Origin: Candidatus Cloacimonadota bacterium
GTDB taxonomy: Bacteria > Cloacimonadota > Cloacimonadia > JGIOTU-2
DNA: 64,000 bases
Reading direction: 5' to 3'
Assembly (NCBI GenBank): GCA_016932035.1
Contig: JAFGDR010000031.1
Coordinates: forward strand, 62,001-126,000
In this document: one piece after another, positions 1 through 64,000 of the stretch
Layout of the letters: every line of letters begins with the position of its first letter
Position numbering within the stretch: the stretch's first letter is position 1
Translations under genes and position numbers: made by a program
Notes under the pieces: model-generated
Databases searched by the model: none
Seen by the model: only the letters and a program-made list of their open reading frames with translations
Told to the model about the DNA's origin: nothing

Positions 1-417
1 ACAGTATAGTGCACCACCACGATAATCAGGAGAAATACCTGTTGCTTTTCCGTTTTCTATATCACAATACACGATCTTTGAGCTGTCCTGCCCGTTTGTG
101 TTTGTGTCTATGAATCTCAAGCCATGCCATCCTGTAGCAGGTGTTTGTGCAGAAAAAGTGATCGTATTTCCAAGAATACCTTCTGCTAATAATCGTCCAT
201 AGATGATAAACTTATAATGTCCTGAAAATTCTACTGAAACACCAGGATCGATCGTAAGCTCATTGCCTAAAGGTATTTGAATTTCACCATCAACAATATA
301 GGGACTACCTGCAAGACTCCAAGTTCCACTTACATTACCAGCAGGAATATGAGTTTGAGCTACAACAGAAATAGAAAAAAGAAGTAAGAAACAAAGCAAA
401 AGACCAATTTTTTTCAT
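1..417 (-). CDS. Secreted beta-helix-like protein, 5' part only
   Basis: The frame runs off the left edge, so about the first 139 codons are present. It opens with MKKIGLLLCFLLLFSISVVA, a Sec signal peptide, and a GGAGG ribosome site (423-427) sits just before the ATG. The mature part consists of short strands with Gly/Asn turns: a stretch rich in PGV and EFSG, then GWHGLRF, then SKIVYCDIENGKA. That pattern is typical of right-handed parallel beta-helix proteins secreted by FCB-group bacteria. No catalytic residues can be assigned from this fragment. It is probably a surface or secreted protein. Whether it ends in a sorting domain cannot be seen. Confidence 0.75.
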   Translation of the reverse strand, partial: MKKIGLLLCFLLLFSISVVAQTHIPAGNVSGTWSLAGSPYIVDGEIQIPLGNELTIDPGVSVEFSGHYKFIIYGRLLAEGILGNTITFSAQTPATGWHGLRFIDTNTNGQDSSKIVYCDIENGKATGISPDYRGGALYC

Positions 418-733
418 TGTATCCTCCATAATAGTTTTTTTCTTTTCATTGATAACCTTCTTTTTTAGGTTTTAATAAAAATTTTTATAAATTTATATAG
501 CAATTTTTGTGCTGATAATTAGAATATAAATGAATTATCTGAATAAAAATATTTGCAGAATTGCGTAACGTAACTGTGAGATGTGACTTAAAAGATTGAA
601 TGCAATATTAATTCAATGCATTAGACAAAAATATTCATTTGAGAAATTTTGACAAAATGCTGAATTTATTCCGCAGTTTGTGTAGTTTATTCTACACTTT
701 GAAGAAATTTTATCCACCTCTCATTTTAGCTCC
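418..733. other. Gene-free stretch with two small dyads
   Basis: This AT-rich gap lies between two minus-strand genes. I see no open frame with a ribosome site. It holds two dyads: ATTGAAT/ATTCAAT at 595-617, and GTGTAG/CTACAC with a six-base loop at 680-697. The second lies about 40 bases downstream of the stop of the fibronectin/propeller gene and could be its transcript end, but it has no U-run. The promoter of the leftmost gene must lie here; I cannot place it confidently. Confidence 0.4.
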
Positions 734-2563
734 TTATGGGCTAACCTGTACAATCTTCACTCCCTCGCTATCAATGAGTAAGGTATAACTTCCAGAGTAA
801 GTGAGTGAAGACGCTTCGGTTGTCATGTAATAATATCCAAGTATATATGGCGTCGTAATTGATGAAACATCGATAGCCATCAATCCAATTTCTGAATCTG
901 AAATATAAGCATAGCCATCATAAGTATAAACTCCCGTAACGAATCCGCCAGTATTGACTTCAGAAACATAAGTGGGAGTTGCCGGTGTTAAAACATCAAT
1001 AATAATAAGACCACTTTCACCATCAGCTATATAGGCATAGTTATTTTGAACAAAAACATCTTTGGCTATGGTTGTCGGATAGGTAGAGAGAAGAGATGGG
1101 TTATAGGGATCAGAGATATCAAAAATAGCTATTCCATCCAAGCCTTGAGCAACATAGGCATATGTTCCATTAACAAAAATACCTTGAGCAGAGCCACCAG
1201 TAGGAACATTTGTCACGAAATCAGGGGTGGAATTTGAAATGAAGAAAACGGTCAATCCATTATTGCCGTCAGCAATATATCCAAAATCTCCAACAACTGA
1301 AATATCATATGGAATTCCCGATGTCTGACTGCTTCCTGTAACGATAGGATTTGTTGGAGTGCTAATATCGACTCGGGATATCAAGCCTGGAGCAGTTGTT
1401 CCGCTGTGACTTGTTACATATAAAAAATCATTTTCGATATCAGCGGAGATAACCCGATCCTCGAAATCTGTCATTGTGTGTTCGACATAAGGACTTTCAG
1501 GATTCCCATAATATATGATCTGAAGACCAGAATAGTTATCCGGTACATAGGCATACCAGGCAAGCGTAGCAATGTCTTGAGCAACACCTGGAGTATTTAA
1601 ATCACCAACAAGATTCAAAAGAATATTCATTGACTCTTCATTACTGTTCGACGACGTAAATGTCCCTGAATAGGCTTTAACACGATATGAGAATGTGCCG
1701 CATGGTTCTGTTATATTATCGATAAAAAATGTTGTATTACTATCAACAGTACTATAGTTAAGAGTCCAGTCTTTACCGCCGATCTTTTTATCGATATGGA
1801 AACCAACTTCACCCTCACTATTATCCTGCCAGGTAAGCTTTATCTTGTTATCATCGAGTTTTTGAAGTACAAGATTGGAAGGTGCAAGAAATGTTGGTGT
1901 ATAAGAATTTTCTGTGTAATCTGATGTTGATGTGCCAATAAATGCCTTTGCACGATAATAGACTTCTTCAAAAAGAATTACATCGTCAGTAAAAGAAGTA
2001 GCATTCGCAGTGAGCGTCCTGTATTTACTCGACCAGCTCCCAGTCCCGATTTTCTTGTCGACATAATAGCCTTCTTCACCAACACAATGATCCTTCCAGG
2101 CTACTTCGACACGGGTTTGGGTTTTCTGGTTAATGACAAGATCGGTTGGATCACAATATGATGAAAGAAAAGCGATTATCTCTGAATAGGGAGATGACTC
2201 ACCAGTTGATTTATTATAAAATTTCACCTTATATGCATAAACAAGGCTGTCATTGGTTGGAATATTATCAAGAAATGTGAAAAACTGTGTTGAGATATTT
2301 TCGTAACTATCATTCCATGTTCCAGTTCCAACCTTTTTGCCGATCACAAAATAGAGGGTATCGGAATCAGCATGTTCCGGTATTTTGTAGGTCCATGTAA
2401 TTTCAATTCTGCCCTCTTCAGTTTTTTTGATCTTCATATTAGAAGGAGCATCAGTAAGGTCGGGATCAGTAATTTTTAGATCACAACTTGTGATGAAGAG
2501 GAAAAGACCCGTCAAAAACACCAACAAAAGGAGATATAAATACTTATTTATTTTTTGTGTCAT
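734..2563 (-). CDS. Lipoprotein with fibronectin III repeats and LVIVD beta-propeller
   Basis: A 609-residue predicted lipoprotein. The chosen ATG has a GAGG ribosome site six bases upstream (570-573 of the 2 kb line) and gives a signal peptide ending in lipobox ITSC with Cys27; the longer frame to 2596 would put extra residues before the signal. After it come three fibronectin III-like modules of about 90 residues, each with a W-x-D/DNSEGEVGF-like core. The C-terminal ~290 residues contain LVIVD-type propeller repeats (YIADG.G..IIDV pattern). It is the last gene of the pilus-like operon and overlaps the secretin gene end by about 20 bases. It is probably exposed at the outer membrane. The role in the pilus system (adhesin or accessory factor) is inference from position only. 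Confidence 0.75.
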   Translation of the reverse strand: MTQKINKYLYLLLLVFLTGLFLFITSCDLKITDPDLTDAPSNMKIKKTEEGRIEITWTYKIPEHADSDTLYFVIGKKVGTGTWNDSYENISTQFFTFLDNIPTNDSLVYAYKVKFYNKSTGESSPYSEIIAFLSSYCDPTDLVINQKTQTRVEVAWKDHCVGEEGYYVDKKIGTGSWSSKYRTLTANATSFTDDVILFEEVYYRAKAFIGTSTSDYTENSYTPTFLAPSNLVLQKLDDNKIKLTWQDNSEGEVGFHIDKKIGGKDWTLNYSTVDSNTTFFIDNITEPCGTFSYRVKAYSGTFTSSNSNEESMNILLNLVGDLNTPGVAQDIATLAWYAYVPDNYSGLQIIYYGNPESPYVEHTMTDFEDRVISADIENDFLYVTSHSGTTAPGLISRVDISTPTNPIVTGSSQTSGIPYDISVVGDFGYIADGNNGLTVFFISNSTPDFVTNVPTGGSAQGIFVNGTYAYVAQGLDGIAIFDISDPYNPSLLSTYPTTIAKDVFVQNNYAYIADGESGLIIIDVLTPATPTYVSEVNTGGFVTGVYTYDGYAYISDSEIGLMAIDVSSITTPYILGYYYMTTEASSLTYSGSYTLLIDSEGVKIVQVSP

Positions 2564-3734
2564 CGGTTTCCTCAATATTAAAAAGTTTTTTTGCATCCTC
2601 GTTCTCGATACGATGTTCTTCTATCTTTTGCTGAGTATTTAATGCTTCATTTCTTCTCTCATGTGTTGATTTCGATATCTCAGCCTTAATGATAACAATC
2701 ATTTCTCGAATGTTCGTTTCACGTCTGTTCGAACCGGTAAGGTATCTGATACCCAAAACCCACCAGGGAAGATCCTTTAAAATTGGAATTCCAACTCGGC
2801 TTATTGTTTCATCTGTGTCATAAAGACCGCCGATGACTGTTTCTTCACCGTCATAGAGGAGAACTTCAGTATCCGATTCACTCTTATTAATGATTGTACT
2901 GAGCTCACCCGGTGTTGCAGAACTTTTTTGAACACTTGCAACAAGATGGATTGCTTCTCCATTTTCATCATCGACAACAGTAGGGGTAACAGTCATGATT
3001 ACACCGGTCTCGAAGAATTCATCACTGATATTTCCTGCTTCGTCTTTCTTCTTAACAGAGAAGTCCTGGCCAACCTGTATTTGCCCTTGCTTGCCAGAAA
3101 TAACAATAAGAGTTGGACGTGCGATAACCGTACCGACCTGATGTGATTCCAGTATACTGAAGAGAGTATTGATATCTATCGTAACATCACCGGATTCAAG
3201 TTTTGTGGCAGCGCTTGCATTAAAGACATCTTCAGCAACACTACTTCCTGAAAAGTTGATTGCAGCAACTACTTTACCATTAAAGAGAGTTGACCAATCA
3301 ATCCCAATACTATTAAGTATTGATTTATCAGCTTTGAAAAAGATAGATGATATCTTTACCTGCTTCGTACTCGGAGTGATTTCAGGTCCTTCGGCAGCTT
3401 CTTCTTCGAGCTCTGTCATGTCATTTATAACATACGAGCCGGGAAGGTCCTCGAGTATGAGATCATTAAAGTTGATGATAAGAAATAGCGCATTCTTCCA
3501 ATATACTTCTTTGATAGGAATACCTATTTCGCCCGTGAACTTGCTCAAATTAACGATCTTTTTCCCTTCATATTGAATGGACATGACTTCAAGGGCACGA
3601 ACCGCTTCATAGAAGGGAGTCTCTCGACCCATTGAAACAAGTTCCTTATATGAGAATTCATCTTCCACCCACTGTGCTTCTAACAATGAAGTACAGAGTA
3701 ATGTGAATAAAAGTAAGAGAATTATTTTTTTCAT
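2544..3734 (-). CDS. Short secretin-like outer-membrane channel (GspD/PilQ family)
   Basis: Secretins form the outer-membrane pore of type IV pili and type II secretion. This one has a signal peptide (MKKIILLLLFTLLCTSLLEA) and an N-terminal STN/N0-like segment at about 45-95. Residues 150-360 form a secretin homology domain that includes the hallmark VIGGLYDTDETISRVGIPIL followed by KDLPWWVLG and a basic TGSNRRE stretch. At 396 residues it is much shorter than PilQ or GspD (usually 600 or more), so it lacks the multiple N domains. The charged C-terminal tail of about 40 residues is unusual. Its start overlaps the stop of the PilO-like gene (ATGA), so the two are translationally coupled. Confidence 0.88.
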   Translation of the reverse strand: MKKIILLLLFTLLCTSLLEAQWVEDEFSYKELVSMGRETPFYEAVRALEVMSIQYEGKKIVNLSKFTGEIGIPIKEVYWKNALFLIINFNDLILEDLPGSYVINDMTELEEEAAEGPEITPSTKQVKISSIFFKADKSILNSIGIDWSTLFNGKVVAAINFSGSSVAEDVFNASAATKLESGDVTIDINTLFSILESHQVGTVIARPTLIVISGKQGQIQVGQDFSVKKKDEAGNISDEFFETGVIMTVTPTVVDDENGEAIHLVASVQKSSATPGELSTIINKSESDTEVLLYDGEETVIGGLYDTDETISRVGIPILKDLPWWVLGIRYLTGSNRRETNIREMIVIIKAEISKSTHERRNEALNTQQKIEEHRIENEDAKKLFNIEETDDTKNK

Positions 3735-4606
3735 AATTCATTACCTTGTAAATACATTTTAACTTCTTGGTTAATACCAATTCGATTAATATTAAATACA
3801 GCACATTGCTGTTTCCAGTTTATATAATTTAAATATCCGTAAGCAACCCTTGAGCCGGGGATAAGAGTAACGATCATACCATTAATATCTCTTAAAAAGA
3901 CCTTATCCGGTGTTAATCCAATCAGAAGAGATGTATTGATGTTGATATATTTATCTTCTTCTGAACGATCGAAAGGAGCATGAATGCGCGAATAGAATGG
4001 ATTATATGGAAGAGAAGAATAACTGAAACTTCTAAAAGGTATTTCTGAAATGGAAGTGCCGGTCTTCTTGTCATAAAAAACACTGAGTTTCATAGAAAAG
4101 TCCACTGTATCTTTAAGGGCAACAGATGTTTCTGATAGTCTAACCGATTCTATGATATAAAGAGGTGCCTGGTATTCAATTTGATAGATAAAGAAATGAA
4201 GTGATTCTATATTTGCCGTGCCATTTAATGTATAAGAATTAAAAGGAAGATCATTCTTTTTTCCGCCCTGTACAACCTTGAAATCAAAATTGAGATCTGG
4301 TGCAAAGGTTTCTGTAATATCTATCAGATATTGATATGATTGGCTTGGATTGTCATTTTTTAAGATTATCTTGTTATCTTCAAGTGCTTTCTTTTTCATC
4401 TCATCAAGTGAAGCTATGATTTCATCAGTTTTATCAAGGTCCGGATTCGTTCTCTTGAGCTGATCAAGGGTCTGTTGATTATCATGATAGGTTTTTTCGA
4501 TTTTCTCAAGCCGTTTAACCGATTGAGAGTTCGAGAGCAAGCCACCGATAAAAACGAGGATCAAGAGAACTGCAAGGATGATCGTATTTCTTATAGCATA
4601 TGACAT
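3731..4606 (-). CDS. PilO-like inner-membrane alignment protein with PilP/GspC-like C-terminus
   Basis: Residues 8-25 form one transmembrane helix, 26-75 are predicted coiled coil, and about 85-190 resemble the ferredoxin-like PilO fold (NGTANIESLHFFIYQIEY). PilO, PilN and PilM form the platform linking the motor to the secretin. The remaining ~100 residues contain a small beta domain (LIGLTPDKVFLRDINGMIVT...GYLNYINWKQQCAVF) that resembles the homology region of PilP/GspC proteins, which contact the secretin. It may therefore be a PilO-PilP fusion. It lies between the PilM-PilN fusion and the secretin, the standard order. The PilO assignment is good from size, topology and context. The PilP-like part is inference. 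Confidence 0.75.
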   Translation of the reverse strand: MSYAIRNTIILAVLLILVFIGGLLSNSQSVKRLEKIEKTYHDNQQTLDQLKRTNPDLDKTDEIIASLDEMKKKALEDNKIILKNDNPSQSYQYLIDITETFAPDLNFDFKVVQGGKKNDLPFNSYTLNGTANIESLHFFIYQIEYQAPLYIIESVRLSETSVALKDTVDFSMKLSVFYDKKTGTSISEIPFRSFSYSSLPYNPFYSRIHAPFDRSEEDKYININTSLLIGLTPDKVFLRDINGMIVTLIPGSRVAYGYLNYINWKQQCAVFNINRIGINQEVKMYLQGNEL

Positions 4607-4610
4607 ATCA

Positions 4611-7463
4611 TTAATCCTTTAACTCAATTGCTTTTATCTGTGCAATATCAGCAAGGTGATGATGAGGATAGACAGAGATCAGTTCATTCCAGTAGTAGAG
4701 GGCTTGATCGTTGTTTCCAAGCTCAGCATGAGCGTTTCCAAGCATCATTAATGCATCGGGTTTTTTTACATCTTGTTTTTCCAGAACAATTTCAAAGATG
4801 GTTATTGCTTCAGGCAGGTTATCCATTTGATACTGGGCTTCACCCATATAATACTGCGCATTCGAAGCAAGATCATGATCGGGATATTTCTTCATGAAAT
4901 CATAGAAACCATCGTATGATGCCTGGTAATCTTCAGAAAAATATTTTTCAAGTATCGAAGCATATTCAGACCGAATTTCCTCTTGAATATCTATGATCTT
5001 TGCATTATCTTCCTGAGATGATGGGTTTGTGACAGGTGCTTCAGTGATCCAGAAGTCATAATAAGAATTTAACGCTCTGCTTATTTCCTTGCCAAGAGAA
5101 AACGCTTTGTCTCGAGAAAATGAGCCATCGACCCTCAATCTATATATAACCCCCGAACTCGTAGAGATAGGTATAATTTTTGTTGGGTATCCTGCTGCAT
5201 TCAATTTTTTCTGCTCATTGAGGATATTATCATAGTTGCCATCAGCATAGAGCTGTATATCAAAAAGTTCTGATGATTGATTTTCAACAGTATCATTAAT
5301 AGAGCTGTTTTCAATTGGTTTGGTCGGGCCAAGTTGTGCAAGTTTCTTTTCTGCGATGGATGCAAGTCTGTTTTGGGGATATTCATTTACAATCCTTGTC
5401 CAATAGATCTTAGCTTGATCGAGATTGTTTTTTTGAGAACACGCATTTCCAAGCATCATCAGAGCATCCGGTGTTTTAAGGCCCCCTTGTTTGATAACTG
5501 TTTCAAACACCAAAATTGCCTGATCAACATCCTTCATTTGATAGAGACATTCACCCATAAGATAACTAGCATTGTTCGTATATTTGCTATCAGGAAATTC
5601 AAGAAGAAATTCTTTGAACTGATTATAAGCGTTCTGATAATTACCTGAGAAATATAGCTGCGCGATTTCATTATAACGAGCACTGGATGTAACGGGTTTC
5701 ACTAGCTGAGTTGCAGTATTCACTTTTGGTTTTTCAGCAGGTTTGAAAGAATCTATTTGAACCTGAGGAGAAGAAAGCTGTTCGGTATCTTTGATAAACT
5801 CGATGCCCGGTTCACTCTCTTTTTTTAGCTTAGCTACTTCAATAGGATCAGGATAACCATATGTTATATCATATTGCCATATTGCGATGTTCTGTATCGT
5901 GTTTTCAATTACTTTTTCGATAATTCCATCAGGGAATAGATTGGAGAATGGTATTACATTTCTCTTTCTCGTTGTGTAACCGCTTATTTTAAAATTTTTA
6001 TCCTGTGTATTAAAGGATGTTATCCAGCTGATTTTATTATCTTTGAAAGCGTTTGATAGGACGTTCAAGATATAGTACCACTGGTTTTTAGTACCAACGA
6101 GTTTATCTACTTTTTTAAGATTTTCCTGCAGAGCGTCTATCTCTTTTTTTACCTGCTGGAGTTTTACAACAATGGAACGGTTTCTCCTTAACTCTATCTC
6201 TATCTGGCTATTTTCACGGCTGATCTCAATAATATCTTTTTTAATGTCGAGATTCTTAAACGTAGCAGAAAAAGCGACATAGAAAATCGCAGCCATGACA
6301 AGAAATCCATGCCACTCTATCTTGAAGGGTTTCTGGCTTTCAATTATTTTTGGAGGAAGAAGGTTGCATGTATAGAAGTTCTTGTTCCTTCCCTCCAACG
6401 ATTTCCAGGCTAGGGATATAGGTATGCAATAATCAGCGATTCTTTCTGGGGGAAATGCTGCTTCTTTTGCTGATGGAATATGAAGCTTATCAAGTGATAT
6501 GCGTGTAATATTTGCTCCAGAATTTATCTGGTTACGGAAGTATTGTACATCATCATCCTTAGACATTTCACCGGCAAGGATAACATTTCTAGTTATGTTT
6601 ACATTTGAAGTGTCCTGTTCGAGAATAATCTTCGAATAGATAACTTGACGCATACGATCGAGATCGGATTCAGGAACGATCAAAGGGAAACTTTTCACAT
6701 ATTGATTTCCCTTCATTATAATCCCGAATTTAGAATCTATGCCGATATAAATTAAGAGCACATAATCATCTTCATTAAATTCATAGTTATTCCGCACAAG
6801 GTTCATAAGCGAAACCTCTATAGGCTCAATATAACTAAAATAAAATCTCTTTTTGTATATAAGCGGATTAATTTCTTGAAGAGCTTGAAGAATATCATTT
6901 CGGCCCTTTTCCACAAAAGCAAGAAGAGAATTATCTCCATTTCTAATAAAATCAAAATTATAATTTTTGTTCTTTTGTTCTTCTTTTGAAAGGATCTCAT
7001 CGCGTATGAGCTTTTTTATCTTTGACCGGGAATGTGATTGTGTAAAGGTCTCGCTGAATTGTGTGTATGAGACATTCTCTTCGAGAGCATTCATAGAAAG
7101 ACGGCAAGAGTCGAGAGGAAAATGAGATATTAATTTTTGAAATTCCTGTTTTCCGGTCATGACCGGTTCAGCTTCTTCAGCAGGTTCATATTCGGATTCC
7201 TCTAGTTCTGCAAGATCAGGAATTTTAAAATCCTCAGAAAAATCTGCAAGATCTGCAATTGGCTCTGTCGCTTCTTGATCTATTGAAGTTGCACCTTGAT
7301 CTGGAGGAGTTACTTCAAGTGGATAAAGGGGGAGTGATAAAGTTGTCTCAGATAGTTCGGTGAGACTTATTTTCCCATTGACAACCGTGAGTTGTGCAAC
7401 TTTAATGGTCATCCCATCTTGATAAATACCAATCGCTGTTTTTCCGTTTTTACTTAATTTCAT
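4611..7463 (-). CDS. PilM-PilN-TPR-SPOR-TPR multidomain pilus platform protein
   Basis: A 950-residue protein that combines several normally separate parts. Residues 1-365 resemble the actin-like PilM ATPase, interrupted by an acidic low-complexity segment (about 50-100). A single transmembrane helix lies near 383-400, and a coiled coil plus PilN-like domain follows to about 540. Then come tetratricopeptide repeats (about 593-715; YFSGNYQNAYNQFKEF), a SPOR-like domain (about 731-808; FDIQLYADG..., KLNAAGYPTKI, IYRLRVDGSF) and a second TPR block (about 833-950). The two TPR blocks are similar to each other (PDALMMLGNA occurs in both). Everything after the helix should be periplasmic, where SPOR domains bind denuded peptidoglycan. 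It lies between pilT and the PilO-like gene. Confidence 0.83.
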   Translation of the reverse strand: MKLSKNGKTAIGIYQDGMTIKVAQLTVVNGKISLTELSETTLSLPLYPLEVTPPDQGATSIDQEATEPIADLADFSEDFKIPDLAELEESEYEPAEEAEPVMTGKQEFQKLISHFPLDSCRLSMNALEENVSYTQFSETFTQSHSRSKIKKLIRDEILSKEEQKNKNYNFDFIRNGDNSLLAFVEKGRNDILQALQEINPLIYKKRFYFSYIEPIEVSLMNLVRNNYEFNEDDYVLLIYIGIDSKFGIIMKGNQYVKSFPLIVPESDLDRMRQVIYSKIILEQDTSNVNITRNVILAGEMSKDDDVQYFRNQINSGANITRISLDKLHIPSAKEAAFPPERIADYCIPISLAWKSLEGRNKNFYTCNLLPPKIIESQKPFKIEWHGFLVMAAIFYVAFSATFKNLDIKKDIIEISRENSQIEIELRRNRSIVVKLQQVKKEIDALQENLKKVDKLVGTKNQWYYILNVLSNAFKDNKISWITSFNTQDKNFKISGYTTRKRNVIPFSNLFPDGIIEKVIENTIQNIAIWQYDITYGYPDPIEVAKLKKESEPGIEFIKDTEQLSSPQVQIDSFKPAEKPKVNTATQLVKPVTSSARYNEIAQLYFSGNYQNAYNQFKEFLLEFPDSKYTNNASYLMGECLYQMKDVDQAILVFETVIKQGGLKTPDALMMLGNACSQKNNLDQAKIYWTRIVNEYPQNRLASIAEKKLAQLGPTKPIENSSINDTVENQSSELFDIQLYADGNYDNILNEQKKLNAAGYPTKIIPISTSSGVIYRLRVDGSFSRDKAFSLGKEISRALNSYYDFWITEAPVTNPSSQEDNAKIIDIQEEIRSEYASILEKYFSEDYQASYDGFYDFMKKYPDHDLASNAQYYMGEAQYQMDNLPEAITIFEIVLEKQDVKKPDALMMLGNAHAELGNNDQALYYWNELISVYPHHHLADIAQIKAIELKD

Positions 7464-7470
7464 TCTTTTA

Positions 7471-8685
7471 TCATGAATAGGTCAGGAGCTGCTCCATTCT
7501 TTTTCTATTATTTGAATAATTTAGAGCAACGTCTTTAGAGATTTCACCTTTTTTATAAATATTGAAAAGGTCCTGTTCGAGTGTGATCATACCATACTTC
7601 TTACCTTCGGTTATCATCTGGTATATTTCATTAATATTTTGATTTCGAATAGCTGCCTTTACAGATGGTGTAACCGAAAGTATCTCTTTAACTAGACTGC
7701 GTTTACCACCTATGTTTGGAACAAGTTTTTGAGAAATGATGACTGAAAGAGTATCAGCAAGTCGGAGTCTAATTCTCTCTTGCTCACGAGTCGGGAATTC
7801 ACCGATAATTCTATGAATACTGTCAACCGCAGAGCTTGTATGAAGTGTTGAAAAAGCTTTATGTCCACTGTCAGTTGCTTCGAGAACTCGAGCGATCGTG
7901 TCCGGATCTCTCATCTCACCGACGATGATGATATCGGGGTCTTGACGAAGAGATTGGACAACACCATTTTTAAAGGATAAAACATCCTCACCTACTTCTC
8001 TATGCCGGAGTATGCATCTATCTGATTTATGAACATATTCGATCGGGGCACCAAGTATAATGATATGTGCATCATTATTATGATTATTCATATCAACAAT
8101 TGAATCCAATGTGCTGCTTTTTCCTGAACCAGTTATACCGGTTACAAGAATCAAGCCTGATTTCTCGAACTGGAGATCCATCCTCTGGATGATAGGAGCC
8201 GGAAAACCAAGAGATTCAATTTTATAAAGATTTTGATTGATACGCCTGAAGTTACCGACCAGTACATTGCTTTCGTAATAGATATCACTTCTAAAACGAC
8301 TTTGACGTTCACCTTCTTCAAGAACCATCCCAACAGAAAGGTCAACGTTCTTATCCTTAAAAAGAAGAACTTTCTGGTCATCAGAAAGGACGCTTAACAA
8401 TATAGCAGTTACCTCATCATTGGTATAATGTGGCATATCATCACACGGCGACTTTTTTCCATATGTTCTGTACCAAACGTTATTATTTGAGCCCGGACCA
8501 CCGATATCGAGGTCGGAAGCATCTATTTCACGCATGTATTTGAGAAGTTTACGCAGATGTTCATATGCTTCTTCACGCCATGCAGCGTTGTATGTAATGA
8601 TCTTATTTATGTTTTGGAAACGGCTTGTACCGGTGAGATATTCAGGCAAACCAACAAGCATTTCCGGTGTAAATGATAAACCCAT
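7471..8685 (-). CDS. pilT: PilT-like retraction ATPase
   Basis: A hexameric secretion ATPase of the PilT class, expected to power pilus retraction at the cytoplasmic face. The N-terminal PAS-like domain (to about 150) is followed by the RecA-like core. It shows Walker A GITGSGKSSTLDSI near 188, an Asp box, Walker B DIIIVGEMRDPDTI near 255 and the His box GHKAFSTLHTSS. The length of 404 is normal, and no zinc-binding tetracysteine is present, which separates it from PilB. The N-terminal half (DIGGPGSNNNVWYRTYGKK) fits the PilT lineage. An AGGACAG site precedes the ATG. It sits 7 bases upstream of the PilM-PilN fusion gene. Confidence 0.93.
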   Translation of the reverse strand: MGLSFTPEMLVGLPEYLTGTSRFQNINKIITYNAAWREEAYEHLRKLLKYMREIDASDLDIGGPGSNNNVWYRTYGKKSPCDDMPHYTNDEVTAILLSVLSDDQKVLLFKDKNVDLSVGMVLEEGERQSRFRSDIYYESNVLVGNFRRINQNLYKIESLGFPAPIIQRMDLQFEKSGLILVTGITGSGKSSTLDSIVDMNNHNNDAHIIILGAPIEYVHKSDRCILRHREVGEDVLSFKNGVVQSLRQDPDIIIVGEMRDPDTIARVLEATDSGHKAFSTLHTSSAVDSIHRIIGEFPTREQERIRLRLADTLSVIISQKLVPNIGGKRSLVKEILSVTPSVKAAIRNQNINEIYQMITEGKKYGMITLEQDLFNIYKKGEISKDVALNYSNNRKRMEQLLTYS

Positions 8686-8753
8686 AGCTGTCCTGCCTAA
8701 GTTTTATTGATTTTGGTTATCATATTCATATACAATCTTTTAGAAAGGATAAA

Positions 8754-9605
8754 TTATTTCTCGCCGGTAACGAGCTTGAGCATGACGATTCGTTGAATAG
8801 ACTTTCGCCATTTAGTGAAGAGACAATTAATAAGATTGATCATGAATCGTTTCATAAGACGTTCACCCTTATATGCGAAGAAATCAAGGAGTTTTTTCCT
8901 TTCAAAAAAGCGAATTACACATGCAGTTTCAGAACGAAGGGCAGTAAAGGCAGAGCTTGCAAGAATAAAATTTTCTTCAGCCCAACTGTCATTCTTGCGG
9001 AGGTAGTCAACTGTAGTATTACTCAACCAAACCGACACTTCTCCTGAGTCAACAAGAACGATTGAGTTGGCGTTTTCGTTTTCGAGTGTGATGGTCTGAC
9101 CAGCTTCGTATTTTTTTATCCTTCCAAGCGCGAGGAAATCAGCCTTTTCTTCCTGTGTAAAACCATTAAGAATAGCCGGCTCATTCTTTGTGCCTTCTGC
9201 TCCCGGTTCAAATGCCTTTTGCAGCGGACCATATAAGTCCTCACCGTATTGCAGACCTTTTTTAACTGCTTCGAGGAGTTCTTCTGCATTGATGGGTTTT
9301 GATAAATATTGAAACGCACCGGCATGAACCGCTTTTACGGCACCTTCAATACTCGAAAAACCAGTTGTAATAATGATTACTGCAAGAGGTTGTTTCTTTT
9401 TGATGCGCTTCATCGTTTCTAGTCCATCCATACGAGGCATGACCATATCGACCAGGTATAGGTCGAAGTCATCATAGTTCATCTTATCGAGACCATCCTG
9501 ACCATCAACTGCGAGCGTGACTTTGTAACCTTCTTCTTCTAGGAATTCCTTGCAGAGCTCTCTGATGCTATCCTCGTCATCGATGATTAAAATGTGTTTT
9601 TGCAT
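8754..9605 (-). CDS. Receiver domain fused to cyclic-nucleotide-binding-like domain
   Basis: Residues 1-120 form a complete CheY-type receiver: acidic pocket D9/D10, phosphoacceptor D53 in LVDMVMPRMDG, T81 and K104 in LSKPI. Residues about 150-265 read as a cNMP-binding (Crp-type) beta barrel (GRIKKYEAGQTITLENEN, IVLVDSGEVSVWL). No DNA-binding helix-turn-helix follows. It is therefore a receiver-cNMP protein without an evident classical output, perhaps acting through protein contact with the pilus motor. Whether it binds a nucleotide is unknown; the usual phosphate-binding cassette is not obvious. It follows the kinase-like membrane gene directly and precedes pilT. AGGAT site before the ATG. 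Confidence 0.82.
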   Translation of the reverse strand: MQKHILIIDDEDSIRELCKEFLEEEGYKVTLAVDGQDGLDKMNYDDFDLYLVDMVMPRMDGLETMKRIKKKQPLAVIIITTGFSSIEGAVKAVHAGAFQYLSKPINAEELLEAVKKGLQYGEDLYGPLQKAFEPGAEGTKNEPAILNGFTQEEKADFLALGRIKKYEAGQTITLENENANSIVLVDSGEVSVWLSNTTVDYLRKNDSWAEENFILASSAFTALRSETACVIRFFERKKLLDFFAYKGERLMKRFMINLINCLFTKWRKSIQRIVMLKLVTGEK

Positions 9606-9622
9606 AAAACTATCCTGCTATA

Positions 9623-10522
9623 TTATTTATTTCGTGCTTTTTTTATCAGGGGCAATCGTTTAAGCTCCTGCAACCGAGCAAGGATGCCATTGATCTTATT
9701 AATTGCTTCGGTTATTTGATTGCTTGATTTATGAAGTTTCTCATCATCATACTGGCTTGCAGCCTTTTTTACCCTGCTCAATGAAAGAGATATGATGCTA
9801 AGTGGATTATTGATATCATGATCGATACCCGCCAATGATGCAGAAACCCTTACAACCTCCTCATAATCAGATAATGCTTTTTCATCAGATACGATCTTAT
9901 CTTCTTTATCTTTAAGGAACTCTTCTTGATTTTTCAGCTTGTCATTTGCTTCGAGGACCTTAAGTGAGAGTTTTCTTACCATATCACTTATATAACTTGA
10001 GATAAATGCGATAACAGTAAACAGACCGGTATATGAGATAAGAAAAATGGTTTGTGTTGCAGCATTTGCTTCATATGGTTGACCATTAACAGGAGCTAGC
10101 CATCCGAAGTTGTACATGAGGATAAGAAGAAGCAGACTTAAGCTTCCGATCATAGCAGCAATGAAACCACCAGCTTTTTCGATCGACAAACTCGCAGTTA
10201 CAACAGCAACAAGGAATATCCATACGAAAGAACTATTTAATCCACCAGTAAGATGAACGACAATTGTACCGAATATAATATCAAGCACGATCTGTGCAGC
10301 CCCGATAAGATTGTTTGATGTTATAATCTGAAGATGAAACAATATGTTGAGCACGCTAATACCAAGAAAAGCACCTACGAATGCCACAATTGGAAAAGTT
10401 TGTTGTATCATACCAATGCGAAGCAGACCAATTGCAAACAATATGAGCACAATGAACCAGCGAATTTTAAGCCACCAGGAAAACATCAATTTTTCCGAGT
10501 CTAATAATCTTATTTGTTCCAT
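9623..10522 (-). CDS. Membrane sensor with dimerisation/phosphoacceptor helix but no kinase catalytic domain
   Basis: The first ~190 residues contain about six hydrophobic helices, then a coiled coil (about 190-225). Next is an H-box-like segment near residue 229, GIDHDINNPLSII, which matches the HisKA phosphoacceptor motif (HE/D.NNPL). The protein stops about 65 residues later, at KKARNK, after the second dimerisation helix. None of the N, G1, F or G2 boxes of a HATPase domain is present, and the next gene begins 17 bases on, so the truncation is not due to the window. It may be a phosphotransfer partner for the adjacent receiver-cNMP protein, phosphorylated in trans. That role is inference. 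It could also be a degraded kinase. Confidence 0.75.
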   Translation of the reverse strand: MEQIRLLDSEKLMFSWWLKIRWFIVLILFAIGLLRIGMIQQTFPIVAFVGAFLGISVLNILFHLQIITSNNLIGAAQIVLDIIFGTIVVHLTGGLNSSFVWIFLVAVVTASLSIEKAGGFIAAMIGSLSLLLLILMYNFGWLAPVNGQPYEANAATQTIFLISYTGLFTVIAFISSYISDMVRKLSLKVLEANDKLKNQEEFLKDKEDKIVSDEKALSDYEEVVRVSASLAGIDHDINNPLSIISLSLSRVKKAASQYDDEKLHKSSNQITEAINKINGILARLQELKRLPLIKKARNK

Positions 10523-10543
10523 ATGTCTATCCTTTTATGCTTT

Positions 10544-11434
10544 TTATTCTTCATTCCATTCGACAATTTTTAAGGTTATTGATATTGGTAGCGCTTCAAG
10601 AGCATCCTGAATTGCATCAACATCAAAAGATACAACAGCATGAGCACCCAGAGATGCATCATCAATAACATATACAGCACCAGTGATATCAGAATGAGCC
10701 CCAAGAGAAAGTTCTCCAAATACGACAAGGATACCCTCGAACACTATTTGAGCAGTAGCATTAAAATCTCCGTTTACGATAAGAATTCCAGCACCCGACC
10801 AATAGGATTGAACCCTCAAATCATTATTCATCCACGTAAGACTATCGGGCATAGGTTCGTTGTTGGCAGGAACTTCAATATATGATCCAAGAGAAATGCA
10901 TTCATCTTTAACTTCCTGCTCTGTTAAGCCAAAGGTTTCTTCGAAATCGAAGGTGGAGTCTTCAATAACAATTCCATCAACTACAGCTTTTGCCTTAACT
11001 GTAATTGAACCCCCAGTGACAATGGCTGCTGTGATGTTAGAAACAACACCTTCTCCTGTGAAAAAGGCAAATTTCGCAGAACTATGATGACTTTTTATAG
11101 AGCCAAGCACATCATAACTGACCCATGAGTCTATCTTAATTTTACCATCACTCAATGTGGCATAAGATAGACTATCTATGGTGCCATCCATAATGGCGAG
11201 GGAGGTGAATCCTTCGATGTATCCATGAGTACTATCAGCAAAACTTACTTTACCTTGCAAGAGTTGTTTAATACCATACTGAACTGCATAGTTAGCCAGA
11301 GAACGAGCTTGTATCCCTGCCTCATCATCTGTAACTATTTCAGGAACGACTTCGCTCTTCTTGTTACCTATAACAACAATTGTAATCGCTATTGCAATAA
11401 GTATAATGACAATGATCAATATAACTCTATTCAT
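10544..11434 (-). CDS. Membrane-tethered beta-rich pilus-locus protein, short paralogue
   Basis: The N-terminus is one hydrophobic helix (NRVILIIVIILIAIAITIVV) placed at residue 2, like a pilin helix, followed by a charged region and LANYAVQYGIKQLLQGK. The C-terminal half has short hydrophobic repeats (GILVVFGELSLGAHSDITGA) like bactofilin or beta-solenoid rungs. It shares its layout with the 638-residue protein encoded just upstream: N-terminal helix, a YAL/YAV-x3-I-x2-L segment, LDG.ID..TY/SY, beta-rungs, and a C-terminus ending near a Trp. The two are probably paralogues. A surface or minor-pilin-like role is inferred from position inside the pilus operon. I do not recognise a named family with confidence. 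Confidence 0.65.
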   Translation of the reverse strand: MNRVILIIVIILIAIAITIVVIGNKKSEVVPEIVTDDEAGIQARSLANYAVQYGIKQLLQGKVSFADSTHGYIEGFTSLAIMDGTIDSLSYATLSDGKIKIDSWVSYDVLGSIKSHHSSAKFAFFTGEGVVSNITAAIVTGGSITVKAKAVVDGIVIEDSTFDFEETFGLTEQEVKDECISLGSYIEVPANNEPMPDSLTWMNNDLRVQSYWSGAGILIVNGDFNATAQIVFEGILVVFGELSLGAHSDITGAVYVIDDASLGAHAVVSFDVDAIQDALEALPISITLKIVEWNEE

Positions 11435-11443
11435 TTTATCATG

Positions 11444-13360
11444 TTATGGTTGCCAATATATTATTTCAACATCTTCAAGGGTAGTATCGCCGATTTCTTC
11501 TTCTTCATCAACCTCATCTTCGTCTATTTCTTCGTCGTCTACCTCTTCTGGTTCAGGGAGTCCAGGATCAGGAGTTACGGTTGGTTCAGAACAGGTAATC
11601 TCTATCCACCAGTGACCTTTTGATTGGTTCCAGTTTCCACCATGAGTATTTCTTAGATTAACAGTCATGTCATCAGACCAAAAAGTATATGTTGTATTTG
11701 TCGAGAGAGAGATGTTGGTTTCATTAACGGTTATTGAGTTTCCACCTGTTTTAACACGCATTCGTATTTCAGAAGCAGATCCACTATACGTATATGAAGA
11801 ACCATAGGAGTTCAAAGTATTCCTGTCGATCTGACCACTTGGTGTTTGCATCTGGAATCGTTTTGATGAATTATTGGTCGGATTAATATTTAGGTCAGCT
11901 TCCATTGAAAATGTTGGAGTTTCTGGTTCTTCTTCAACATCGAGTTCTTCTTCCTGTTCTCCACCAGAGTATGATACAAGAATCGAGGCAAAACTGGTAT
12001 GGTCATTTTCGTTGCCATATTCATCTTCGCTGACATGGGCAGAGATGTCAACCTGTACAACATAAGAACCAGTGACTGCAGGTGTATCATCACTTGAGTC
12101 ATCAATATCGGGAATAGGATCTATCCAACCAGTGTTGGCAGTAATAGTACCACTGCCCGTTATTGTAATTGTATTGGCAACAAGAATACCGCTGATACTT
12201 CCAGAACCGGTAATTGATGCGTCTGCGTTCGGAGCATAAAGAGCACGCACATATGCATTAGCAGCACCATTTACATCGATCGTTGAGCCGCCACATATTA
12301 TGTGACCGGTAATGCCACCCGAACCACCAATTCTCAAATTAGCATTCTCAATATAAATTGACCCATTATATTCAGTTGCACCTGCCAAATCGAGATCAGT
12401 TGCACCTGAGTAATACATGTGTACCTTACTCGCATCTCCGCTAGTATTGATCACACTACTTCCTGTGAGGGAGAATGTGTTTTCTACATAAAGAATTAAG
12501 TTTCCAGTGCCCTGTAATTCAATATGTCCTTGACCGATACTAAGACTGCCCACAACTATTCTTCTCGTACCAGAACCAACATCAATTGTAATTGTTCTGT
12601 TTCCCGAAGCACTGATTGAAGAGTAATAACCATCTTCATCGATAAGATATTCACCAGATGGTGGTCCAGCTGTGCTGAAAGAACCACGATTTGTCAACTC
12701 AGGGAAGTCGGGATAATCTGGAAGAGGATAGCTTCGGGCTGAAGGTAGATCTGTAATAGTACCTGTTATATTATCTTCGGGGACTCTCCCCCAACCTTGG
12801 GAATCTATTACATCATTATAATCTGCTCCAGGACCGACATAGAAATCTCCTTCAACAACGGTACTCCACGCAAAGGTGACACTATTATTTGCCGTTGAAT
12901 TTGTTCCAGTTGTTCCATTTATTCTCGCACTACCAGTAAGCGTAATATCCCCATTTGCAAAGATCATATCAAGAGAAGGAATGGTTGTTCCTTCCTCTTG
13001 TTCCTCTTCCTCATCTTCTTCGTCTCCACCTCCCCCTTCCACACTTTGCGTGTCTCCAAATTCATAGGTGATCATATCGATGCTGCCATCTAATGCAGGA
13101 ACTTCAAAGAAGGCAAAATGATAGGAACCACTTTCGTTATCAAAAATAGAAGTATTGGTTTCTATAATTTGCTCATTTAGCACTTGCCTGATTGCCCATT
13201 TGAGAGCATAAGATCCAAGATTTATAAGTTCAGAATGCACTTCATTAGATGCAATTTTTTCTGGTATGACATCTGCCTTACGTTCTACAGAAAGAGTCAC
13301 AGAGGCGATAACAACGATTACCGCGAGAAGCAATGCCATAATTAAGACTGCTTTGCCCAT
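11444..13360 (-). CDS. Large membrane-tethered beta-solenoid-like protein with acidic tracts
   Basis: The start is taken at the ATG with AGGAGG five bases upstream (13366-13371); a GTG two codons earlier abuts that site and is unlikely. The 638-residue product begins MGKAVLIMALLLAVIVV, the same Met-Gly-plus-helix pattern as the major pilin. Residues about 110-130 are almost pure Glu/Asp. Residues 130-425 are Gly/Ser/Thr/Ile-rich rungs (ITGSGSISGILVANTITITG) resembling beta-solenoid domains of pilus-associated (DUF7305-like) proteins. A second domain lies at about 430-600 and another long acidic stretch near the C-terminus. A large surface-exposed minor pilin or tip protein is a reasonable reading, but this is inference. 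Confidence 0.7.
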   Translation of the reverse strand: MGKAVLIMALLLAVIVVIASVTLSVERKADVIPEKIASNEVHSELINLGSYALKWAIRQVLNEQIIETNTSIFDNESGSYHFAFFEVPALDGSIDMITYEFGDTQSVEGGGGDEEDEEEEQEEGTTIPSLDMIFANGDITLTGSARINGTTGTNSTANNSVTFAWSTVVEGDFYVGPGADYNDVIDSQGWGRVPEDNITGTITDLPSARSYPLPDYPDFPELTNRGSFSTAGPPSGEYLIDEDGYYSSISASGNRTITIDVGSGTRRIVVGSLSIGQGHIELQGTGNLILYVENTFSLTGSSVINTSGDASKVHMYYSGATDLDLAGATEYNGSIYIENANLRIGGSGGITGHIICGGSTIDVNGAANAYVRALYAPNADASITGSGSISGILVANTITITGSGTITANTGWIDPIPDIDDSSDDTPAVTGSYVVQVDISAHVSEDEYGNENDHTSFASILVSYSGGEQEEELDVEEEPETPTFSMEADLNINPTNNSSKRFQMQTPSGQIDRNTLNSYGSSYTYSGSASEIRMRVKTGGNSITVNETNISLSTNTTYTFWSDDMTVNLRNTHGGNWNQSKGHWWIEITCSEPTVTPDPGLPEPEEVDDEEIDEDEVDEEEEIGDTTLEDVEIIYWQP

Positions 13361-13396
13361 TGGCACCTCCTGGTAAAAAGTTTAATATTACCATCA

Positions 13397-13425
13397 ATAA
13401 ACAATGTAAATTGCCTTTTTGTCAA
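13397..13425 (-). promoter_or_regulatory. Possible internal promoter for the large beta-rich protein
   Basis: Within an 83-base gap on the minus strand there is a perfect TTGACA (13420-13425), then 17 bases, then GTTTAT (13397-13402). The -35 match is perfect but the -10 match is poor. The strong AGGAGG ribosome site follows. It would let the operon's second half be expressed independently of the pilin promoter. Confidence 0.3.
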
Positions 13426-13449
13426 TACATTTCTATTTATTATCATCAG

Positions 13450-13998
13450 TTATAAATATAGATTTTTGAAATATTTCCAGATTTGAATTCTGTGTCTAAT
13501 ATATCTTTTATCAATATCATCTCTATACGTGTCGTATTCAAACTCCATTGTCATTTGTACATAGCGAACAAGGGAGTCAGCAGGATTTGGATTATCATTT
13601 ACATCGTAATATATAAATTGAACCCCGTAATCTGAAAGCCCGAAGGGTCCGAGAATCGGATCAGGATTGCCGTCAACATAAACAGAAAGCTGCTTCGACC
13701 CAGCCACATTTTCTTGACCCATATTTACCAGATGTCTGGTTCCTCCGACACTGTCAGCATACGAGTATGTAAAGAGTGTGTCTTGCGCAGCAATAACTGC
13801 CGAATCTGCGACGCCAGCACCAACGAGAGAAAGATATGTTTCAACGACAGAAACAACATCTTCAGATATTTCGACAAGCTCTATCTGTTGGGAAGTATTA
13901 ACGCCAATTGCATGAATATTGATAATACAAGCCACCATGGTCAGAATGAAAATTCCACCGATGATCGTTGCACCGATTGCTTCTAATACTGTAATCAT
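13450..13998 (-). CDS. Pseudopilin-like protein lacking a leader peptide
   Basis: The protein begins MITVLEAIGATIIGGIFILT. If the initiator Met is set aside, ITVLE matches the mature pilin start FTLIE, with Glu at position +5, followed by a hydrophobic helix as in pilins. There is no room for a leader: a stop codon lies immediately upstream in the short gap after the previous gene. The rest of the 182 residues is a beta-rich periplasmic-type domain ending in RIQIWKYFKNLYL. It sits in the pilin operon, 2 bases from the previous gene. A minor pseudopilin function is likely. Whether it is processed by a prepilin peptidase is open. Confidence 0.65.
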   Translation of the reverse strand: MITVLEAIGATIIGGIFILTMVACIINIHAIGVNTSQQIELVEISEDVVSVVETYLSLVGAGVADSAVIAAQDTLFTYSYADSVGGTRHLVNMGQENVAGSKQLSVYVDGNPDPILGPFGLSDYGVQFIYYDVNDNPNPADSLVRYVQMTMEFEYDTYRDDIDKRYIRHRIQIWKYFKNLYL

Positions 13999-14000
13999 AA

Positions 14001-14435
14001 TTAATAATAAAGGTCCACAAAAACTTTGCTTATTGGTGATTGAGGCATTCCAATCCAGAGCGTATCACCATCCGGATGCAATGTCCATGTATTAATATCA
14101 ACACGGACGAATTCCGGTGATGCAGTAGTTGTATCTACCCCTGTTCGGGTGCAGGGGGATGTTACTATATTTATATGATAAACCTGGTCAGAAACCGAAA
14201 GGGAGTCTGAACGATTATCGTAAGTAGATTCCAAGGCATCAAAAGAGAGGAGTTCTCCAAGAATTTTTGATTCTATTTCCTGAAAATATTTATCAACAAC
14301 CTTTTGTCCATTGAGAAGATACATTCCTTTGTATGCGAGATCTGCTTGGTCATATAGACTATTATAAGTTGTAAGGTAAATGGTTGAAAAGAGAACCATT
14401 GCTAGGAGGATGAGGAAGATCTGCCCGTATGTCAT
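14001..14435 (-). CDS. Small pilin-like membrane-anchored protein
   Basis: A 144-residue protein with one N-terminal helix (QIFLILLAMVLFSTIYL) right after MTYG, so a Gly sits just before the hydrophobic stretch. The remainder is polar with predicted strands and one Cys. A GAAGG site lies seven bases before the ATG. It is encoded 2 bases after pilB and 2 bases before the pseudopilin-like gene, which makes a minor pilin the natural interpretation. It lacks Glu5 and a classical leader. I do not recognise a specific family. Confidence 0.6.
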   Translation of the reverse strand: MTYGQIFLILLAMVLFSTIYLTTYNSLYDQADLAYKGMYLLNGQKVVDKYFQEIESKILGELLSFDALESTYDNRSDSLSVSDQVYHINIVTSPCTRTGVDTTTASPEFVRVDINTWTLHPDGDTLWIGMPQSPISKVFVDLYY

Positions 14436-14437
14436 AT

Positions 14438-16222
14438 TTAACCTTCTGATGTTGCATAGGACACTTCAGAAACAGAAGTAAGTCCTTTTCGGATTCTATC
14501 CAGACCTGAGTCAAGCAACGAAAGCATGCCCTGGCCTTCTGCGATTTTACGAATCTTTTCTTCGTCAATTTCTTCACCTGACTCCATGATCACTTTTCGA
14601 ATCTCGTCAGTAAAATAGAGGGCTTCGCAAATATTAACACGCCCCTTATAGCCGTTCATGCACTTCTTACATCCAGGACCAGCTTCATAGACGAGTCCCT
14701 TTTTAAGATCATCTTCAGTAAGACCAAGTTCAAGAGCGCCTTTATATTTATCCCTGGAAAGAGGTCTTCTGCATTCAGGACAGAGTCTTCTTACGAGACG
14801 CTGAGCAATAATGATATTGACTGCATAGGCAAGCAGGAAAGTCTCTACACCCATTTTATATAATCGGGAAATAGCACTTGGAGCATCGTTTGTATGGAGT
14901 GTAGAAAAAGTCAGATGTCCGGTATTTGCAAGTTTTACAGCAACATCTGCAGTGATCTTATCTCTTATCTCACCAACCATGACGATATCAGGATCGTGTC
15001 TGAGGATAGAACGAATTGCCTGATCAAATGACATCTTTGCACTTATTTTTAACTGACGTGCACCTTTTATAACATACTCGACAGGATCTTCACATGTGAG
15101 CACGTTTCGAGAGGGATCGATCACATGGTGAAGGGCAGCCATCAAGGTTGTGCTTTTTCCACTTCCGGTTGGACCGGTAAGAAGAATGATACCCTTTGAT
15201 TTGTTTACTGCTTTTAAGAAATCTGATTCTGCTTGTTTTTGTAAACCAAGTTTTGCAAGGTCTGTGATAACGTTTCTGTCATCGATAACACGGATGACGA
15301 TACTTTCGAACCTTCGTTCATATTCAGATGATATGATTGGGAGAACAGATACACGAAAACGGATCAGGTGTCCATCGACAACTCGTTGAGCAAAACCATC
15401 CTGTGCATTATCTCTTTCGAATCGGTCGATACCATTTGTTCTGTCCTTAACAACTGCAGCTATTGCTTCTGGTGAGGTCTTTTCCTGCCTATGCCATTGA
15501 TGAAGCTTGCCATCTACACGAAAGAGGAAATCAACATTCGAGCGCTGAAAGGGGATGATATGAATATCACTTGCACCTTTTCGAACAGCTTCTATAAGAC
15601 TTCCCTCGAAAAGGTTTACGAGAAGGCTTTTATTGATTTCTTCATCTAAAGCATATTCGTCTACACCCTCTGCCTTTCCTTCTTCTTTAACTTCTTCCAT
15701 CTGCTCGCCTGCCTCACTGAGAAGTTCAAGGAATTCATTTTTTTGAGGGGCAATGATCTTGATCAATTCCTCAATGGTAGTGAGTGAGCAGTATGCGACT
15801 TCATATTTTTTGAATTCAGTATTGAGGGGTATTTTTTCTACAATTTTATCTGTTGGGTCAGCTGCAAGTATGATGAGCGTTGTACGCCTTCCTTGCGCAA
15901 GTTGGTAAGGTAAGACCTTCTTATAAAGCAACTCTCTTTTAAGATTTTCAGGAAATTTTGAAAGGATCTCGCGTGTTTGGCTTATTTGTGCCTGATCTAA
16001 TTTATCGACATTAATGTCAACTTTCCTGAATGCATAGAGATCAGCCAGAAGACCATAAACATCATCGTGCTTGACCTTCAGGTCAGTTACAAGGATATCT
16101 TCCAGACGTCGTGGATTATACGGATCCTCATCTGCTTGGATGATAAGAGCCTTATTCAAAGTATCTTTATCAATGATTGCTTTATCGACCAGCAGCTTAC
16201 CTAATCTTGATTTTCCTAACAT
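14438..16222 (-). CDS. pilB: PilB/GspE-type assembly ATPase
   Basis: The hexameric ATPase that extrudes pili. The ATG chosen has AAGGA eight bases upstream and begins MLGKSRLGKLLVDKAIID, the usual start of a PilB; the longer frame to 16291 would run through the end of pilC. Domains of the 594-residue product: MshEN/T2SSE N-terminal domain (1-140), linker, then the ATPase core with Walker A GPTGSGKSTTL, Walker B DPDIVMVGEIRD, His box TGHLTFSTLHTND, and a zinc site CPEC...CKKC near the C-terminus. All key residues are present. It follows pilC by 19 bases. Confidence 0.95.
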   Translation of the reverse strand: MLGKSRLGKLLVDKAIIDKDTLNKALIIQADEDPYNPRRLEDILVTDLKVKHDDVYGLLADLYAFRKVDINVDKLDQAQISQTREILSKFPENLKRELLYKKVLPYQLAQGRRTTLIILAADPTDKIVEKIPLNTEFKKYEVAYCSLTTIEELIKIIAPQKNEFLELLSEAGEQMEEVKEEGKAEGVDEYALDEEINKSLLVNLFEGSLIEAVRKGASDIHIIPFQRSNVDFLFRVDGKLHQWHRQEKTSPEAIAAVVKDRTNGIDRFERDNAQDGFAQRVVDGHLIRFRVSVLPIISSEYERRFESIVIRVIDDRNVITDLAKLGLQKQAESDFLKAVNKSKGIILLTGPTGSGKSTTLMAALHHVIDPSRNVLTCEDPVEYVIKGARQLKISAKMSFDQAIRSILRHDPDIVMVGEIRDKITADVAVKLANTGHLTFSTLHTNDAPSAISRLYKMGVETFLLAYAVNIIIAQRLVRRLCPECRRPLSRDKYKGALELGLTEDDLKKGLVYEAGPGCKKCMNGYKGRVNICEALYFTDEIRKVIMESGEEIDEEKIRKIAEGQGMLSLLDSGLDRIRKGLTSVSEVSYATSEG

Positions 16223-16241
16223 ATACTTTTTCCTTAATCTT

Positions 16242-17585
16242 TTACATGCCCGGTGTTTTTGGTGATACAGTAGCGATTTCCGCAGATACAACAGTGAGAG
16301 CAGTTATAACAATACCGATAAATGCACCAATCAATGTTTGAATGGACTGTATAAGATTCTGCATTTTGTATGTTGTTTCTTTTTCATAGAATTTTGCGAT
16401 TTGTTGAGCGGCCGTAAGAACATTACCCGTTTCCGAACCGGTTTTAAATCTGCTTAATGTTGTATGATTGAAAACCTTTGCAGCTGATAGTGCAGGGACA
16501 AGTGACATACCTTCTTTCAACATAAGAGGGATGGTGATTTCTTTTATATTCTTTTCCATATATGCATTTCTACAAGCTTCTGCAGCAGCCTGGATCGTCT
16601 CAATGTTATTCTCTGCACCAGAATAGATAGCTGCAAAAACGCGGCAAAATATTTCAATGCTCGATTTATGAAGAAGTTTTCCAACGATGGGAAGCTTTAT
16701 AATCGTCCTATCACGCCACACACGACCATCAGGTGTACGCCACCATATAACAAGTCCGATTATCGGAATAATTACCAATAATGCCATCCACCACCAGTTT
16801 GCTGCAAAGAAATCACTCATCTGCAGTGTTGCTGCAGTCATAGGCGGCACCTCAACACCCGATTTGATGAAAAGCTCGGCGGTCGTGGGGAAAATTGAAA
16901 TAATGTAGTAGAGCACAGCTGCAATCATGGCAAGAACAGTAAACATTGGTGTCATCAATGCCTGGCGGAGGCTTTTTTTATATTCCATATCCCTTTCCAT
17001 GAACTTCGCAGTTGCATCATATACCTCAGACATATTACCGCTTTTTGTTGCAAGACCCAACATATAAGCTGGAAATTTGCCGAACACATCTGCGTAACGG
17101 TTAAAAACTTCTGTTCCTTCCTTTCCTTTTTTAAGCTCTCCTTCAATTTTCTTAAGTGTTGATCTCAATGTAGGATTAGTTTCCTCTTCAGCAAGCATGC
17201 GGAGAATTTTATCATAGCTCATCTGTTCCTTAAGAAGAAATGAACTTAAGTTTACGAACATCAGGATATTGGCAAATGATGGTTTCGACTGAAAATCAAA
17301 GAGGACAGGTTCGATCTTTGCGTTTGAATATCCAATACGAGAAAGTGCTTGAATGAGTTCAATTTTGGAAAAAGCTGCCTGTTTTCCCTTTACCCTCTTA
17401 CCACTTGGCAGTTTAATCCTGTAAATGAAATTCCGTTTTGGATCAATTTTATTTACTGTAATATTTTGTTTGAGTTCGATGTCACGGATAAGTTTTTTCG
17501 CGCTTGTGGAGTTACTCGCAAGAACGACGCCTTGAACGGGCGAGTCAACTTGGTTAATTCCCGTATAGCGAAATTCTTTAAGCAT
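16242..17585 (-). CDS. pilC: PilC/GspF-type inner-membrane platform protein
   Basis: 447 residues with an N-terminal domain of about 110 residues (F.Y.GI....V.G.V.A) and two GspF-type four-helix/membrane units. The first is at about 120-250 and ends in the hydrophobic block VLAMIAAVLYYIISIFP. The second is at about 320-440 and ends in LIQSIQTLIGAFIGIVITAL. PilC anchors the motor ATPases to the pilin-inserting platform. The length is slightly above the usual 400. There is no clear Shine-Dalgarno before the ATG. It is separated from the pilin gene by a strong hairpin, which may lower its expression relative to the pilin. Confidence 0.93.
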   Translation of the reverse strand: MLKEFRYTGINQVDSPVQGVVLASNSTSAKKLIRDIELKQNITVNKIDPKRNFIYRIKLPSGKRVKGKQAAFSKIELIQALSRIGYSNAKIEPVLFDFQSKPSFANILMFVNLSSFLLKEQMSYDKILRMLAEEETNPTLRSTLKKIEGELKKGKEGTEVFNRYADVFGKFPAYMLGLATKSGNMSEVYDATAKFMERDMEYKKSLRQALMTPMFTVLAMIAAVLYYIISIFPTTAELFIKSGVEVPPMTAATLQMSDFFAANWWWMALLVIIPIIGLVIWWRTPDGRVWRDRTIIKLPIVGKLLHKSSIEIFCRVFAAIYSGAENNIETIQAAAEACRNAYMEKNIKEITIPLMLKEGMSLVPALSAAKVFNHTTLSRFKTGSETGNVLTAAQQIAKFYEKETTYKMQNLIQSIQTLIGAFIGIVITALTVVSAEIATVSPKTPGM

Positions 17586-17605
17586 GTTTTAAGGGAGTAA
17601 AATCA

Positions 17606-17634
17606 GGGAGGTATAATAAAAACTTATACCTCCC
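17606..17634 (-). terminator. Hairpin between pilin and pilC, likely attenuator
   Basis: Perfect 11-base-pair stem GGGAGGTATAA/TTATACCTCCC with a seven-base loop, beginning about 28 bases after the pilin stop. The sequence after the stem on the minus strand is TGATTTTA, a weak U tract. This fits partial termination or mRNA protection of a highly expressed pilin message, with read-through to pilC-pilB. Confidence 0.7.
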
Positions 17635-17662
17635 AATAATTCTACATTACGTAATAATGCGT

Positions 17663-18085
17663 CTAGTTATCAATTGCCATTGAAACTGGATCAGCTGCTG
17701 TAGCTGTAATAGTGGCAGTAACTTTTGTGTTATTTGTACCATCATTACCAACTTCAGTACCAGAACCGACAATTGTGATAACGCTTGCACTTCCACGAGT
17801 AAGCGCGTAGGTACCATTGTCATTGGAATAGGTGCCGTCAGAAGCAAATCCAATCCAAATTTCTAATGTATCCATTGAAGCCTCAAAAGCTCTTCCACCA
17901 CCACCGTGTGATGTCGGTGTCTTGTAATAAGCGATCATTTGTGATGCAAAATTGTTCGCATCAGCAACAAGCGCTTGACGATTAGCATTCTGTGCTTGGG
18001 TATTAAACATTGTAATACCAACTGCAACGGCAATACCCACGATAATAACGCTCAAGACAATGAGCAGAATTTGTTGAGTTCCCAT
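17663..18085 (-). CDS. Probable major pilin with minimal Met-Gly leader
   Basis: 140 residues starting MGTQQILLIVLSVIIVGIAV: Met-Gly, then a long hydrophobic helix, amphipathic continuation (NTQAQNANRQALVADANNFA), and a beta-rich C-terminal domain. It has the size and layout of a type IV pilin, but the leader would be only Met-Gly and Glu5 is absent. It is the first gene of the operon, has its own AGGAGG ribosome site and a sigma-54 promoter match, and is followed by an attenuator-like hairpin. All of this suits the major structural subunit. No prepilin peptidase gene was seen in the window. The pilin call rests on context and topology. Confidence 0.75.
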   Translation of the reverse strand: MGTQQILLIVLSVIIVGIAVAVGITMFNTQAQNANRQALVADANNFASQMIAYYKTPTSHGGGGRAFEASMDTLEIWIGFASDGTYSNDNGTYALTRGSASVITIVGSGTEVGNDGTNNTKVTATITATAADPVSMAIDN

Positions 18086-18153
18086 GGGATCCTCCTGGGT
18101 TTTATTTTTGTTCGTAACTCACAAACGTCACATCTATCAACATTACTATATAA

Positions 18154-18170
18154 TACAAGTTCCGTGCCAA
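18154..18170 (-). promoter_or_regulatory. Sigma-54 promoter of the pilin operon
   Basis: On the minus strand the sequence TTGGCACGGAACTTGTA matches the -24/-12 consensus TTGGCACG-N4-TTGC[A/T] with exact spacing; the only deviation is T for C in the -12 GC. It lies about 70 bases before the pilin ATG. An NtrC-family activator with its kinase is encoded a few kilobases upstream, as for PilS/PilR control of pilA in other bacteria. Confidence 0.78.
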
Positions 18171-18328
18171 GATTGAAAATGATAGATTTTTAAAAATCTT
18201 TGCCTTACAACTACTATGCTATGAGCACTTCTAGCGTTCTGATATCAGAAGAGAACAAAAAAACTTATTGAGAAAGTGTTATAAAAAAGCGACGCTGTTG
18301 CCGAGGGTGTAATAAAAAAGATACACCG

Positions 18329-20455
18329 CTATAGTTTTTCTCTCAGTGATTCTAAAAACGATTTTCTTATGGTTGCTCCAAGTTGTTCAGCCTGAAGAAC
18401 GTCTTGATTAGATTTAATATATTTACCAAGAAGGTAATAGACTACAGCACGCTTTTTATAGATTTCAGCATTCTTTGGTTCGATAGAAATAGCATGTGAA
18501 TAGAAATCTATAGCTATTGGCAAGTCACCTTTTTTAGTGAGAAGATCCCCAAGCAATATAACAGAATCCAATTTATCTTTATTCAAGCGATATGATTTTA
18601 AAGCATCAATAATTGCAGCTTCATAGTTCCCTTTTGCTTCATAGAGCATTGCTCTTTGGACAAGTGCATCAATCAAGTCTGGTTTGAGGTTAAGTGCTGC
18701 GTTAAAATCTGATAGAGCTCCTTCTTTATTTCCGATCAGATTTTTTACTTTACCTCTCAGGTAATAAGTTTGAGCGCGATTGGGATTAAGAATGATAGCA
18801 CGGGAAAAATCCTTCAATGCATAACCATATTTGTGAAGCTCAAGATAGACGATTCCTCTATTGCTGTATGCCATTTCATCATTAGGATTTATATTGATGA
18901 TAAAGTTGAAATCTTTGAGGGCTTTGTCATACTGTTTCAAATGATTATACGCAACTCCTCGATTCAGATATGCATCTACATAATCAACCTTCTGATCTAT
19001 TGCCTTACTATAATAGGTTATTGCAGAATCCGGTCTTGCATTTTCTGCATATACGATTCCAATATTGTAGTAGGATTTAGTGTGTAAGGAATTCAAAATT
19101 ATGGATTTTTTAAAATCCTCAAGTGCGTTCTTATAATCTCCGCTCTTTTGAAAAGCAATTCCCCTGTTATTATATGCATAGGTATTTGGTTCACCATGCG
19201 TGAGTGCATGACTCCAGAGGATTAATGAATTTTTCCATACAGGAATTTGAACAATACGTGTAAGAATAGTAAATAATAGAAGCACAATAATAATAGGAAC
19301 CCAAATAAGCTTCTTACGATATGTATCTAAAAGCCATGCAATAATAAGACCAAATCCAAACATGGAAAAGTATACATAACGATCTGCAACATTGGACCAT
19401 TTCTGAAAGACAAAGGATATGAGACCCGAAACTGGAAGAAATCCTGCAATAAAAATGAGAAGACCCAGAAATAAGATTCTATTTTTTCTATCTGCCCTAA
19501 TCGCTAAGAAAACCAGAAGGGGGGGTATAATCCATTCAAGATAAAACCAGAAATGAGGAAGAAGATTCTGGAATGTCCTTGTATATGTTGTAACCAATGG
19601 ATATGGTATAATTGTCTTAAGGAGATAGAAATTAATTGTATCCATCCAAATAAAAAAACGCGACCAGATAGGAGCGACTTCTGTATGAAAGGATGAAGGT
19701 TGAACATAGCGTAGAATAAAAACGAACGGAATTGTTATAATAATAAAAGGAATGACTTTTTTAAAAGATTGCCACACATCAATTTTGAAGTAAAAGAGAT
19801 AAATGAGAAAGCCAATAATAGATATGACGGCAACTGATGGTTTGGATAGCATGCCGAGTACAAAGAGTATCAATGAATTAATATATCTGATTTTTAAGCA
19901 TTTACTAGATAAATCTTTACAGGAATAAACATCATTTTTTAGTAAAATATACAAAGAGCTAAAACCAAAGAATGCACTCATTAATCCCCTGAATTCTGTG
20001 ATCCAAGCAACTGTTTCTACTTGAAGAGGGTGTAGGAGAAAGAAAAGAGCTCCGATAAAACAAGGCAGATTCCCCTTGATAAGAAGTCTTAATATTTTAA
20101 AAACAAGAATTGAATTCAAAATATGAAAAAGAATGTTAAAAAGATGAAATGCGAACGGATTGAAACCGTCTACGGAGTTCCCAAACGGAAGGAGTTGCCC
20201 AATCTCTTTAACTAACGCCCATGAAGTGTAGGACATCGGAATATACATCTGTGCATAGGGCATAATCCAGAAGTGTGCGATATTTTTTAAGGAAGGATTC
20301 TGCAGATATTTGTTCTCGATCAGATTGGGATCTTTATCATCCCAGACAAAATCATAGGTTGTTAATATGCCGAAAATTAGTATACCTATCAGTATAATTA
20401 AGATGTAATAAACCAAAACTGAATGCTGTGTGGTCTTTGAGATATCGATTTGCAT
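18329..20455 (-). CDS. Multi-pass GT-C-like membrane protein with C-terminal TPR repeats
   Basis: 708 residues. The first ~420 contain about ten hydrophobic helices and, after the first, the acidic loop FVWDDKDP, the DD motif position of GT-C glycosyltransferases. The family resembled is the TMTC/TPR-type O-mannosyltransferases. Residues about 425-690 are tetratricopeptide repeats with the classic pattern AYNNRGIAFQKSGDYKNALEDF. A role in O-glycosylating surface proteins such as the neighbouring pilin is attractive but unproven. It is the last gene of the regulator operon, 9 bases after the NtrC-like gene. No Shine-Dalgarno is obvious. Confidence 0.75.
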   Translation of the reverse strand: MQIDISKTTQHSVLVYYILIILIGILIFGILTTYDFVWDDKDPNLIENKYLQNPSLKNIAHFWIMPYAQMYIPMSYTSWALVKEIGQLLPFGNSVDGFNPFAFHLFNILFHILNSILVFKILRLLIKGNLPCFIGALFFLLHPLQVETVAWITEFRGLMSAFFGFSSLYILLKNDVYSCKDLSSKCLKIRYINSLILFVLGMLSKPSVAVISIIGFLIYLFYFKIDVWQSFKKVIPFIIITIPFVFILRYVQPSSFHTEVAPIWSRFFIWMDTINFYLLKTIIPYPLVTTYTRTFQNLLPHFWFYLEWIIPPLLVFLAIRADRKNRILFLGLLIFIAGFLPVSGLISFVFQKWSNVADRYVYFSMFGFGLIIAWLLDTYRKKLIWVPIIIVLLLFTILTRIVQIPVWKNSLILWSHALTHGEPNTYAYNNRGIAFQKSGDYKNALEDFKKSIILNSLHTKSYYNIGIVYAENARPDSAITYYSKAIDQKVDYVDAYLNRGVAYNHLKQYDKALKDFNFIININPNDEMAYSNRGIVYLELHKYGYALKDFSRAIILNPNRAQTYYLRGKVKNLIGNKEGALSDFNAALNLKPDLIDALVQRAMLYEAKGNYEAAIIDALKSYRLNKDKLDSVILLGDLLTKKGDLPIAIDFYSHAISIEPKNAEIYKKRAVVYYLLGKYIKSNQDVLQAEQLGATIRKSFLESLREKL

Positions 20456-20464
20456 AGAATGGAA

Positions 20465-21889
20465 TTATGATTTCTTCCTGAACTTGTCTACGTTGATATT
20501 GTGTTTGTTGAATTTATCATAGAGATTGGGTCGTTTAATCCCGGAAAGTTTAGCAGCTTTTGATACATCTCCTTCACACATTTTTAAGAGATGCTCAACA
20601 TATTGTTTTTCAAAAGCATCTTTTGCTTCTGAGAAATACATATGTGTTGGGTCATAATACCGTTCCATCTTAACATCATATTTTTGATAAATTGACAACG
20701 GGAGGTCATCGAGCACTATTTTATTATGAGCTGCCATAGCAACAGCGTGTTCAACAGCATTTTTCAATTCTCGAATATTGCCTTCCCAATCACTGGATTG
20801 GAGAACAGACATGACCGATTCGGAAATTTCTAAATTCTTCTTATCATATTTAATACTGAATTCTCGGACAAAGGTATTTGTCAAAAGAGGAATATCTTCT
20901 TTTCTTTCTCGAAGCGGCGGAATATTCAAATGGATAACATTCAACCGATAAAAAAGGTCCTGTCGGAATTTACCTTCCTTAACTTCTTTTTCAATATCTT
21001 TATTCGTTGCAGTAATAACGCGCACATCGACTTCTATATCAGTATCTCCTCCAACATGCCGTATAACACCCTTTTCAAGCACACGAAGGAGTTTTACCTG
21101 AAATGTTGTACTTGTTTCAGTTATTTCATCGAGAAAAAGCGTGCCGTGATTTGCCTCCTCGAAATAACCTACTTTATCTCTGATAGCATCAGTAAACGAT
21201 CCCTTTTTATGCCCAAAAAGCATACTTTCGAGAAGATTCTCTGGAAGTCCGCCACAGTTTACAGCAACAAATTTATTGGATTTTCGCTTACTATTTCTGT
21301 ATATAAGATCAGCAAAAAGGTCTTTTCCCACACCGGTCTCTCCGGTTATCAATACTGTTGTGTCAAGTGGAGCAATGCGTTTGACCTTTTCCATAATTTT
21401 TTGGATAGACAGACTATTTCCGATGATTTGAGTGCGATCAAATTCTTGTGCAAGTATGCTTCGCAGTCTCTCAATCTCCTCATGCTGCCATCTTGTTCGT
21501 AATAGTCTTTTTATGATGATCTTCAGCAGATCGAGATCTTCAACCGGTTTTTCAATAAATTCATCCGCCCCGATCTTCATTGCTTCAACAGCCATACCAA
21601 TCGAAGCTTTCCCACTTATGATAATAACTGCAAGCTGAGGCCACCGTTTCTTTACCTGAGATAAGAGTTCGAGACCATCAGTTCCAGGCATGACCATATC
21701 GGTCATCGCAATATGAAAGACATTACTCTCAAGTTTGGTCATTGCCTCATCGGCAGAATGTGCAGTATCAATTTCATATTCATCTTCAAGATGACGGCGA
21801 AATATATCAAGCGTGTCCTTCTCGTCATCAACGATAAGGATTCGTGCATTTCTGTTGAAGAATTCCGTTTGTATTTTTTCGTTATTCAT
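20465..21889 (-). CDS. NtrC-family sigma-54-dependent response regulator
   Basis: 474 residues in the standard order. The receiver (D21/D22, phosphoacceptor D64 in MTDMVMPGTDG) is followed by an AAA+ domain with Walker A GETGVGKD, sigma-54 contact loop GSFTDA and Walker B GTLFLDEI, and a C-terminal Fis-type helix-turn-helix (GDVSKAAKLSGIKRPNLYDK). The loop differs from the GAFTGA consensus; the D variant occurs in other family members. It is encoded immediately after a sensor kinase. Its likely target is the sigma-54 promoter before the pilin gene 2.3 kb downstream, making it a PilR analogue. Target assignment is inference. Confidence 0.92.
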   Translation of the reverse strand: MNNEKIQTEFFNRNARILIVDDEKDTLDIFRRHLEDEYEIDTAHSADEAMTKLESNVFHIAMTDMVMPGTDGLELLSQVKKRWPQLAVIIISGKASIGMAVEAMKIGADEFIEKPVEDLDLLKIIIKRLLRTRWQHEEIERLRSILAQEFDRTQIIGNSLSIQKIMEKVKRIAPLDTTVLITGETGVGKDLFADLIYRNSKRKSNKFVAVNCGGLPENLLESMLFGHKKGSFTDAIRDKVGYFEEANHGTLFLDEITETSTTFQVKLLRVLEKGVIRHVGGDTDIEVDVRVITATNKDIEKEVKEGKFRQDLFYRLNVIHLNIPPLRERKEDIPLLTNTFVREFSIKYDKKNLEISESVMSVLQSSDWEGNIRELKNAVEHAVAMAAHNKIVLDDLPLSIYQKYDVKMERYYDPTHMYFSEAKDAFEKQYVEHLLKMCEGDVSKAAKLSGIKRPNLYDKFNKHNINVDKFRKKS

Positions 21890-21897
21890 AATTAGTT

Positions 21898-24000
21898 TTA
21901 TTCATATGGAAGAAAGATCGTAAATGTGCTTCCTTTGCCAAACTCAGAATGTATAGTGATGTACCCTCCGTATCTTGTTACAACGTTTTTACAGATCGCC
22001 AGACCAAGTCCGAAGCCGCCCTGTCCGTCTCCCCTTTTGGTCGTGAAGTATGGTTCAAAGATCTTTGAATGATATTTCTCTTCAATGCCTTCTCCGGTAT
22101 CTTTGACTTCAATTGCAATCATATCCGATTGCTGATATGTGCGCACATGGACAATCTTATCTTTACTTTCCTTCATGGATTCAATAGCATTATTAAGGAG
22201 ATTGGTAAAGCTTTGGCTGATATCGCTATAAACTGCTTTTATATGAGGAAGTTTGTTGAAAAGTTGTGTTTCGAGGACGACATAATGTTTGAAAAATAGA
22301 TTATGCTTGAGCAGCTCAAGTTCTTGTGTGATCAGCTGGTTTATATCGATCGGTCTCATCATAGAAATATTATCCTGCTGGACTTTTCGAAGAAGTGTTT
22401 TAACTGCATGGGAAATATTTTTGGCAGCATCGATGATCTTATCTACATCTTCATTATCTTGATAATCTTTCTTTACGAGTTGGGCATAACCGAGGATTGA
22501 ATTAAGAGGAGAGTTCATATTATGCACAACTCCTTCAACCCGTCTTCCAATTTCAGCAAGTTTGTTGCTCTTGATAATCTCCATCTCAAGGGCTTCCCGT
22601 GCCTTTTTTTCATTTATTTCTTGAGTTATATCAGTTATTGTAGCCACCATCCTCAAACCAATGGTATCATCAACAGCCTTGATGTTCAGGATGACAAATT
22701 TAAGGAATTTCTTTTTGCCCGGGAAATTGATTTCTAATCTGGGTAATGTTAGACTGTCTTCGTGGGCTTGGGATATGAGATCTTCATCAAGTTGGATGAA
22801 ATCAGAGAGGTTTTTTCCAATGATCTCGTCTGATGAAATAAGCTCAAGAATATGCATTGCGCTGGGATTACAGATCAGGATGTTCATTTTTGAATCCGTC
22901 CACAGTACCCCAATATCAATATTATCAGTGAGGACCTTGTATTCCAGCAGAGATTTGTTATACTCAACAAGAGAACGATTCATAGAACTGAAGGCAGAAA
23001 CCATATTACCCAACTCGCCGCTGTATTCATCTTCAATGGGTTCGATACGAAGCGGGTTTTTCTCGATCCTTTGCATCTTATCGCTGATCTGCTTTATGGG
23101 TTGCATAATGCGTTTGCCAAGCCAGTTGCTTAAAAAACTGACGATAACAAGACTCGACGCAACGAGTATTAGGAAGAAGAAAAACATGCTTTGCCGATAG
23201 AATTTATTGAATTCACGATCGTACACATAGATCGTCAATGCCGCAGGTTCATCAAGAATGGTATAGTTTATCAAAAGCCCAACAGCAATCTCACCATTCA
23301 AACGTAATACTGATTCACGGTTTTTCGTTCTGAGAACAGGTGATAATTTTTTCTTTAATTCAGGTTCGATCTTAGTTAAAATTTCATTCTCTGTTATTGA
23401 GAAATCCGGATATGGCAGGATAAACACATGAAAGTTCTGAGTTAATCTAAGTTCCAGAGATGTTATTTGATGAACGTTCAATACAAGTCCAAGTGAGGGG
23501 GCATAGTTTTCTGTATCCGGGAGCACTGGCGAGAATGATAAATAATAGATCTTATTCAAAAAACTCGCATAGAATCCCTGGGTAACATTTTGTTTTGAAA
23601 GTAAGAGCATTTTGGGAAGATAGGAATCAACCAGATCCCACGATTCGCCATATAGACTTTTACCCTCTGGGGTGAAAAGAGCTATGTAACTAAAAAGATT
23701 GCGTTCTTTATATGATGTCAGTATCGCTTGTGCAGACGAGATATCATTTCTTTCAAGTGAAGTGATGAGATCCGGGTTACCAGACATTTCCGTAGTGAAC
23801 CTGTTCACATTATTAGTTATGTCCAGCTTAAGGCTTTTTATGTTTGTGAGAACACGTGAAATCCTCTCGTATTCAAATTCAGAAATACCAAACCTGGTTA
23901 ACTGCCACACACTGAAGATAAGAAGAAAAACCAGAGAGAAGGTGAAGACAAAATACAAGAGGATGATCTGTTTTTGGAGTCCGCGTTTTTTCTTTTTCAC
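21898..24000 (-). CDS. Membrane sensor histidine kinase (HAMP-PAS-HisKA-HATPase)
   Basis: 700 residues starting at GTG. An N-terminal transmembrane helix, an extracytoplasmic sensor of about 240 residues and a second helix near 270-290 lead into HAMP, a PAS domain (about 350-470), HisKA with HNMNSPLNSILGYAQLV, and HATPase with LLNNAIES, DTGEGI and GFGLGLAI. All catalytic boxes are intact. It should phosphorylate the NtrC-like regulator encoded 8 bases downstream. The extracytoplasmic domain has no recognised ligand. By analogy with PilS it might sense the pilin pool, but unlike PilS it has a large periplasmic sensor. Confidence 0.92.
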   Translation of the reverse strand: MKKKKRGLQKQIILLYFVFTFSLVFLLIFSVWQLTRFGISEFEYERISRVLTNIKSLKLDITNNVNRFTTEMSGNPDLITSLERNDISSAQAILTSYKERNLFSYIALFTPEGKSLYGESWDLVDSYLPKMLLLSKQNVTQGFYASFLNKIYYLSFSPVLPDTENYAPSLGLVLNVHQITSLELRLTQNFHVFILPYPDFSITENEILTKIEPELKKKLSPVLRTKNRESVLRLNGEIAVGLLINYTILDEPAALTIYVYDREFNKFYRQSMFFFFLILVASSLVIVSFLSNWLGKRIMQPIKQISDKMQRIEKNPLRIEPIEDEYSGELGNMVSAFSSMNRSLVEYNKSLLEYKVLTDNIDIGVLWTDSKMNILICNPSAMHILELISSDEIIGKNLSDFIQLDEDLISQAHEDSLTLPRLEINFPGKKKFLKFVILNIKAVDDTIGLRMVATITDITQEINEKKAREALEMEIIKSNKLAEIGRRVEGVVHNMNSPLNSILGYAQLVKKDYQDNEDVDKIIDAAKNISHAVKTLLRKVQQDNISMMRPIDINQLITQELELLKHNLFFKHYVVLETQLFNKLPHIKAVYSDISQSFTNLLNNAIESMKESKDKIVHVRTYQQSDMIAIEVKDTGEGIEEKYHSKIFEPYFTTKRGDGQGGFGLGLAICKNVVTRYGGYITIHSEFGKGSTFTIFLPYE

Positions 24001-24040
24001 AAAGTAGATAATTATTTGGAAAAATGGTTTTTAAGGATAC

Positions 24041-24439
24041 CTATAATCCAAGAACGGATTTTACAACGGAAATAAACTCCTCTGGCTCGACTGGTTTAGC
24101 TACATAAGCATTTGGTTCTGCACCTAAGAAGACCCCCATGTCTTTTGCATTAAAATGAAGTCCTGTCTTAGATTCGATACCTGTAAGCATGATTATAGGT
24201 GTTGAATCAAAACCAGATTTCGTCTTTAATTTATTAAATACCTGAAATCCATTCATTTCGGGCATTTGTACGTCAAGTATGATTAGATCGGGATTAACGC
24301 TTTCTGCTTTTTTTAAACCTTCAAGACCGTTTATGGCAGTCTCAATCTCAAAATCTCCAATTTCGGAAAGCATTGCTTCGGAAAAAGCAATTGCATCCGG
24401 TTCATCATCGATGATTAATATTCTTTTTTTCTCTAACAT
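24041..24439 (-). CDS. Stand-alone receiver-domain response regulator
   Basis: 132 residues, a single CheY-like receiver: D11/D12, phosphoacceptor D56 in IILDVQMPEMNG, Thr in IIMLTG and Lys in YVAKPVEPEE. There is an insertion of roughly ten residues between the Thr and the Lys (the part around LHFNAKDMGVFLG). No output domain is present. GGAGG precedes the ATG. It is encoded 3 bases after the GAF kinase, its probable partner, and could relay to other proteins of the locus. Confidence 0.9.
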   Translation of the reverse strand: MLEKKRILIIDDEPDAIAFSEAMLSEIGDFEIETAINGLEGLKKAESVNPDLIILDVQMPEMNGFQVFNKLKTKSGFDSTPIIMLTGIESKTGLHFNAKDMGVFLGAEPNAYVAKPVEPEEFISVVKSVLGL

Positions 24440-24442
24440 GAC

Positions 24443-25669
24443 CTACCTCCGTAGCTGTTTATGTGTTCTTTTCTTTGGTAATGTAATCGTAAATGCTGTA
24501 CCTTTGCCCTTTTCGGATTCAACGGTTATATTTCCCCCATGCTCCTTGATTATTTTATAGGAAACTGCGAGTCCGAGACCGGTGCCCTTCGAACCTTTTG
24601 TGCTGAAAAAAACCTGAAAAAGTTTTGCCTGAATTTCGGGCGGCATACCAATACCCGTATCTTTGACATGAATGCGGAATGTTTTTCCGTCGGTTGATTG
24701 TACAGATATATGAACGTTTGCTCCCTTGGTCTCCTCGCACGCATCGATAGCATTTGAAACAAGATTTAAAACTGTTCTCTTTACTCCTTTTGGATCGATG
24801 TGAACTTCCGGCAATTCTTCTTCAGGATCGAATGTAAGCTCAACTCCTTTTTCTTTTCCTTTTTGCAGCATGAGTTCATATACACTTTTTACAAGTTCGT
24901 TCGGATTGACGGTCTCATATTCCGGCTCTCTTTCTTTAGAATAGGAAAGCATGTCGAGAACCAGTTCCTTCATGAACTCATTATTCTTTTTAACAATACT
25001 CCATCCCTTATCAACACTCGAAAAATCTTCTTTCTTAAGACCCAAATCTAGAATGTATGATCCACCCTGTATACCGTTAAGAATATTTTTTATGCAGTGA
25101 GCAAGACCAGACACCGTTTGCCCAATCGCAGCAAGACGCTCTGTCTTAACGATTTGCTCATGCAGTTTTGCATTCTCGATTGCAATAGCTGCCTGATTGG
25201 CAATCGCCTGAAGGAATTCCTGGTCTTCTTTGGTAAATTTCTCGCCGTTTTCTTTATTGAGAACCTCGATTGCACCGACACATTTTTTGGAAGTGCTCAT
25301 AGGTACGCAGAGAATTGATTTAGTTGTAAAGCCGCTTTTCTTATCAGCTTTTTTAAAGAAACGGGGATCTTTGCTAACATCGTTAACCAATACCGGTTTT
25401 CCCTCCTGAATTACCCAGCCGACAATACCCTCACCAGCTTTCATACGAATGGTCTTGATGATCTTTGCTTTCACACCTTCAGTAACATGAAAGAGAAGTT
25501 CGTTCGTCTCTTCATCCACAAGAACGAGTGAGGATGCTTCCACCTGCATTGCTTGAGTAGCAACATCCATAACCGATTCCAAAACTTTATCCAGTTTCAG
25601 GTGAGAGTTGATCGTCTGCGTGATCGTCAGCAGTGCATCGAATTGTGTGGCTTCTTTTGATTCAGGCAT
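24443..25669 (-). CDS. Cytoplasmic GAF-domain histidine kinase
   Basis: 408 residues from the ATG; a TTG four codons earlier is possible but neither start has a strong ribosome site. A GAF sensor (about 15-165) is followed by a phosphoacceptor helix with LAHCIKNILNGIQGG and a HATPase with NLVSNAIDACE, DTGIGMP and GTGLGLAVSYKI. No transmembrane helix is present, so it senses an internal signal. It is the first gene of a five-gene run (kinase, receiver, kinase, NtrC-like regulator, TPR membrane protein). A TTGACG at 25722-25727 lies upstream on the minus strand and may be part of its promoter. Confidence 0.9.
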   Translation of the reverse strand: MPESKEATQFDALLTITQTINSHLKLDKVLESVMDVATQAMQVEASSLVLVDEETNELLFHVTEGVKAKIIKTIRMKAGEGIVGWVIQEGKPVLVNDVSKDPRFFKKADKKSGFTTKSILCVPMSTSKKCVGAIEVLNKENGEKFTKEDQEFLQAIANQAAIAIENAKLHEQIVKTERLAAIGQTVSGLAHCIKNILNGIQGGSYILDLGLKKEDFSSVDKGWSIVKKNNEFMKELVLDMLSYSKEREPEYETVNPNELVKSVYELMLQKGKEKGVELTFDPEEELPEVHIDPKGVKRTVLNLVSNAIDACEETKGANVHISVQSTDGKTFRIHVKDTGIGMPPEIQAKLFQVFFSTKGSKGTGLGLAVSYKIIKEHGGNITVESEKGKGTAFTITLPKKRTHKQLRR

Positions 25670-25835
25670 ATATTTTACCAATTATTAATAAATTTAGTAA
25701 CCGTGTAATGTTTTTATTACGTCAAGTTTTTCGCTTATTATCAACACAGACATGGTACATTAGGGCAATAATATTTGACGAAAAAACCCGCACACAAAAA
25801 CTCCGTTAAACAGAAAACAGGAAGTAAAAATAGTA

Positions 25836-27665
25836 ATGCATTCACATATCTATGATGTTATCGTTGTTGGCGCCGGGCATGCCGGGTGCGAAGCTGCACT
25901 CGCTGCTGCAAAGATGGGGGCAGATACCCTCATGTTTGTCATCAAGCTTGAGACGATCGGCAGGATGTCTTGCAATCCCGCAGTGGGAGGTCTCGCAAAA
26001 GGGCATATTACCCGCGAGGTCGATGCGCTCGGCGGTGCCATCGGGCAGGTTATCGATAAAACAGGCATTCATTTCAGGATGCTTAATAAAAGTAAAGGTC
26101 CGGCAGTCTGGGCTCCGCGCGCACAAGCAGACAGGATCGCATATCAGATCGAGATGCGAACAGTTATCGAGCACCAGGAAAATCTCGAGATAAAAGAGGC
26201 TTTGGTCGAAGAGCTTATTGTTGAAGAGGGTCATATAAAAGGAGTGATTACTCAATACGGACAGACATATTATGCTAAAACCGTGATCATTGCTGCTGGT
26301 ACATTTCTGAATGGCACAATACATGTTGGGAAAAATACATATTCCTCAGGTAGAGCGGGTGAGTTTGCATCGATAAAATTATCTAACTCTCTGAAAAAAT
26401 GCGGATTCCCTCTCTCACGATTCAAAACAGGCACCCCTGCACGTCTCGATGCAAGAACCCTTGATTATTCAAAACTGGAAGAACAAAAACCGGACGATCC
26501 ACCACCAAAATTTTCATTCTATACAGACATTAAACCAAAGAATTTAGTGAGTTGTTATCTAACATATACTAATCTAAAAACTCATAAAATCATTTCTGAC
26601 AACATTACTGAGTCTTCTTTATTCAGTGGAAACATTACCGGGATCGGTGCACGATACTGTCCATCGATCGAGGATAAGATCAAGAAATTCCCAGAGAAAG
26701 ACAGACACCAGGTATTTATCGAACCGGAAGGAATAAATACATTTGAAATGTATGCTAACGGACTGCCAACAAGTTTTCCACCGCAGATACAGCTCGATAT
26801 GATACACTCGGTCGAGGGGCTTGAGAATGCAAAACTGATGAGATACGGTTATGCAATCGAGTATGATTGTATTCCAACAGAATATATTCATTACAGTCTT
26901 GAAACAAAACTGGTAAAGGGGCTTTTCTTTGCGGGACAGATAAACGGTACCTCGGGTTATGAGGAAGCAGCAGCACAGGGAATCATAGCTGGCGTTAATG
27001 CGGTGAAATATGTGCAGGGGAAAGATCCGGTTATCATGCACAGAGACAATTCATATATAGGTGTTCTGATAGATGATCTTGTGACGAAAGGAGTCGATGA
27101 GCCATACCGAATGTTCACAGCACGTGCAGAATATCGTCTTCACCTGCGTCAGGACAATGCTGATGAACGTCTTATGCCCCTCGGTCATGAACTTGGATTG
27201 GTTGATGATAAGAGATTCAAGAAATTCAAAGAAGCGCTTAAGATCAAAAATAGAGAGATCAAAAAGCTGCAAAAACAGAATGCAATATCTGATTCCGATA
27301 AAGCATATAAGATGATCGATATTCTCAGGCGTCCCGAAATATCATACGATGATCTTTCAAGATTTGGATATACCATCGGAAACGATGTGACCAATGACAT
27401 TAAAGAGAAAATTTCTCTCGAAATAAAATATGAAGGATACATAAAGCGCCAAAAACAGGAAATTGAAAGATTCAATTACCTTGAGAATAAATCAATTCCA
27501 GTAGATTTTAATTACATGGAGTTTGATACCATATCTTACGAAGCGAGGGAAAAACTCACTAAAGTAAAACCACTGTCTGTCGGACAGGCAGCAAGAATAC
27601 CAGGTGTCACCTTTGCAGATGTATCTGCACTTCTGATAAAACTGAAAACACTCGATGCAAGATAG
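25836..27665 (+). CDS. mnmG: tRNA uridine 5-carboxymethylaminomethyl modification enzyme MnmG
   Basis: FAD-dependent enzyme that with MnmE installs cmnm5 on wobble uridine 34 of several tRNAs. The N-terminal FAD dinucleotide-binding motif is VVGAGHAGCEAALAAAKMG, and the family signatures GRMSCNPAVGGLAKGH and GYEEAAAQGIIAGVNA are intact. The 609-residue length is near normal. AGGAAG precedes the ATG. It starts the plus-strand run mnmG-rsmG-parA-parB, an arrangement common near the chromosome origin. It is transcribed divergently from the GAF kinase operon across about 165 bases. Confidence 0.97.
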   Translation: MHSHIYDVIVVGAGHAGCEAALAAAKMGADTLMFVIKLETIGRMSCNPAVGGLAKGHITREVDALGGAIGQVIDKTGIHFRMLNKSKGPAVWAPRAQADRIAYQIEMRTVIEHQENLEIKEALVEELIVEEGHIKGVITQYGQTYYAKTVIIAAGTFLNGTIHVGKNTYSSGRAGEFASIKLSNSLKKCGFPLSRFKTGTPARLDARTLDYSKLEEQKPDDPPPKFSFYTDIKPKNLVSCYLTYTNLKTHKIISDNITESSLFSGNITGIGARYCPSIEDKIKKFPEKDRHQVFIEPEGINTFEMYANGLPTSFPPQIQLDMIHSVEGLENAKLMRYGYAIEYDCIPTEYIHYSLETKLVKGLFFAGQINGTSGYEEAAAQGIIAGVNAVKYVQGKDPVIMHRDNSYIGVLIDDLVTKGVDEPYRMFTARAEYRLHLRQDNADERLMPLGHELGLVDDKRFKKFKEALKIKNREIKKLQKQNAISDSDKAYKMIDILRRPEISYDDLSRFGYTIGNDVTNDIKEKISLEIKYEGYIKRQKQEIERFNYLENKSIPVDFNYMEFDTISYEAREKLTKVKPLSVGQAARIPGVTFADVSALLIKLKTLDAR

Positions 27666-28293
27666 TAAACAAATCTTTTTAGACTTTTTACGCAAGCACA
27701 AAGTACAGAATTCCGTCATAGAAAAGTTCGAGAAATACGAAACACTCATTCAAGAAAAGAATCAAAAATTCAATCTCGTTTCTGAAAAAACAATTAATAC
27801 CATCTGGACTACACATTTTCTCGATTCTGTTTTACTTTCAAATTATAATGATCTTGGCAATAGTTATATTTTAGATTTTGGAAGCGGAGCTGGTTTTCCA
27901 GGTATTCCTCTCAAAATAATTTGTTACGATATGAAGTTGTATTGCGTAGAATCGATTAAAAAGAAAGCGCTCTTTATTACCTTTATAAAAGACAAGCTCA
28001 ATCTTTCAGATACAGAAATTCTTACATGCAGATTTGAGAATATCACAGAAGATCTGAACGGCACCTTTGATCATATAGTTGTTCGCGCAGTTAAAATGAC
28101 CGATCAGTATTTTGAGAAAGCATTTAAGCTCTTAAAACCAGCAGGAAGTATCATTTTATACAAATCGAAAGTAATTGATGATGAAGTTGACAAGATAAAG
28201 AACTATCAGGATTGTGCCTCTACAGAAATAATAAGAAATGAGATCTCAGGGCTCGGAAGACGGGCTTATATCATCGTAAAGAAACATGGCTAA
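27655..28293 (+). CDS. rsmG: 16S rRNA m7G527 methyltransferase RsmG
   Basis: 212 residues. The SAM-binding motif LDFGSGAGFPGIPLKI and the N-terminal helical region (KFNLVSEKTINTIWTTHFLD) are those of RsmG (GidB), which methylates G527 of 16S rRNA. Its ATG overlaps the last codons of mnmG, so translation is coupled. Its end overlaps parA by 8 bases. Length and motifs are normal. Confidence 0.95.
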   Translation: MQDSKQIFLDFLRKHKVQNSVIEKFEKYETLIQEKNQKFNLVSEKTINTIWTTHFLDSVLLSNYNDLGNSYILDFGSGAGFPGIPLKIICYDMKLYCVESIKKKALFITFIKDKLNLSDTEILTCRFENITEDLNGTFDHIVVRAVKMTDQYFEKAFKLLKPAGSIILYKSKVIDDEVDKIKNYQDCASTEIIRNEISGLGRRAYIIVKKHG

Positions 28294-29062
28294 AGTACTT
28301 GCTATCACAAATCAAAAGGGCGGTGTCGGCAAAACGACAACTGCGATAAATCTTGCTGCATCTCTGGCATCATATGGACAAAAAGTCCTCCTCATCGACC
28401 TCGACCCACAAGCGAACTGCACGAGCGGAATTGGTATTGATAAAAACACTGTTGACGGGCAGATATATGACCTCCTTCTCGGTGATTCGCATATTTACGA
28501 TTCGATAATTGAAACAGACATTCCGAACCTTCGCATTATCCCATCTTCGATAGACCTCATTGGTTCAGAAGTTGAGCTGCTGGTACTTGAAGATAAAGAA
28601 AAAAAACTTAAAGATATCCTCTCTGCAATAGACGGAAGATTCGATTATATCATTATCGATTGTCCCCCATCTCTCAATATTCTCACCGTGAACGCAATGG
28701 TCGCTTCGAATGATCTGATCATTCCTATTCAATCAGAATATTATGCACTAGAAGGTATTGCACAACTCCTCAAAACGATACGGCTTATAAAACGAAAGCT
28801 TAATCCTAAACTCTCAATTTTCGGGATCGTGATAACGATGTATGACAGGCGCACACTGCTGTCCGAGCAAGTGGCAAAAGAGGTTCGTCGATATTTCAAG
28901 GATATTGTTTTCAAAACGATCATAGACAGGAATGTAAAACTAAGTGAAGCCCCAAGTTATGGAAAACCGATCCTGACCTATGCTATTGATTCGAGAGGTG
29001 CACAGAATTACCTGCATCTTGCCCTTGAGGTTTTAAGAAAAGATGGAAAGGATGTCGAATGA
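28286..29062 (+). CDS. parA: ParA/Soj chromosome-partition ATPase
   Basis: 258 residues with the deviant Walker A TNQKGGVGKTTTAINLA, Walker B-like IIIDCPPSLNILT, and the switch region. It is a chromosomal (Soj-type) ParA: no N-terminal DNA-binding extension is present. ParA forms dynamic gradients on the nucleoid that move ParB-parS complexes. It overlaps rsmG, and its stop overlaps the parB start (ATGA). Confidence 0.95.
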   Translation: MAKVLAITNQKGGVGKTTTAINLAASLASYGQKVLLIDLDPQANCTSGIGIDKNTVDGQIYDLLLGDSHIYDSIIETDIPNLRIIPSSIDLIGSEVELLVLEDKEKKLKDILSAIDGRFDYIIIDCPPSLNILTVNAMVASNDLIIPIQSEYYALEGIAQLLKTIRLIKRKLNPKLSIFGIVITMYDRRTLLSEQVAKEVRRYFKDIVFKTIIDRNVKLSEAPSYGKPILTYAIDSRGAQNYLHLALEVLRKDGKDVE

Positions 29063-29889
29063 GTAAACTTGGAAAAGGTTTGGAAGCTCTGGTTCAAGTA
29101 AATGAAGATGAAAAGACTGGCGTACAGCTGATCCTGATTGAGAATATCTCCTTCAATCCCTACCAACCCAGAAAATCAATCAATAAAAAACAATTACAGG
29201 AACTTGCGGATTCAATAAAGCAAAATGGAATAATTCAACCGATTATCGTTCGACCAGCAGGTAATGAAAAGTATGAACTGATAGCAGGACAGAGAAGACT
29301 TACTGCTGCACAACTTGCCGGATTTTCACGCGTGCCGGCTATCACACGAACAGCAAAAGATCAGGAATTGCTTGCGCTGGCACTTGTGGAAAATATCCAA
29401 AGAGAAAACCTCAATGCTGTCGATGAAGCAATGGCATATCAACGATTTATTGATGAATTTAAATATACTCACGAAAAAATATCCGAGATCGTTGGAAAAA
29501 GCAGGGTTGCAATTACAAATGCATTACGCATTCTCAGACTTCCGCCCGAAGTGATCGATATGATAAAAGATGATGTGCTTTCTGCCGGCCATGCACGAGC
29601 AATCCTTCAGGTTGATCAATCATTACAAAATAATTTTGCGAAGTATATTGTTAAAAATGAAATTTCTGTTCATAAAGCAGAGGAAATCTCAAAGAAATTT
29701 GATAAACTCACCAAGGAAAAGAAACCAGCGAAAAGAGACATCCATCTGGTTGCACTCGAACAGGATCTTGAAAAGAGATTTGGCACGAGGGTTAAGATCA
29801 AAGGGCATAAAAAAGGTAAGTTTGAGATTTATTATCACACCGAGGAAGAATTTGAAAAAATCCTCGAAATGATTATGCATCAAAAATGA
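29059..29889 (+). CDS. parB: ParB/Spo0J partition protein
   Basis: 276 residues. The N-terminal CTPase/ParB domain contains NPYQPRKSI, PIIVRP, LIAGQRRLTAAQLAG and ALVENIQRENLN; a helix-turn-helix follows (YTHEKISEIVGKSRVAITN), then a C-terminal dimerisation region. It binds parS and spreads as a CTP-gated clamp. I did not spot a canonical parS in the parts of the window I scanned. It ends within the start of the M23 peptidase gene. Confidence 0.95.
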   Translation: MSKLGKGLEALVQVNEDEKTGVQLILIENISFNPYQPRKSINKKQLQELADSIKQNGIIQPIIVRPAGNEKYELIAGQRRLTAAQLAGFSRVPAITRTAKDQELLALALVENIQRENLNAVDEAMAYQRFIDEFKYTHEKISEIVGKSRVAITNALRILRLPPEVIDMIKDDVLSAGHARAILQVDQSLQNNFAKYIVKNEISVHKAEEISKKFDKLTKEKKPAKRDIHLVALEQDLEKRFGTRVKIKGHKKGKFEIYYHTEEEFEKILEMIMHQK

Positions 29890-30542
29890 AACATAAAAGA
29901 GTTGTTGCATTACTTTCGATTATCATAGCAATCATTGCGGCTTCGTATATTATCGTATCGCTCTACCTTATCAGTGATCTTTCATCGGAAAGCGAAATGC
30001 TGCGGCAGGAAAAGCAGGGATTGGATCTCAAGGTAAAGCAGCTGGAAGACCTACTAGCATCTAACCAAAAAGAGAGTACAACAACATCCCTTCATTCTCA
30101 ACCTGTTAGTGAAATCAAAGTTCATGAAAAAGAACTTGGTGATGCGACAGAAGATTTTGTTAATTTTCAGCAGTACATTCCAAATTTCTGTCCACTCGCA
30201 GACTTTATTCTCACAAAACCCTATTTACCCAAGAAAAACCATTATGGCATTGACCTGGCAGGCAAGATTGGTGAACCGGTGTACGCATCTGCTTCCGGTG
30301 TTGTCGAGATGATTGATCTGGATAATGATGTCTACGGTAAACTATTGACTATAGATCATCTCAACGGCTATGAAACCAGTTATGGTCATAATTCTGAAAT
30401 TATTGTGGAAGAAGGTAAATTTGTTCGTAAGGGTGAAAAGATTGCAGAAGTCGGCAATACTGGAATCAGTTCTGCACCGCATCTGCATTTTGAAATAACA
30501 TATCAAAATAAAAATATCGATCCGGAAACAAAAATAAAATAG
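29886..30542 (+). CDS. M23/LytM-type peptidoglycan endopeptidase
   Basis: 218 residues: an N-terminal signal-anchor helix (about 10-28), a coiled coil (about 30-60), a linker, and a C-terminal LytM domain with the zinc ligands in NHYGIDLAG and SSAPHLHFEITY. Both metal motifs (HxxxD and HxH) are intact, so it should be an active cell-wall hydrolase facing the periplasm. Its neighbour downstream is a bactofilin. M23-bactofilin pairs shape cells or stalks in other bacteria (Helicobacter CcmA-Csd, Caulobacter BacA). Its start overlaps the parB stop. Confidence 0.92.
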   Translation: MKHKRVVALLSIIIAIIAASYIIVSLYLISDLSSESEMLRQEKQGLDLKVKQLEDLLASNQKESTTTSLHSQPVSEIKVHEKELGDATEDFVNFQQYIPNFCPLADFILTKPYLPKKNHYGIDLAGKIGEPVYASASGVVEMIDLDNDVYGKLLTIDHLNGYETSYGHNSEIIVEEGKFVRKGEKIAEVGNTGISSAPHLHFEITYQNKNIDPETKIK

Positions 30543-30555
30543 CGGAGGTTCATTC

Positions 30556-30924
30556 GTGAAAAACGGAGAAAATAATTTAGATACAATTATTGGTGAGCAC
30601 ACAACATTTAATGGAGAAATTCATTCCGAGGGTGGTGTTCGTATCGATGGCAGTGTTGAAGGAAAAATAAAATGTGATGGATTTCTGCTGGTCGGAGAGA
30701 AAGCGAATATAAAAGCAGATATTCAGTCGTGCGAAGCGATCATCTCTGGGAAAGTGGAAGGGAATATTACAATTGAAAAGAAATTAGAACTTAAAAGTTC
30801 TGCATATATAAACGGAGACATCATAGCACGTGTTCTTTCCATGGAATCCGGCACGCAGATCTGCGGAAATTGCAGTGTTAAACAGGTTGATGGTCCCAAA
30901 AGCACGAAGAAGTCAAAAGAATAA
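30556..30924 (+). CDS. Bactofilin (polymer-forming cytoskeletal protein)
   Basis: 122 residues starting at GTG with CGGAGG about seven bases upstream. It shows the repeating right-handed beta-helix of DUF583/bactofilin: TIIGEHTTFNGEIHSEGGVR, IDGSVEGKI, EAIISGKVEGNI and AYINGDIIA. The termini are polar and short. Bactofilins polymerise without nucleotide on the inner face of the membrane and recruit peptidoglycan hydrolases. The M23 gene directly upstream is the natural partner. Confidence 0.94.
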   Translation: MKNGENNLDTIIGEHTTFNGEIHSEGGVRIDGSVEGKIKCDGFLLVGEKANIKADIQSCEAIISGKVEGNITIEKKLELKSSAYINGDIIARVLSMESGTQICGNCSVKQVDGPKSTKKSKE

Positions 30925-30927
30925 CCA

Positions 30928-31164
30928 ATGCCGTTGAAAAATAAGGGATATTATAAGGAAGTATTCGAGGGACTCGGCCTTGTGGCGCAACTTGGACTCA
31001 CAATGGTTATCAATATTCTCATATTCTTTTTTATCGGACTTTTCATTGATAGAAAATGGCATTTAAAGGGATTCCCGATCATTATTGGTATTTTTTTAGG
31101 CATTGTTACCGGTGCGATGTCCTGCTATCGAATGATAAAAAAAAATGAAAATTCTGACAAGTAG
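30928..31164 (+). CDS. AtpZ/AtpI-like F1Fo accessory membrane protein
   Basis: 78 residues with two transmembrane helices (GLVAQLGLTMVINILIFFFI and FPIIIGIFLGIVTGAMSCY). It matches the AtpZ-type family found at the head of ATP synthase operons, implicated in Mg2+ handling or c-ring assembly. It starts 3 bases after the bactofilin gene, and its end overlaps the next gene by 20 bases. Confidence 0.85.
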   Translation: MPLKNKGYYKEVFEGLGLVAQLGLTMVINILIFFFIGLFIDRKWHLKGFPIIIGIFLGIVTGAMSCYRMIKKNENSDK

Positions 31165-31531
31165 CTTCCGCAAATACGTTTATCACATTCTCGGGCTAAT
31201 TTTCTTGACAGAGATTCCGGCACTTTTGCTTATCACAAAAAACTTGAAGCTCTGGCTGGGATATTTTCTAGGCTCGATCCTTTCAGGTTTAAATTTTTAT
31301 TTTCAGGCAAAGGGTGCAGAAAATCGAGTTGGGCTCAGCCCTTCCGGTGCAAAAGTTAGTATTTTCAAGAATTTCTATATCAGGTACCTGACACTTCTCG
31401 TATTTGTGGTCGTTCTTGTAAAATTTCTTAAGGTCAATATATTTTCACTTCTTGCCGGCTTACTCATAGCTCCCATCATCGTACTCGTCGATGGAATTTT
31501 TGCCGGGAAAAATAATCAAATATCAGAATAA
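31145..31531 (+). CDS. AtpI-like ATP synthase assembly protein
   Basis: 128 residues with four predicted membrane helices. Position between atpZ and the a subunit, length and topology fit the ATP synthase I protein, a chaperone for c-ring assembly. Sequence conservation in this family is low, so the assignment depends largely on context. It overlaps the 3' end of atpZ. Confidence 0.78.
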   Translation: MKILTSSFRKYVYHILGLIFLTEIPALLLITKNLKLWLGYFLGSILSGLNFYFQAKGAENRVGLSPSGAKVSIFKNFYIRYLTLLVFVVVLVKFLKVNIFSLLAGLLIAPIIVLVDGIFAGKNNQISE

Positions 31532-31542
31532 ACGCAAAGTAC

Positions 31543-32373
31543 ATGAAAAAAAAGTCCAAGAAATTATTGGTAATCGTTCTCACAATACTCATTATTGAGG
31601 GGCTTATTTCGGTTGGGCTAAATTACCAGCTTCAAATTGGATTCGATGAAGGGAAGCTTATCATTCGAAATGTTGCGACCGATCTTTCCATACAGGATAG
31701 GATAACGCACGAATTTCAGCACTATCATATGGTAAAGTTGTTTGGGAAATTCATGATCAACTGGAGTGTTCTTCGCGTCATCCTTTTCGTCGATCTTTTT
31801 TTGATACTTTTTGCTATTCTTGTAAGAAGAAAAATGTCTCTCATCCCTGGTAAACTGCAAATTATAGCTGAAATGATCTACTCATTTTTCTATAGTCTTG
31901 TCGTTGAAACGATTGGGGAAAAGAAGAAATATTTCACACCGTATATTTTTACAATTTTTATATTTATCTGGCTTTGTAATATCATCGGTTTGATCCCGAT
32001 ACCAGGTAATCTTGAGCCGACAAGAAATCTCAATGTTCCGCTTGGAATGGGAATCATGGCTTTGAGTGTTGTTCATTTTTCTGCAATAAAAGCAAAGGGA
32101 CTTGGACGTTATCTAAAGGAATACACCGAACCGCTTCCTTTCATGACACCCCTGAATGTTGTTAGTGAACTTTCAAATGTTATTTCTCTCTCCTTCCGTC
32201 TTTTTGGAAACATACTGGGAGGAGCAATTATCATCTTGGTCGTTTCAAATCTGACACGATATATCCTTATACCGGTTGGCTTGAATTTATTCTTCGGTTT
32301 GTTCATCGGAACAGTACAGGCATTCGTCTTCACGATGCTTATACTGTCATATACCGCAGTAGCGATAAAATAA
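31543..32373 (+). CDS. atpB: ATP synthase subunit a
   Basis: 276 residues, about six membrane helices. The conserved C-terminal region includes ELSNVISLSFRLFGNILGGA, carrying the essential stator Arg that faces the c-ring, and GTVQAFVFTMLILSYTAVAI. Subunit a provides the ion half-channels. The N-terminal amphipathic segment (about 35-60) is normal. It is encoded 3 bases before the three-hairpin c subunit. Confidence 0.96.
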   Translation: MKKKSKKLLVIVLTILIIEGLISVGLNYQLQIGFDEGKLIIRNVATDLSIQDRITHEFQHYHMVKLFGKFMINWSVLRVILFVDLFLILFAILVRRKMSLIPGKLQIIAEMIYSFFYSLVVETIGEKKKYFTPYIFTIFIFIWLCNIIGLIPIPGNLEPTRNLNVPLGMGIMALSVVHFSAIKAKGLGRYLKEYTEPLPFMTPLNVVSELSNVISLSFRLFGNILGGAIIILVVSNLTRYILIPVGLNLFFGLFIGTVQAFVFTMLILSYTAVAIK

Positions 32374-32376
32374 ATT

Positions 32377-33108
32377 ATGTTTGATACAGTAAGCTTGATA
32401 CATGTTGCAGCATATATAGGTGCCGGACTCGCCGTGGGCATCTCATCCATCGGAGCAGGTGTTGGTGAGGGTTATATTGCCGGCAATGCTAATTATGCTA
32501 TGATGAAACAGCCCAAGTCAAATGATGTGCTTCTACGCACAATGCTCATTGCCCAAGCAATAACTGAGACAGGAGCCATTTTCGCTCTCGTTATTGCTAT
32601 GCTCCTTCTTTTTGGGGGTTCCATTGTTCCTGATGCAGGATGGCAGAGAATAGCATCACTCTTTGGTGCAGGGCTTGTCATGGGAGCTGGATGCCTGGGA
32701 ACGGGGCTTGGTATTGGTTATGCAGGAGGGCAGGCATGCCAGGGCATTGGCAGACAACCCAGAGAAGCAAAGACCTTAACAGCAAATATGCTTATTGGAC
32801 AGGCATTGTCAGAAACCTCAGCCATCTTTGCCCTTGTTATTGCCATGCTTCTTTTATATTCAACACCGGACGGAAACAGTGTGGTCAAATCTTTTGCATT
32901 TATCGGTGCGGCATTTGCAATGGGATTCGGCACGTTCGGTCCAGGATTTGGAATCGGTATCGTTGCAGGAAAAACGGTTGATGGGATCAGCAGATTCCCC
33001 AAACAGTCCTCAGTTCTTCTTCGAACCATGTTCGTAGGTGCAGCGGTATCAGAATCAACATCAATATATGCATTAGTTATTGCATTTTTATTATTATTCG
33101 TAACGTAA
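32377..33108 (+). CDS. atpE: ATP synthase subunit c, three fused hairpins
   Basis: 243 residues made of three tandem c-subunit hairpins (about 1-80, 90-162, 168-243). Ordinary c subunits have one hairpin of about 80 residues. Each unit keeps the ion-binding carboxylate on its outer helix: E64 (ITETG), E146 (LSETS) and E226 (VSEST), each followed by Thr or Ser. Unit 1 also has a Glu on the inner helix (GVGEG, E31), the two-carboxylate Na+ motif known from Fusobacterium; units 2 and 3 have Ile there (I113, I193). It is followed by a separate one-hairpin c gene. A mixed rotor ring, Na+-coupled, is the likely product (inference). Confidence 0.93.
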   Translation: MFDTVSLIHVAAYIGAGLAVGISSIGAGVGEGYIAGNANYAMMKQPKSNDVLLRTMLIAQAITETGAIFALVIAMLLLFGGSIVPDAGWQRIASLFGAGLVMGAGCLGTGLGIGYAGGQACQGIGRQPREAKTLTANMLIGQALSETSAIFALVIAMLLLYSTPDGNSVVKSFAFIGAAFAMGFGTFGPGFGIGIVAGKTVDGISRFPKQSSVLLRTMFVGAAVSESTSIYALVIAFLLLFVT

Positions 33109-33128
33109 TTTGATCCTTAGGAGGATAC

Positions 33129-33368
33129 ATGGAAAGTGAAATCATTAGAGCAGCAGCTTTGTTAGGTGCCGGCATTTGTATGGGATTCGGTGCTATCGGA
33201 CCTGGAATCGGTGAAGGATTCACCGCAGGAAAAGCTTGTGAAGGTATTGCACGCTCTCCTGAAAACGCAGGATTACTCACAAGAACAATGCTTGTTGGCC
33301 AGGCAGTATCGGAATCTACCGGTATCTACTCGCTCGTTATATCCCTGTTGCTTATTTTCGCAGTGTAA
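33129..33368 (+). CDS. atpE: ATP synthase subunit c, single hairpin, two-carboxylate type
   Basis: 79 residues, one hairpin, with AGGAGG before the ATG. The inner helix has GPGIGEG (E29) and the outer helix has QAVSESTGIYSLVI (E62, S63, T64, Y67). Apart from Glu in place of Gln, this matches the Na+-binding signature of Ilyobacter, and it matches the E/E arrangement described for Fusobacterium nucleatum. It should therefore bind Na+ (inference). The loop ARSPEN replaces the usual RQP. The strong ribosome site suggests more copies per ring than the triple-hairpin subunit. Confidence 0.95.
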   Translation: MESEIIRAAALLGAGICMGFGAIGPGIGEGFTAGKACEGIARSPENAGLLTRTMLVGQAVSESTGIYSLVISLLLIFAV

Positions 33369-33422
33369 GCGCTCCTGATATATAGGGATGGAATCCCGAA
33401 ACGTCGGAAAGGAGTCTTAAGT

Positions 33423-33920
33423 ATGGTTAATATCGATTATACGCTTATTCTGGTAATTGTAAATTTTATAATTTTACTGATTATCCTAAAAAAGCTCTTG
33501 TATAAGCCGCTTATGGATTTTATTCGGAAGAGAGAGTCGCAGATCAAGGAAGATCTCGAAAGCGCGCAAAAGCATAAAGAATCATCAGAAAAAATATTGG
33601 AAGAACAAAAGAAATTACTCAGAAAAGCAAAAGAAGAAGCGCGTGATATTCGTGACGAAGCTATCAAGCTTTCGAAGATTCAAAGTGAAGAGATTCTTCA
33701 TGATGCAGAAGCTCAGCGAGATGTGATCATTGGCGAAGCCCAGGAGATGATCAACGTCGAAGTTATCAAGGCGAAAGAAAGCATACAAAAAGAAATCGGT
33801 GAGTTTGTCGTTGACCTGACTGACAGGATAATCGGAAAGAAACTGACCGAAGATGAAGACCTAAAACTCATCGATGAGATGATCAAGAAGGAAAGCAAAA
33901 AGGAGTCGTCCGTTGATTAG
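33423..33920 (+). CDS. atpF: ATP synthase subunit b
   Basis: 165 residues: one N-terminal transmembrane helix (LILVIVNFIILLIILKKLL) followed by a long, highly charged coiled coil typical of the peripheral stalk. Preceded by AAAGGAG. It overlaps the delta subunit by 8 bases. Normal length. Confidence 0.93.
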   Translation: MVNIDYTLILVIVNFIILLIILKKLLYKPLMDFIRKRESQIKEDLESAQKHKESSEKILEEQKKLLRKAKEEARDIRDEAIKLSKIQSEEILHDAEAQRDVIIGEAQEMINVEVIKAKESIQKEIGEFVVDLTDRIIGKKLTEDEDLKLIDEMIKKESKKESSVD

Positions 33921-34443
33921 AAATATCATCGCTCGGCGCTATTCAAAAGCTCTTCTTGAAGTTATTGAAGATAGTGATTTACCTCGTCTCGAAAATGAAT
34001 TGCTTGCTTTACAGACAATCCTCAAAGATAACCTAGAAATCGAAAAGTTTTTTATTTCACCGATTGTCGAAGATAGTCATAAAAAGGAGATTGTAGAGCT
34101 TCTTATGAAAGAACTTCGGGCACAGGATGTCATAAAGAATTTCCTGAATGTACTTATCGATAAAGAGCGGATTTTTTTCATTGCTGATATACTCAATGAA
34201 CTCCTTGCTTCTATCCACAAAAGACTCGGGATCTATGATTTTGATCTTGTCACCGCGCATGAGATAGATGAAAATACTTTTCAAAAAATAAAGAAATTTG
34301 TTGCAAAATACGTTGATGGAGAGGTGCTTTTCAACCATAAGATAAATCCGAATATAAAGGGTGGATTTCTTGCTTATAATGACGAAATGGCGATCAATGC
34401 ATCCATCAGAAACAACCTCGATGAGTTGAAGAGGAAATTTTAA
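33913..34443 (+). CDS. atpH: ATP synthase subunit delta
   Basis: 176 residues starting at TTG inside the end of atpF, with AAGGAG about seven bases upstream. It shows [14 protein letters not shown] at the N-terminus and the C-terminal [16 protein letters not shown] motif (usually P.LIGG..). It links F1 to the b stalk. Length and position are standard. Confidence 0.93.
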
Positions 34444-34469
34444 TATATGAAGCAGATCATTTTAGGAGT

Positions 34470-36161
34470 ATGATGAAAATACAACCTGATGAAATTAGTA
34501 GAATAATCAAAGAAAAGATAGAGAAATATAATTATAAGGTCGATATAGACGAAGTCGGCAGAGTTATCGAAGTTGGTGATGGCATTGCTCGTGTGTATGG
34601 TCTACAGGATATCATGGCTTCTGAGCTCGTTCTTTTTAATAATGAAATATACGGCATGGCATTGAACCTCGAAGAGGATAATATCGGATGTATTATTCTT
34701 GGGGAAAGTGAATCCATCAAAGAAGGCGATATTGTTAAAAGAACAAAGAAGATCGTTCAGGTTCCTGTTGGTGAAGCTATGTTGGGACGTGTGGTCAATC
34801 CTCTTGGAATACCTCTTGATGGTAAAGAACCGATAGAGTCAAAATTAAGCTTGCCGATCGAAAGAAAAGCTCTTGGTGTTGTAGCACGACAACCGGTGAT
34901 CGAACCCCTTCAGTCCGGCTTAAAAGCAATTGACTCGATGATCCCTATTGGAAGAGGGCAGAGAGAACTCATTATTGGCGACCGCCAGACAGGAAAGACA
35001 GCACTCGCAGTCGATACGATCATCAACCAGAAAGATACTGATGTATATTGTATCTATGTGGCAATCGGCCAGAAAAGATCCTCGGTTGCAAAAGTCGTTG
35101 AAGCATTGCGCGAGCGCGGAGCTCTCGATTATACGATCATTGTATCTGCCACAGCATCAGATCCTGCAGCAATTCAATATATCGCGCCTTATTCAGGTGT
35201 AACAATGGGAGAATATTTCCGTGACAGGGGAAAACATGTCCTCGTTATCTATGATGATCTCTCAAAGCACGCTGTTGCATATCGACAGATTTCGCTTCTC
35301 TTGAGAAGACCTCCGGGTAGAGAAGCGTATCCCGGCGATGTGTTCTATCTGCATTCAAGACTTCTCGAAAGAGCTTCAAAGCTGGAAGAAGTCTATATCA
35401 TTATTCCTAAAGAAAAAGAGCATGCAAAAGAGGGAGTGAATAAAAAAGAATATCGTAAGCATATCAAATCAAGTGCTAAAGAGCTTGAAAAAGACCTTAA
35501 GGAACTCGGTGTTGAAAAATGTAAACCGTATAAACTTCCCGAAACCGGTGGTTCACTTACAGCACTTCCCATCATCGAAACCCAGGCAAGCGATATATCA
35601 GCTTATATTCCTACAAACGTGATCTCAATCACAGACGGACAGATATATCTTGAATCAAAGCTCTTCTTCTCCGGTGTACGACCGGCCATCAATGCCGGAC
35701 TCTCGGTATCCCGTGTTGGCGGTAAAGCACAGATCAAGGCAATGAGACAGGTGGCAGGACGTCTTCGTATCGAGCTTGCACAGTTCAGAGAACTCGAAGC
35801 GTTTGCGAAATTCGGTGCAGAACTCGATAAGGATACACAGGATCAGCTTAACCGTGGATATCGATATGTTGAGATCCTCAAGCAGGGACAGTACAAACCC
35901 ATACCTGTTGCAAAGCAGATCGCTATCATCTTCATGGGTTATGAAGGATATCTCGATGACCTTCCCGTTGATATTATTCAGGATGTTCAGGCAGAGCTTT
36001 TTGAAGTACTCGATAAAGATTATAAGAAACTGCAAGAGAAATTGATTGAGCCGAAAGGTGTGACTGAAGAAATCGAAAAACAGCTGCATGAAGTTTCGAA
36101 AAAGGTAAAATCCGTTTTTGAACACCAAGTCATTGTCGAGGAAGTTGAAGAGGAAGCATAA
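34470..36161 (+). CDS. atpA: ATP synthase subunit alpha with a charged insertion
   Basis: 563 residues, about 50 longer than usual. The P-loop [11 protein letters not shown] (about 170-180), [20 protein letters not shown] and the C-terminal domain are normal. Between [12 protein letters not shown] (about 307) and [13 protein letters not shown] (about 360) sits a Lys/Glu-rich segment including [19 protein letters not shown] and [18 protein letters not shown]. Other bacteria have 5-16 residues there. The insertion is in frame and the flanks are well conserved, so it is probably a real surface loop and not an error. Confidence 0.95.
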
Positions 36162-36171
36162 ACGGTAGATC

Positions 36172-38556
<2,385 letters not shown>

Positions 38557-38557
<1 letters not shown>

Positions 38558-38976
38558 TGGCAGATAATTCAACTTTGATCCATATAAAGATCATTACACC
38601 AAAAGGTGTTTTTTTCGAAGATGATGTCAGCGAGATCGTTGCACCTGGCACCGAAGGAGATTTCGGCGTGCAGTTAGGACATACTCCCTTTATCTCATCC
38701 GTTCGACCTGGCATCTTAAAGATATATAAAAATGATAAACCCGACATCTATACTCTTATGAATGGTTTCGTGATGGTTGATGTTGATAAAATCAGGATCT
38801 TTACAGAGATCATTGAGCATCCTGAGGAGATCGATCTTAAACGAGCTGAGAAAGCAAAAGCAAGAGCTGAAAAAAGATTGCAGGAAAAGAAGGAAGAAAC
38901 GGATCTTCGTCGTGCTGAAGCTGCATTGAGAAGAGCTGTAGCTCGAATTAGCCTGCATGACACAGGATTCCATTAA
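38557..38976 (+). CDS. atpC: ATP synthase subunit epsilon
   Basis: 139 residues. The N-terminal beta sandwich (IITPKGVFFEDDVSEIVAPG, then TEGDFGVQLGHTP) is followed by a C-terminal helical hairpin rich in Ala, Arg and Glu. It inhibits ATP hydrolysis and couples the shaft to the c-ring. Its ATG overlaps the beta stop (TAATG). It is the last gene of the operon and is followed by a strong terminator. Confidence 0.93.
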
Positions 38977-39003
38977 TTGATTTCTTTGACGGAGAATAAA
39001 ACG

Positions 39004-39035
39004 ATAGCTATATATGCATATATAGCTATTTTTTT
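39004..39035 (+). terminator. Rho-independent terminator of the ATP synthase operon
   Basis: A perfect 26-base palindrome, ATAGCTATATAT and its complement around a central GC, runs directly into seven T. It lies 28 bases after the epsilon subunit stop. The stem is AT-rich but long. Confidence 0.85.
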
Positions 39036-39048
39036 ATAGGCGGAACAG

Positions 39049-40341
39049 GTGAAAGGTGTATTGAAAACAGGATTATTACTTCTGTTTGTTTTATGTGTTA
39101 TTGTAATTGATACGAGCGCAGAGATAACAGATGATTCGCCCTTTCTTAAACATAAAGTGAAATACGGGGAAAATCTTTTTAAAATTGCGAGACACTACAT
39201 CGACCAATCGCCAACAATGTTTCTCAATGAATTCGTAGAACAAATAAAAGACGCGAATGGTATTTCGGATTCGAACATCATCCATATCGGTCAGATACTT
39301 TTAATACCTATACAGGAAACCGAGATACTGAAAGGGGAGGTATTGCATCATGATTCGCTGTGCGGCATTTACCTGAACACCTATTCGCTTACCGAGAAGA
39401 ATCTTAAACATATCCTTAATCAGTACGATTCTATGAGATGCAATGCGCTGGTGGTTGATTTTTCAAATGTTACAGGTACACTTTTCTATCTATCGCAGAA
39501 CAGAATTGCACAAGAAAATCATCTTACCATACCTATCATCAGCAATCCTGCGAAACTTGCAGACCTTCTCCATACACATGACATTGAACTCATCGCGCGG
39601 CTCACCATGTTCAAAGATACGACCTTAGCATACAGCTACCCACAGTGGAGACCGGTCATTATTCCTGATTCAACGGACACACTTTTATCTGATAGAAAAT
39701 TTGAGGAACACTGGCTCAATCCGTATAATAAAGAAGTCCAAAAATACAAGCTTGATATTATCAAAGAGGTTATTTCTCTTGGTGTTGATGAGATACAACT
39801 CGATTATGTGCGCTTCCCAACAGAAGGGCACCTGCTCGATGCCGATTTCGGGATCCCGGATTCCCTGACAAAATCCGATGTCATTACAGATTTTATACGG
39901 CATGTATCAGAAATAACTCATGAAGCAGGAGTAACGCTCAGCGCTGATATCTTCGGCATTGTTGCACTCCAGCATCCGGAAGATGTTCAAAACACAGGAC
40001 AGGATATCAGGGAGATTATGCCGTATATGGACCGCATTCACCCGATGATCTATCCCTCGCATTTCTATGGTGAATTCTGGGGCAAAGCATATCCAGGTAA
40101 AGAACCATATTATTTCATCTATAGAATGTGCAGCGTTCTACAGGAAGAAATTGAGAACGACAAAAAGATCATACCCTATCTGGAATCTTTCTCTCTATAC
40201 AATAATACCGTTGATTCATACACTATTTCAGTGCAGATACAGGCTGTCATAGATTCTGGATTACGTTCAGGTTATCTTTTCTGGAATGCCGGAAGGAATT
40301 ATGATGCAACGTGGGAAGCGCTGGAAGAATTTAGGAAGTGA
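39049..40341 (+). CDS. LysM protein with DUF4015-type glycoside hydrolase-like domain
   Basis: 430 residues from GTG. A signal peptide (LLLLFVLCVIVIDTSAE) is followed by a LysM module (about 33-88; HKVKYGENLFKIARHYI, GQILLIPI) for peptidoglycan or glycan binding. The rest is a TIM-barrel-like domain of the DUF4015/GHL type with LGVDEIQLDYVRFPTEG, VTLSADIFGI and IHPMIYPSHF. The family is annotated as putative glycoside hydrolase; the substrate is unknown. It is exported, probably to the periplasm or surface. It follows the ATP synthase terminator by a few bases, so its promoter is either absent or inside that region. Confidence 0.85.
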   Translation: MKGVLKTGLLLLFVLCVIVIDTSAEITDDSPFLKHKVKYGENLFKIARHYIDQSPTMFLNEFVEQIKDANGISDSNIIHIGQILLIPIQETEILKGEVLHHDSLCGIYLNTYSLTEKNLKHILNQYDSMRCNALVVDFSNVTGTLFYLSQNRIAQENHLTIPIISNPAKLADLLHTHDIELIARLTMFKDTTLAYSYPQWRPVIIPDSTDTLLSDRKFEEHWLNPYNKEVQKYKLDIIKEVISLGVDEIQLDYVRFPTEGHLLDADFGIPDSLTKSDVITDFIRHVSEITHEAGVTLSADIFGIVALQHPEDVQNTGQDIREIMPYMDRIHPMIYPSHFYGEFWGKAYPGKEPYYFIYRMCSVLQEEIENDKKIIPYLESFSLYNNTVDSYTISVQIQAVIDSGLRSGYLFWNAGRNYDATWEALEEFRK

Positions 40342-40389
40342 ACATTCATTTATCTTGACCTGTAACAGATAAAAATTTTCATTCATATC

Positions 40390-40941
40390 ATGAAATTAGC
40401 ACACAAACCAATCTTGATGTTACTTTGCCCGATAATTATCCTGGTAGCACTTCTTTCATGTGCTACTCAGCATGGTTACCAGAACCGAACATCAAATGGA
40501 AAATATATCGATGTCTTTCCTCTATCCGAAAATGCCACACAGTACTTTGTTCATCCTATAGAATGGAAGATCAAGGAGATGAGCATCGGGATCGATTTCA
40601 CAATACGCACACACAGGGCACCTCAGCCGAACGACCCTGTTACATTTTGCTACACACTCGTTAAAGAAACCCCTTTCCTGACCGATCCATTTATTTCCTT
40701 TATCATCGATGACACCACAGCAGTTACCCCTTCGATGATAGAATCTCTCGCAACAGATGATAATAGTAGATATGTACGTTATTCGAGCCAGATCGTCTAT
40801 TACGACTTTTTAAAGATGCTTTGGGCAAAACGCATCGATATGATCATCCTCGTTGGAATGGATGACTTACGCATCAAGATGCCAAAAGAATTTTTCAAGG
40901 CAGCCAAAGAATTGCAGCAAATGCTTCAAACAAAGATGTAA
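40390..40941 (+). CDS. Lipoprotein of unknown function
   Basis: 183 residues. The N-terminus is a signal peptide with lipobox ALLSC (Cys24). The remainder has predicted strands and a C-terminal charged helix, KEFFKAAKELQQMLQ. No family is recognised. It sits 48 bases after the LysM hydrolase gene and 6 bases before a tiny membrane protein gene, so the three may be co-transcribed. Confidence 0.6.
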   Translation: MKLAHKPILMLLCPIIILVALLSCATQHGYQNRTSNGKYIDVFPLSENATQYFVHPIEWKIKEMSIGIDFTIRTHRAPQPNDPVTFCYTLVKETPFLTDPFISFIIDDTTAVTPSMIESLATDDNSRYVRYSSQIVYYDFLKMLWAKRIDMIILVGMDDLRIKMPKEFFKAAKELQQMLQTKM

Positions 40942-40947
40942 GATATA

Positions 40948-41124
40948 ATGAAGAACGTTTTTAGTATTCTGATTTTCATGGCAGCAGGTCTTCTCGCGGG
41001 GTTCATTGTCAGCAAGCTTTTGCTTGGACCAGATTGGCAAGATGCCTTTGCCAGTCCTGCAGTTATTGGCGCTGTGATCGGAACAGCGATCGGTTTGCAA
41101 AGGAACAGGAAGAAAAAGAAATAG
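40948..41124 (+). CDS. Small two-helix membrane protein
   Basis: A 58-residue open frame beginning MKNVFSILIFMAAGLLAGFI, with a second helix (AVIGAVIGTAIGL) and a basic tail QRNRKKKK. It starts 6 bases after the upstream stop and fits the same operon. Hydrophobic-loop-hydrophobic-basic layout and normal codon use support a real gene. Function unknown. Confidence 0.6.
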   Translation: MKNVFSILIFMAAGLLAGFIVSKLLLGPDWQDAFASPAVIGAVIGTAIGLQRNRKKKK

Positions 41125-41182
41125 GATTAACAAGTAAATTCATTTATGAGATAAATCTGATTATTATAATTATCAAATTTTC

Positions 41183-41213
41183 TTGACGAACGAATATACT
41201 TTTCAGCGATAAT
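41183..41213 (+). promoter_or_regulatory. Possible sigma-70-type promoter
   Basis: TTGACG (41183-41188), then 19 bases, then GATAAT (41208-41213), about 30 bases before the ATG of the HATPase-GNAT gene, in an AT-rich gap. The hexamers are good but the spacing is long. Confidence 0.4.
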
Positions 41214-41242
41214 TCAGACCATTAATATTCATTAAGGAGACC

Positions 41243-42727
41243 ATGGAAGAGCAGTCTCATGAAACTCAGCTGGCAACATTAACCCTCATTGCAGACAAAA
41301 AATATCTCCCCCTTGCTATGAACTTTATCGAAGACATTACCGTTGTGGTTGGTTTGGAGAAGTCCGAAGCGCACAAACTGCAGCTTATTGTGGAAGAAGC
41401 AAGCATGAATGTTATCGAACATGCATTTGATGAAGATGAGGTCGGATCATTCGATATTGTTATCATGCGACAGCCCGGGCAGCTCAAAATAACGATCAGA
41501 GACAGGGGGCTTCCCTTCGACTTTAGCAAGGTACATCCAGGTGAAAGCTCTGGACTCGGCATGGTTCTTATGAAGGCATTAGCTGACGAAGTACATTTCG
41601 TGAACCTCGGCAGAGATGGAAAAGAAGTAGTATTTATAAAGAACTTACCGTATAAAAGTATCGCTGAGATCGATCAGGAAAAAGAACCGGTAGTTGAAGA
41701 GCCGGCAGAAATGCAGGATGTTGAACTTACCTATCGCCTGATGACTGAGAAAGACGCTGTGCAGATGGCACGATGCATGTATCGGTCATATGGTTATTCA
41801 TATGGAAATGACTTTGTCTATTATCCTGAGAAAGTTCAGGAGCTCATAAAAGGGAAGCTCCTTCATTCATGCGTGGTGATAAGTCCTGAAGGAGAACTTG
41901 TCGGGCATCTTGCCATGATGCTGGATATCCCCGATGCAAAGGTTGGAGAAACCGGCATGGCTGTTGTGGATCCCCGGTATCGTGGACATGGTATCTTCAA
42001 AAAAACCAAACTATTCTTGATAGATTATGCCAAGCAGAAAGGCATGTCCGGAATTTACAGCGAAGCAGTTGCAGTACATCCATACACGCAAAAAGGGAAT
42101 ATCTCTCTAGGAGCACACGAAACTGGATTTCTTATCGGTTTTACGCCCTCCACAATGTTCTTTAAGAAAATTGAAAAACAGCAACGGACGAAACGTCAAA
42201 CAACCGTGCTTTTCTACCTTCCGTTGAAAGATGAAGAAAAGTCCATTTATCCGCCCTTTCACCATAAAGCAATGATTCAAAGAATTTATGAAGTCGGGGG
42301 ATTGAAAAGAAGATCCGAACGTGCTACAGCAAAAGATATAAAAGGTACAATTGTGGAAAAATCCCAGGTTGATCTGAAGGTATTCCCGGAACCCGGGCGA
42401 GCATTTATGCGAGTGTCTCAATATGGTGAGGATATTGTTGAGCTTATCCTATTCAGATTACGCGAGATCTGCCTTCAGAAGATTGACTGTATTTATATCG
42501 ATCTGTCGCTGAGCCATCCCATGACCCAGAAGATATGTGCTCCCCTTGAGATGAAGGGATTCTTCTTCGCAGGAATTATTCCCGAAATGTTTGACGGCGA
42601 TGTCCTCAGATTGCAATATCTCAACAATGTGGATATCGACTTCGAAAAAGTAACGGTTGTCTCTGATTTTGGGAAAGAGCTGTTCGACTATGTGGTCAGA
42701 GCCCACGAGCGGGAATTGTCAGTATAA
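41243..42727 (+). CDS. RsbW-like ATPase fused to GNAT acetyltransferase
   Basis: 494 residues. Residues 1-135 are a serine/threonine anti-sigma-type HATPase (LIVEEASMNVIEHAF, IRDRGLPFDF, GLGMVLMKALADEV). Residues about 160-315 are a GNAT acetyltransferase fold with acetyl-CoA loop VDPRYRGHGIFKKTK. The C-terminal ~170 residues are an additional alpha/beta domain without an obvious name. A ribosome site AAGGAG precedes the ATG. It begins a run of plus-strand genes. It may be a regulatory kinase with an acetylation output or sensor; partners are not visible nearby. Confidence 0.8.
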   Translation: MEEQSHETQLATLTLIADKKYLPLAMNFIEDITVVVGLEKSEAHKLQLIVEEASMNVIEHAFDEDEVGSFDIVIMRQPGQLKITIRDRGLPFDFSKVHPGESSGLGMVLMKALADEVHFVNLGRDGKEVVFIKNLPYKSIAEIDQEKEPVVEEPAEMQDVELTYRLMTEKDAVQMARCMYRSYGYSYGNDFVYYPEKVQELIKGKLLHSCVVISPEGELVGHLAMMLDIPDAKVGETGMAVVDPRYRGHGIFKKTKLFLIDYAKQKGMSGIYSEAVAVHPYTQKGNISLGAHETGFLIGFTPSTMFFKKIEKQQRTKRQTTVLFYLPLKDEEKSIYPPFHHKAMIQRIYEVGGLKRRSERATAKDIKGTIVEKSQVDLKVFPEPGRAFMRVSQYGEDIVELILFRLREICLQKIDCIYIDLSLSHPMTQKICAPLEMKGFFFAGIIPEMFDGDVLRLQYLNNVDIDFEKVTVVSDFGKELFDYVVRAHERELSV

Positions 42728-42758
42728 TTTTTTCGTTAAAACGTAAGAAGGAGTTACT

Positions 42759-44414
42759 ATGCTAAAAGAGAACCTTATCGATTATATTGAGAAAGGAATA
42801 AAAGAGAACTGGAATCTGCAGGCGTTCACAAATTATGGTGGAGACACGCTGAACTTTGGTCAGGTAGCGAAGGAGATACTGAAACTTCATCATATTTTTA
42901 AAGCACTGGAAGTAAAATCAGGTGCAAAGATCGCTGTGCTAGGAAAGAACTCAACGAACTGGGCGATCACCTACCTTGCTGCGGTTTCATACGGCGCAGT
43001 TATTGTGCCCATTCTTCCTGATTTTAAGGCTGATGATATTCATCACATCCTCAATCACTCTGATTCTGAGTTACTTTTTATTGGAGATGGTCTTTTTGAA
43101 AACATCGATGAAAACAACATCCCCAAGATCAATGCAATATTCGATCTAAAGGATTTCTCCCTACTCTACAAAAAGAGTAAATCAATCAAAGAAGCAATAA
43201 AAAAAGCATCATCAGAATGGGACAAGGATTTATCCCTCGATCTAACCACGAGCTCATTCACCTTTAAAAAAATAAAGAATGACAAACTCGCAGCAATCGT
43301 CTATACATCCGGCACCACAGGTTTTTCAAAAGGTGTGATGCTTTCACATAACAGCTTGATCGGAAATATTGTCTATGCACACGAGCATATGCCGCTAAAA
43401 GCAGGTGAAAGAATATTATCCTTCCTTCCCCTTGCTCATGCCTATGGATGTGCGTTTGAATTTCTCTTTCCCTTTACGCTCGGATGCCACATTACTTTTC
43501 TCACAAAACTTCCGTCACCGAAAATAATATTAAAGGCATTCTCACAGGTCCAACCCCATCTTATTCTTTCAGTTCCGCTTATCATTGAGAAGATTTACCG
43601 AAAACAGGTCAAGCCCGTTCTGGATAAAGGAAGTATGAAAGTAATTATGGCTTTACCCGGCCTGAAATCGGTTATAAAAAACAAGATCAAGCAAAAACTT
43701 GTTGCAGCATTCGGCGGAAATTTCTACGAACTTGTAGTTGGCGGCGCTGCTTTGAATGAAGAAGCTGAAGCATTCTTCCAGAGTATCAAATTCCCGATTA
43801 CGATCGGGTATGGCATGACAGAATGCGGACCGCTTATCAGTTACGCGAGTTGGGATAAGCATAAAGCTGCTTCTTGCGGGCAGACTATAAATTTCCTCGA
43901 AGCAAAGATCGATTCCGAAGATCAGCAGAATATCGTTGGTGAGATAATGGTTCGAGGTGAAGTGGTCATGGACGGATATTATAAAAATGAAGAAGCTACA
44001 AATGCAGCGATAGACAGCGATGGCTGGCTCCATACAGGCGATCTTGGACTCATCGATGAAGATGGTTTTATCTTCATTAAAGGTAGAAGAAAAAGCATGA
44101 TCTTGAGTTCATCCGGGCAGAATATCTATCCCGAAGAGCTGGAAGCTAAGATCAATAATATGCCCTATATTCAGGAATCACTGGTTATCGACAAGAACGG
44201 AAAACTCGTTGCACTTGTATATGCTGATTTTGAAAAGATCGATGCAGAGAAGATGTCAGAAACTCAAATAGAAGATATCATGGAGCAGAACAGGAAGGAC
44301 ATCAATCAAATACTGCCGTCATACAGTTTTATCTCAAAGTTCGAGTTATATCCCGAAGAATTCGAGAAGACACCCACCAAAAAGATCAAGCGTTTCCTCT
44401 ATTCGATACAGTAA
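42759..44414 (+). CDS. AMP-forming acyl-CoA synthetase (long-chain-fatty-acid-CoA ligase-like)
   Basis: 551 residues of the ANL superfamily. Signatures: P-loop IVYTSGTTGFSKGVMLSH, GYGMTECGPLISYA, and WLHTGDLGLIDEDGFIFIKG with the catalytic Lys region near the C-terminus (TKKIKRFL). It activates a carboxylic acid to the acyl-adenylate and then the CoA thioester, as in FadD. The length suits a bacterial long- or medium-chain ligase. Substrate specificity cannot be read from sequence. AAGGAG site before ATG. Confidence 0.9.
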   Translation: MLKENLIDYIEKGIKENWNLQAFTNYGGDTLNFGQVAKEILKLHHIFKALEVKSGAKIAVLGKNSTNWAITYLAAVSYGAVIVPILPDFKADDIHHILNHSDSELLFIGDGLFENIDENNIPKINAIFDLKDFSLLYKKSKSIKEAIKKASSEWDKDLSLDLTTSSFTFKKIKNDKLAAIVYTSGTTGFSKGVMLSHNSLIGNIVYAHEHMPLKAGERILSFLPLAHAYGCAFEFLFPFTLGCHITFLTKLPSPKIILKAFSQVQPHLILSVPLIIEKIYRKQVKPVLDKGSMKVIMALPGLKSVIKNKIKQKLVAAFGGNFYELVVGGAALNEEAEAFFQSIKFPITIGYGMTECGPLISYASWDKHKAASCGQTINFLEAKIDSEDQQNIVGEIMVRGEVVMDGYYKNEEATNAAIDSDGWLHTGDLGLIDEDGFIFIKGRRKSMILSSSGQNIYPEELEAKINNMPYIQESLVIDKNGKLVALVYADFEKIDAEKMSETQIEDIMEQNRKDINQILPSYSFISKFELYPEEFEKTPTKKIKRFLYSIQ

Positions 44415-44439
44415 GAAATAAATCCAATAGTAGTACTAT

Positions 44440-45237
44440 ATGGATCATGCTTTTCTGCTTAAGCTTCTCCTGAGTTTTTTTCTTGGGGGAGTCTGGATAA
44501 CGATCTCAACGATCATTGCAGAAAAACTCGGATCAAAACTAGGGGGTGTCATTGCAGGACTGCCGAGTACGATCATCATTTCTCTTTTCTTTATCGGTTG
44601 GACACAATCTCCAAACGTTGCATATCAAGCGACAACGGTTATTCCCTTAGTGATGGGAGTTAATGCATTTTTCGTAGTCGTGTATGCACTTCTCAGAAAA
44701 AGAGGTTTCTTTATTGCACTTGGCGGTGCACTCCTTTTTTGGGGAGTTACGTCAGCCATTCTTGCGACACTGAAATTCGACAGCTTCTTGATTTCCATGA
44801 TCGGTTTTCTTGTGTTGGTCATTCTCTCTTATCACATTATGGAAAAGTGGAATTCTTTTCCTTCCGAACCAAAAAAATTTACTAAATACTCACTGCATTT
44901 ACTCCTGATACGAGGAATTCTTAGCGGCTCGATCATAGCTTTTGCAGTTCTTATGGCAAAAATTGCAGGACCGCTTATCGGGGGCATGTTCTCTGTTTTC
45001 CCTGCGGTAATGCTCTCAACTTTGATCATTACGTATTTTGCACACGGAGCAAGTTTTTCGATCGCCGTTCTTAAAATACTGACAGTGAGTGGACCAGTGA
45101 ATGTCGTGACCTATGCTGTTGCAGTTCGTTATCTTTATGGAAGTCTTGGTTTACTTTGGGGAACGCTGGTCTCATTTATAATATCTATGATAGGTTCTTT
45201 TTTTGTGTATCAATTTGTAAAAAGAAAAATGATCTAA
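44440..45237 (+). CDS. Multi-pass membrane protein with internal duplication
   Basis: 265 residues, about eight predicted helices. Two halves share a pattern: GGVIAGLPSTIIISLFFIGW in the first and GGMFSVFPAVMLSTLIITYF in the second, suggesting an inverted or direct repeat as in transporters. The family is not recognised with confidence. It lies between the acyl-CoA ligase and the APC permease genes. Confidence 0.6.
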   Translation: MDHAFLLKLLLSFFLGGVWITISTIIAEKLGSKLGGVIAGLPSTIIISLFFIGWTQSPNVAYQATTVIPLVMGVNAFFVVVYALLRKRGFFIALGGALLFWGVTSAILATLKFDSFLISMIGFLVLVILSYHIMEKWNSFPSEPKKFTKYSLHLLLIRGILSGSIIAFAVLMAKIAGPLIGGMFSVFPAVMLSTLIITYFAHGASFSIAVLKILTVSGPVNVVTYAVAVRYLYGSLGLLWGTLVSFIISMIGSFFVYQFVKRKMI

Positions 45238-45252
45238 TGTGTAAGGAGTATC

Positions 45253-46605
45253 ATGGAAAATAAAGCAAAAAACAGTAATGGTTCTTATCTTGGTTTCTGG
45301 GCTATTGTAGCAATCGGTGTGGGAGGTATGGTTGGAGGAGGAATATTTGCAGTACTTGGTCTGGCAGTTCAACTTGCACATGGCGGAACGCCGGTTGCAT
45401 TCGGACTCGCCGGACTCGTTGCACTTGTCACGACCTATTCATATTCAAAACTATCTGTGACCTATCCCAGCGAAGGCGGAACTGTAGAGTTCATCAACCA
45501 GGCATTCAAGCCGGGATTTTTTACCGGCGGTATGAATGTGCTTTTGTGGATTAGTTATGTGGTTATGCTTTCATTGTATTCCTATGCTTTTGGAAGCTAT
45601 GCCAGCACCTTTTTCCCGGAAGCGATCCAGACACTGATGAAGCATGTGTGTATCTCCGGCGTGATTGTGATTTTCATGTTTCTTAATGTGATCGGATCAA
45701 AAGCAGTAGGACGTGCCGAGACATGGATCGTAGGTATAAAAATAGTCATACTCCTGTTTTTTACGGTCATGGGTTTCTCAACGATCAAAGCGGCAAATTT
45801 TATGCCTTCACAATGGGTCAGCACTATACCGCTCATTGCTGGCGGCATGATCATCTTTGTGGCGTATGAAGGTTTTGAGCTCATCGCAAACACTGCGAAC
45901 CAGGTCAAGCACAGGGCAAAAACAATTCCGCGTGCCTATTTTACCGCAGTTATTTTTGTTATTATACTCTACATTGTTATTGGAATGATCACAGTGGGGA
46001 ATATCACGAACCTTGCTGAAGTTGCAAAATATAGAGATTACATTCTTGCTGAAGTTGCAAAACCATTCCTCGGACAATTTGGTTTTGTTCTCATCACGAT
46101 TGCTGCACTGCTTGCTACTGCCTCTGCCGTGAATGCAACACTCTATGGCTCATCCCGTGTGAGTTATATAATTGCAAAAGATGGAGAGCTTCCCAACGTA
46201 CTTGAAAAGAAAGTATGGGGAAAGCAGAACATGGAAGGACTGTTTATTACTGCCGGAGTCACACTGCTGGTTGCAAACTTCTTCGACCTTTCGAGCATAT
46301 CTACGATGGGAAGTGCAGGATTCCTTTTGATCTTTGCGTTTGTGAATATCTCAAATGTAATGCTGGCAAAAAGTACTAACAGCAAGAAGTTCATCTCGCT
46401 TATTGGAGCAATTGTGTGCTTTATTGCGCTCTTTGCCCTAGTGTGGCAAACAGCAATAACCATGCCGTCCAATATCTGGGTGCTGGTCATCATGCTTGGC
46501 TTGTCATTCCTGATCGAGTTTGTATATAAAAGTATTACAGGTAAGAGTATCAAAACAGTGCTTGACCCTAATCTTAAGGAGAATCAGACGAAGAATCTGG
46601 ATTAG
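45253..46605 (+). CDS. APC-superfamily amino acid permease
   Basis: 450 residues and about 12 helices. The first helix carries GVGGMVGGGIFAVLGLA, the unwound substrate-binding motif of APC transporters. AGGMIIFVAYEGFELIANTA and ATASAVNATLYGSSRV are typical of this family. It is probably an amino acid/H+ or Na+ symporter; the substrate cannot be read. AAGGAG precedes the ATG. Its C-terminal 33 codons (from 46504) recur as an isolated fragment 1.9 kb downstream. Confidence 0.92.
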   Translation: MENKAKNSNGSYLGFWAIVAIGVGGMVGGGIFAVLGLAVQLAHGGTPVAFGLAGLVALVTTYSYSKLSVTYPSEGGTVEFINQAFKPGFFTGGMNVLLWISYVVMLSLYSYAFGSYASTFFPEAIQTLMKHVCISGVIVIFMFLNVIGSKAVGRAETWIVGIKIVILLFFTVMGFSTIKAANFMPSQWVSTIPLIAGGMIIFVAYEGFELIANTANQVKHRAKTIPRAYFTAVIFVIILYIVIGMITVGNITNLAEVAKYRDYILAEVAKPFLGQFGFVLITIAALLATASAVNATLYGSSRVSYIIAKDGELPNVLEKKVWGKQNMEGLFITAGVTLLVANFFDLSSISTMGSAGFLLIFAFVNISNVMLAKSTNSKKFISLIGAIVCFIALFALVWQTAITMPSNIWVLVIMLGLSFLIEFVYKSITGKSIKTVLDPNLKENQTKNLD

Positions 46606-46613
46606 GTTCTAAT

Positions 46614-47309
46614 ATGAAATCAAGAAAGGAGAATCTCTTATTGAAATTAATAAATTGTAAGAAGCGTAGAAAGGCTTTATGGGTTATTCTACCCTTTGCT
46701 GTAGTTATTTTTTTACATGCTAATCTCAGTGGACAAGAGATTAAAACAAGTGGTGATTTTGAATACACATTTATAAACAACGATCTAACAATAACAGATT
46801 ACTTAGGTGAAGTAAAGGAACTTATAATTCCGGATTCAATTGACGGCTTTCCTGTGACAGCAATTGGCGATACAGCTTTTACTGATAATAACCTATATAG
46901 TGTGACCATTCCAAGCTCAGTAAAAACGATTGGTGAGGAAGCCTTTTATAATAACTCTTTATCCAGCGTGTTCATTCCAAACTCAGTAACGGTAATAAGT
47001 GATGGAGCTTTTGATTATAATTGTCTCGACAGCGTTAATATTCCGCAGTCCGTGAAAGTAATAGGAAAAGAAGCTTTTTGTGATAATTTACTTGAAAGCG
47101 TGATTATTCCTGATTCTGTAATAGAAATTGGTGAGAATGCATTTTCGTGGAATGACATAGACTATCTAATTTTACCTTTACCTAAAAAGGATGGATATAG
47201 GTTTCTATATTGGCAAGATTCTGATGGAGCAGAGTATCCTGCTGATACAGAAATTTACCATCTTGGAATGGGATATAAAGCAATTTTCGAGCCGCTTGAA
47301 AGGGAATAA
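46614..47309 (+). CDS. Leucine-rich-repeat (BspA-like) secreted protein
   Basis: 231 residues. The N-terminal segment is long and basic before the signal helix (WVILPFAVVIFLHANLSG). Residues about 65-175 contain four to five LRR_5 repeats of 23 residues (NNLYSVTIPSSVKTIGEEAF pattern). The C-terminus (YRFLYWQDSDGAEYPADTEI) resembles an InlB/flg_new B-repeat. These are common surface or adhesin repeats. It is 8 bases after the APC permease and probably an insertion between two permease copies. Base composition is more AT-rich than its neighbour. Confidence 0.8.
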   Translation: MKSRKENLLLKLINCKKRRKALWVILPFAVVIFLHANLSGQEIKTSGDFEYTFINNDLTITDYLGEVKELIIPDSIDGFPVTAIGDTAFTDNNLYSVTIPSSVKTIGEEAFYNNSLSSVFIPNSVTVISDGAFDYNCLDSVNIPQSVKVIGKEAFCDNLLESVIIPDSVIEIGENAFSWNDIDYLILPLPKKDGYRFLYWQDSDGAEYPADTEIYHLGMGYKAIFEPLERE

Positions 47310-47364
47310 AATTCTTGGCAGATTTTTGCGATGTGCTCAATCGTCTTAAAACTGGAGAAGTAAT

Positions 47365-48429
47365 GTGAATAAGGTTTGTTTAGTCTTTATTATTTTCATG
47401 ATGTCTCTTTCTTTACAGGGTGAAGAAGAAAAGAATTCGGAATTTGCTATATTCCCGCAATTTGCATATTCTCAGGAAACCGGTTTCTGGGGCGGATTGA
47501 TAACCTATTATCGTTATGGTCTCAATAAATTTCCTGACCTGAAAAATCATTTGGATTTCATGGCAATGTATACAGAGAAAAATCAGCTCAAACTCAGATT
47601 TTTCCCAAAATTCAATTTCCCTATTTCAAAGTCAGAGATCAATCTTGATGCAACATTCATGAAATGGCCCAGCGAATTCTATGGAGTAAATAATACAGAC
47701 CCGCAAGCTGAAATGTATGAATTCACACCTGAAATTTTCGAGTTTCAGCTGGACTGGGAATATAATCTCAGGAGCAGGTGGGCTTTGCATTTCTATTCCG
47801 ATCAAGTTCATAGTGTCATCACCCAAAGGGAAAATGCTGCAATTATGAAAAATGTTCCGGGAAATGAGAGTTATTTACTTTCCGGGATCGGGGCAGGCAT
47901 AAGCTATGACAGCAGGGACAGCGAAGATTTCACCAGCAAAGGATTATATGCGAATGTTAAGATCGAATCCTACTGCTCGTGGCTGGGAAGTTATTACGAT
48001 TATGAAAAAGTAACACTCGATCTGCGTGAATTTATCAGCATCAACCAAAACCATGTATTCGCTTTTCAGCAGTATGTCTCGTTCCGGTCTGGGCAATCAC
48101 CGTTTTATCGTCTTTTCAAACTGGGAGAATATGTGCGCGCATATAAAGATGAGCTTTTCTTAAATAAAAACGGCATAGCTTTTCGCGCAGAATACCGCTT
48201 TTTCCCGTTTAAAGGAAAGATAGGTAAACGAATCGGGTTTGCTCTGTTCTTCGACACAGGGCAGGGAATGCAAAGTGTAAAGGATGTGAATATAGCTGAT
48301 TTTCGATGCAGTGTGGGAGCTGGGATCAGGATCAGCATTTTTACTGATGATCGTTTTAACCTGCGGTTTGATTATGGAAGGTGCAACGCAAATAGTGCTG
48401 TAGATATCAGTGGCGGGGAGACTTTTTAA
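47365..48429 (+). CDS. Outer-membrane beta-barrel (surface antigen/Omp85-like) protein
   Basis: 354 residues from GTG with GGAG upstream. It has a signal peptide (VCLVFIIFMMSLSLQG) and alternating beta strands with aromatic girdle residues. SGIGAGISYDSRDSEDFTSK resembles the D15/bacterial surface antigen barrel. No POTRA domains are present, so it is a stand-alone barrel. It ends with a Phe near the C-terminus (GGETF), typical for Bam recognition. Function not assignable. Confidence 0.78.
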   Translation: MNKVCLVFIIFMMSLSLQGEEEKNSEFAIFPQFAYSQETGFWGGLITYYRYGLNKFPDLKNHLDFMAMYTEKNQLKLRFFPKFNFPISKSEINLDATFMKWPSEFYGVNNTDPQAEMYEFTPEIFEFQLDWEYNLRSRWALHFYSDQVHSVITQRENAAIMKNVPGNESYLLSGIGAGISYDSRDSEDFTSKGLYANVKIESYCSWLGSYYDYEKVTLDLREFISINQNHVFAFQQYVSFRSGQSPFYRLFKLGEYVRAYKDELFLNKNGIAFRAEYRFFPFKGKIGKRIGFALFFDTGQGMQSVKDVNIADFRCSVGAGIRISIFTDDRFNLRFDYGRCNANSAVDISGGETF

Positions 48430-48440
48430 GAAAAATATTT

Positions 48441-48542
48441 TCATTTCTAATTGAGTTCGTATATAAAAGCATTACAGGCAAGGATTTCAAGAGAATACTC
48501 GATCCCAACTTAAAGGAGAACCAGGCAAAGGATCTGGATTAA
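48441..48542 (+). pseudogene. 3' remnant of a second APC permease gene
   Basis: The 33 codons and stop read SFLIEFVYKSITGKDFKRIL then DPNLKENQAKDLD. The intact permease ends SFLIEFVYKSITGKSIKTVL then DPNLKENQTKNLD (46504-46605). Homology begins abruptly 12 bases after the stop of the barrel gene. Many third positions differ, so the copies diverged as functional paralogues before the loss. Confidence 0.9.
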
Positions 48543-48561
48543 AATAGCACTATATATTGAA

Positions 48562-48603
48562 CCGAATTCAGATAGTAATGTTCTGAACTCGGCTTAATTT
48601 TTT
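48562..48603. terminator. Bidirectional terminator hairpin
   Basis: Stem CCGAATTCAGA/TCTGAACTCGG (one G-T type mismatch, loop of nine) followed on the plus strand by a T-run, and facing the 3' end of the minus-strand propeller lipoprotein gene. It serves as transcript end for either or both strands. Confidence 0.7.
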
Positions 48604-49642
48604 AATTCATTTTTCTTAATATCAAAAATAGTAGTTTACTATCATTCTGATAAAATACTGGTGGTTGATAAATTGTTGTCATGTATCCGTCTTTCAATAC
48701 TCTGTGATCACTTCCGCCCGTATCCATAATTTCAAGTAATCCGTAATAGTAAGCAATATGAGTTTTATTGCCCGACAATCTCGGTTTCTCTCCGGGAGCA
48801 AGTTCCATCAGATCTCCATTTTCATAATTCAATTTGTATAGGTTATAGCTATCAGTGAATATTATACTATTTTCTTCTTCTATCGCTATAAACTTCTGAA
48901 GTATTGTTATTATGTCATTATATAAATTTGTATTATTTAATCCATCAAGATTTATTGAATATATACCTCTAATTGAATCCGAGCCCGATACATAGTATAA
49001 TATTTTATTATTTGATAATATTGGAATTGCATAGTACATATCATTAGCCTGTTCTTCAATTATACACGTTTTAACTGAATAATCATAAGACATCATATTT
49101 ATAGATGAATCAATCCATGGATTAACGTGCACAGTATCTGGACGAATCCATGAGCAATAGGTTATATGAATTCCATCATTTGAAAAGCAACAATATCTTT
49201 CCTCAATATCAGGTGTATCAGTAACTTGCGTGAACTCATCATTATTATAATCATACGCAAATATATCATCAGCATAACACCAAATTATCCTAAACCCTTC
49301 TGGAGTTTCAGCCCATGAAAGGTTAATGCCAAATTTGATGGAATCCGGGCATTGTGAATACAGATGATAGTTTGAGCCATCGAGATCAGCAGAGTAAAGG
49401 GCATCTGATTTGAAAATAAGAATTTTACTATTATCTGGTGGAACCACATATAGACTGAAATCCTCAGCTTTCATAAGATATTGGAAGTTTTGCCCGGTTG
49501 TATCAATTGTACAGAGGTATGCATACTCGATTACCCAGTCCTCGTGAAATATGTCACAACTCATTATCATAAGAATTGTTAAAATAGCAATCAAAATATT
49601 ACCCCATACATTCATACAACCTTTGTCTTCTTTTCGTTTCAT
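48602..49642 (-). CDS. Lipoprotein with TolB/WD40-like beta-propeller
   Basis: 346 residues from the ATG that has GAGGT five to six bases upstream; the longer frame to 49708 would place 22 residues before the signal. Signal peptide with lipobox LMIMSC, then repeated strands with DGSN, DGLNN and GGSDHR turns as in TolB/DUF5050-type propellers. Probably an outer-membrane-attached lipoprotein. No function is assignable. Its coding sequence is very AT-rich. Confidence 0.7.
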   Translation of the reverse strand: MKRKEDKGCMNVWGNILIAILTILMIMSCDIFHEDWVIEYAYLCTIDTTGQNFQYLMKAEDFSLYVVPPDNSKILIFKSDALYSADLDGSNYHLYSQCPDSIKFGINLSWAETPEGFRIIWCYADDIFAYDYNNDEFTQVTDTPDIEERYCCFSNDGIHITYCSWIRPDTVHVNPWIDSSINMMSYDYSVKTCIIEEQANDMYYAIPILSNNKILYYVSGSDSIRGIYSINLDGLNNTNLYNDIITILQKFIAIEEENSIIFTDSYNLYKLNYENGDLMELAPGEKPRLSGNKTHIAYYYGLLEIMDTGGSDHRVLKDGYMTTIYQPPVFYQNDSKLLFLILRKMN

Positions 49643-49696
49643 GGTTACCTCGGGTTGAAAAGAAAACATGATGAAATATTTGTAAAGAAAATTATT

Positions 49697-49740
49697 CCCC
49701 TCTATCAAGAGGGGTGGTCCCGATGCAATCGGTATCGGGG
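49697..49740. repeat. Double-hairpin intergenic element, possible dispersed repeat
   Basis: Two adjacent perfect dyads: CCCCTCT/AGAGGGG (49697-49714, four-base loop) and CCCGAT/ATCGGG (49719-49739, nine-base loop), followed by GTGTGTT. GC-rich against an AT-rich background. The form resembles short palindromic repeats or MITE-type elements scattered in FCB genomes. A single copy is seen here. Confidence 0.5.
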
Positions 49741-49844
49741 TGTGTTATTCGTTGTCTATTTATGGAGTAAATCGACTATGCCGATTTAACATTGACGAAG
49801 TCAATTTAGTCCAAATGAACTCAATGTCATCAGTCAGTATTTTC

Positions 49845-51131
49845 CTATTTATTGTTTTCACAATACCCCAGCACTTCACCAATTGTATATAACGAGCCGC
49901 ACACGCAGATGAGATCATTTTTATGTGCGATTGCTTTTGCGTGTTCAAACGCGGAAATGCTATCCGGCCTGGCATGATAGTCTTTTCCAGTTCGTTTTAC
50001 TTCTTTTTCCAGTATTTCGACAGGAGCTGCACGGTGAGATTGTGATTTGCTTATCACAAAGACATCGGCTACTTCGGCAAGTGTTTGGATCATCTTATGA
50101 ATATTCTTATCATAGAGAATTCCGATCACCGCAATAAGCCGATCATAGGAATAGATTGTTTTGAGATTATGCACAAGCTGCTTCATGCCTGCAGGATTGT
50201 GTGCACCATCAAGAATTATTGTTGGATTATTCCCTACTTTTTGCAGGCGTCCGTTCCACACAACAGAAGCAAGCGCATGTTTGGTTTTTTCTTCATCAAG
50301 TACAAATCCATAATATTTCGCTAGCACCGCACACACAAGAACTCCAAGCGCAGTATTCCCAACCTGGTGTTTCCCGGCAAGGTTGCAGTGAATTCCTTTG
50401 AAGTTAACATCATAAGCCGTAATTGAGATTTCATAATAAACTCCGTCTTCATCGTATCGCTCGTTGGAAAGGGTAACGACCTTATCGTATTCGACGACCG
50501 GGCAGGAGAGTTCATTTGCTTTTCTGAGTATTACTTTTCTTGCTGAAGGACGTGTTGTGCCAAGAACAAGTGGAATGCCCTTTTTAAGAATGCCTGCTTT
50601 CTCACCAGCTATTTTTGGCAGGGTCTTACCCAAGGATTTAGTATGATCATATTCGATATTCGTAATGACCGTGATAACAGCATTCAGCAGTACGCTGGCA
50701 TCGAGTCGACCGCCGAGACCAACTTCCATGATGGAGAAATCAACTCCTTTATTAAAAAAAAGTTCAAACGCAATCGCAGTTGAAATCTCAAAATAGGTCG
50801 TATCGAATGTATCATGTGCTGCTTTTCTTGTAAAGTAGAGATTGAGAAGTTCTTCGGGTTCGACTTCCTGTTTGTTGATTCTGAACCGTTCTTTGTAATC
50901 AACAAGATGGGGAGAGGTGTTCAGCCCGACCGAGAAATCGTGGGCGTGCAGGATCGACTCGATTGCAGCGCACGTAGAACCTTTGCCGTTCGTTCCGGCA
51001 ACATGAATACACTGTAATTTTTTTTCAGGATTATCGATGGCATCAAGAAATTTCCTGATCCTCGTAAGCTCTATCTTACGATCGGTAGCAGTCTTTGCGA
51101 ATATCTCTTCTAAAAATTCTGTATAGTTCAT
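49845..51131 (-). CDS. folC: Folylpolyglutamate/dihydrofolate synthase FolC
   Basis: 428 residues of the Mur-ligase-like family. It has ATP loop AGTNGKGSTCAAIESIL, EVGLGGRLDAS and the C-terminal LDGAHNPAGMKQL. FolC adds glutamate to dihydropteroate and to tetrahydrofolates in the cytoplasm. Length is normal. It starts 1 base after the YVTN propeller gene stop, so it is probably the last gene of the btuD-led transcript. Confidence 0.94.
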   Translation of the reverse strand: MNYTEFLEEIFAKTATDRKIELTRIRKFLDAIDNPEKKLQCIHVAGTNGKGSTCAAIESILHAHDFSVGLNTSPHLVDYKERFRINKQEVEPEELLNLYFTRKAAHDTFDTTYFEISTAIAFELFFNKGVDFSIMEVGLGGRLDASVLLNAVITVITNIEYDHTKSLGKTLPKIAGEKAGILKKGIPLVLGTTRPSARKVILRKANELSCPVVEYDKVVTLSNERYDEDGVYYEISITAYDVNFKGIHCNLAGKHQVGNTALGVLVCAVLAKYYGFVLDEEKTKHALASVVWNGRLQKVGNNPTIILDGAHNPAGMKQLVHNLKTIYSYDRLIAVIGILYDKNIHKMIQTLAEVADVFVISKSQSHRAAPVEILEKEVKRTGKDYHARPDSISAFEHAKAIAHKNDLICVCGSLYTIGEVLGYCENNK

Positions 51132-51132
51132 C

Positions 51133-52464
51133 TCATCTCAATAAAATCATTTTATGAAATGCAGTTTCTACTCCATTAGCGATTATTTTGTAAAGATAAA
51201 CACCATTGGGAACTTTTTTACCATGATTGTCTTCGCCGTTCCAAGTCACTTGGCAAAAGTATGAATGTGATGAAGAGTTATAAGAAATTTCTAAATCCGA
51301 TCCGCCAGCTGACGGACTAATTCCTAATTGCTCTATCATTTGTCCTTTAATATTGTAAATTTCTATTGAAGATAATTCGTGTGAATTAGTGGTTAAAGAA
51401 AACGATAATTTTGTCGAGTTCGAGAAGGGATTCGGATAATTGCATGCAGTTATTTCTTCTTGCGGTGGCACATCTACACCAACACCCGGATAGTAGAATC
51501 CAGCATCTTGGGGATTAACACCGACAGTGAGTGTATTAAGAAGCTCTTCAGATTCTGAATAGATATACAATCGTCCATTATTGATCCAATCCATTGAGTC
51601 ACCGAGATATAATGTGCCGTCTTCATCAATTTTTATAAAACTTCCGCCACTTGCCCAGAGTTCTGATGATGAATGTATGATGGACAGATCAAGAGAATTG
51701 TATGCCATATACCCAAGCCCGAAGCCATCGGCAAGATAAGCGGTACCATTTGGATGTATAGCGATCTTGGTTGGCGAACCTCCAATATCAAGGACAGTTA
51801 TGTCATAATAATTGTTCGTGTTTATTACATAAATTTTACCCCAAACAGCAGGGCTTGTGTAGCCGTAATTACCTGTACATACAACATGTAAACGACCGAG
51901 TGCATCCACTGCTCCAAACTGAGGATTATTACCAACAGGGATCGTGTTCGTTACGATTTCAGAATTGATATCTATAACTGAAACAGTTCCAGTACTTGAG
52001 CCATAAGATGAATTCATGACATATAAATTTTCATTGAAAAGGATCATACCCTCAGGCACTGAGCCAACAGAAATAGTATTTGAAACAATATTATTCACAA
52101 GATCGAGAACATAAACGCTATTGGTAAAAAGACCTGTTACATAAGCTTTTTGCCCATCTGGATGCAACTCCATCCAGTAAGGATTCGAACCGTTCGGACA
52201 GTTGATATAGCCGGTTGTGGAAACTGTTTCAAGATCGATTATTTGAATGTGATGAATACCCGAGTTAACGACATATGATCTGTCTTCTTGAACAACGATC
52301 TGGTTGGCATACTGACCGAGCTGGAGAATGTGATTTTCGAGTACTTCTGTTTCAGTATCGTATCGGGAGAGGGTTTCATCATTGCTGTTTACAATAAAAA
52401 CGTCATGTGCACTAAGCCGGGTGAAGAGGAGGCAGAATACAAAGAATAATAGGAAATTTTTCAT
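51133..52464 (-). CDS. Secreted YVTN beta-propeller with type IX-like sorting domain, possible corrinoid-binding (BtuG-like)
   Basis: 443 residues from the ATG with AAAGG five bases upstream; the longer frame to 52680 runs through the receptor gene. Signal peptide MKNFLLFFVFCLLFTRLSA. Residues about 20-325 form YVTN/YncE propeller blades (HPDGQKAYVTGLFTNSVYVL). The last ~90 residues have NYPNPFSNSTKLSF, IEIYNIKGQMI and PNGVYLYKI, the type IX secretion C-terminal signal pattern. It starts 10 bases after the TonB receptor gene. In Bacteroides the B12 surface protein BtuG is a propeller encoded beside btuB, so a corrinoid-capture role is a good hypothesis. Confidence 0.8.
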   Translation of the reverse strand: MKNFLLFFVFCLLFTRLSAHDVFIVNSNDETLSRYDTETEVLENHILQLGQYANQIVVQEDRSYVVNSGIHHIQIIDLETVSTTGYINCPNGSNPYWMELHPDGQKAYVTGLFTNSVYVLDLVNNIVSNTISVGSVPEGMILFNENLYVMNSSYGSSTGTVSVIDINSEIVTNTIPVGNNPQFGAVDALGRLHVVCTGNYGYTSPAVWGKIYVINTNNYYDITVLDIGGSPTKIAIHPNGTAYLADGFGLGYMAYNSLDLSIIHSSSELWASGGSFIKIDEDGTLYLGDSMDWINNGRLYIYSESEELLNTLTVGVNPQDAGFYYPGVGVDVPPQEEITACNYPNPFSNSTKLSFSLTTNSHELSSIEIYNIKGQMIEQLGISPSAGGSDLEISYNSSSHSYFCQVTWNGEDNHGKKVPNGVYLYKIIANGVETAFHKMILLR

Positions 52465-52474
52465 AGGAACCTTT

Positions 52475-54619
52475 CTATTTATATATGAGTTTGCAGGAGC
52501 ACCCAAAACTTCTGCCGGGCGCAGGGATGTTCCTGGATGATTCATAGGATTCATCGAAGCAATTACGTATGCTGAAATGGGTTTGCAAAGTGAATTTCTT
52601 GGAAAGTGCTGCCTGGCAAGAGATTCCTGCATTGCAGACCGTGTAACCGTCAACGGTAACAGTATTGCTGAAATTGTCATATTGCCTGCCGAGATTGGTA
52701 ATTGAAAGAGAGAGTTCGATAGGAAGAAGTGATACTTCTATTTCAGAGTTCAATTTGTGCAGAGGATTATGCGGGATATCCTTATTATAATGGTCACTGT
52801 TCGTGGTTTTATTTATAGGGAAAATTTTTGAGCCACTCATTGAAAGTGAAAGAAATTCAAATGGTTTCCAACCAACCGATCCAGAAAATCCGTACAAATC
52901 TGCATCGGCAAGATTTTCAGGTTTCCAGACCCCCATCGCGCTTCTGAACCAATATATCAGATCATCGATACGATTGTACGATCCGGTCATCTCAAAAGTA
53001 AATTTCTTTGATTTCCACCTTATGATTGTTTTACCGCCAAACGATCTCTCTGGTTTCAGGTCGGGATTTCCCTGCACGCGAGAATCTCCTTTCCAGAAAA
53101 GAGACGTGAATTCGGGCATTGTGTATGAATTTCCACCAGAAAGTGTCAGCTGGAATTCTTCAGGATTACGAGGTATTTCTATTGTTACATTAGAAGAGAG
53201 GAATGAATTTTCATTTATCAAAGTATCGAATCGTAATGATGGAATGACTGAAATGCTGCTACGCGAAAGAAGTATGGGTATCGAACTTTCATAAGATGCA
53301 AATATATTATTACGGGTTTTTAAAGATATGGTTTGGGAAGGATCAAGATTGTCGTGATAGGAATATGTTTCATGCCTGTATCCGGTTTTTAGTCGGGAGC
53401 TGCACGATCCGAGAAGATGATCCAGCTGCCATGCAGCATCAAAAATTGAAGAACTATTTTCTGAGTTATATGCAAAGAAGACGTTATCGATATCGTTAAG
53501 ATATTGACTGTTTGCATGTTGATAGGAGAGCACAAAATCATGTTTAGTTTCATCAGATTCAATCTGGATACTTTCTTTCAAATTGATCCGTGAAGCTTGA
53601 GCTCGTGCATGTTTGTACCACATATAATCGGTCGACTGAGCGGGAATACCTCTCTCCGCCATATACCATTGGAATGCTAAGGTCGAAGATATGTTGTGTG
53701 AAAATAAAATCACATTTTTGGTCGAGAGAGAGCTTTCGGTGATATCATTATTAATGCGCCGAATATCCTTTTGCTCCTGCTCGTTGTAATAAAGAAAATT
53801 GTTAGACCCTTTATGCGCATAGAAATTAATACTGTTTAAAATTCTTTGGTTAGGGACACTGATATTAAGATTGGTTGAATAATTATCCCAACTGCCTGCA
53901 AAGATCGTGGTATCGTAAGAAAATTCTTTATTAGGATTCTTTGTCACAAAATTGATCGCTCCCCCCATTGCAGCATTTCCGGATACCGACGATGCATTAC
54001 CCGAAAGCACTTCTATGTGATCGATCTGTTCGAGAGGAATAGTCCCAAGCGTATTCATCGTTGGATTATTTACCGTTACTCCATCGACCAAAAGAGCAAC
54101 ATGCCGCGATTTATACCCCATGATTCGTATCGATTTTTCGCCCATTGCATTTTCTTCAAGAATAATATCAGGATGTTGAGCAATCAATTCCTCGGTTTCC
54201 AAAACAGTGGTGCCTTTTGGAAGGATAACTGAGATATTGGATTGTGAAAGCGTCAGCACATTGTCTTTTTTACTCTTGACTGTCATACCTGGAATGATTA
54301 TCGGTTCAGGTTCTAGTCCAATAATTGCATAACGAATTTTCGGTTCAAATATGTAATGTTTATTTCTATATCCAATACTTGATAGTGATAATTCCAATGA
54401 TTCTTTATATGGATGTGGATCGATATTAAAACATCCCTCCTCATCGGTAAGAATTATCTCACCGGTTTTAATTATTTCAATGCACACATAGGGTATCGAG
54501 CTGTAGTCTTTTAAAGATATAATTCTCCCACCTATCTTGGAGCTTACCCTGCAGAAAACAATCGAAGGTATAATGAGAAAGAGAATTAGGCAGAGAAATT
54601 TACACTTTATCAGTCTCAT
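52475..54619 (-). CDS. btuB: TonB-dependent outer-membrane receptor, probably for corrinoids
   Basis: 714 residues from the ATG giving MRLIKCKFLCLILFLIIPSI as signal peptide; ATGs at 54625 and 54640 are alternatives, all overlapping the btuD end. Domains: CarboxypepD_reg-like (about 30-100), plug (about 120-240; MGYKSRHVALLVDGVTVNNP, GNAAMGGAINFVTKNP), then a 22-strand barrel to the C-terminus. The substrate is inferred from btuD directly upstream and btuFC with a cobalamin riboswitch nearby. Sequence alone does not show cobalamin over another substrate. Confidence 0.82.
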   Translation of the reverse strand: MRLIKCKFLCLILFLIIPSIVFCRVSSKIGGRIISLKDYSSIPYVCIEIIKTGEIILTDEEGCFNIDPHPYKESLELSLSSIGYRNKHYIFEPKIRYAIIGLEPEPIIIPGMTVKSKKDNVLTLSQSNISVILPKGTTVLETEELIAQHPDIILEENAMGEKSIRIMGYKSRHVALLVDGVTVNNPTMNTLGTIPLEQIDHIEVLSGNASSVSGNAAMGGAINFVTKNPNKEFSYDTTIFAGSWDNYSTNLNISVPNQRILNSINFYAHKGSNNFLYYNEQEQKDIRRINNDITESSLSTKNVILFSHNISSTLAFQWYMAERGIPAQSTDYMWYKHARAQASRINLKESIQIESDETKHDFVLSYQHANSQYLNDIDNVFFAYNSENSSSIFDAAWQLDHLLGSCSSRLKTGYRHETYSYHDNLDPSQTISLKTRNNIFASYESSIPILLSRSSISVIPSLRFDTLINENSFLSSNVTIEIPRNPEEFQLTLSGGNSYTMPEFTSLFWKGDSRVQGNPDLKPERSFGGKTIIRWKSKKFTFEMTGSYNRIDDLIYWFRSAMGVWKPENLADADLYGFSGSVGWKPFEFLSLSMSGSKIFPINKTTNSDHYNKDIPHNPLHKLNSEIEVSLLPIELSLSITNLGRQYDNFSNTVTVDGYTVCNAGISCQAALSKKFTLQTHFSIRNCFDESYESSRNIPAPGRSFGCSCKLIYK

Positions 54620-55391
54620 GAGCATAATTGTAGAGTACATTTGGCTTGCCAGTAAAAGGATTTATCGTCACCTCGATTGGCACATGAAAAACAGTCTTAA
54701 GAATATCTTTCCTCAATATGTCTTCTGTTTTTCCGTATGCGATTATCCTTCCTTTATCGAGGATAAGGATCTTGTTACAGAATTCGGCAGCAAGGTTGAT
54801 ATTATGGGAGACTGCGAGGATCGTCTTTTTCTGAATTACATTTTGTTTTTTAAGAAGCGAGTATATGCCGATTTGGTGATGGATGTCGAGATGGGATGCC
54901 GGTTCGTCAAAAAGAAGAATGTCTGTATTCTGGTTGAGAGCTCTCGCTATCATAATAAGCTGGAATTCTCCTCCGCTTAATTCGCTGAGATATCTATCTG
55001 CGAGATGTTCAATGCCAAGTTCCTGTAGGATAGCTTCAGTTTGCGCAATATGTTCCTGTGTATAATTCTGCCAGAAACCAAGATAGGGATACTTTCCCAT
55101 CAGAACAACATCCATGACCGTAAAATCAAATTCGAAATGAGGTTGCTGAACCACAACTGAGATCTGCTTTGCTCGTTCAAGATGAGAATATGCATGAAGT
55201 TGTTTGTTTTTAATAATAATTTTTCCCTTGTATGTATCTAAAAACCCGCACATGCATTTCAGGAGTGTTGATTTTCCTGCGCCATTCGGACCGATCACAC
55301 CAATAAAATCATGAGCATCGACATCGAAGGAAATGCCCGTGAGAACTGGATTTTCCGTATATGCAAAAAATAAATCAGAAATAAGTATCAT
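54600..55391 (-). CDS. btuD: ABC transporter ATPase, BtuD-like
   Basis: 263 residues of the FecCD/BtuCD-type ATPase family. Walker A GPNGAGKSTLLKCM, signature LSGGEFQLIMIARAL, Walker B ILLFDEPASHLD. It is the natural partner of the BtuC permease and BtuF binding protein encoded about 2.3 kb away on the same strand, beyond an isc block. Only 46-64 bases separate it from the divergent rrf2 gene, too few to hold its own riboswitch. Its end overlaps the receptor gene. Confidence 0.9.
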   Translation of the reverse strand: MILISDLFFAYTENPVLTGISFDVDAHDFIGVIGPNGAGKSTLLKCMCGFLDTYKGKIIIKNKQLHAYSHLERAKQISVVVQQPHFEFDFTVMDVVLMGKYPYLGFWQNYTQEHIAQTEAILQELGIEHLADRYLSELSGGEFQLIMIARALNQNTDILLFDEPASHLDIHHQIGIYSLLKKQNVIQKKTILAVSHNINLAAEFCNKILILDKGRIIAYGKTEDILRKDILKTVFHVPIEVTINPFTGKPNVLYNYAHETDKV

Positions 55392-55398
55392 TTTTTTA

Positions 55399-55427
55399 TT
55401 GACGTTAATATACTTGTTTTGTATGTT
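55399..55427 (+). promoter_or_regulatory. Promoter of rrf2-iscS-iscU with possible Rrf2 operator
   Basis: TTGACG (55399-55404), 17 bases, TATGTT (55422-55427). A small dyad ATAC-N7-GTAT (55410-55424) overlaps the -10 and might be an operator for the Rrf2 protein encoded just downstream. The promoter is fairly convincing, the operator weak. Confidence 0.5.
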
Positions 55428-55455
55428 TTAATAAAATATGATCATGGAGGTCATA

Positions 55456-55863
55456 ATGAAAATATCGATAGACACCGATTACAGTTTGCGAGCTCTTCAG
55501 GAACTTGCATACCAGGATAAAGAATATCCTTACTCTATTGTTAAAATCGCAACAGCGAGAAAAATTCCTCATAAGTATCTTGAGAAATTGTTCAGAAGAT
55601 TGAGGATGGCAGGCATTGTTACATCTGTTAAAGGGCGCAAGGGAGGATACAGACTCAGCCGAGATCCTTCGAAGATAACGACAAAAGATATTATCAAGGC
55701 AGTTGATGGAAGAACAAATATTCACAGTTGCAACGACCGAAAGAGCGAAAAACTCTGTGAGTTTGTTGATGAATGCTCGTTCCAGGATTTTTGGAATAAT
55801 TTTAATACTCATATTAATGACTTTCTTGATTCTTATACTTTAGCTGATTTTCTTGAAAAATAG
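55456..55863 (+). CDS. Rrf2-family (IscR-like) transcriptional regulator
   Basis: 135 residues. The start is put at the ATG with GGAGG seven bases upstream; a more distal ATG includes that site in the coding region. It has a winged helix with RKIPHKYLEKLFRRLRMAGI and VTSVKGRKGGYRLSRDP. Three cysteines in the pattern C-x8-C-x5-C (HSCNDRKSEKLCEFVDEC) are of the type that hold a [2Fe-2S] cluster in IscR. With iscS and iscU downstream it probably senses Fe-S status and represses its own operon. Confidence 0.92.
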   Translation: MKISIDTDYSLRALQELAYQDKEYPYSIVKIATARKIPHKYLEKLFRRLRMAGIVTSVKGRKGGYRLSRDPSKITTKDIIKAVDGRTNIHSCNDRKSEKLCEFVDECSFQDFWNNFNTHINDFLDSYTLADFLEK

Positions 55864-55874
55864 CGGAGTGTGTG

Positions 55875-57056
55875 ATGAGCGAAAAGGAAGTATATCTCGA
55901 TAGCTGCAAAACGTCCAAACTTGCACCGGAAGTACTCGAAGCTATGATGCCTTATATGACGGATAAATACTGGTATCCGGGTTCTTTTACAAGTATTGGA
56001 ACAGAGATAGCTGAAGTAATTGAAGATGCACAGGCACGGGTTGCAGATTCGATGAATGCTGAACCGGAAGAGATAACCTTCACATCTGGTGGTACTGATG
56101 CTAATAATATTGCGATCCAGGGTATCATGCAGGCAAATAAAGATCGGGGAAAGCATTTCATCTGTTCGACTGTTTCACATCCATCAGTGCTGGCTGTATT
56201 TCAGGGCTTGGAAAAACAGGGCTTTGAAGGAACCTATATTTCTGCAAATAAGGACGGCTATCTGAACCTTGAAGAATTGAAAGCAGCGATCAGACCTGAT
56301 ACCGTGCTTGCTGCATTTACGCACATCAATCATATTCTTGGTACAATACAGGATGCAAAAGCAATTCGGGATATACTTGACCAGGCAGATCAAAAGATCT
56401 ACCTTTTCATGGATTCATGCGAAGCTTATACAAAAATCCCTCTCGATGTGAATGAGCTTGGAATCGATGCACTTTCTATTTCAGTTCATAAATTCAATGG
56501 ACCCAAATGCATGGGAATTCTCTATGTCAAAAAAGGAACGAAGATCATTCCGACGCAGTTTGGCATTGTACGGTTGTACAAGCTCAAACCAGGTGCGATC
56601 AATATTCCGGGTATTGTAGGAGCTGCAAAAGCAGTCGAGTTAGCATTCACTGATTTTGATATACAGATAGCACATTACAGGGAACTCCAGAAGTTGCTCT
56701 ATGATGAGATAATGAGAAGAATTCCTGACGTGGTTTTGAATGGACCTCCGCTGGGAGAACGAAGTCCGGCACATCTGAATATAACCTTCAGATACATTGA
56801 AGGTGAAGCCATCATGATGATGCTCGATTTTGATAATATCCATGTCGAGACAGGTTCAGCATGCTCTTCACAAAATCTGCAACCAAATTATATTCTGATG
56901 AATACGGGTAGAACTCATGAGGAATCACATGGGTCAGTACGTTTTACGCTGGATCGGTTTGTGACAAAGGAAGGTATTCTTAAAACCGTGGATGCGCTTG
57001 AGAAAACAGCAAAAGAACTTCGTAGAAGAAGTCCCCTTGGTAAGAAGGAGCAATAA
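55875..57056 (+). CDS. iscS: Cysteine desulfurase IscS/NifS
   Basis: 393 residues, PLP-dependent. CGGAG lies six bases before the ATG. It has LYSDSCKTSK-type N-terminus (YLDSCKTSKLAPEV), PLP Lys in SISVHKFNGPKCMG and active-site Cys in VETGSACSSQNLQPN. The enzyme removes sulfur from cysteine for Fe-S cluster assembly. Its stop overlaps the iscU start (ATGG). The position between rrf2 and iscU is a standard minimal isc operon. Confidence 0.95.
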   Translation: MSEKEVYLDSCKTSKLAPEVLEAMMPYMTDKYWYPGSFTSIGTEIAEVIEDAQARVADSMNAEPEEITFTSGGTDANNIAIQGIMQANKDRGKHFICSTVSHPSVLAVFQGLEKQGFEGTYISANKDGYLNLEELKAAIRPDTVLAAFTHINHILGTIQDAKAIRDILDQADQKIYLFMDSCEAYTKIPLDVNELGIDALSISVHKFNGPKCMGILYVKKGTKIIPTQFGIVRLYKLKPGAINIPGIVGAAKAVELAFTDFDIQIAHYRELQKLLYDEIMRRIPDVVLNGPPLGERSPAHLNITFRYIEGEAIMMMLDFDNIHVETGSACSSQNLQPNYILMNTGRTHEESHGSVRFTLDRFVTKEGILKTVDALEKTAKELRRRSPLGKKEQ

Positions 57057-57691
57057 TGGCTATCAAATATTCGGAATTGGTGATCGAGCATTTTAAGAAT
57101 CCTCATAATGTGGGAACATTAGAAAAACCTGATGCGTCTGCCACAGAGGGGAGTCCCGCTTGCGGTGATCAGTTAACCGTTTATCTGAAGGTAAATCCAG
57201 AAACGCAGGTCATTGAAGATATTAAATTTCAATCCTATGGATGTGCTTCTAATATTGCAACAGCATCGATTATAACAGACCTTGCTCTGGGTAAAACACT
57301 GAAGGAAGCAAAAGAGATCTCCTGGAAACAGGCGGCTGAAGAACTCGGTGGTCTCCCGCCCGTTAAGATGCACTGCTCAGTCCTTGCTGTCGATGCACTT
57401 CGTTCTGCGATAAAGGATTGGGAACACAAACATCTTGGCAAAGAGCTCGATGATAATCTTACAAAGAAGAATCTCGTAAAAGAATTACAGAAAGTGATCT
57501 ATGGCAAAGTCGGAGTAGACATCGTAAGCTTAAGGCTGCTCAAGTATGTAGGCATCGATGACAATAAGAATGTACTGATTGAGCTGGCAATCCAGAAGGA
57601 TGATCCCTTTATCGATGACCTGAAACATGAGATCAACGAACGTATGGAGAAATTTCCGGATATTGCATCAGTGAAGATTTCGCTCGTATAG
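57056..57691 (+). CDS. iscU: IscU scaffold fused to a DUF59/MIP18-like domain
   Basis: 211 residues. Residues 1-125 are IscU with the three cluster ligands in GSPACGDQ, SYGCASNIA and KMHCSVLAVDAL. Residues about 138-211 (LVKELQKVIYGKVGVDIVSL, IDDNKNVLIELAI, ERMEKFPDIASVKISL) resemble the DUF59/MIP18 domain of SufT and CIA2, which helps deliver clusters. This C-terminus is not the NifU thioredoxin-like domain with CxxC. Fusion of scaffold and maturation domain is unusual. Confidence 0.9.
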   Translation: MAIKYSELVIEHFKNPHNVGTLEKPDASATEGSPACGDQLTVYLKVNPETQVIEDIKFQSYGCASNIATASIITDLALGKTLKEAKEISWKQAAEELGGLPPVKMHCSVLAVDALRSAIKDWEHKHLGKELDDNLTKKNLVKELQKVIYGKVGVDIVSLRLLKYVGIDDNKNVLIELAIQKDDPFIDDLKHEINERMEKFPDIASVKISLV

Positions 57692-57737
57692 CGAAACCGG
57701 ATGCTCATCAACACACTATATAGCTAAAAAGAACGAT

Positions 57738-58685
57738 TTATTTTTTCTTTAACAAATATACAAAAAACGGTGCACCAAAAAGTGCGGTAATAACCCCAAC
57801 AGGGATTTCGATTACAAGCACAGAACGTGCTATAGTATCACACAGAACAAGGAATGTTGCACCAAGCAGAGCGGAAAGCGGAAGCGTGTAACGATTATCC
57901 GACCCGATCAAAAGACGCGCTATATGCGGAATGATCAAACCAACAAAGCCGATAATCCCGACGAAAGATACGATTATACCAACGAGGAATGAAGTGAGAA
58001 TAAAAAGATACTTTCGCGTTTTATAGACATTTACACCGAGCGTTTCTGCTGAATAATCTCCCATTGAAAGGACATTTAGTCTTACAGAAAAGAAGCAGAG
58101 AACAGCCACTCCGACGATTGAACATCCAACAATAATCCAGAGCAGAAAAGCATTGGAATGTGAGAAAATAAATCCAAGATTTCCCATAAGAATTGAGAAA
58201 ATCTGCGCCAGGTCTTTATGAAAAACACTCATCAAAAATGCAATGATCGCAGAAAAGAACATGTTGACGATCACACCAGAGAGGATAAGTCGGGTTTTGT
58301 CTACGTGCCTTTGTTTTTGTGCTATCTTCCAGACAAGTATCATTGTTACAAGTGCACCAAGAAAACCGAAAATGGGCATAAGGTAAACTTTTTTTAAGAG
58401 AAGCCCGATGATGCTGCCAAGTGCTGCACCGGAAGAAATACCAAGAAGATAAGGTTCTGCAAGAGGATTGTGAAGCATGCCCTGAAGCACACCACCGGTC
58501 GATGCAAGAATGAGTCCTGCTGCAATACCGAGAAGAATTCGCGGAAGACGTATATTGAAAAGAATATTTCTGCCGATTTCTGATAGAGAAAAAAGATTTA
58601 CTGAACTTCCCCCGATCTGTAACGATATAAAGACGACAATGAGGAGTGCTATAAAAGCAAAAACAAGGTAAAGTTTTTTATTCAT
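57738..58685 (-). CDS. btuC: Corrinoid ABC transporter permease BtuC
   Basis: 315 residues from the ATG that overlaps the btuF stop (ATGAATAA); a longer frame runs into btuF. About ten membrane helices with FecCD-family motifs NIRLPRILLGIAAGLILAST, GGVLQGMLHNPLAEPYLLG and GFVGLIIPHIARLLIG. The permease of the BtuCDF importer. Substrate specificity is supported by the cobalamin riboswitch upstream of btuF. Confidence 0.92.
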   Translation of the reverse strand: MNKKLYLVFAFIALLIVVFISLQIGGSSVNLFSLSEIGRNILFNIRLPRILLGIAAGLILASTGGVLQGMLHNPLAEPYLLGISSGAALGSIIGLLLKKVYLMPIFGFLGALVTMILVWKIAQKQRHVDKTRLILSGVIVNMFFSAIIAFLMSVFHKDLAQIFSILMGNLGFIFSHSNAFLLWIIVGCSIVGVAVLCFFSVRLNVLSMGDYSAETLGVNVYKTRKYLFILTSFLVGIIVSFVGIIGFVGLIIPHIARLLIGSDNRYTLPLSALLGATFLVLCDTIARSVLVIEIPVGVITALFGAPFFVYLLKKK

Positions 58686-59505
58686 TTTGCTTAGACAATT
58701 CTGAAAGTTTTTGAATGCCCTGTACAACTCTCGGACCAGCTCGAAGGAGCAGATCAGGATCGATATCTTCTGTTGTGTATATGTTGTTTGTCTTTACTGC
58801 TGAGATGGTTTGCCATCCAAGCCTGCTTGTGATATCCTTCTTTGTTGCATTCGGATAGGTGATGATAATAATATCAGGATCGAGTTTCACGATATTTTCT
58901 GATGAGACAGCACAGTATTCTCGCGGCAATTCAGGGAAGATATTTTCAAGACCAGTTGCTCGAAGAAGGTCTCCAACAAAGGAACCTGAAGACGCAGTCA
59001 TAAGAGGTTTGTTGTATATTTCAATATAAACGGATGGCTTATTGGTTAGTTTTGGAATTTTCTCGATTTTCTGCTGCATGTATTGAACAAGTGAATCAGC
59101 TTCTTGGTCATGATGAAGAAGTTCACCTACCGAGACTATTGTTTCGTATAATGATGTTAATGATGAAGGAAAGAAGCGAAAAACCTCCATTCCGAGTTTC
59201 TCAAGTTGATGGGATAGTATCTCCTGTTCCATACCTGTACAAAGTACTGCATCCGGTTCTAGTGCAGCGATCTTTTCGATGCTTGGTGAGCTGAAGCTGC
59301 CAACAGAATTTATTTCATGTAACTCATCCGGGTAGTCACACTCCAGCACGATACCGATTATGTGTTCCTCAGCACCGAGCACACAGATTATCTCTGCCAG
59401 TTCGGGAGATAGCACAACAATCCGGGGATGTGGTGCATTTACAGGTTGGCGGCCAGTACAACTCAGCATGAAGATTAGAAAAACCAGGATAATACTTTTT
59501 TTCAT
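58678..59505 (-). CDS. btuF: Corrinoid-binding lipoprotein BtuF
   Basis: 275 residues, type III periplasmic binding protein. Signal peptide with lipobox MLSC (Cys16), then RIVVLSPELAEIICVLGAEE as at the start of BtuF/FhuD proteins, GSFSSPSIEKIAALEPDAVL and a C-terminal lobe. No obvious ribosome site: the ATG follows directly after the U-run of the terminator hairpin, so translation start may also be structured. It is the first gene after the cobalamin riboswitch. Confidence 0.9.
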   Translation of the reverse strand: MKKSIILVFLIFMLSCTGRQPVNAPHPRIVVLSPELAEIICVLGAEEHIIGIVLECDYPDELHEINSVGSFSSPSIEKIAALEPDAVLCTGMEQEILSHQLEKLGMEVFRFFPSSLTSLYETIVSVGELLHHDQEADSLVQYMQQKIEKIPKLTNKPSVYIEIYNKPLMTASSGSFVGDLLRATGLENIFPELPREYCAVSSENIVKLDPDIIIITYPNATKKDITSRLGWQTISAVKTNNIYTTEDIDPDLLLRAGPRVVQGIQKLSELSKQNE

Positions 59506-59506
59506 G

Positions 59507-59568
59507 AAAAAAACCCAATCTCGGTGGAAATTGGGTTCTCATTGTATGAGAATTATTTCTTCCACCGA
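59507..59568 (-). promoter_or_regulatory. Riboswitch expression platform: terminator and antiterminator
   Basis: Reading on the minus strand, terminator stem AACCCAAT/ATTGGGTT (59530-59537 with 59512-59519, ten-base loop) runs into seven U (59507-59513) and then the btuF ATG. An upstream segment TCGGTGGAA (59560-59568) is the perfect complement of the terminator loop (59521-59529), and a small hairpin TTCTCAT/ATGAGAA (59536-59552) lies between. It forms the alternative antiterminator. Coupling to ligand is inferred from the aptamer immediately upstream. Confidence 0.8.
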
Positions 59569-59586
59569 AAAATAATCGTCTAATAC

Positions 59587-59759
59587 ATAAGGCAGGTTTC
59601 CTGGCTTACAGCGAAACGAGGATGCCTTCCCATTCCCAATTGATCGGGATCAGTGACGTCTCCTCTTGAAGATGCTGATTACAGTGGCGGGGACCGCTTC
59701 CGATTTTCACGGAATTCCCTCTTGGTATTATGCCAATAGCACGCACACAAGCACCTTAT
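59587..59759 (-). promoter_or_regulatory. Cobalamin riboswitch aptamer
   Basis: On the minus strand the order of conserved blocks is ATAAGGTGC (P1 start), AGAGGGAATTCCGTGAAAAT, AGCGGTCCCCGCC, the B12 box GCCACTGTAA, GGGAAGGC and GCCAGGAAACCTGCCTTAT, closing P1. This is a complete class I cobalamin riboswitch. It lies upstream of btuF-btuC and should turn off expression when cobalamin is plentiful. Confidence 0.95.
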
Positions 59760-59771
59760 ATATTACACACT

Positions 59772-59777
59772 ATTATA
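59772..59777 (-). promoter_or_regulatory. Candidate -10 box of the btuFC transcript
   Basis: TATAAT on the minus strand, 13 bases before the aptamer start. No good -35 at 17 bases; a TTGACA at 59806-59811 is too far away (28 bases). Confidence 0.35.
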
Positions 59778-59951
59778 GTTGGATTGGAAAGATATGAAGA
59801 ATGGTTGTCAAATATCTTGGGATATTAGTTTGGTTGTGAAAAGAAATCTTTCAGGAGTATGATATTGTTTATGTTACTATTTAAATAACAGAAAACACAG
59901 AAATTTTGGAAGTTATTGTGAAGCAAATTTGTCGTGAATTACCTTGTAATT

Positions 59952-60725
59952 TTAAAAGGTATTATCTTCTTTTAATAAGATTTCGTTTATAACTTCTCCT
60001 ATTTTATTAAGGTTATAAACTTTTGAAGAATTTAAATATTCAGATATGGATTTAGATAAGCTCGGTAATAATTTATCTTTATTTAACTTTTTTAAAAGGG
60101 GTAATATTCGATAACTTACACCATCTACTGAGATATTATCGTTAATTCGGTCAACAAATATTTTGTAATTATAATCTGTTATTGGATTTCCTTTCGGAGT
60201 TTTTCCATATACCTTTTCAATATTATCATCTTGGTGAAATTTATATTTCCGCTTGTTTGAAGCCAATTGGTCTGCAAACTCAACACTTCCTCGTATATTA
60301 CATCTATCACGTTCGACTTCTTTGCATATACTCCAAATAGAGAATAGTATAGCTTGAGTATATTTCTTTTCTTTTTGAAGAAAAATTCTCATTTGGTTAG
60401 CAATTTCTGCTTGTGAAAAGACATCTACAAATTTAACATTGAGTTCATTTAGAATTCTCCACCCCTCATCGTTTTTATTAGCTAGTTGTAAGTACATAGG
60501 AAGCCTCAGGCGTTCTTTAATCATAAGATCATTAGATCCCTTTAAAGAGAATGCCTCTTTCAGTATTTTACAAGCTTCATCATACTTTTTTTCATTTTTT
60601 AGGATTGTAGCTTTCTTTAACTTCTCTCTAGCAGGATTTATCTCATTATTAACAACAAGTTTTACGCCAAATTCAATTTTTGATTGTTTTTTATTACTAG
60701 AGAATATATTTTTAAAAAAATCCAA
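59952..60725 (-). CDS. Unrecognised TPR-like protein; start codon uncertain
   Basis: 257 residues of soluble, Lys/Asn-rich sequence. ILKNEKKYDEACKILKEAFS looks like a TPR helix pair; the C-terminal half is not recognisable. The frame can only start at a TTG. The ATG with an ideally spaced AGGA (60727-60729) is one base out of frame because of a seven-T tract just after it; with six T the product would begin MFGFFKNIFSSNKK. This may be a sequencing error, a phase-variable tract or slippage. It lies in AT-rich DNA with no link to neighbouring genes. Confidence 0.6.
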   Translation of the reverse strand: MDFFKNIFSSNKKQSKIEFGVKLVVNNEINPAREKLKKATILKNEKKYDEACKILKEAFSLKGSNDLMIKERLRLPMYLQLANKNDEGWRILNELNVKFVDVFSQAEIANQMRIFLQKEKKYTQAILFSIWSICKEVERDRCNIRGSVEFADQLASNKRKYKFHQDDNIEKVYGKTPKGNPITDYNYKIFVDRINDNISVDGVSYRILPLLKKLNKDKLLPSLSKSISEYLNSSKVYNLNKIGEVINEILLKEDNTF

Positions 60726-61110
60726 ACATAGTAATTTCCTATTCTTTTTCTGTAGTATATCATCTTATTAATAGTACAAAAAGTACAATAATCTTAAAAT
60801 ATTCACAATTCATAACACACTTATATTATTCAATAATAATTACAACAAATTAAAGAAATATTTCATAATTTCCCTGTCAATATTTTATATTACACAAAAA
60901 ATTTTGTATACTATACATAGCGAGTATTAATGCAATACTTGATAGACTATCAAAAGTACTTTTATGGGAGTGCATGTCTTAAGTGGATTGAGAAAATTCT
61001 AGAATGAAACGTAAAAAGTTTTAAGGAATAGACTTTCGATTATGCTACGAATTACTCCATCCGGGAGTATGACAAAGGTTTTTATATAATCTCAAGCTAA
61101 GGGCGTCTAA
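60726..61110. other. AT-rich gene-free stretch
   Basis: About 385 bases with no supported open frame on either strand. A TTGACA occurs on the minus strand near 60874-60879 and could belong to the promoter of the TPR-like gene. A small dyad TACTCC/GGAGTA (61053-61069) lies after the stop of the gene to the right. No tRNA or known RNA motif was recognised. It could contain decayed coding sequence, as short frames interrupted by stops occur, but I cannot identify a source. Confidence 0.3.
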
Positions 61111-61542
61111 TTATTGATTTTTGATTGGATGTTCATGAGTCATAATGGTTTGATTTTGTATTTTTCCTGAAGATGTATCTAAAGTGTCAATAGCTGAAGG
61201 TAATGCTACTACTAATGTTATTAAGGCTATTACTAATAATGTTATTGTAAGAGTTTTTAATGACTTATTCAGTCTCCAGTCTTTAAATTTATCATGCAGT
61301 TTCCAACAATTGCTTGTATCAATTTTATAACGGTCCTTACAGTCTATACGATCAACAAAAGAACAATATTCATCTCCTAGACTTTTTTGTATTTTATTAA
61401 ATTTACTTTCATCAAAATTAAGTATTTTTAGCATTTCCTCTTTGTAAAAATGTGGATTGAATTCCTCCTTTTTAGAAGCGTATTCCAGAAGCACAAATAA
61501 AAATTCTTCTCGTTCTTTTTGAGCCTTATTTATTACTTTCAT
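61111..61542 (-). CDS. Small protein with one membrane helix, unrecognised
   Basis: 143 residues from the ATG with AAGGA seven bases upstream; a TTG 21 codons earlier is less likely. The N-terminal ~95 residues are charged and helical with three Cys (EYCSFVDRIDCKD, SNCWKLHD). Residues about 105-125 form a transmembrane helix (LTITLLVIALITLVVALP), followed by a short polar tail. No family is recognised. It lies between the unrecognised TPR-like gene and the HPP gene. Confidence 0.55.
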   Translation of the reverse strand: MKVINKAQKEREEFLFVLLEYASKKEEFNPHFYKEEMLKILNFDESKFNKIQKSLGDEYCSFVDRIDCKDRYKIDTSNCWKLHDKFKDWRLNKSLKTLTITLLVIALITLVVALPSAIDTLDTSSGKIQNQTIMTHEHPIKNQ

Positions 61543-61614
61543 ATCAATTTCCTTATAGCTAATTTTTGCTTTGTTCAAAATATGAAATGCCCTATCATTT
61601 ACCAATCATTTAAA

Positions 61615-62100
61615 TTATACAAGGTCGCGGATTACATTCTTGAAAATATCGTGGATAGCAGCAAGTAGTATTGAGAATATGACAACAGCAAAAGCTATCT
61701 CCCATGAAAATCCTATCAAAGCTATACCAAGTGCAGTTCCGCATGCAGGAGGATGCTCGCAGTCTATCATGACCATTATGAACATCGAAATTCCAACCGA
61801 TGCAGCAAGTATGAGTATCTCAATATAGAAAGACGAGAAAGGTATAAGGGATATCAAAGAACCAACGAGCAAACCCGTAAGATGTCCACCAATTATGCTT
61901 CTGGGACGTGCGGAAACGCTGTTCGGCATAGCGAATACAATAAAGACCGTTGCACCGATAGAAGCGATCACGATCGCATTGCTGAATTTGAGGATGATGA
62001 GAATGAGAAATACTGAAACAGTTGCGAAAAGGCTTTGAAAGAGATAGTTTTTCCAGTGCTGGGCTAGCTCAGTTTTATTTTTTCTAAATGTTTTTCTCAT
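61615..62100 (-). CDS. HPP-family membrane protein
   Basis: 161 residues, four to five helices, with the family signature DCEHPPACGTALG. The HPP domain occurs in integral membrane proteins, some of which are nitrite transporters in plastids and cyanobacteria. Short form without CBS domains. It starts 3 bases after the PII-like gene stop, so the two are coupled. The transported substrate cannot be told. Confidence 0.88.
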   Translation of the reverse strand: MRKTFRKNKTELAQHWKNYLFQSLFATVSVFLILIILKFSNAIVIASIGATVFIVFAMPNSVSARPRSIIGGHLTGLLVGSLISLIPFSSFYIEILILAASVGISMFIMVMIDCEHPPACGTALGIALIGFSWEIAFAVVIFSILLAAIHDIFKNVIRDLV

Positions 62101-62103
62101 AGT

Positions 62104-62418
62104 CTAAATTATTTTTTCTATTGGAAGTAATACGATATTTCCAATTCCATCGTCAACAAAATTCACATCCGACCGTTTAAGTTCTTCCAACATAAAATCA
62201 ATTTGAGTATTATCGACTACGGCCATGATGAGGTTTGTGAATTGCTTTTCGTCGCCGAATGTACTTCTAAAACCAGCGAATAGCGGCATGCTGAAAGTCA
62301 ATTTATGACTCAAGGATTCTCCGCTGAGAACAATAGTGTCTTCGACCCCGGCTTCTGTCAGAGCCATCATTATATCATCTAAGTATTTTACTTTGTAAAG
62401 CTGCAATATCATATACAT
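62104..62418 (-). CDS. PII-like signalling protein
   Basis: 104 residues with the ferredoxin-like PII/CutA layout: MILQLYKVKYLDDIMMALTE, then AVVDNTQIDFMLEEL and NIVLLPIEKII near the C-terminus. The T-loop region is short and the classical uridylylated Tyr51 site is not clear. AGGTGACACT precedes the ATG. It is placed between an antiporter and an HPP protein and may regulate one of them by ligand binding. Family membership is moderate, ligand unknown. Confidence 0.65.
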   Translation of the reverse strand: MYMILQLYKVKYLDDIMMALTEAGVEDTIVLSGESLSHKLTFSMPLFAGFRSTFGDEKQFTNLIMAVVDNTQIDFMLEELKRSDVNFVDDGIGNIVLLPIEKII

Positions 62419-62436
62419 AGTGTCACCTAATAAAAA

Positions 62437-63657
62437 TTAATCTCCTCTGTCTGCAAGGGCTTCTCCCGATTTGAATAGAGCCCATTTAAGAAATATCGGT
62501 CCAACAAGCATGACGAGAAACGTCGTTGCAGTAACGGTGCTGATGATCTGGTTCGCATACAGTGACATGCCAAGATTTTCAAGGGTCTTGGATGCTGCTA
62601 GAGCTAATCCGATCGCAACACCTGCCTGGTCAAGAAGACAGAATCCCAGATATTTCCGAACAGGTTCTGTTGCGTGGGAGAGCGAACCGCCAACGTAAGC
62701 ACCTACCCATTTGCCTGAAGAACGTGCGAGAATATAGACAATTGCAAGAAGTCCGAATTTTATCAATAATGAAAGGTCAAGACGGGCACCGACAAGTACG
62801 AAGAACCAAACATAGATCGGTGGCGACCAATCACCGAGGGCAGTGAATATTTTCCGGGCATTGATCGGTTTTGAGTTGATGACCACGATTCCCATAGCCA
62901 TGTTTAGAAGGATGGGAGAAAGTTTCAAAATCTCAGCAATGCCGCAATTTAGAAGAATGATGCCAAGCGAAAAGATGAGGAGTTTGACCCGGTCATGTAT
63001 GCGTTGACTCACCAGCATCATAAGAAATCCAATTGCAACTCCGATAATAACGGAGAGGAACATTTCAAGACCAGCTGTACCCAGTGCAGAAAGAATGGAT
63101 GATGCTGTGCTCGTGTGCACATCTCCAAGAAAGATTAATGCAACCGGCATAATGATGATATAAATAACAAGCGCAAGAATATCATCCAATCCGACAATTG
63201 CATAGAGTGTTGTTGTTAATGTTCCTTTTGCTTTATACTCACGAACAACTTCCACTGTAGCTGCTGGAGCTGTGGCAACGGCAAGTGCGCCGAAAATAAG
63301 TCCAAGTGGGATGCTTTTAAGAAGGAGACTCAACGCAATACTAACAAAAAAGAACGCACCAAAGGATTCAAAAAACAGCGTATAAATAATAACTTTTCCC
63401 AATTTTTTTATTTCACTCCATCTTAACGCACCACCGATACCAAAACCGATAAGCGATAGTGTAACGACATTAATGATCTCGAGTGACCTAATCTGTTCAT
63501 AGGAAATAAAATTAAAAACACTTGGACCAAGCAATGCTCCAGCAATAATATAACCTACAATAAGTGGTGATTTTAGAAGTTTTGCACCATTCGAGAAGAT
63601 AAGCGCAGCAATGAGTGATATTCCAAGAAAAATAAAAATGAAATGAGTTGTATACAT
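62437..63657 (-). CDS. Cation:proton antiporter of the CPA2/Kef type
   Basis: 406 residues with about 12 helices. Motifs: KSPLIVGYIIAGALLGPSVF in the first helices, ATAPAATVEVVREYKAKGT and GLDDILALVIYIIIMP with the ion-binding Asp-Asp pair. There is no C-terminal TrkA-N domain, so it is a core antiporter (Na+/H+ or K+/H+). It is directly coupled to the upstream PTS EIIA-like gene (TAGATG). Confidence 0.9.
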   Translation of the reverse strand: MYTTHFIFIFLGISLIAALIFSNGAKLLKSPLIVGYIIAGALLGPSVFNFISYEQIRSLEIINVVTLSLIGFGIGGALRWSEIKKLGKVIIYTLFFESFGAFFFVSIALSLLLKSIPLGLIFGALAVATAPAATVEVVREYKAKGTLTTTLYAIVGLDDILALVIYIIIMPVALIFLGDVHTSTASSILSALGTAGLEMFLSVIIGVAIGFLMMLVSQRIHDRVKLLIFSLGIILLNCGIAEILKLSPILLNMAMGIVVINSKPINARKIFTALGDWSPPIYVWFFVLVGARLDLSLLIKFGLLAIVYILARSSGKWVGAYVGGSLSHATEPVRKYLGFCLLDQAGVAIGLALAASKTLENLGMSLYANQIISTVTATTFLVMLVGPIFLKWALFKSGEALADRGD

Positions 63658-64000
63658 CTAATCCTGCGTTTTGATAAGAGAATACATGTCTTGCGGAGAT
63701 TGAGCAGAGAGGAGTTTTTGTACAAATGATCTGTTTTTCAGACGAAGAACAAGACGGGACAGAAGGCGAATATAATCCTTGTCCTGCGTATCCGAAGCAC
63801 CGATCATGAATATGAGAGAAACCGGTTTGTTGTCTATGGATTCATACTCAAGCCCTTCTACTTTTCTGCCGAGTGCGATAACAAAATCCTGTATGGATTT
63901 GTCACGTATGTGGGGAACAGCAATGCCATATCCAATGCCGGTACTCATTAGTTTTTCCCGGTCATAAATTTTCTTAAGAAATAGTTTTGGGTCAGTAATA
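63658..64000 (-). CDS. PTS EIIA (fructose/nitrogen type) domain protein, 5' end missing
   Basis: The frame is open to the right edge; about 113 codons are present and an internal Met (63948) is not necessarily the start. It shows MSTGIGYGIAVPHIRDKSIQ, with the phosphorylatable His of EIIA in PHIRD, then GRKVEGLEYESIDNKPVSLI and FMIGASDTQDKDYIRLLSRL. Such stand-alone EIIA domains often have regulatory roles. Encoded just upstream of a cation/proton antiporter, so control of ion transport by phosphorylation is plausible. Confidence 0.85.
   Translation of the reverse strand, partial: ITDPKLFLKKIYDREKLMSTGIGYGIAVPHIRDKSIQDFVIALGRKVEGLEYESIDNKPVSLIFMIGASDTQDKDYIRLLSRLVLRLKNRSFVQKLLSAQSPQDMYSLIKTQD

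What the first reader, a model, noticed from the sequence alone, without database searches (positions are those of the whole stretch)
32377..33368. Three-hairpin c subunit beside a one-hairpin c subunit in an F-type ATP synthase
The 243-residue subunit has three tandem hairpins, all with the outer-helix Glu (E64, E146, E226). Hairpin 1 has the two-carboxylate site (E31), hairpins 2 and 3 have Ile there. The next gene is a single hairpin with the two-carboxylate Na+ site (E29/E62). Triple-hairpin c subunits are known in some archaeal A-type enzymes, and Acetobacterium mixes a double hairpin with single ones. A triple with every carboxylate kept, in a full F-type operon, implies a heteromeric ring with two kinds of ion site.
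Basis: partly seen in the sequence, partly recalled or inferred. Interest (0 to 1): 0.75.

Follow-up and report, generated by a model that had tools for sequence, protein, structure and literature searches.

The report
Mixed-subunit sodium ATP synthase rotor
This bacterium's only ATP synthase probably turns on a ring built from two different parts, an ordinary one-unit piece and a fused three-unit piece, and such mixed rings with two to six fused units prove to be widespread in anaerobic bacteria, which could change how many ions each ATP costs.

Summary
In detail: a 243-aa three-hairpin c subunit (c3) lies directly before a 79-aa single-hairpin c (c1) in a complete F-type operon, and these are the genome's only c genes. 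The pair is conserved: 62 of 70 Cloacimonadota genomes with c hits outside one V-type family carry exactly four hairpins, and fused subunits of 2-6 hairpins beside a single c occur in Desulfobacterota, Planctomycetota, Latescibacterota and Firmicutes. The nearest solved structure is c1 of the Acetobacterium woodii hybrid rotor (Z 19.2), so this is a new variant of a known kind. 'Every carboxylate kept' is true here but exceptional (6 of 41 c3); hairpin 2 is normally Gln. Na+ sites are shared between neighbouring hairpins. On that basis the ends of c3 complete full two-carboxylate Na+ sites with flanking c1, while the two internal sites lack the inner ligand and the Tyr. c1 has the stronger ribosome site in 56 of 66 pairs. 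Best model: a Na+ ring of mostly c1 with a minority of c3; E146 and E226 are odd sites, perhaps H+-binding. Ring composition and ion are not shown. The 'heteromeric ring' reading is supported indirectly; 'two kinds of site' is plausible but unproven.

The parts
32377..33108 (+). c3: three-hairpin F-type c subunit, 243 aa
   Evidence: three PF00137 stretches; NCBIfam F0F1 subunit C 171.4 bits, over cut-off; AF2 model; best solved structure 4bem_J
32401..32616 (+). c3 hairpin 1 (residues 9-80): E31 inner helix, E64 outer helix, own T65 G66 F69
   Evidence: two carboxylates, Phe at the position of I. tartaricus Tyr70
32647..32862 (+). c3 hairpin 2 (residues 91-162): I113, E146, own T147 S148 F151; E146 is Gln in most relatives
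32887..33102 (+). c3 hairpin 3 (residues 171-242): I193, E226, own S227 T228 Y231 (half-site offered to the next subunit)
   Evidence: S-T-Y in 41 of 41 phylum c3
33119..33124 (+). AGGAGG ribosome-binding site of c1; the c3 start, 3 nt after the atpB stop, has none
   Evidence: best duplex energy -10.2 versus -0.2 kcal/mol
33129..33368 (+). c1: single-hairpin c subunit, 79 aa, two-carboxylate Na+ motif E29, E62 S63 T64 Y67
31543..32373 (+). atpB, stator subunit a; essential Arg is R219
   Evidence: Pfam ATP-synt_A 169.7 bits; Arg in 80 of 80 aligned a subunits
30928..31531 (+). ATPase_gene1-like gene (30928-31164) and atpI (31145-31531), candidate c-ring assembly factors
   Evidence: Pfam PF09527 46.4 bits, PF03899 31.8 bits
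33423..38976 (+). rest of the F-type operon: atpF, atpH, atpA, atpG, atpD, atpC

Best explanation
The pair encodes a hybrid rotor ring of a Na+-driven F1Fo-ATP synthase, of the kind known from Acetobacterium woodii but with a three-hairpin fused subunit. The ring is mostly c1 with a minority of c3, perhaps one copy (inferred). An ion site belongs to two neighbouring hairpins: hairpin i gives the inner-helix Glu/Gln and the outer-helix Glu, and the hairpin before it gives the Val backbone, the Ser/Thr and the Tyr. So the interfaces c1-c1, c1-to-hairpin 1 and hairpin 3-to-c1 are full two-carboxylate Na+ sites. The two interfaces inside c3 (hairpin 1-to-2 and 2-to-3) lack the inner ligand and the Tyr. 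In most relatives the first of these has lost its carboxylate, so c3 carries fewer ions than hairpins and lowers the Na+ cost per turn. In the window species both internal carboxylates, E146 and E226, remain; the likeliest reading is that they pass subunit a as protonated or otherwise neutral sites. Shown by sequence: gene pair, residues, conservation, predicted fold. Inferred: incorporation, copy number, ion identity, effect on ion/ATP ratio.
For: Pair conserved in the phylum and in other phyla with a single c following the fused one. c3 is F-type; its best PDB sequence and fold match is A. woodii c1, 37% identity, Z 19.2, rmsd 1.5 over 164 residues; that ring is 9 c2/3 to 1 c1 (PMC8904574). 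Half-site geometry is published for I. tartaricus and E. hirae NtpK (PMC2359735). In fused c subunits a complete internal site goes with Tyr in the preceding hairpin: 11 of 13 complete sites against 1 of 160 others; outside Cloacimonadota with 20 more loci 15 of 17 against 4 of 105. c1 has the stronger ribosome site in 56 of 66 pairs, median difference 3.4 kcal/mol. Purifying selection on c3 and c1. c1 carries the F. nucleatum site residues (PMC3692424). The genome also encodes Rnf, NqrD/NqrB-like subunits and a sodium-type pyrophosphatase.
Against: No protein-level data: incorporation and copy number of c3 are unknown, and a ring of c3 alone would satisfy the half-site rule as well. The Tyr association is not phylogenetically secure: independent pairs gave 2-3 in agreement, 0 against, 4-5 uninformative, not significant. 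Ribosome-site counts come from related genomes. A two-carboxylate site alone does not prove Na+ coupling: the B. pseudomallei N-ATPase ring has one and is H+-selective (PMC5376962), though it has Thr-Met where c1 has Ser-Thr.
Confidence: 0.75

Rival explanations
1. c3 and c1 build alternative rings: c3 alone (3n hairpins) or c1 alone, chosen by expression, rather than one mixed ring.
For: The half-site rule is also met by c3 following c3: hairpin 1 E31/E64 would use hairpin 3 S227 T228 Y231. Both genes keep intact frames in most genomes.
Against: Always adjacent in one operon with no terminator-like site found between them, and unequal ribosome sites fit a fixed unequal mixture. In A. woodii such genes give one mixed ring (PMC8904574). 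In relatives with carboxylates left in only one c3 hairpin a c3-only ring would hold very few sites.
Confidence: 0.12
2. c3 is not a rotor part in practice: poorly translated, or an assembly or structural protein, and the working ring is c1 alone.
For: No ribosome site before c3 in the window; many c3 hairpins lack the carboxylate.
Against: dN/dS about 0.10 in all three hairpins; glycine-rich packing motif and six-helix ring-like fold kept; pair kept across the phylum and in other phyla.
Confidence: 0.08
3. All sites, including E146 and E226, bind Na+ (Thr and backbone ligands suffice), so there is one kind of site and the rotor is simply a Na+ ring with some linked hairpins. This is a variant of the best explanation, not exclusive of the mixed ring.
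For: Thr65 and Thr147 could replace the Ser ligand; every carboxylate is present in the window.
Against: The inner ligand is Ile and the Tyr is Phe at both internal interfaces; ProAD's published rule calls a site with any missing Na+ ligand H+-specific (PMC11738941); elsewhere in the phylum the same carboxylates drift to Gln.
Confidence: 0.2
4. c3 is an imported archaeal/V-type K subunit.
For: Triple K subunits exist in Methanocaldococcus (PMC2359735).
Against: NCBIfam F-type subunit C models score 171, 169 and 159 bits, over their cut-offs; V-type K models 70 bits, far under theirs. Hairpins group with bacterial multi-hairpin and single F-type c subunits.
Confidence: 0.02

Closest known systems
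Acetobacterium woodii Na+ F1Fo-ATP synthase hybrid (F/V) rotor, c1 + c2/c3 (PDB 4BEM); likewise Clostridium aceticum c1 + c2
   Same: F-type operon with a fused multi-hairpin c before a single-hairpin c; first hairpin keeps the carboxylate with Phe in place of Tyr; single c has a full Na+ site; anaerobe with Rnf. Best sequence and fold match of c3 (PMC7911925; PMC8904574).
   Different: Two hairpins there, three here (2-6 in relatives). Inner ligand Gln there, Glu here. Last hairpin Gln there, Glu here. A. woodii-type hairpins group with Firmicutes c subunits in the hairpin tree, hinting at separate fusions, weakly supported.
Fusobacterium nucleatum c11 ring, two-carboxylate Na+ site (PDB 3ZK1/3ZK2)
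   Same: c1 has Glu/Glu-Ser-Thr..Tyr at the same positions.
   Different: Homomeric ring of single hairpins.
Multi-hairpin K subunits of archaeal/V-type ATPases (E. hirae NtpK, M. jannaschii triple, M. kandleri 13 hairpins)
   Same: Fused hairpins, often with lost sites; same fold (2bl2 Z 14.5; PMC2359735).
   Different: Those are A/V-type by operon and sequence; c3 is F-type with a single-hairpin c beside it.
Hybrid rotors surveyed by Brandt and Mueller 2015 and multi-hairpin c/K variants in ProAD 2025
   Same: The general idea that F-type operons can hold one fused and one single c is in print (cited in PMC7911925; PMC11738941).
   Different: The 2015 survey is not in the library, so whether it lists three or more hairpins could not be checked. 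Papers found here do not describe the Cloacimonadota or Desulfobacterota triples to sextuples.

Membership tests
F-type (F1Fo) ATP synthase | Complete operon with a, c, b, delta, alpha, gamma, beta, epsilon and F-type profiles | tested here: met
   no V-type subunit D in the genome
F-type (F1Fo) ATP synthase | Stator arginine in subunit a | tested here: met
   R219, conserved in 80 of 80
Hybrid rotor (A. woodii kind) | One fused multi-hairpin and one single-hairpin c gene in the same F-type operon | tested here: met
Hybrid rotor (A. woodii kind) | Both subunits present in one ring | not testable with these tools
   Needs mass spectrometry or cryo-EM
Hybrid rotor (A. woodii kind) | Fused subunit carries fewer carboxylates than hairpins (a feature of the prototype rather than a definition) | tested here: not met
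   All three kept in the window (E64, E146, E226); met in 35 of 41 c3 of the phylum. So the window is filed as a variant of the kind, and site loss is not claimed for it
Two-carboxylate Na+ c subunit (F. nucleatum kind) | Glu32, Glu65, Ser66, Thr67, Tyr70 equivalents in one single hairpin | tested here: met
   c1 E29 E62 S63 T64 Y67; across 43 c1: E41/Q2, E43, S42, T42, Y42
Two-carboxylate Na+ c subunit (F. nucleatum kind) | Na+ is the coupling ion | not testable with these tools
   Biochemistry needed; motif alone is not decisive (PMC5376962)
A/V-type K subunit | Scores over K-subunit model cut-offs and sits in an A/V-type operon | tested here: not met
   About 70 bits against cut-offs of 188-211; operon is F-type
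N-ATPase | Gene order beta-epsilon-X-X-a-c-(b/delta)-alpha-gamma | tested here: not met
   Order here is I-a-c3-c1-b-delta-alpha-gamma-beta-epsilon; definition from PMC11738941

The most novel reading that the evidence does not exclude
A single F-type rotor that carries two chemically different ion sites: Na+ sites at subunit boundaries and proton sites at the two internal interfaces of c3, so that one turn moves a fixed mixture of Na+ and H+.
Probability: 0.25. Interest if true: 0.88.

Novelty: new variant of a known kind. Interest (0 to 1): 0.64.

Why it matters
The number of ion sites per ring sets how many ions an ATP costs, which decides whether life at the thermodynamic limit can make ATP. 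Known hybrid rotors come from a few acetogens. Here the arrangement belongs to the only rotary ATPase found in about 40 of 42 well-sequenced Cloacimonadota genomes outside one V-type family, and it appears with two to six fused hairpins in several other anaerobic phyla, including cultured sulfate reducers. That turns a curiosity into a class in which nature has varied the number of dead sites in steps, so ring make-up, ion/ATP ratio and whether one rotor can use two ions become directly testable. The half-site pattern gives a sequence rule for predicting which interfaces are live.

Tried and rejected
Assembly artefact or repeat collapse: rejected, same architecture in dozens of genomes and isolates. 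Pseudogene: rejected by dN/dS. V-type import: rejected. N-ATPase: wrong gene order. Internal promoter, terminator or RNA structure that might set the c3:c1 ratio: counts and folding energies at background. Co-change of subunit a with E146: no column of subunit a separates E146 carriers from Gln carriers. A phylogenetically independent test of the half-site rule: right direction, too few pairs. Hairpin tree for the order of fusions: 72 columns, weakly resolved. Literature: no held paper describes these subunits; Brandt and Mueller 2015 and Matthies 2014 are not held.

Full report
WHAT IS THERE. The window holds a complete F-type ATP synthase operon on the + strand: an ATPase_gene1-like gene (30928), atpI (31145), atpB (31543), c3 (32377-33108), c1 (33129-33368), atpF, atpH, atpA, atpG, atpD, atpC (38557). 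c3 has 243 residues and three PF00137 stretches; c1 has 79 residues and one. They are the only c genes in the 2.44 Mb, 95% complete genome, which has no V-type subunit D. The stated residues are correct: E31/E64, I113/E146, I193/E226 in c3; E29/E62 in c1.

CONSERVATION IN THE PHYLUM. Relatives with 75-93% c3 identity carry record titles of Candidatus Cloacimonadota or Cloacimonas. Of 124 genomes of the phylum, 70 outside one family (f3) have c-subunit hits, and 62 of these show exactly four hairpins. In the loci fetched and read, these are a three-hairpin gene followed by a single one. Most exceptions are contig ends or broken frames; one genome has five hits. Family f3 uses a V-type enzyme: subunit D in 32 of 32 good genomes, against 2 of 42 elsewhere. 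So the pair serves the only rotary ATPase found in about 40 of 42 good genomes outside f3.

THE CARBOXYLATES. In 43 distinct c1 the site is nearly invariant: inner Glu 41/Gln 2, outer Glu 43, Ser 42, Thr 42, Tyr 42. These are the Na+ ligands of the F. nucleatum ring (Glu32, Glu65, Ser66, Thr67, Tyr70; PMC3692424). c3 is looser. Hairpin 1 outer residue: Glu 31, Gln 9, Gly 1; inner: Glu 26, otherwise Ser, Val or Thr. Hairpin 2 outer: Gln 35, Glu 6. Hairpin 3 outer: Glu 36, Gln 5; inner always Ile or Val; S-T..Y in all 41. Thus 'every carboxylate kept' holds in 6 of 41. On a c3 tree the hairpin 2 carboxylate needs 3 changes, and relatives of the window's clade as well as out-groups have Gln, so E146 is probably a regain (the direction is inferred from where Gln lies).

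BEYOND THE PHYLUM. One scan of 84,980 species genomes found the same arrangement in Desulfobacterota (three, four, five and six hairpins; isolates Desulfacinum infernum, Dethiosulfatarculus sandiegensis, Desulfoferrobacter suflitae), Latescibacterota, Planctomycetota including a Brocadiaceae genome, and Firmicutes. In nearly every complete locus atpB lies directly upstream and a single c, then usually atpF, downstream. In the order of Desulfacinum about 11 of 35 genomes carry a fused c; in 294 sampled Planctomycetota it is a minority. Many carriers outside Cloacimonadota also hold an ordinary c gene elsewhere. A further 20 loci show the same picture.

CLOSEST STRUCTURE. The best solved relative of c3 by sequence (97.4 bits) and fold (Z 19.2, rmsd 1.5, 164 residues) is chain J of 4BEM, the double-hairpin c1 of the A. 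woodii hybrid rotor; it is also the top sequence hit of the single c1. The AlphaFold2 model of c3 is confident (pLDDT 93.4, pTM 0.88). A. woodii and C. aceticum c1 keep the carboxylate in hairpin 1 and have Gln in hairpin 2 (PMC7911925), and the A. woodii ring is 9 c2/3 to 1 c1 (PMC8904574). In a tree of single hairpins (72 columns, weak) the first hairpins of Cloacimonadota, Desulfobacterota, Latescibacterota and Planctomycetota group together, while A. woodii-type hairpins group with Firmicutes c subunits, which hints at separate fusions.

HOW IT PROBABLY WORKS. A Na+ site joins two neighbours. In E. hirae NtpK, where hairpins are fused, Glu139 and Gln110 lie in hairpin 2 while Leu61, Thr64 and Tyr68 lie in hairpin 1 (residues from PMC2359735; the split into hairpins agrees with the structural alignment of 2bl2 to the c3 model): site i is completed by hairpin i-1. 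Fused c subunits follow this. Where an internal hairpin has both inner and outer ligands, the hairpin before it has Tyr in 11 of 13 cases; where it does not, in 1 of 160. The Tyr of a hairpin's own helix is a far weaker predictor. Outside Cloacimonadota with more loci the counts are 15 of 17 and 4 of 105. The sequences are related and the independent-pairs test had only 2-3 informative pairs, all in the expected direction, so this is strong as a pattern and weak as a statistical proof. Applied to the window: c1-to-hairpin 1 and hairpin 3-to-c1 are full two-carboxylate Na+ sites; hairpin 1-to-2 (I113/E146 with T65 G66 F69) and hairpin 2-to-3 (I193/E226 with T147 S148 F151) lack the inner ligand and the Tyr. 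The subunit ends are kept fit to abut c1 (or another c3); the interior is relaxed.

EXPRESSION. The c3 start lies 3 nt after the atpB stop without a ribosome site (-0.2 kcal/mol); c1 has AGGAGG (-10.2). Over 66 pairs c1 is the stronger in 56 (median difference 3.4 kcal/mol). Genomes are related, so the P value there is not to be taken at face value, but the trend crosses phyla. It fits a ring with c1 in excess.

ION. c1's ligands, together with Rnf, an NqrD over its model cut-off and a sodium-type pyrophosphatase in the same genome, point to Na+ coupling; published Ace Lake Cloacimonadota genomes were read the same way (PMC8542988). Two carboxylates alone are not decisive (PMC5376962). E146 and E226 could carry H+, bind Na+ weakly or be idle; sequence cannot decide.

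VERDICT. A real, conserved and functional gene pair; a new variant (three fused F-type hairpins; in this species no carboxylate lost) of the hybrid-rotor kind, and one of a broad set with 2-6 hairpins that I did not find described in the papers held. The mixed ring is likely but unproven; the mixed-ion rotor is possible.

Noticed in passing
L102, L106 (six hairpins), L093 (five), L099/L100/L089/L108/L109 (four): F-type c subunits with four to six fused hairpins, mostly with only the first and sometimes the last hairpin live, each followed by a single Na+-type c.
   Followed up: partly
window 31543-32373 (subunit a residue 212): Asn seven residues before the stator Arg, where 67 of 80 a subunits of multi-hairpin operons have Lys; not shared by the other E146 carriers.
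   Followed up: partly
window 37019-38557: Subunit beta ends in a lysine- and glutamate-rich tail of about 35 residues.
   Followed up: no
L098 616-1179 (also L009): In one relative (record titled Ca. Cloacimonas sp. 4484_140) the c3 reading frame is broken into two overlapping frames; real mutation or assembly error unknown.
   Followed up: no
Cloacimonadota family f3 (G001-G049): This family has a V-type ATPase (subunit D in 32 of 32 good genomes) where the rest of the phylum has the F-type hybrid-rotor enzyme.
   Followed up: partly
L115-L117, L120, L143, L144, L146, L147 (Planctomycetota): Here the last fused hairpin has Phe and Gln too, so only the first hairpin keeps a carboxylate; the half-site offered to the next c1 is incomplete, unlike most other groups.
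   Followed up: partly
G107 contig C35:4365-4544: A fifth c-type hairpin (129-aa frame) in a genome that also has the triple and single c; possibly a second ATPase.
   Followed up: no
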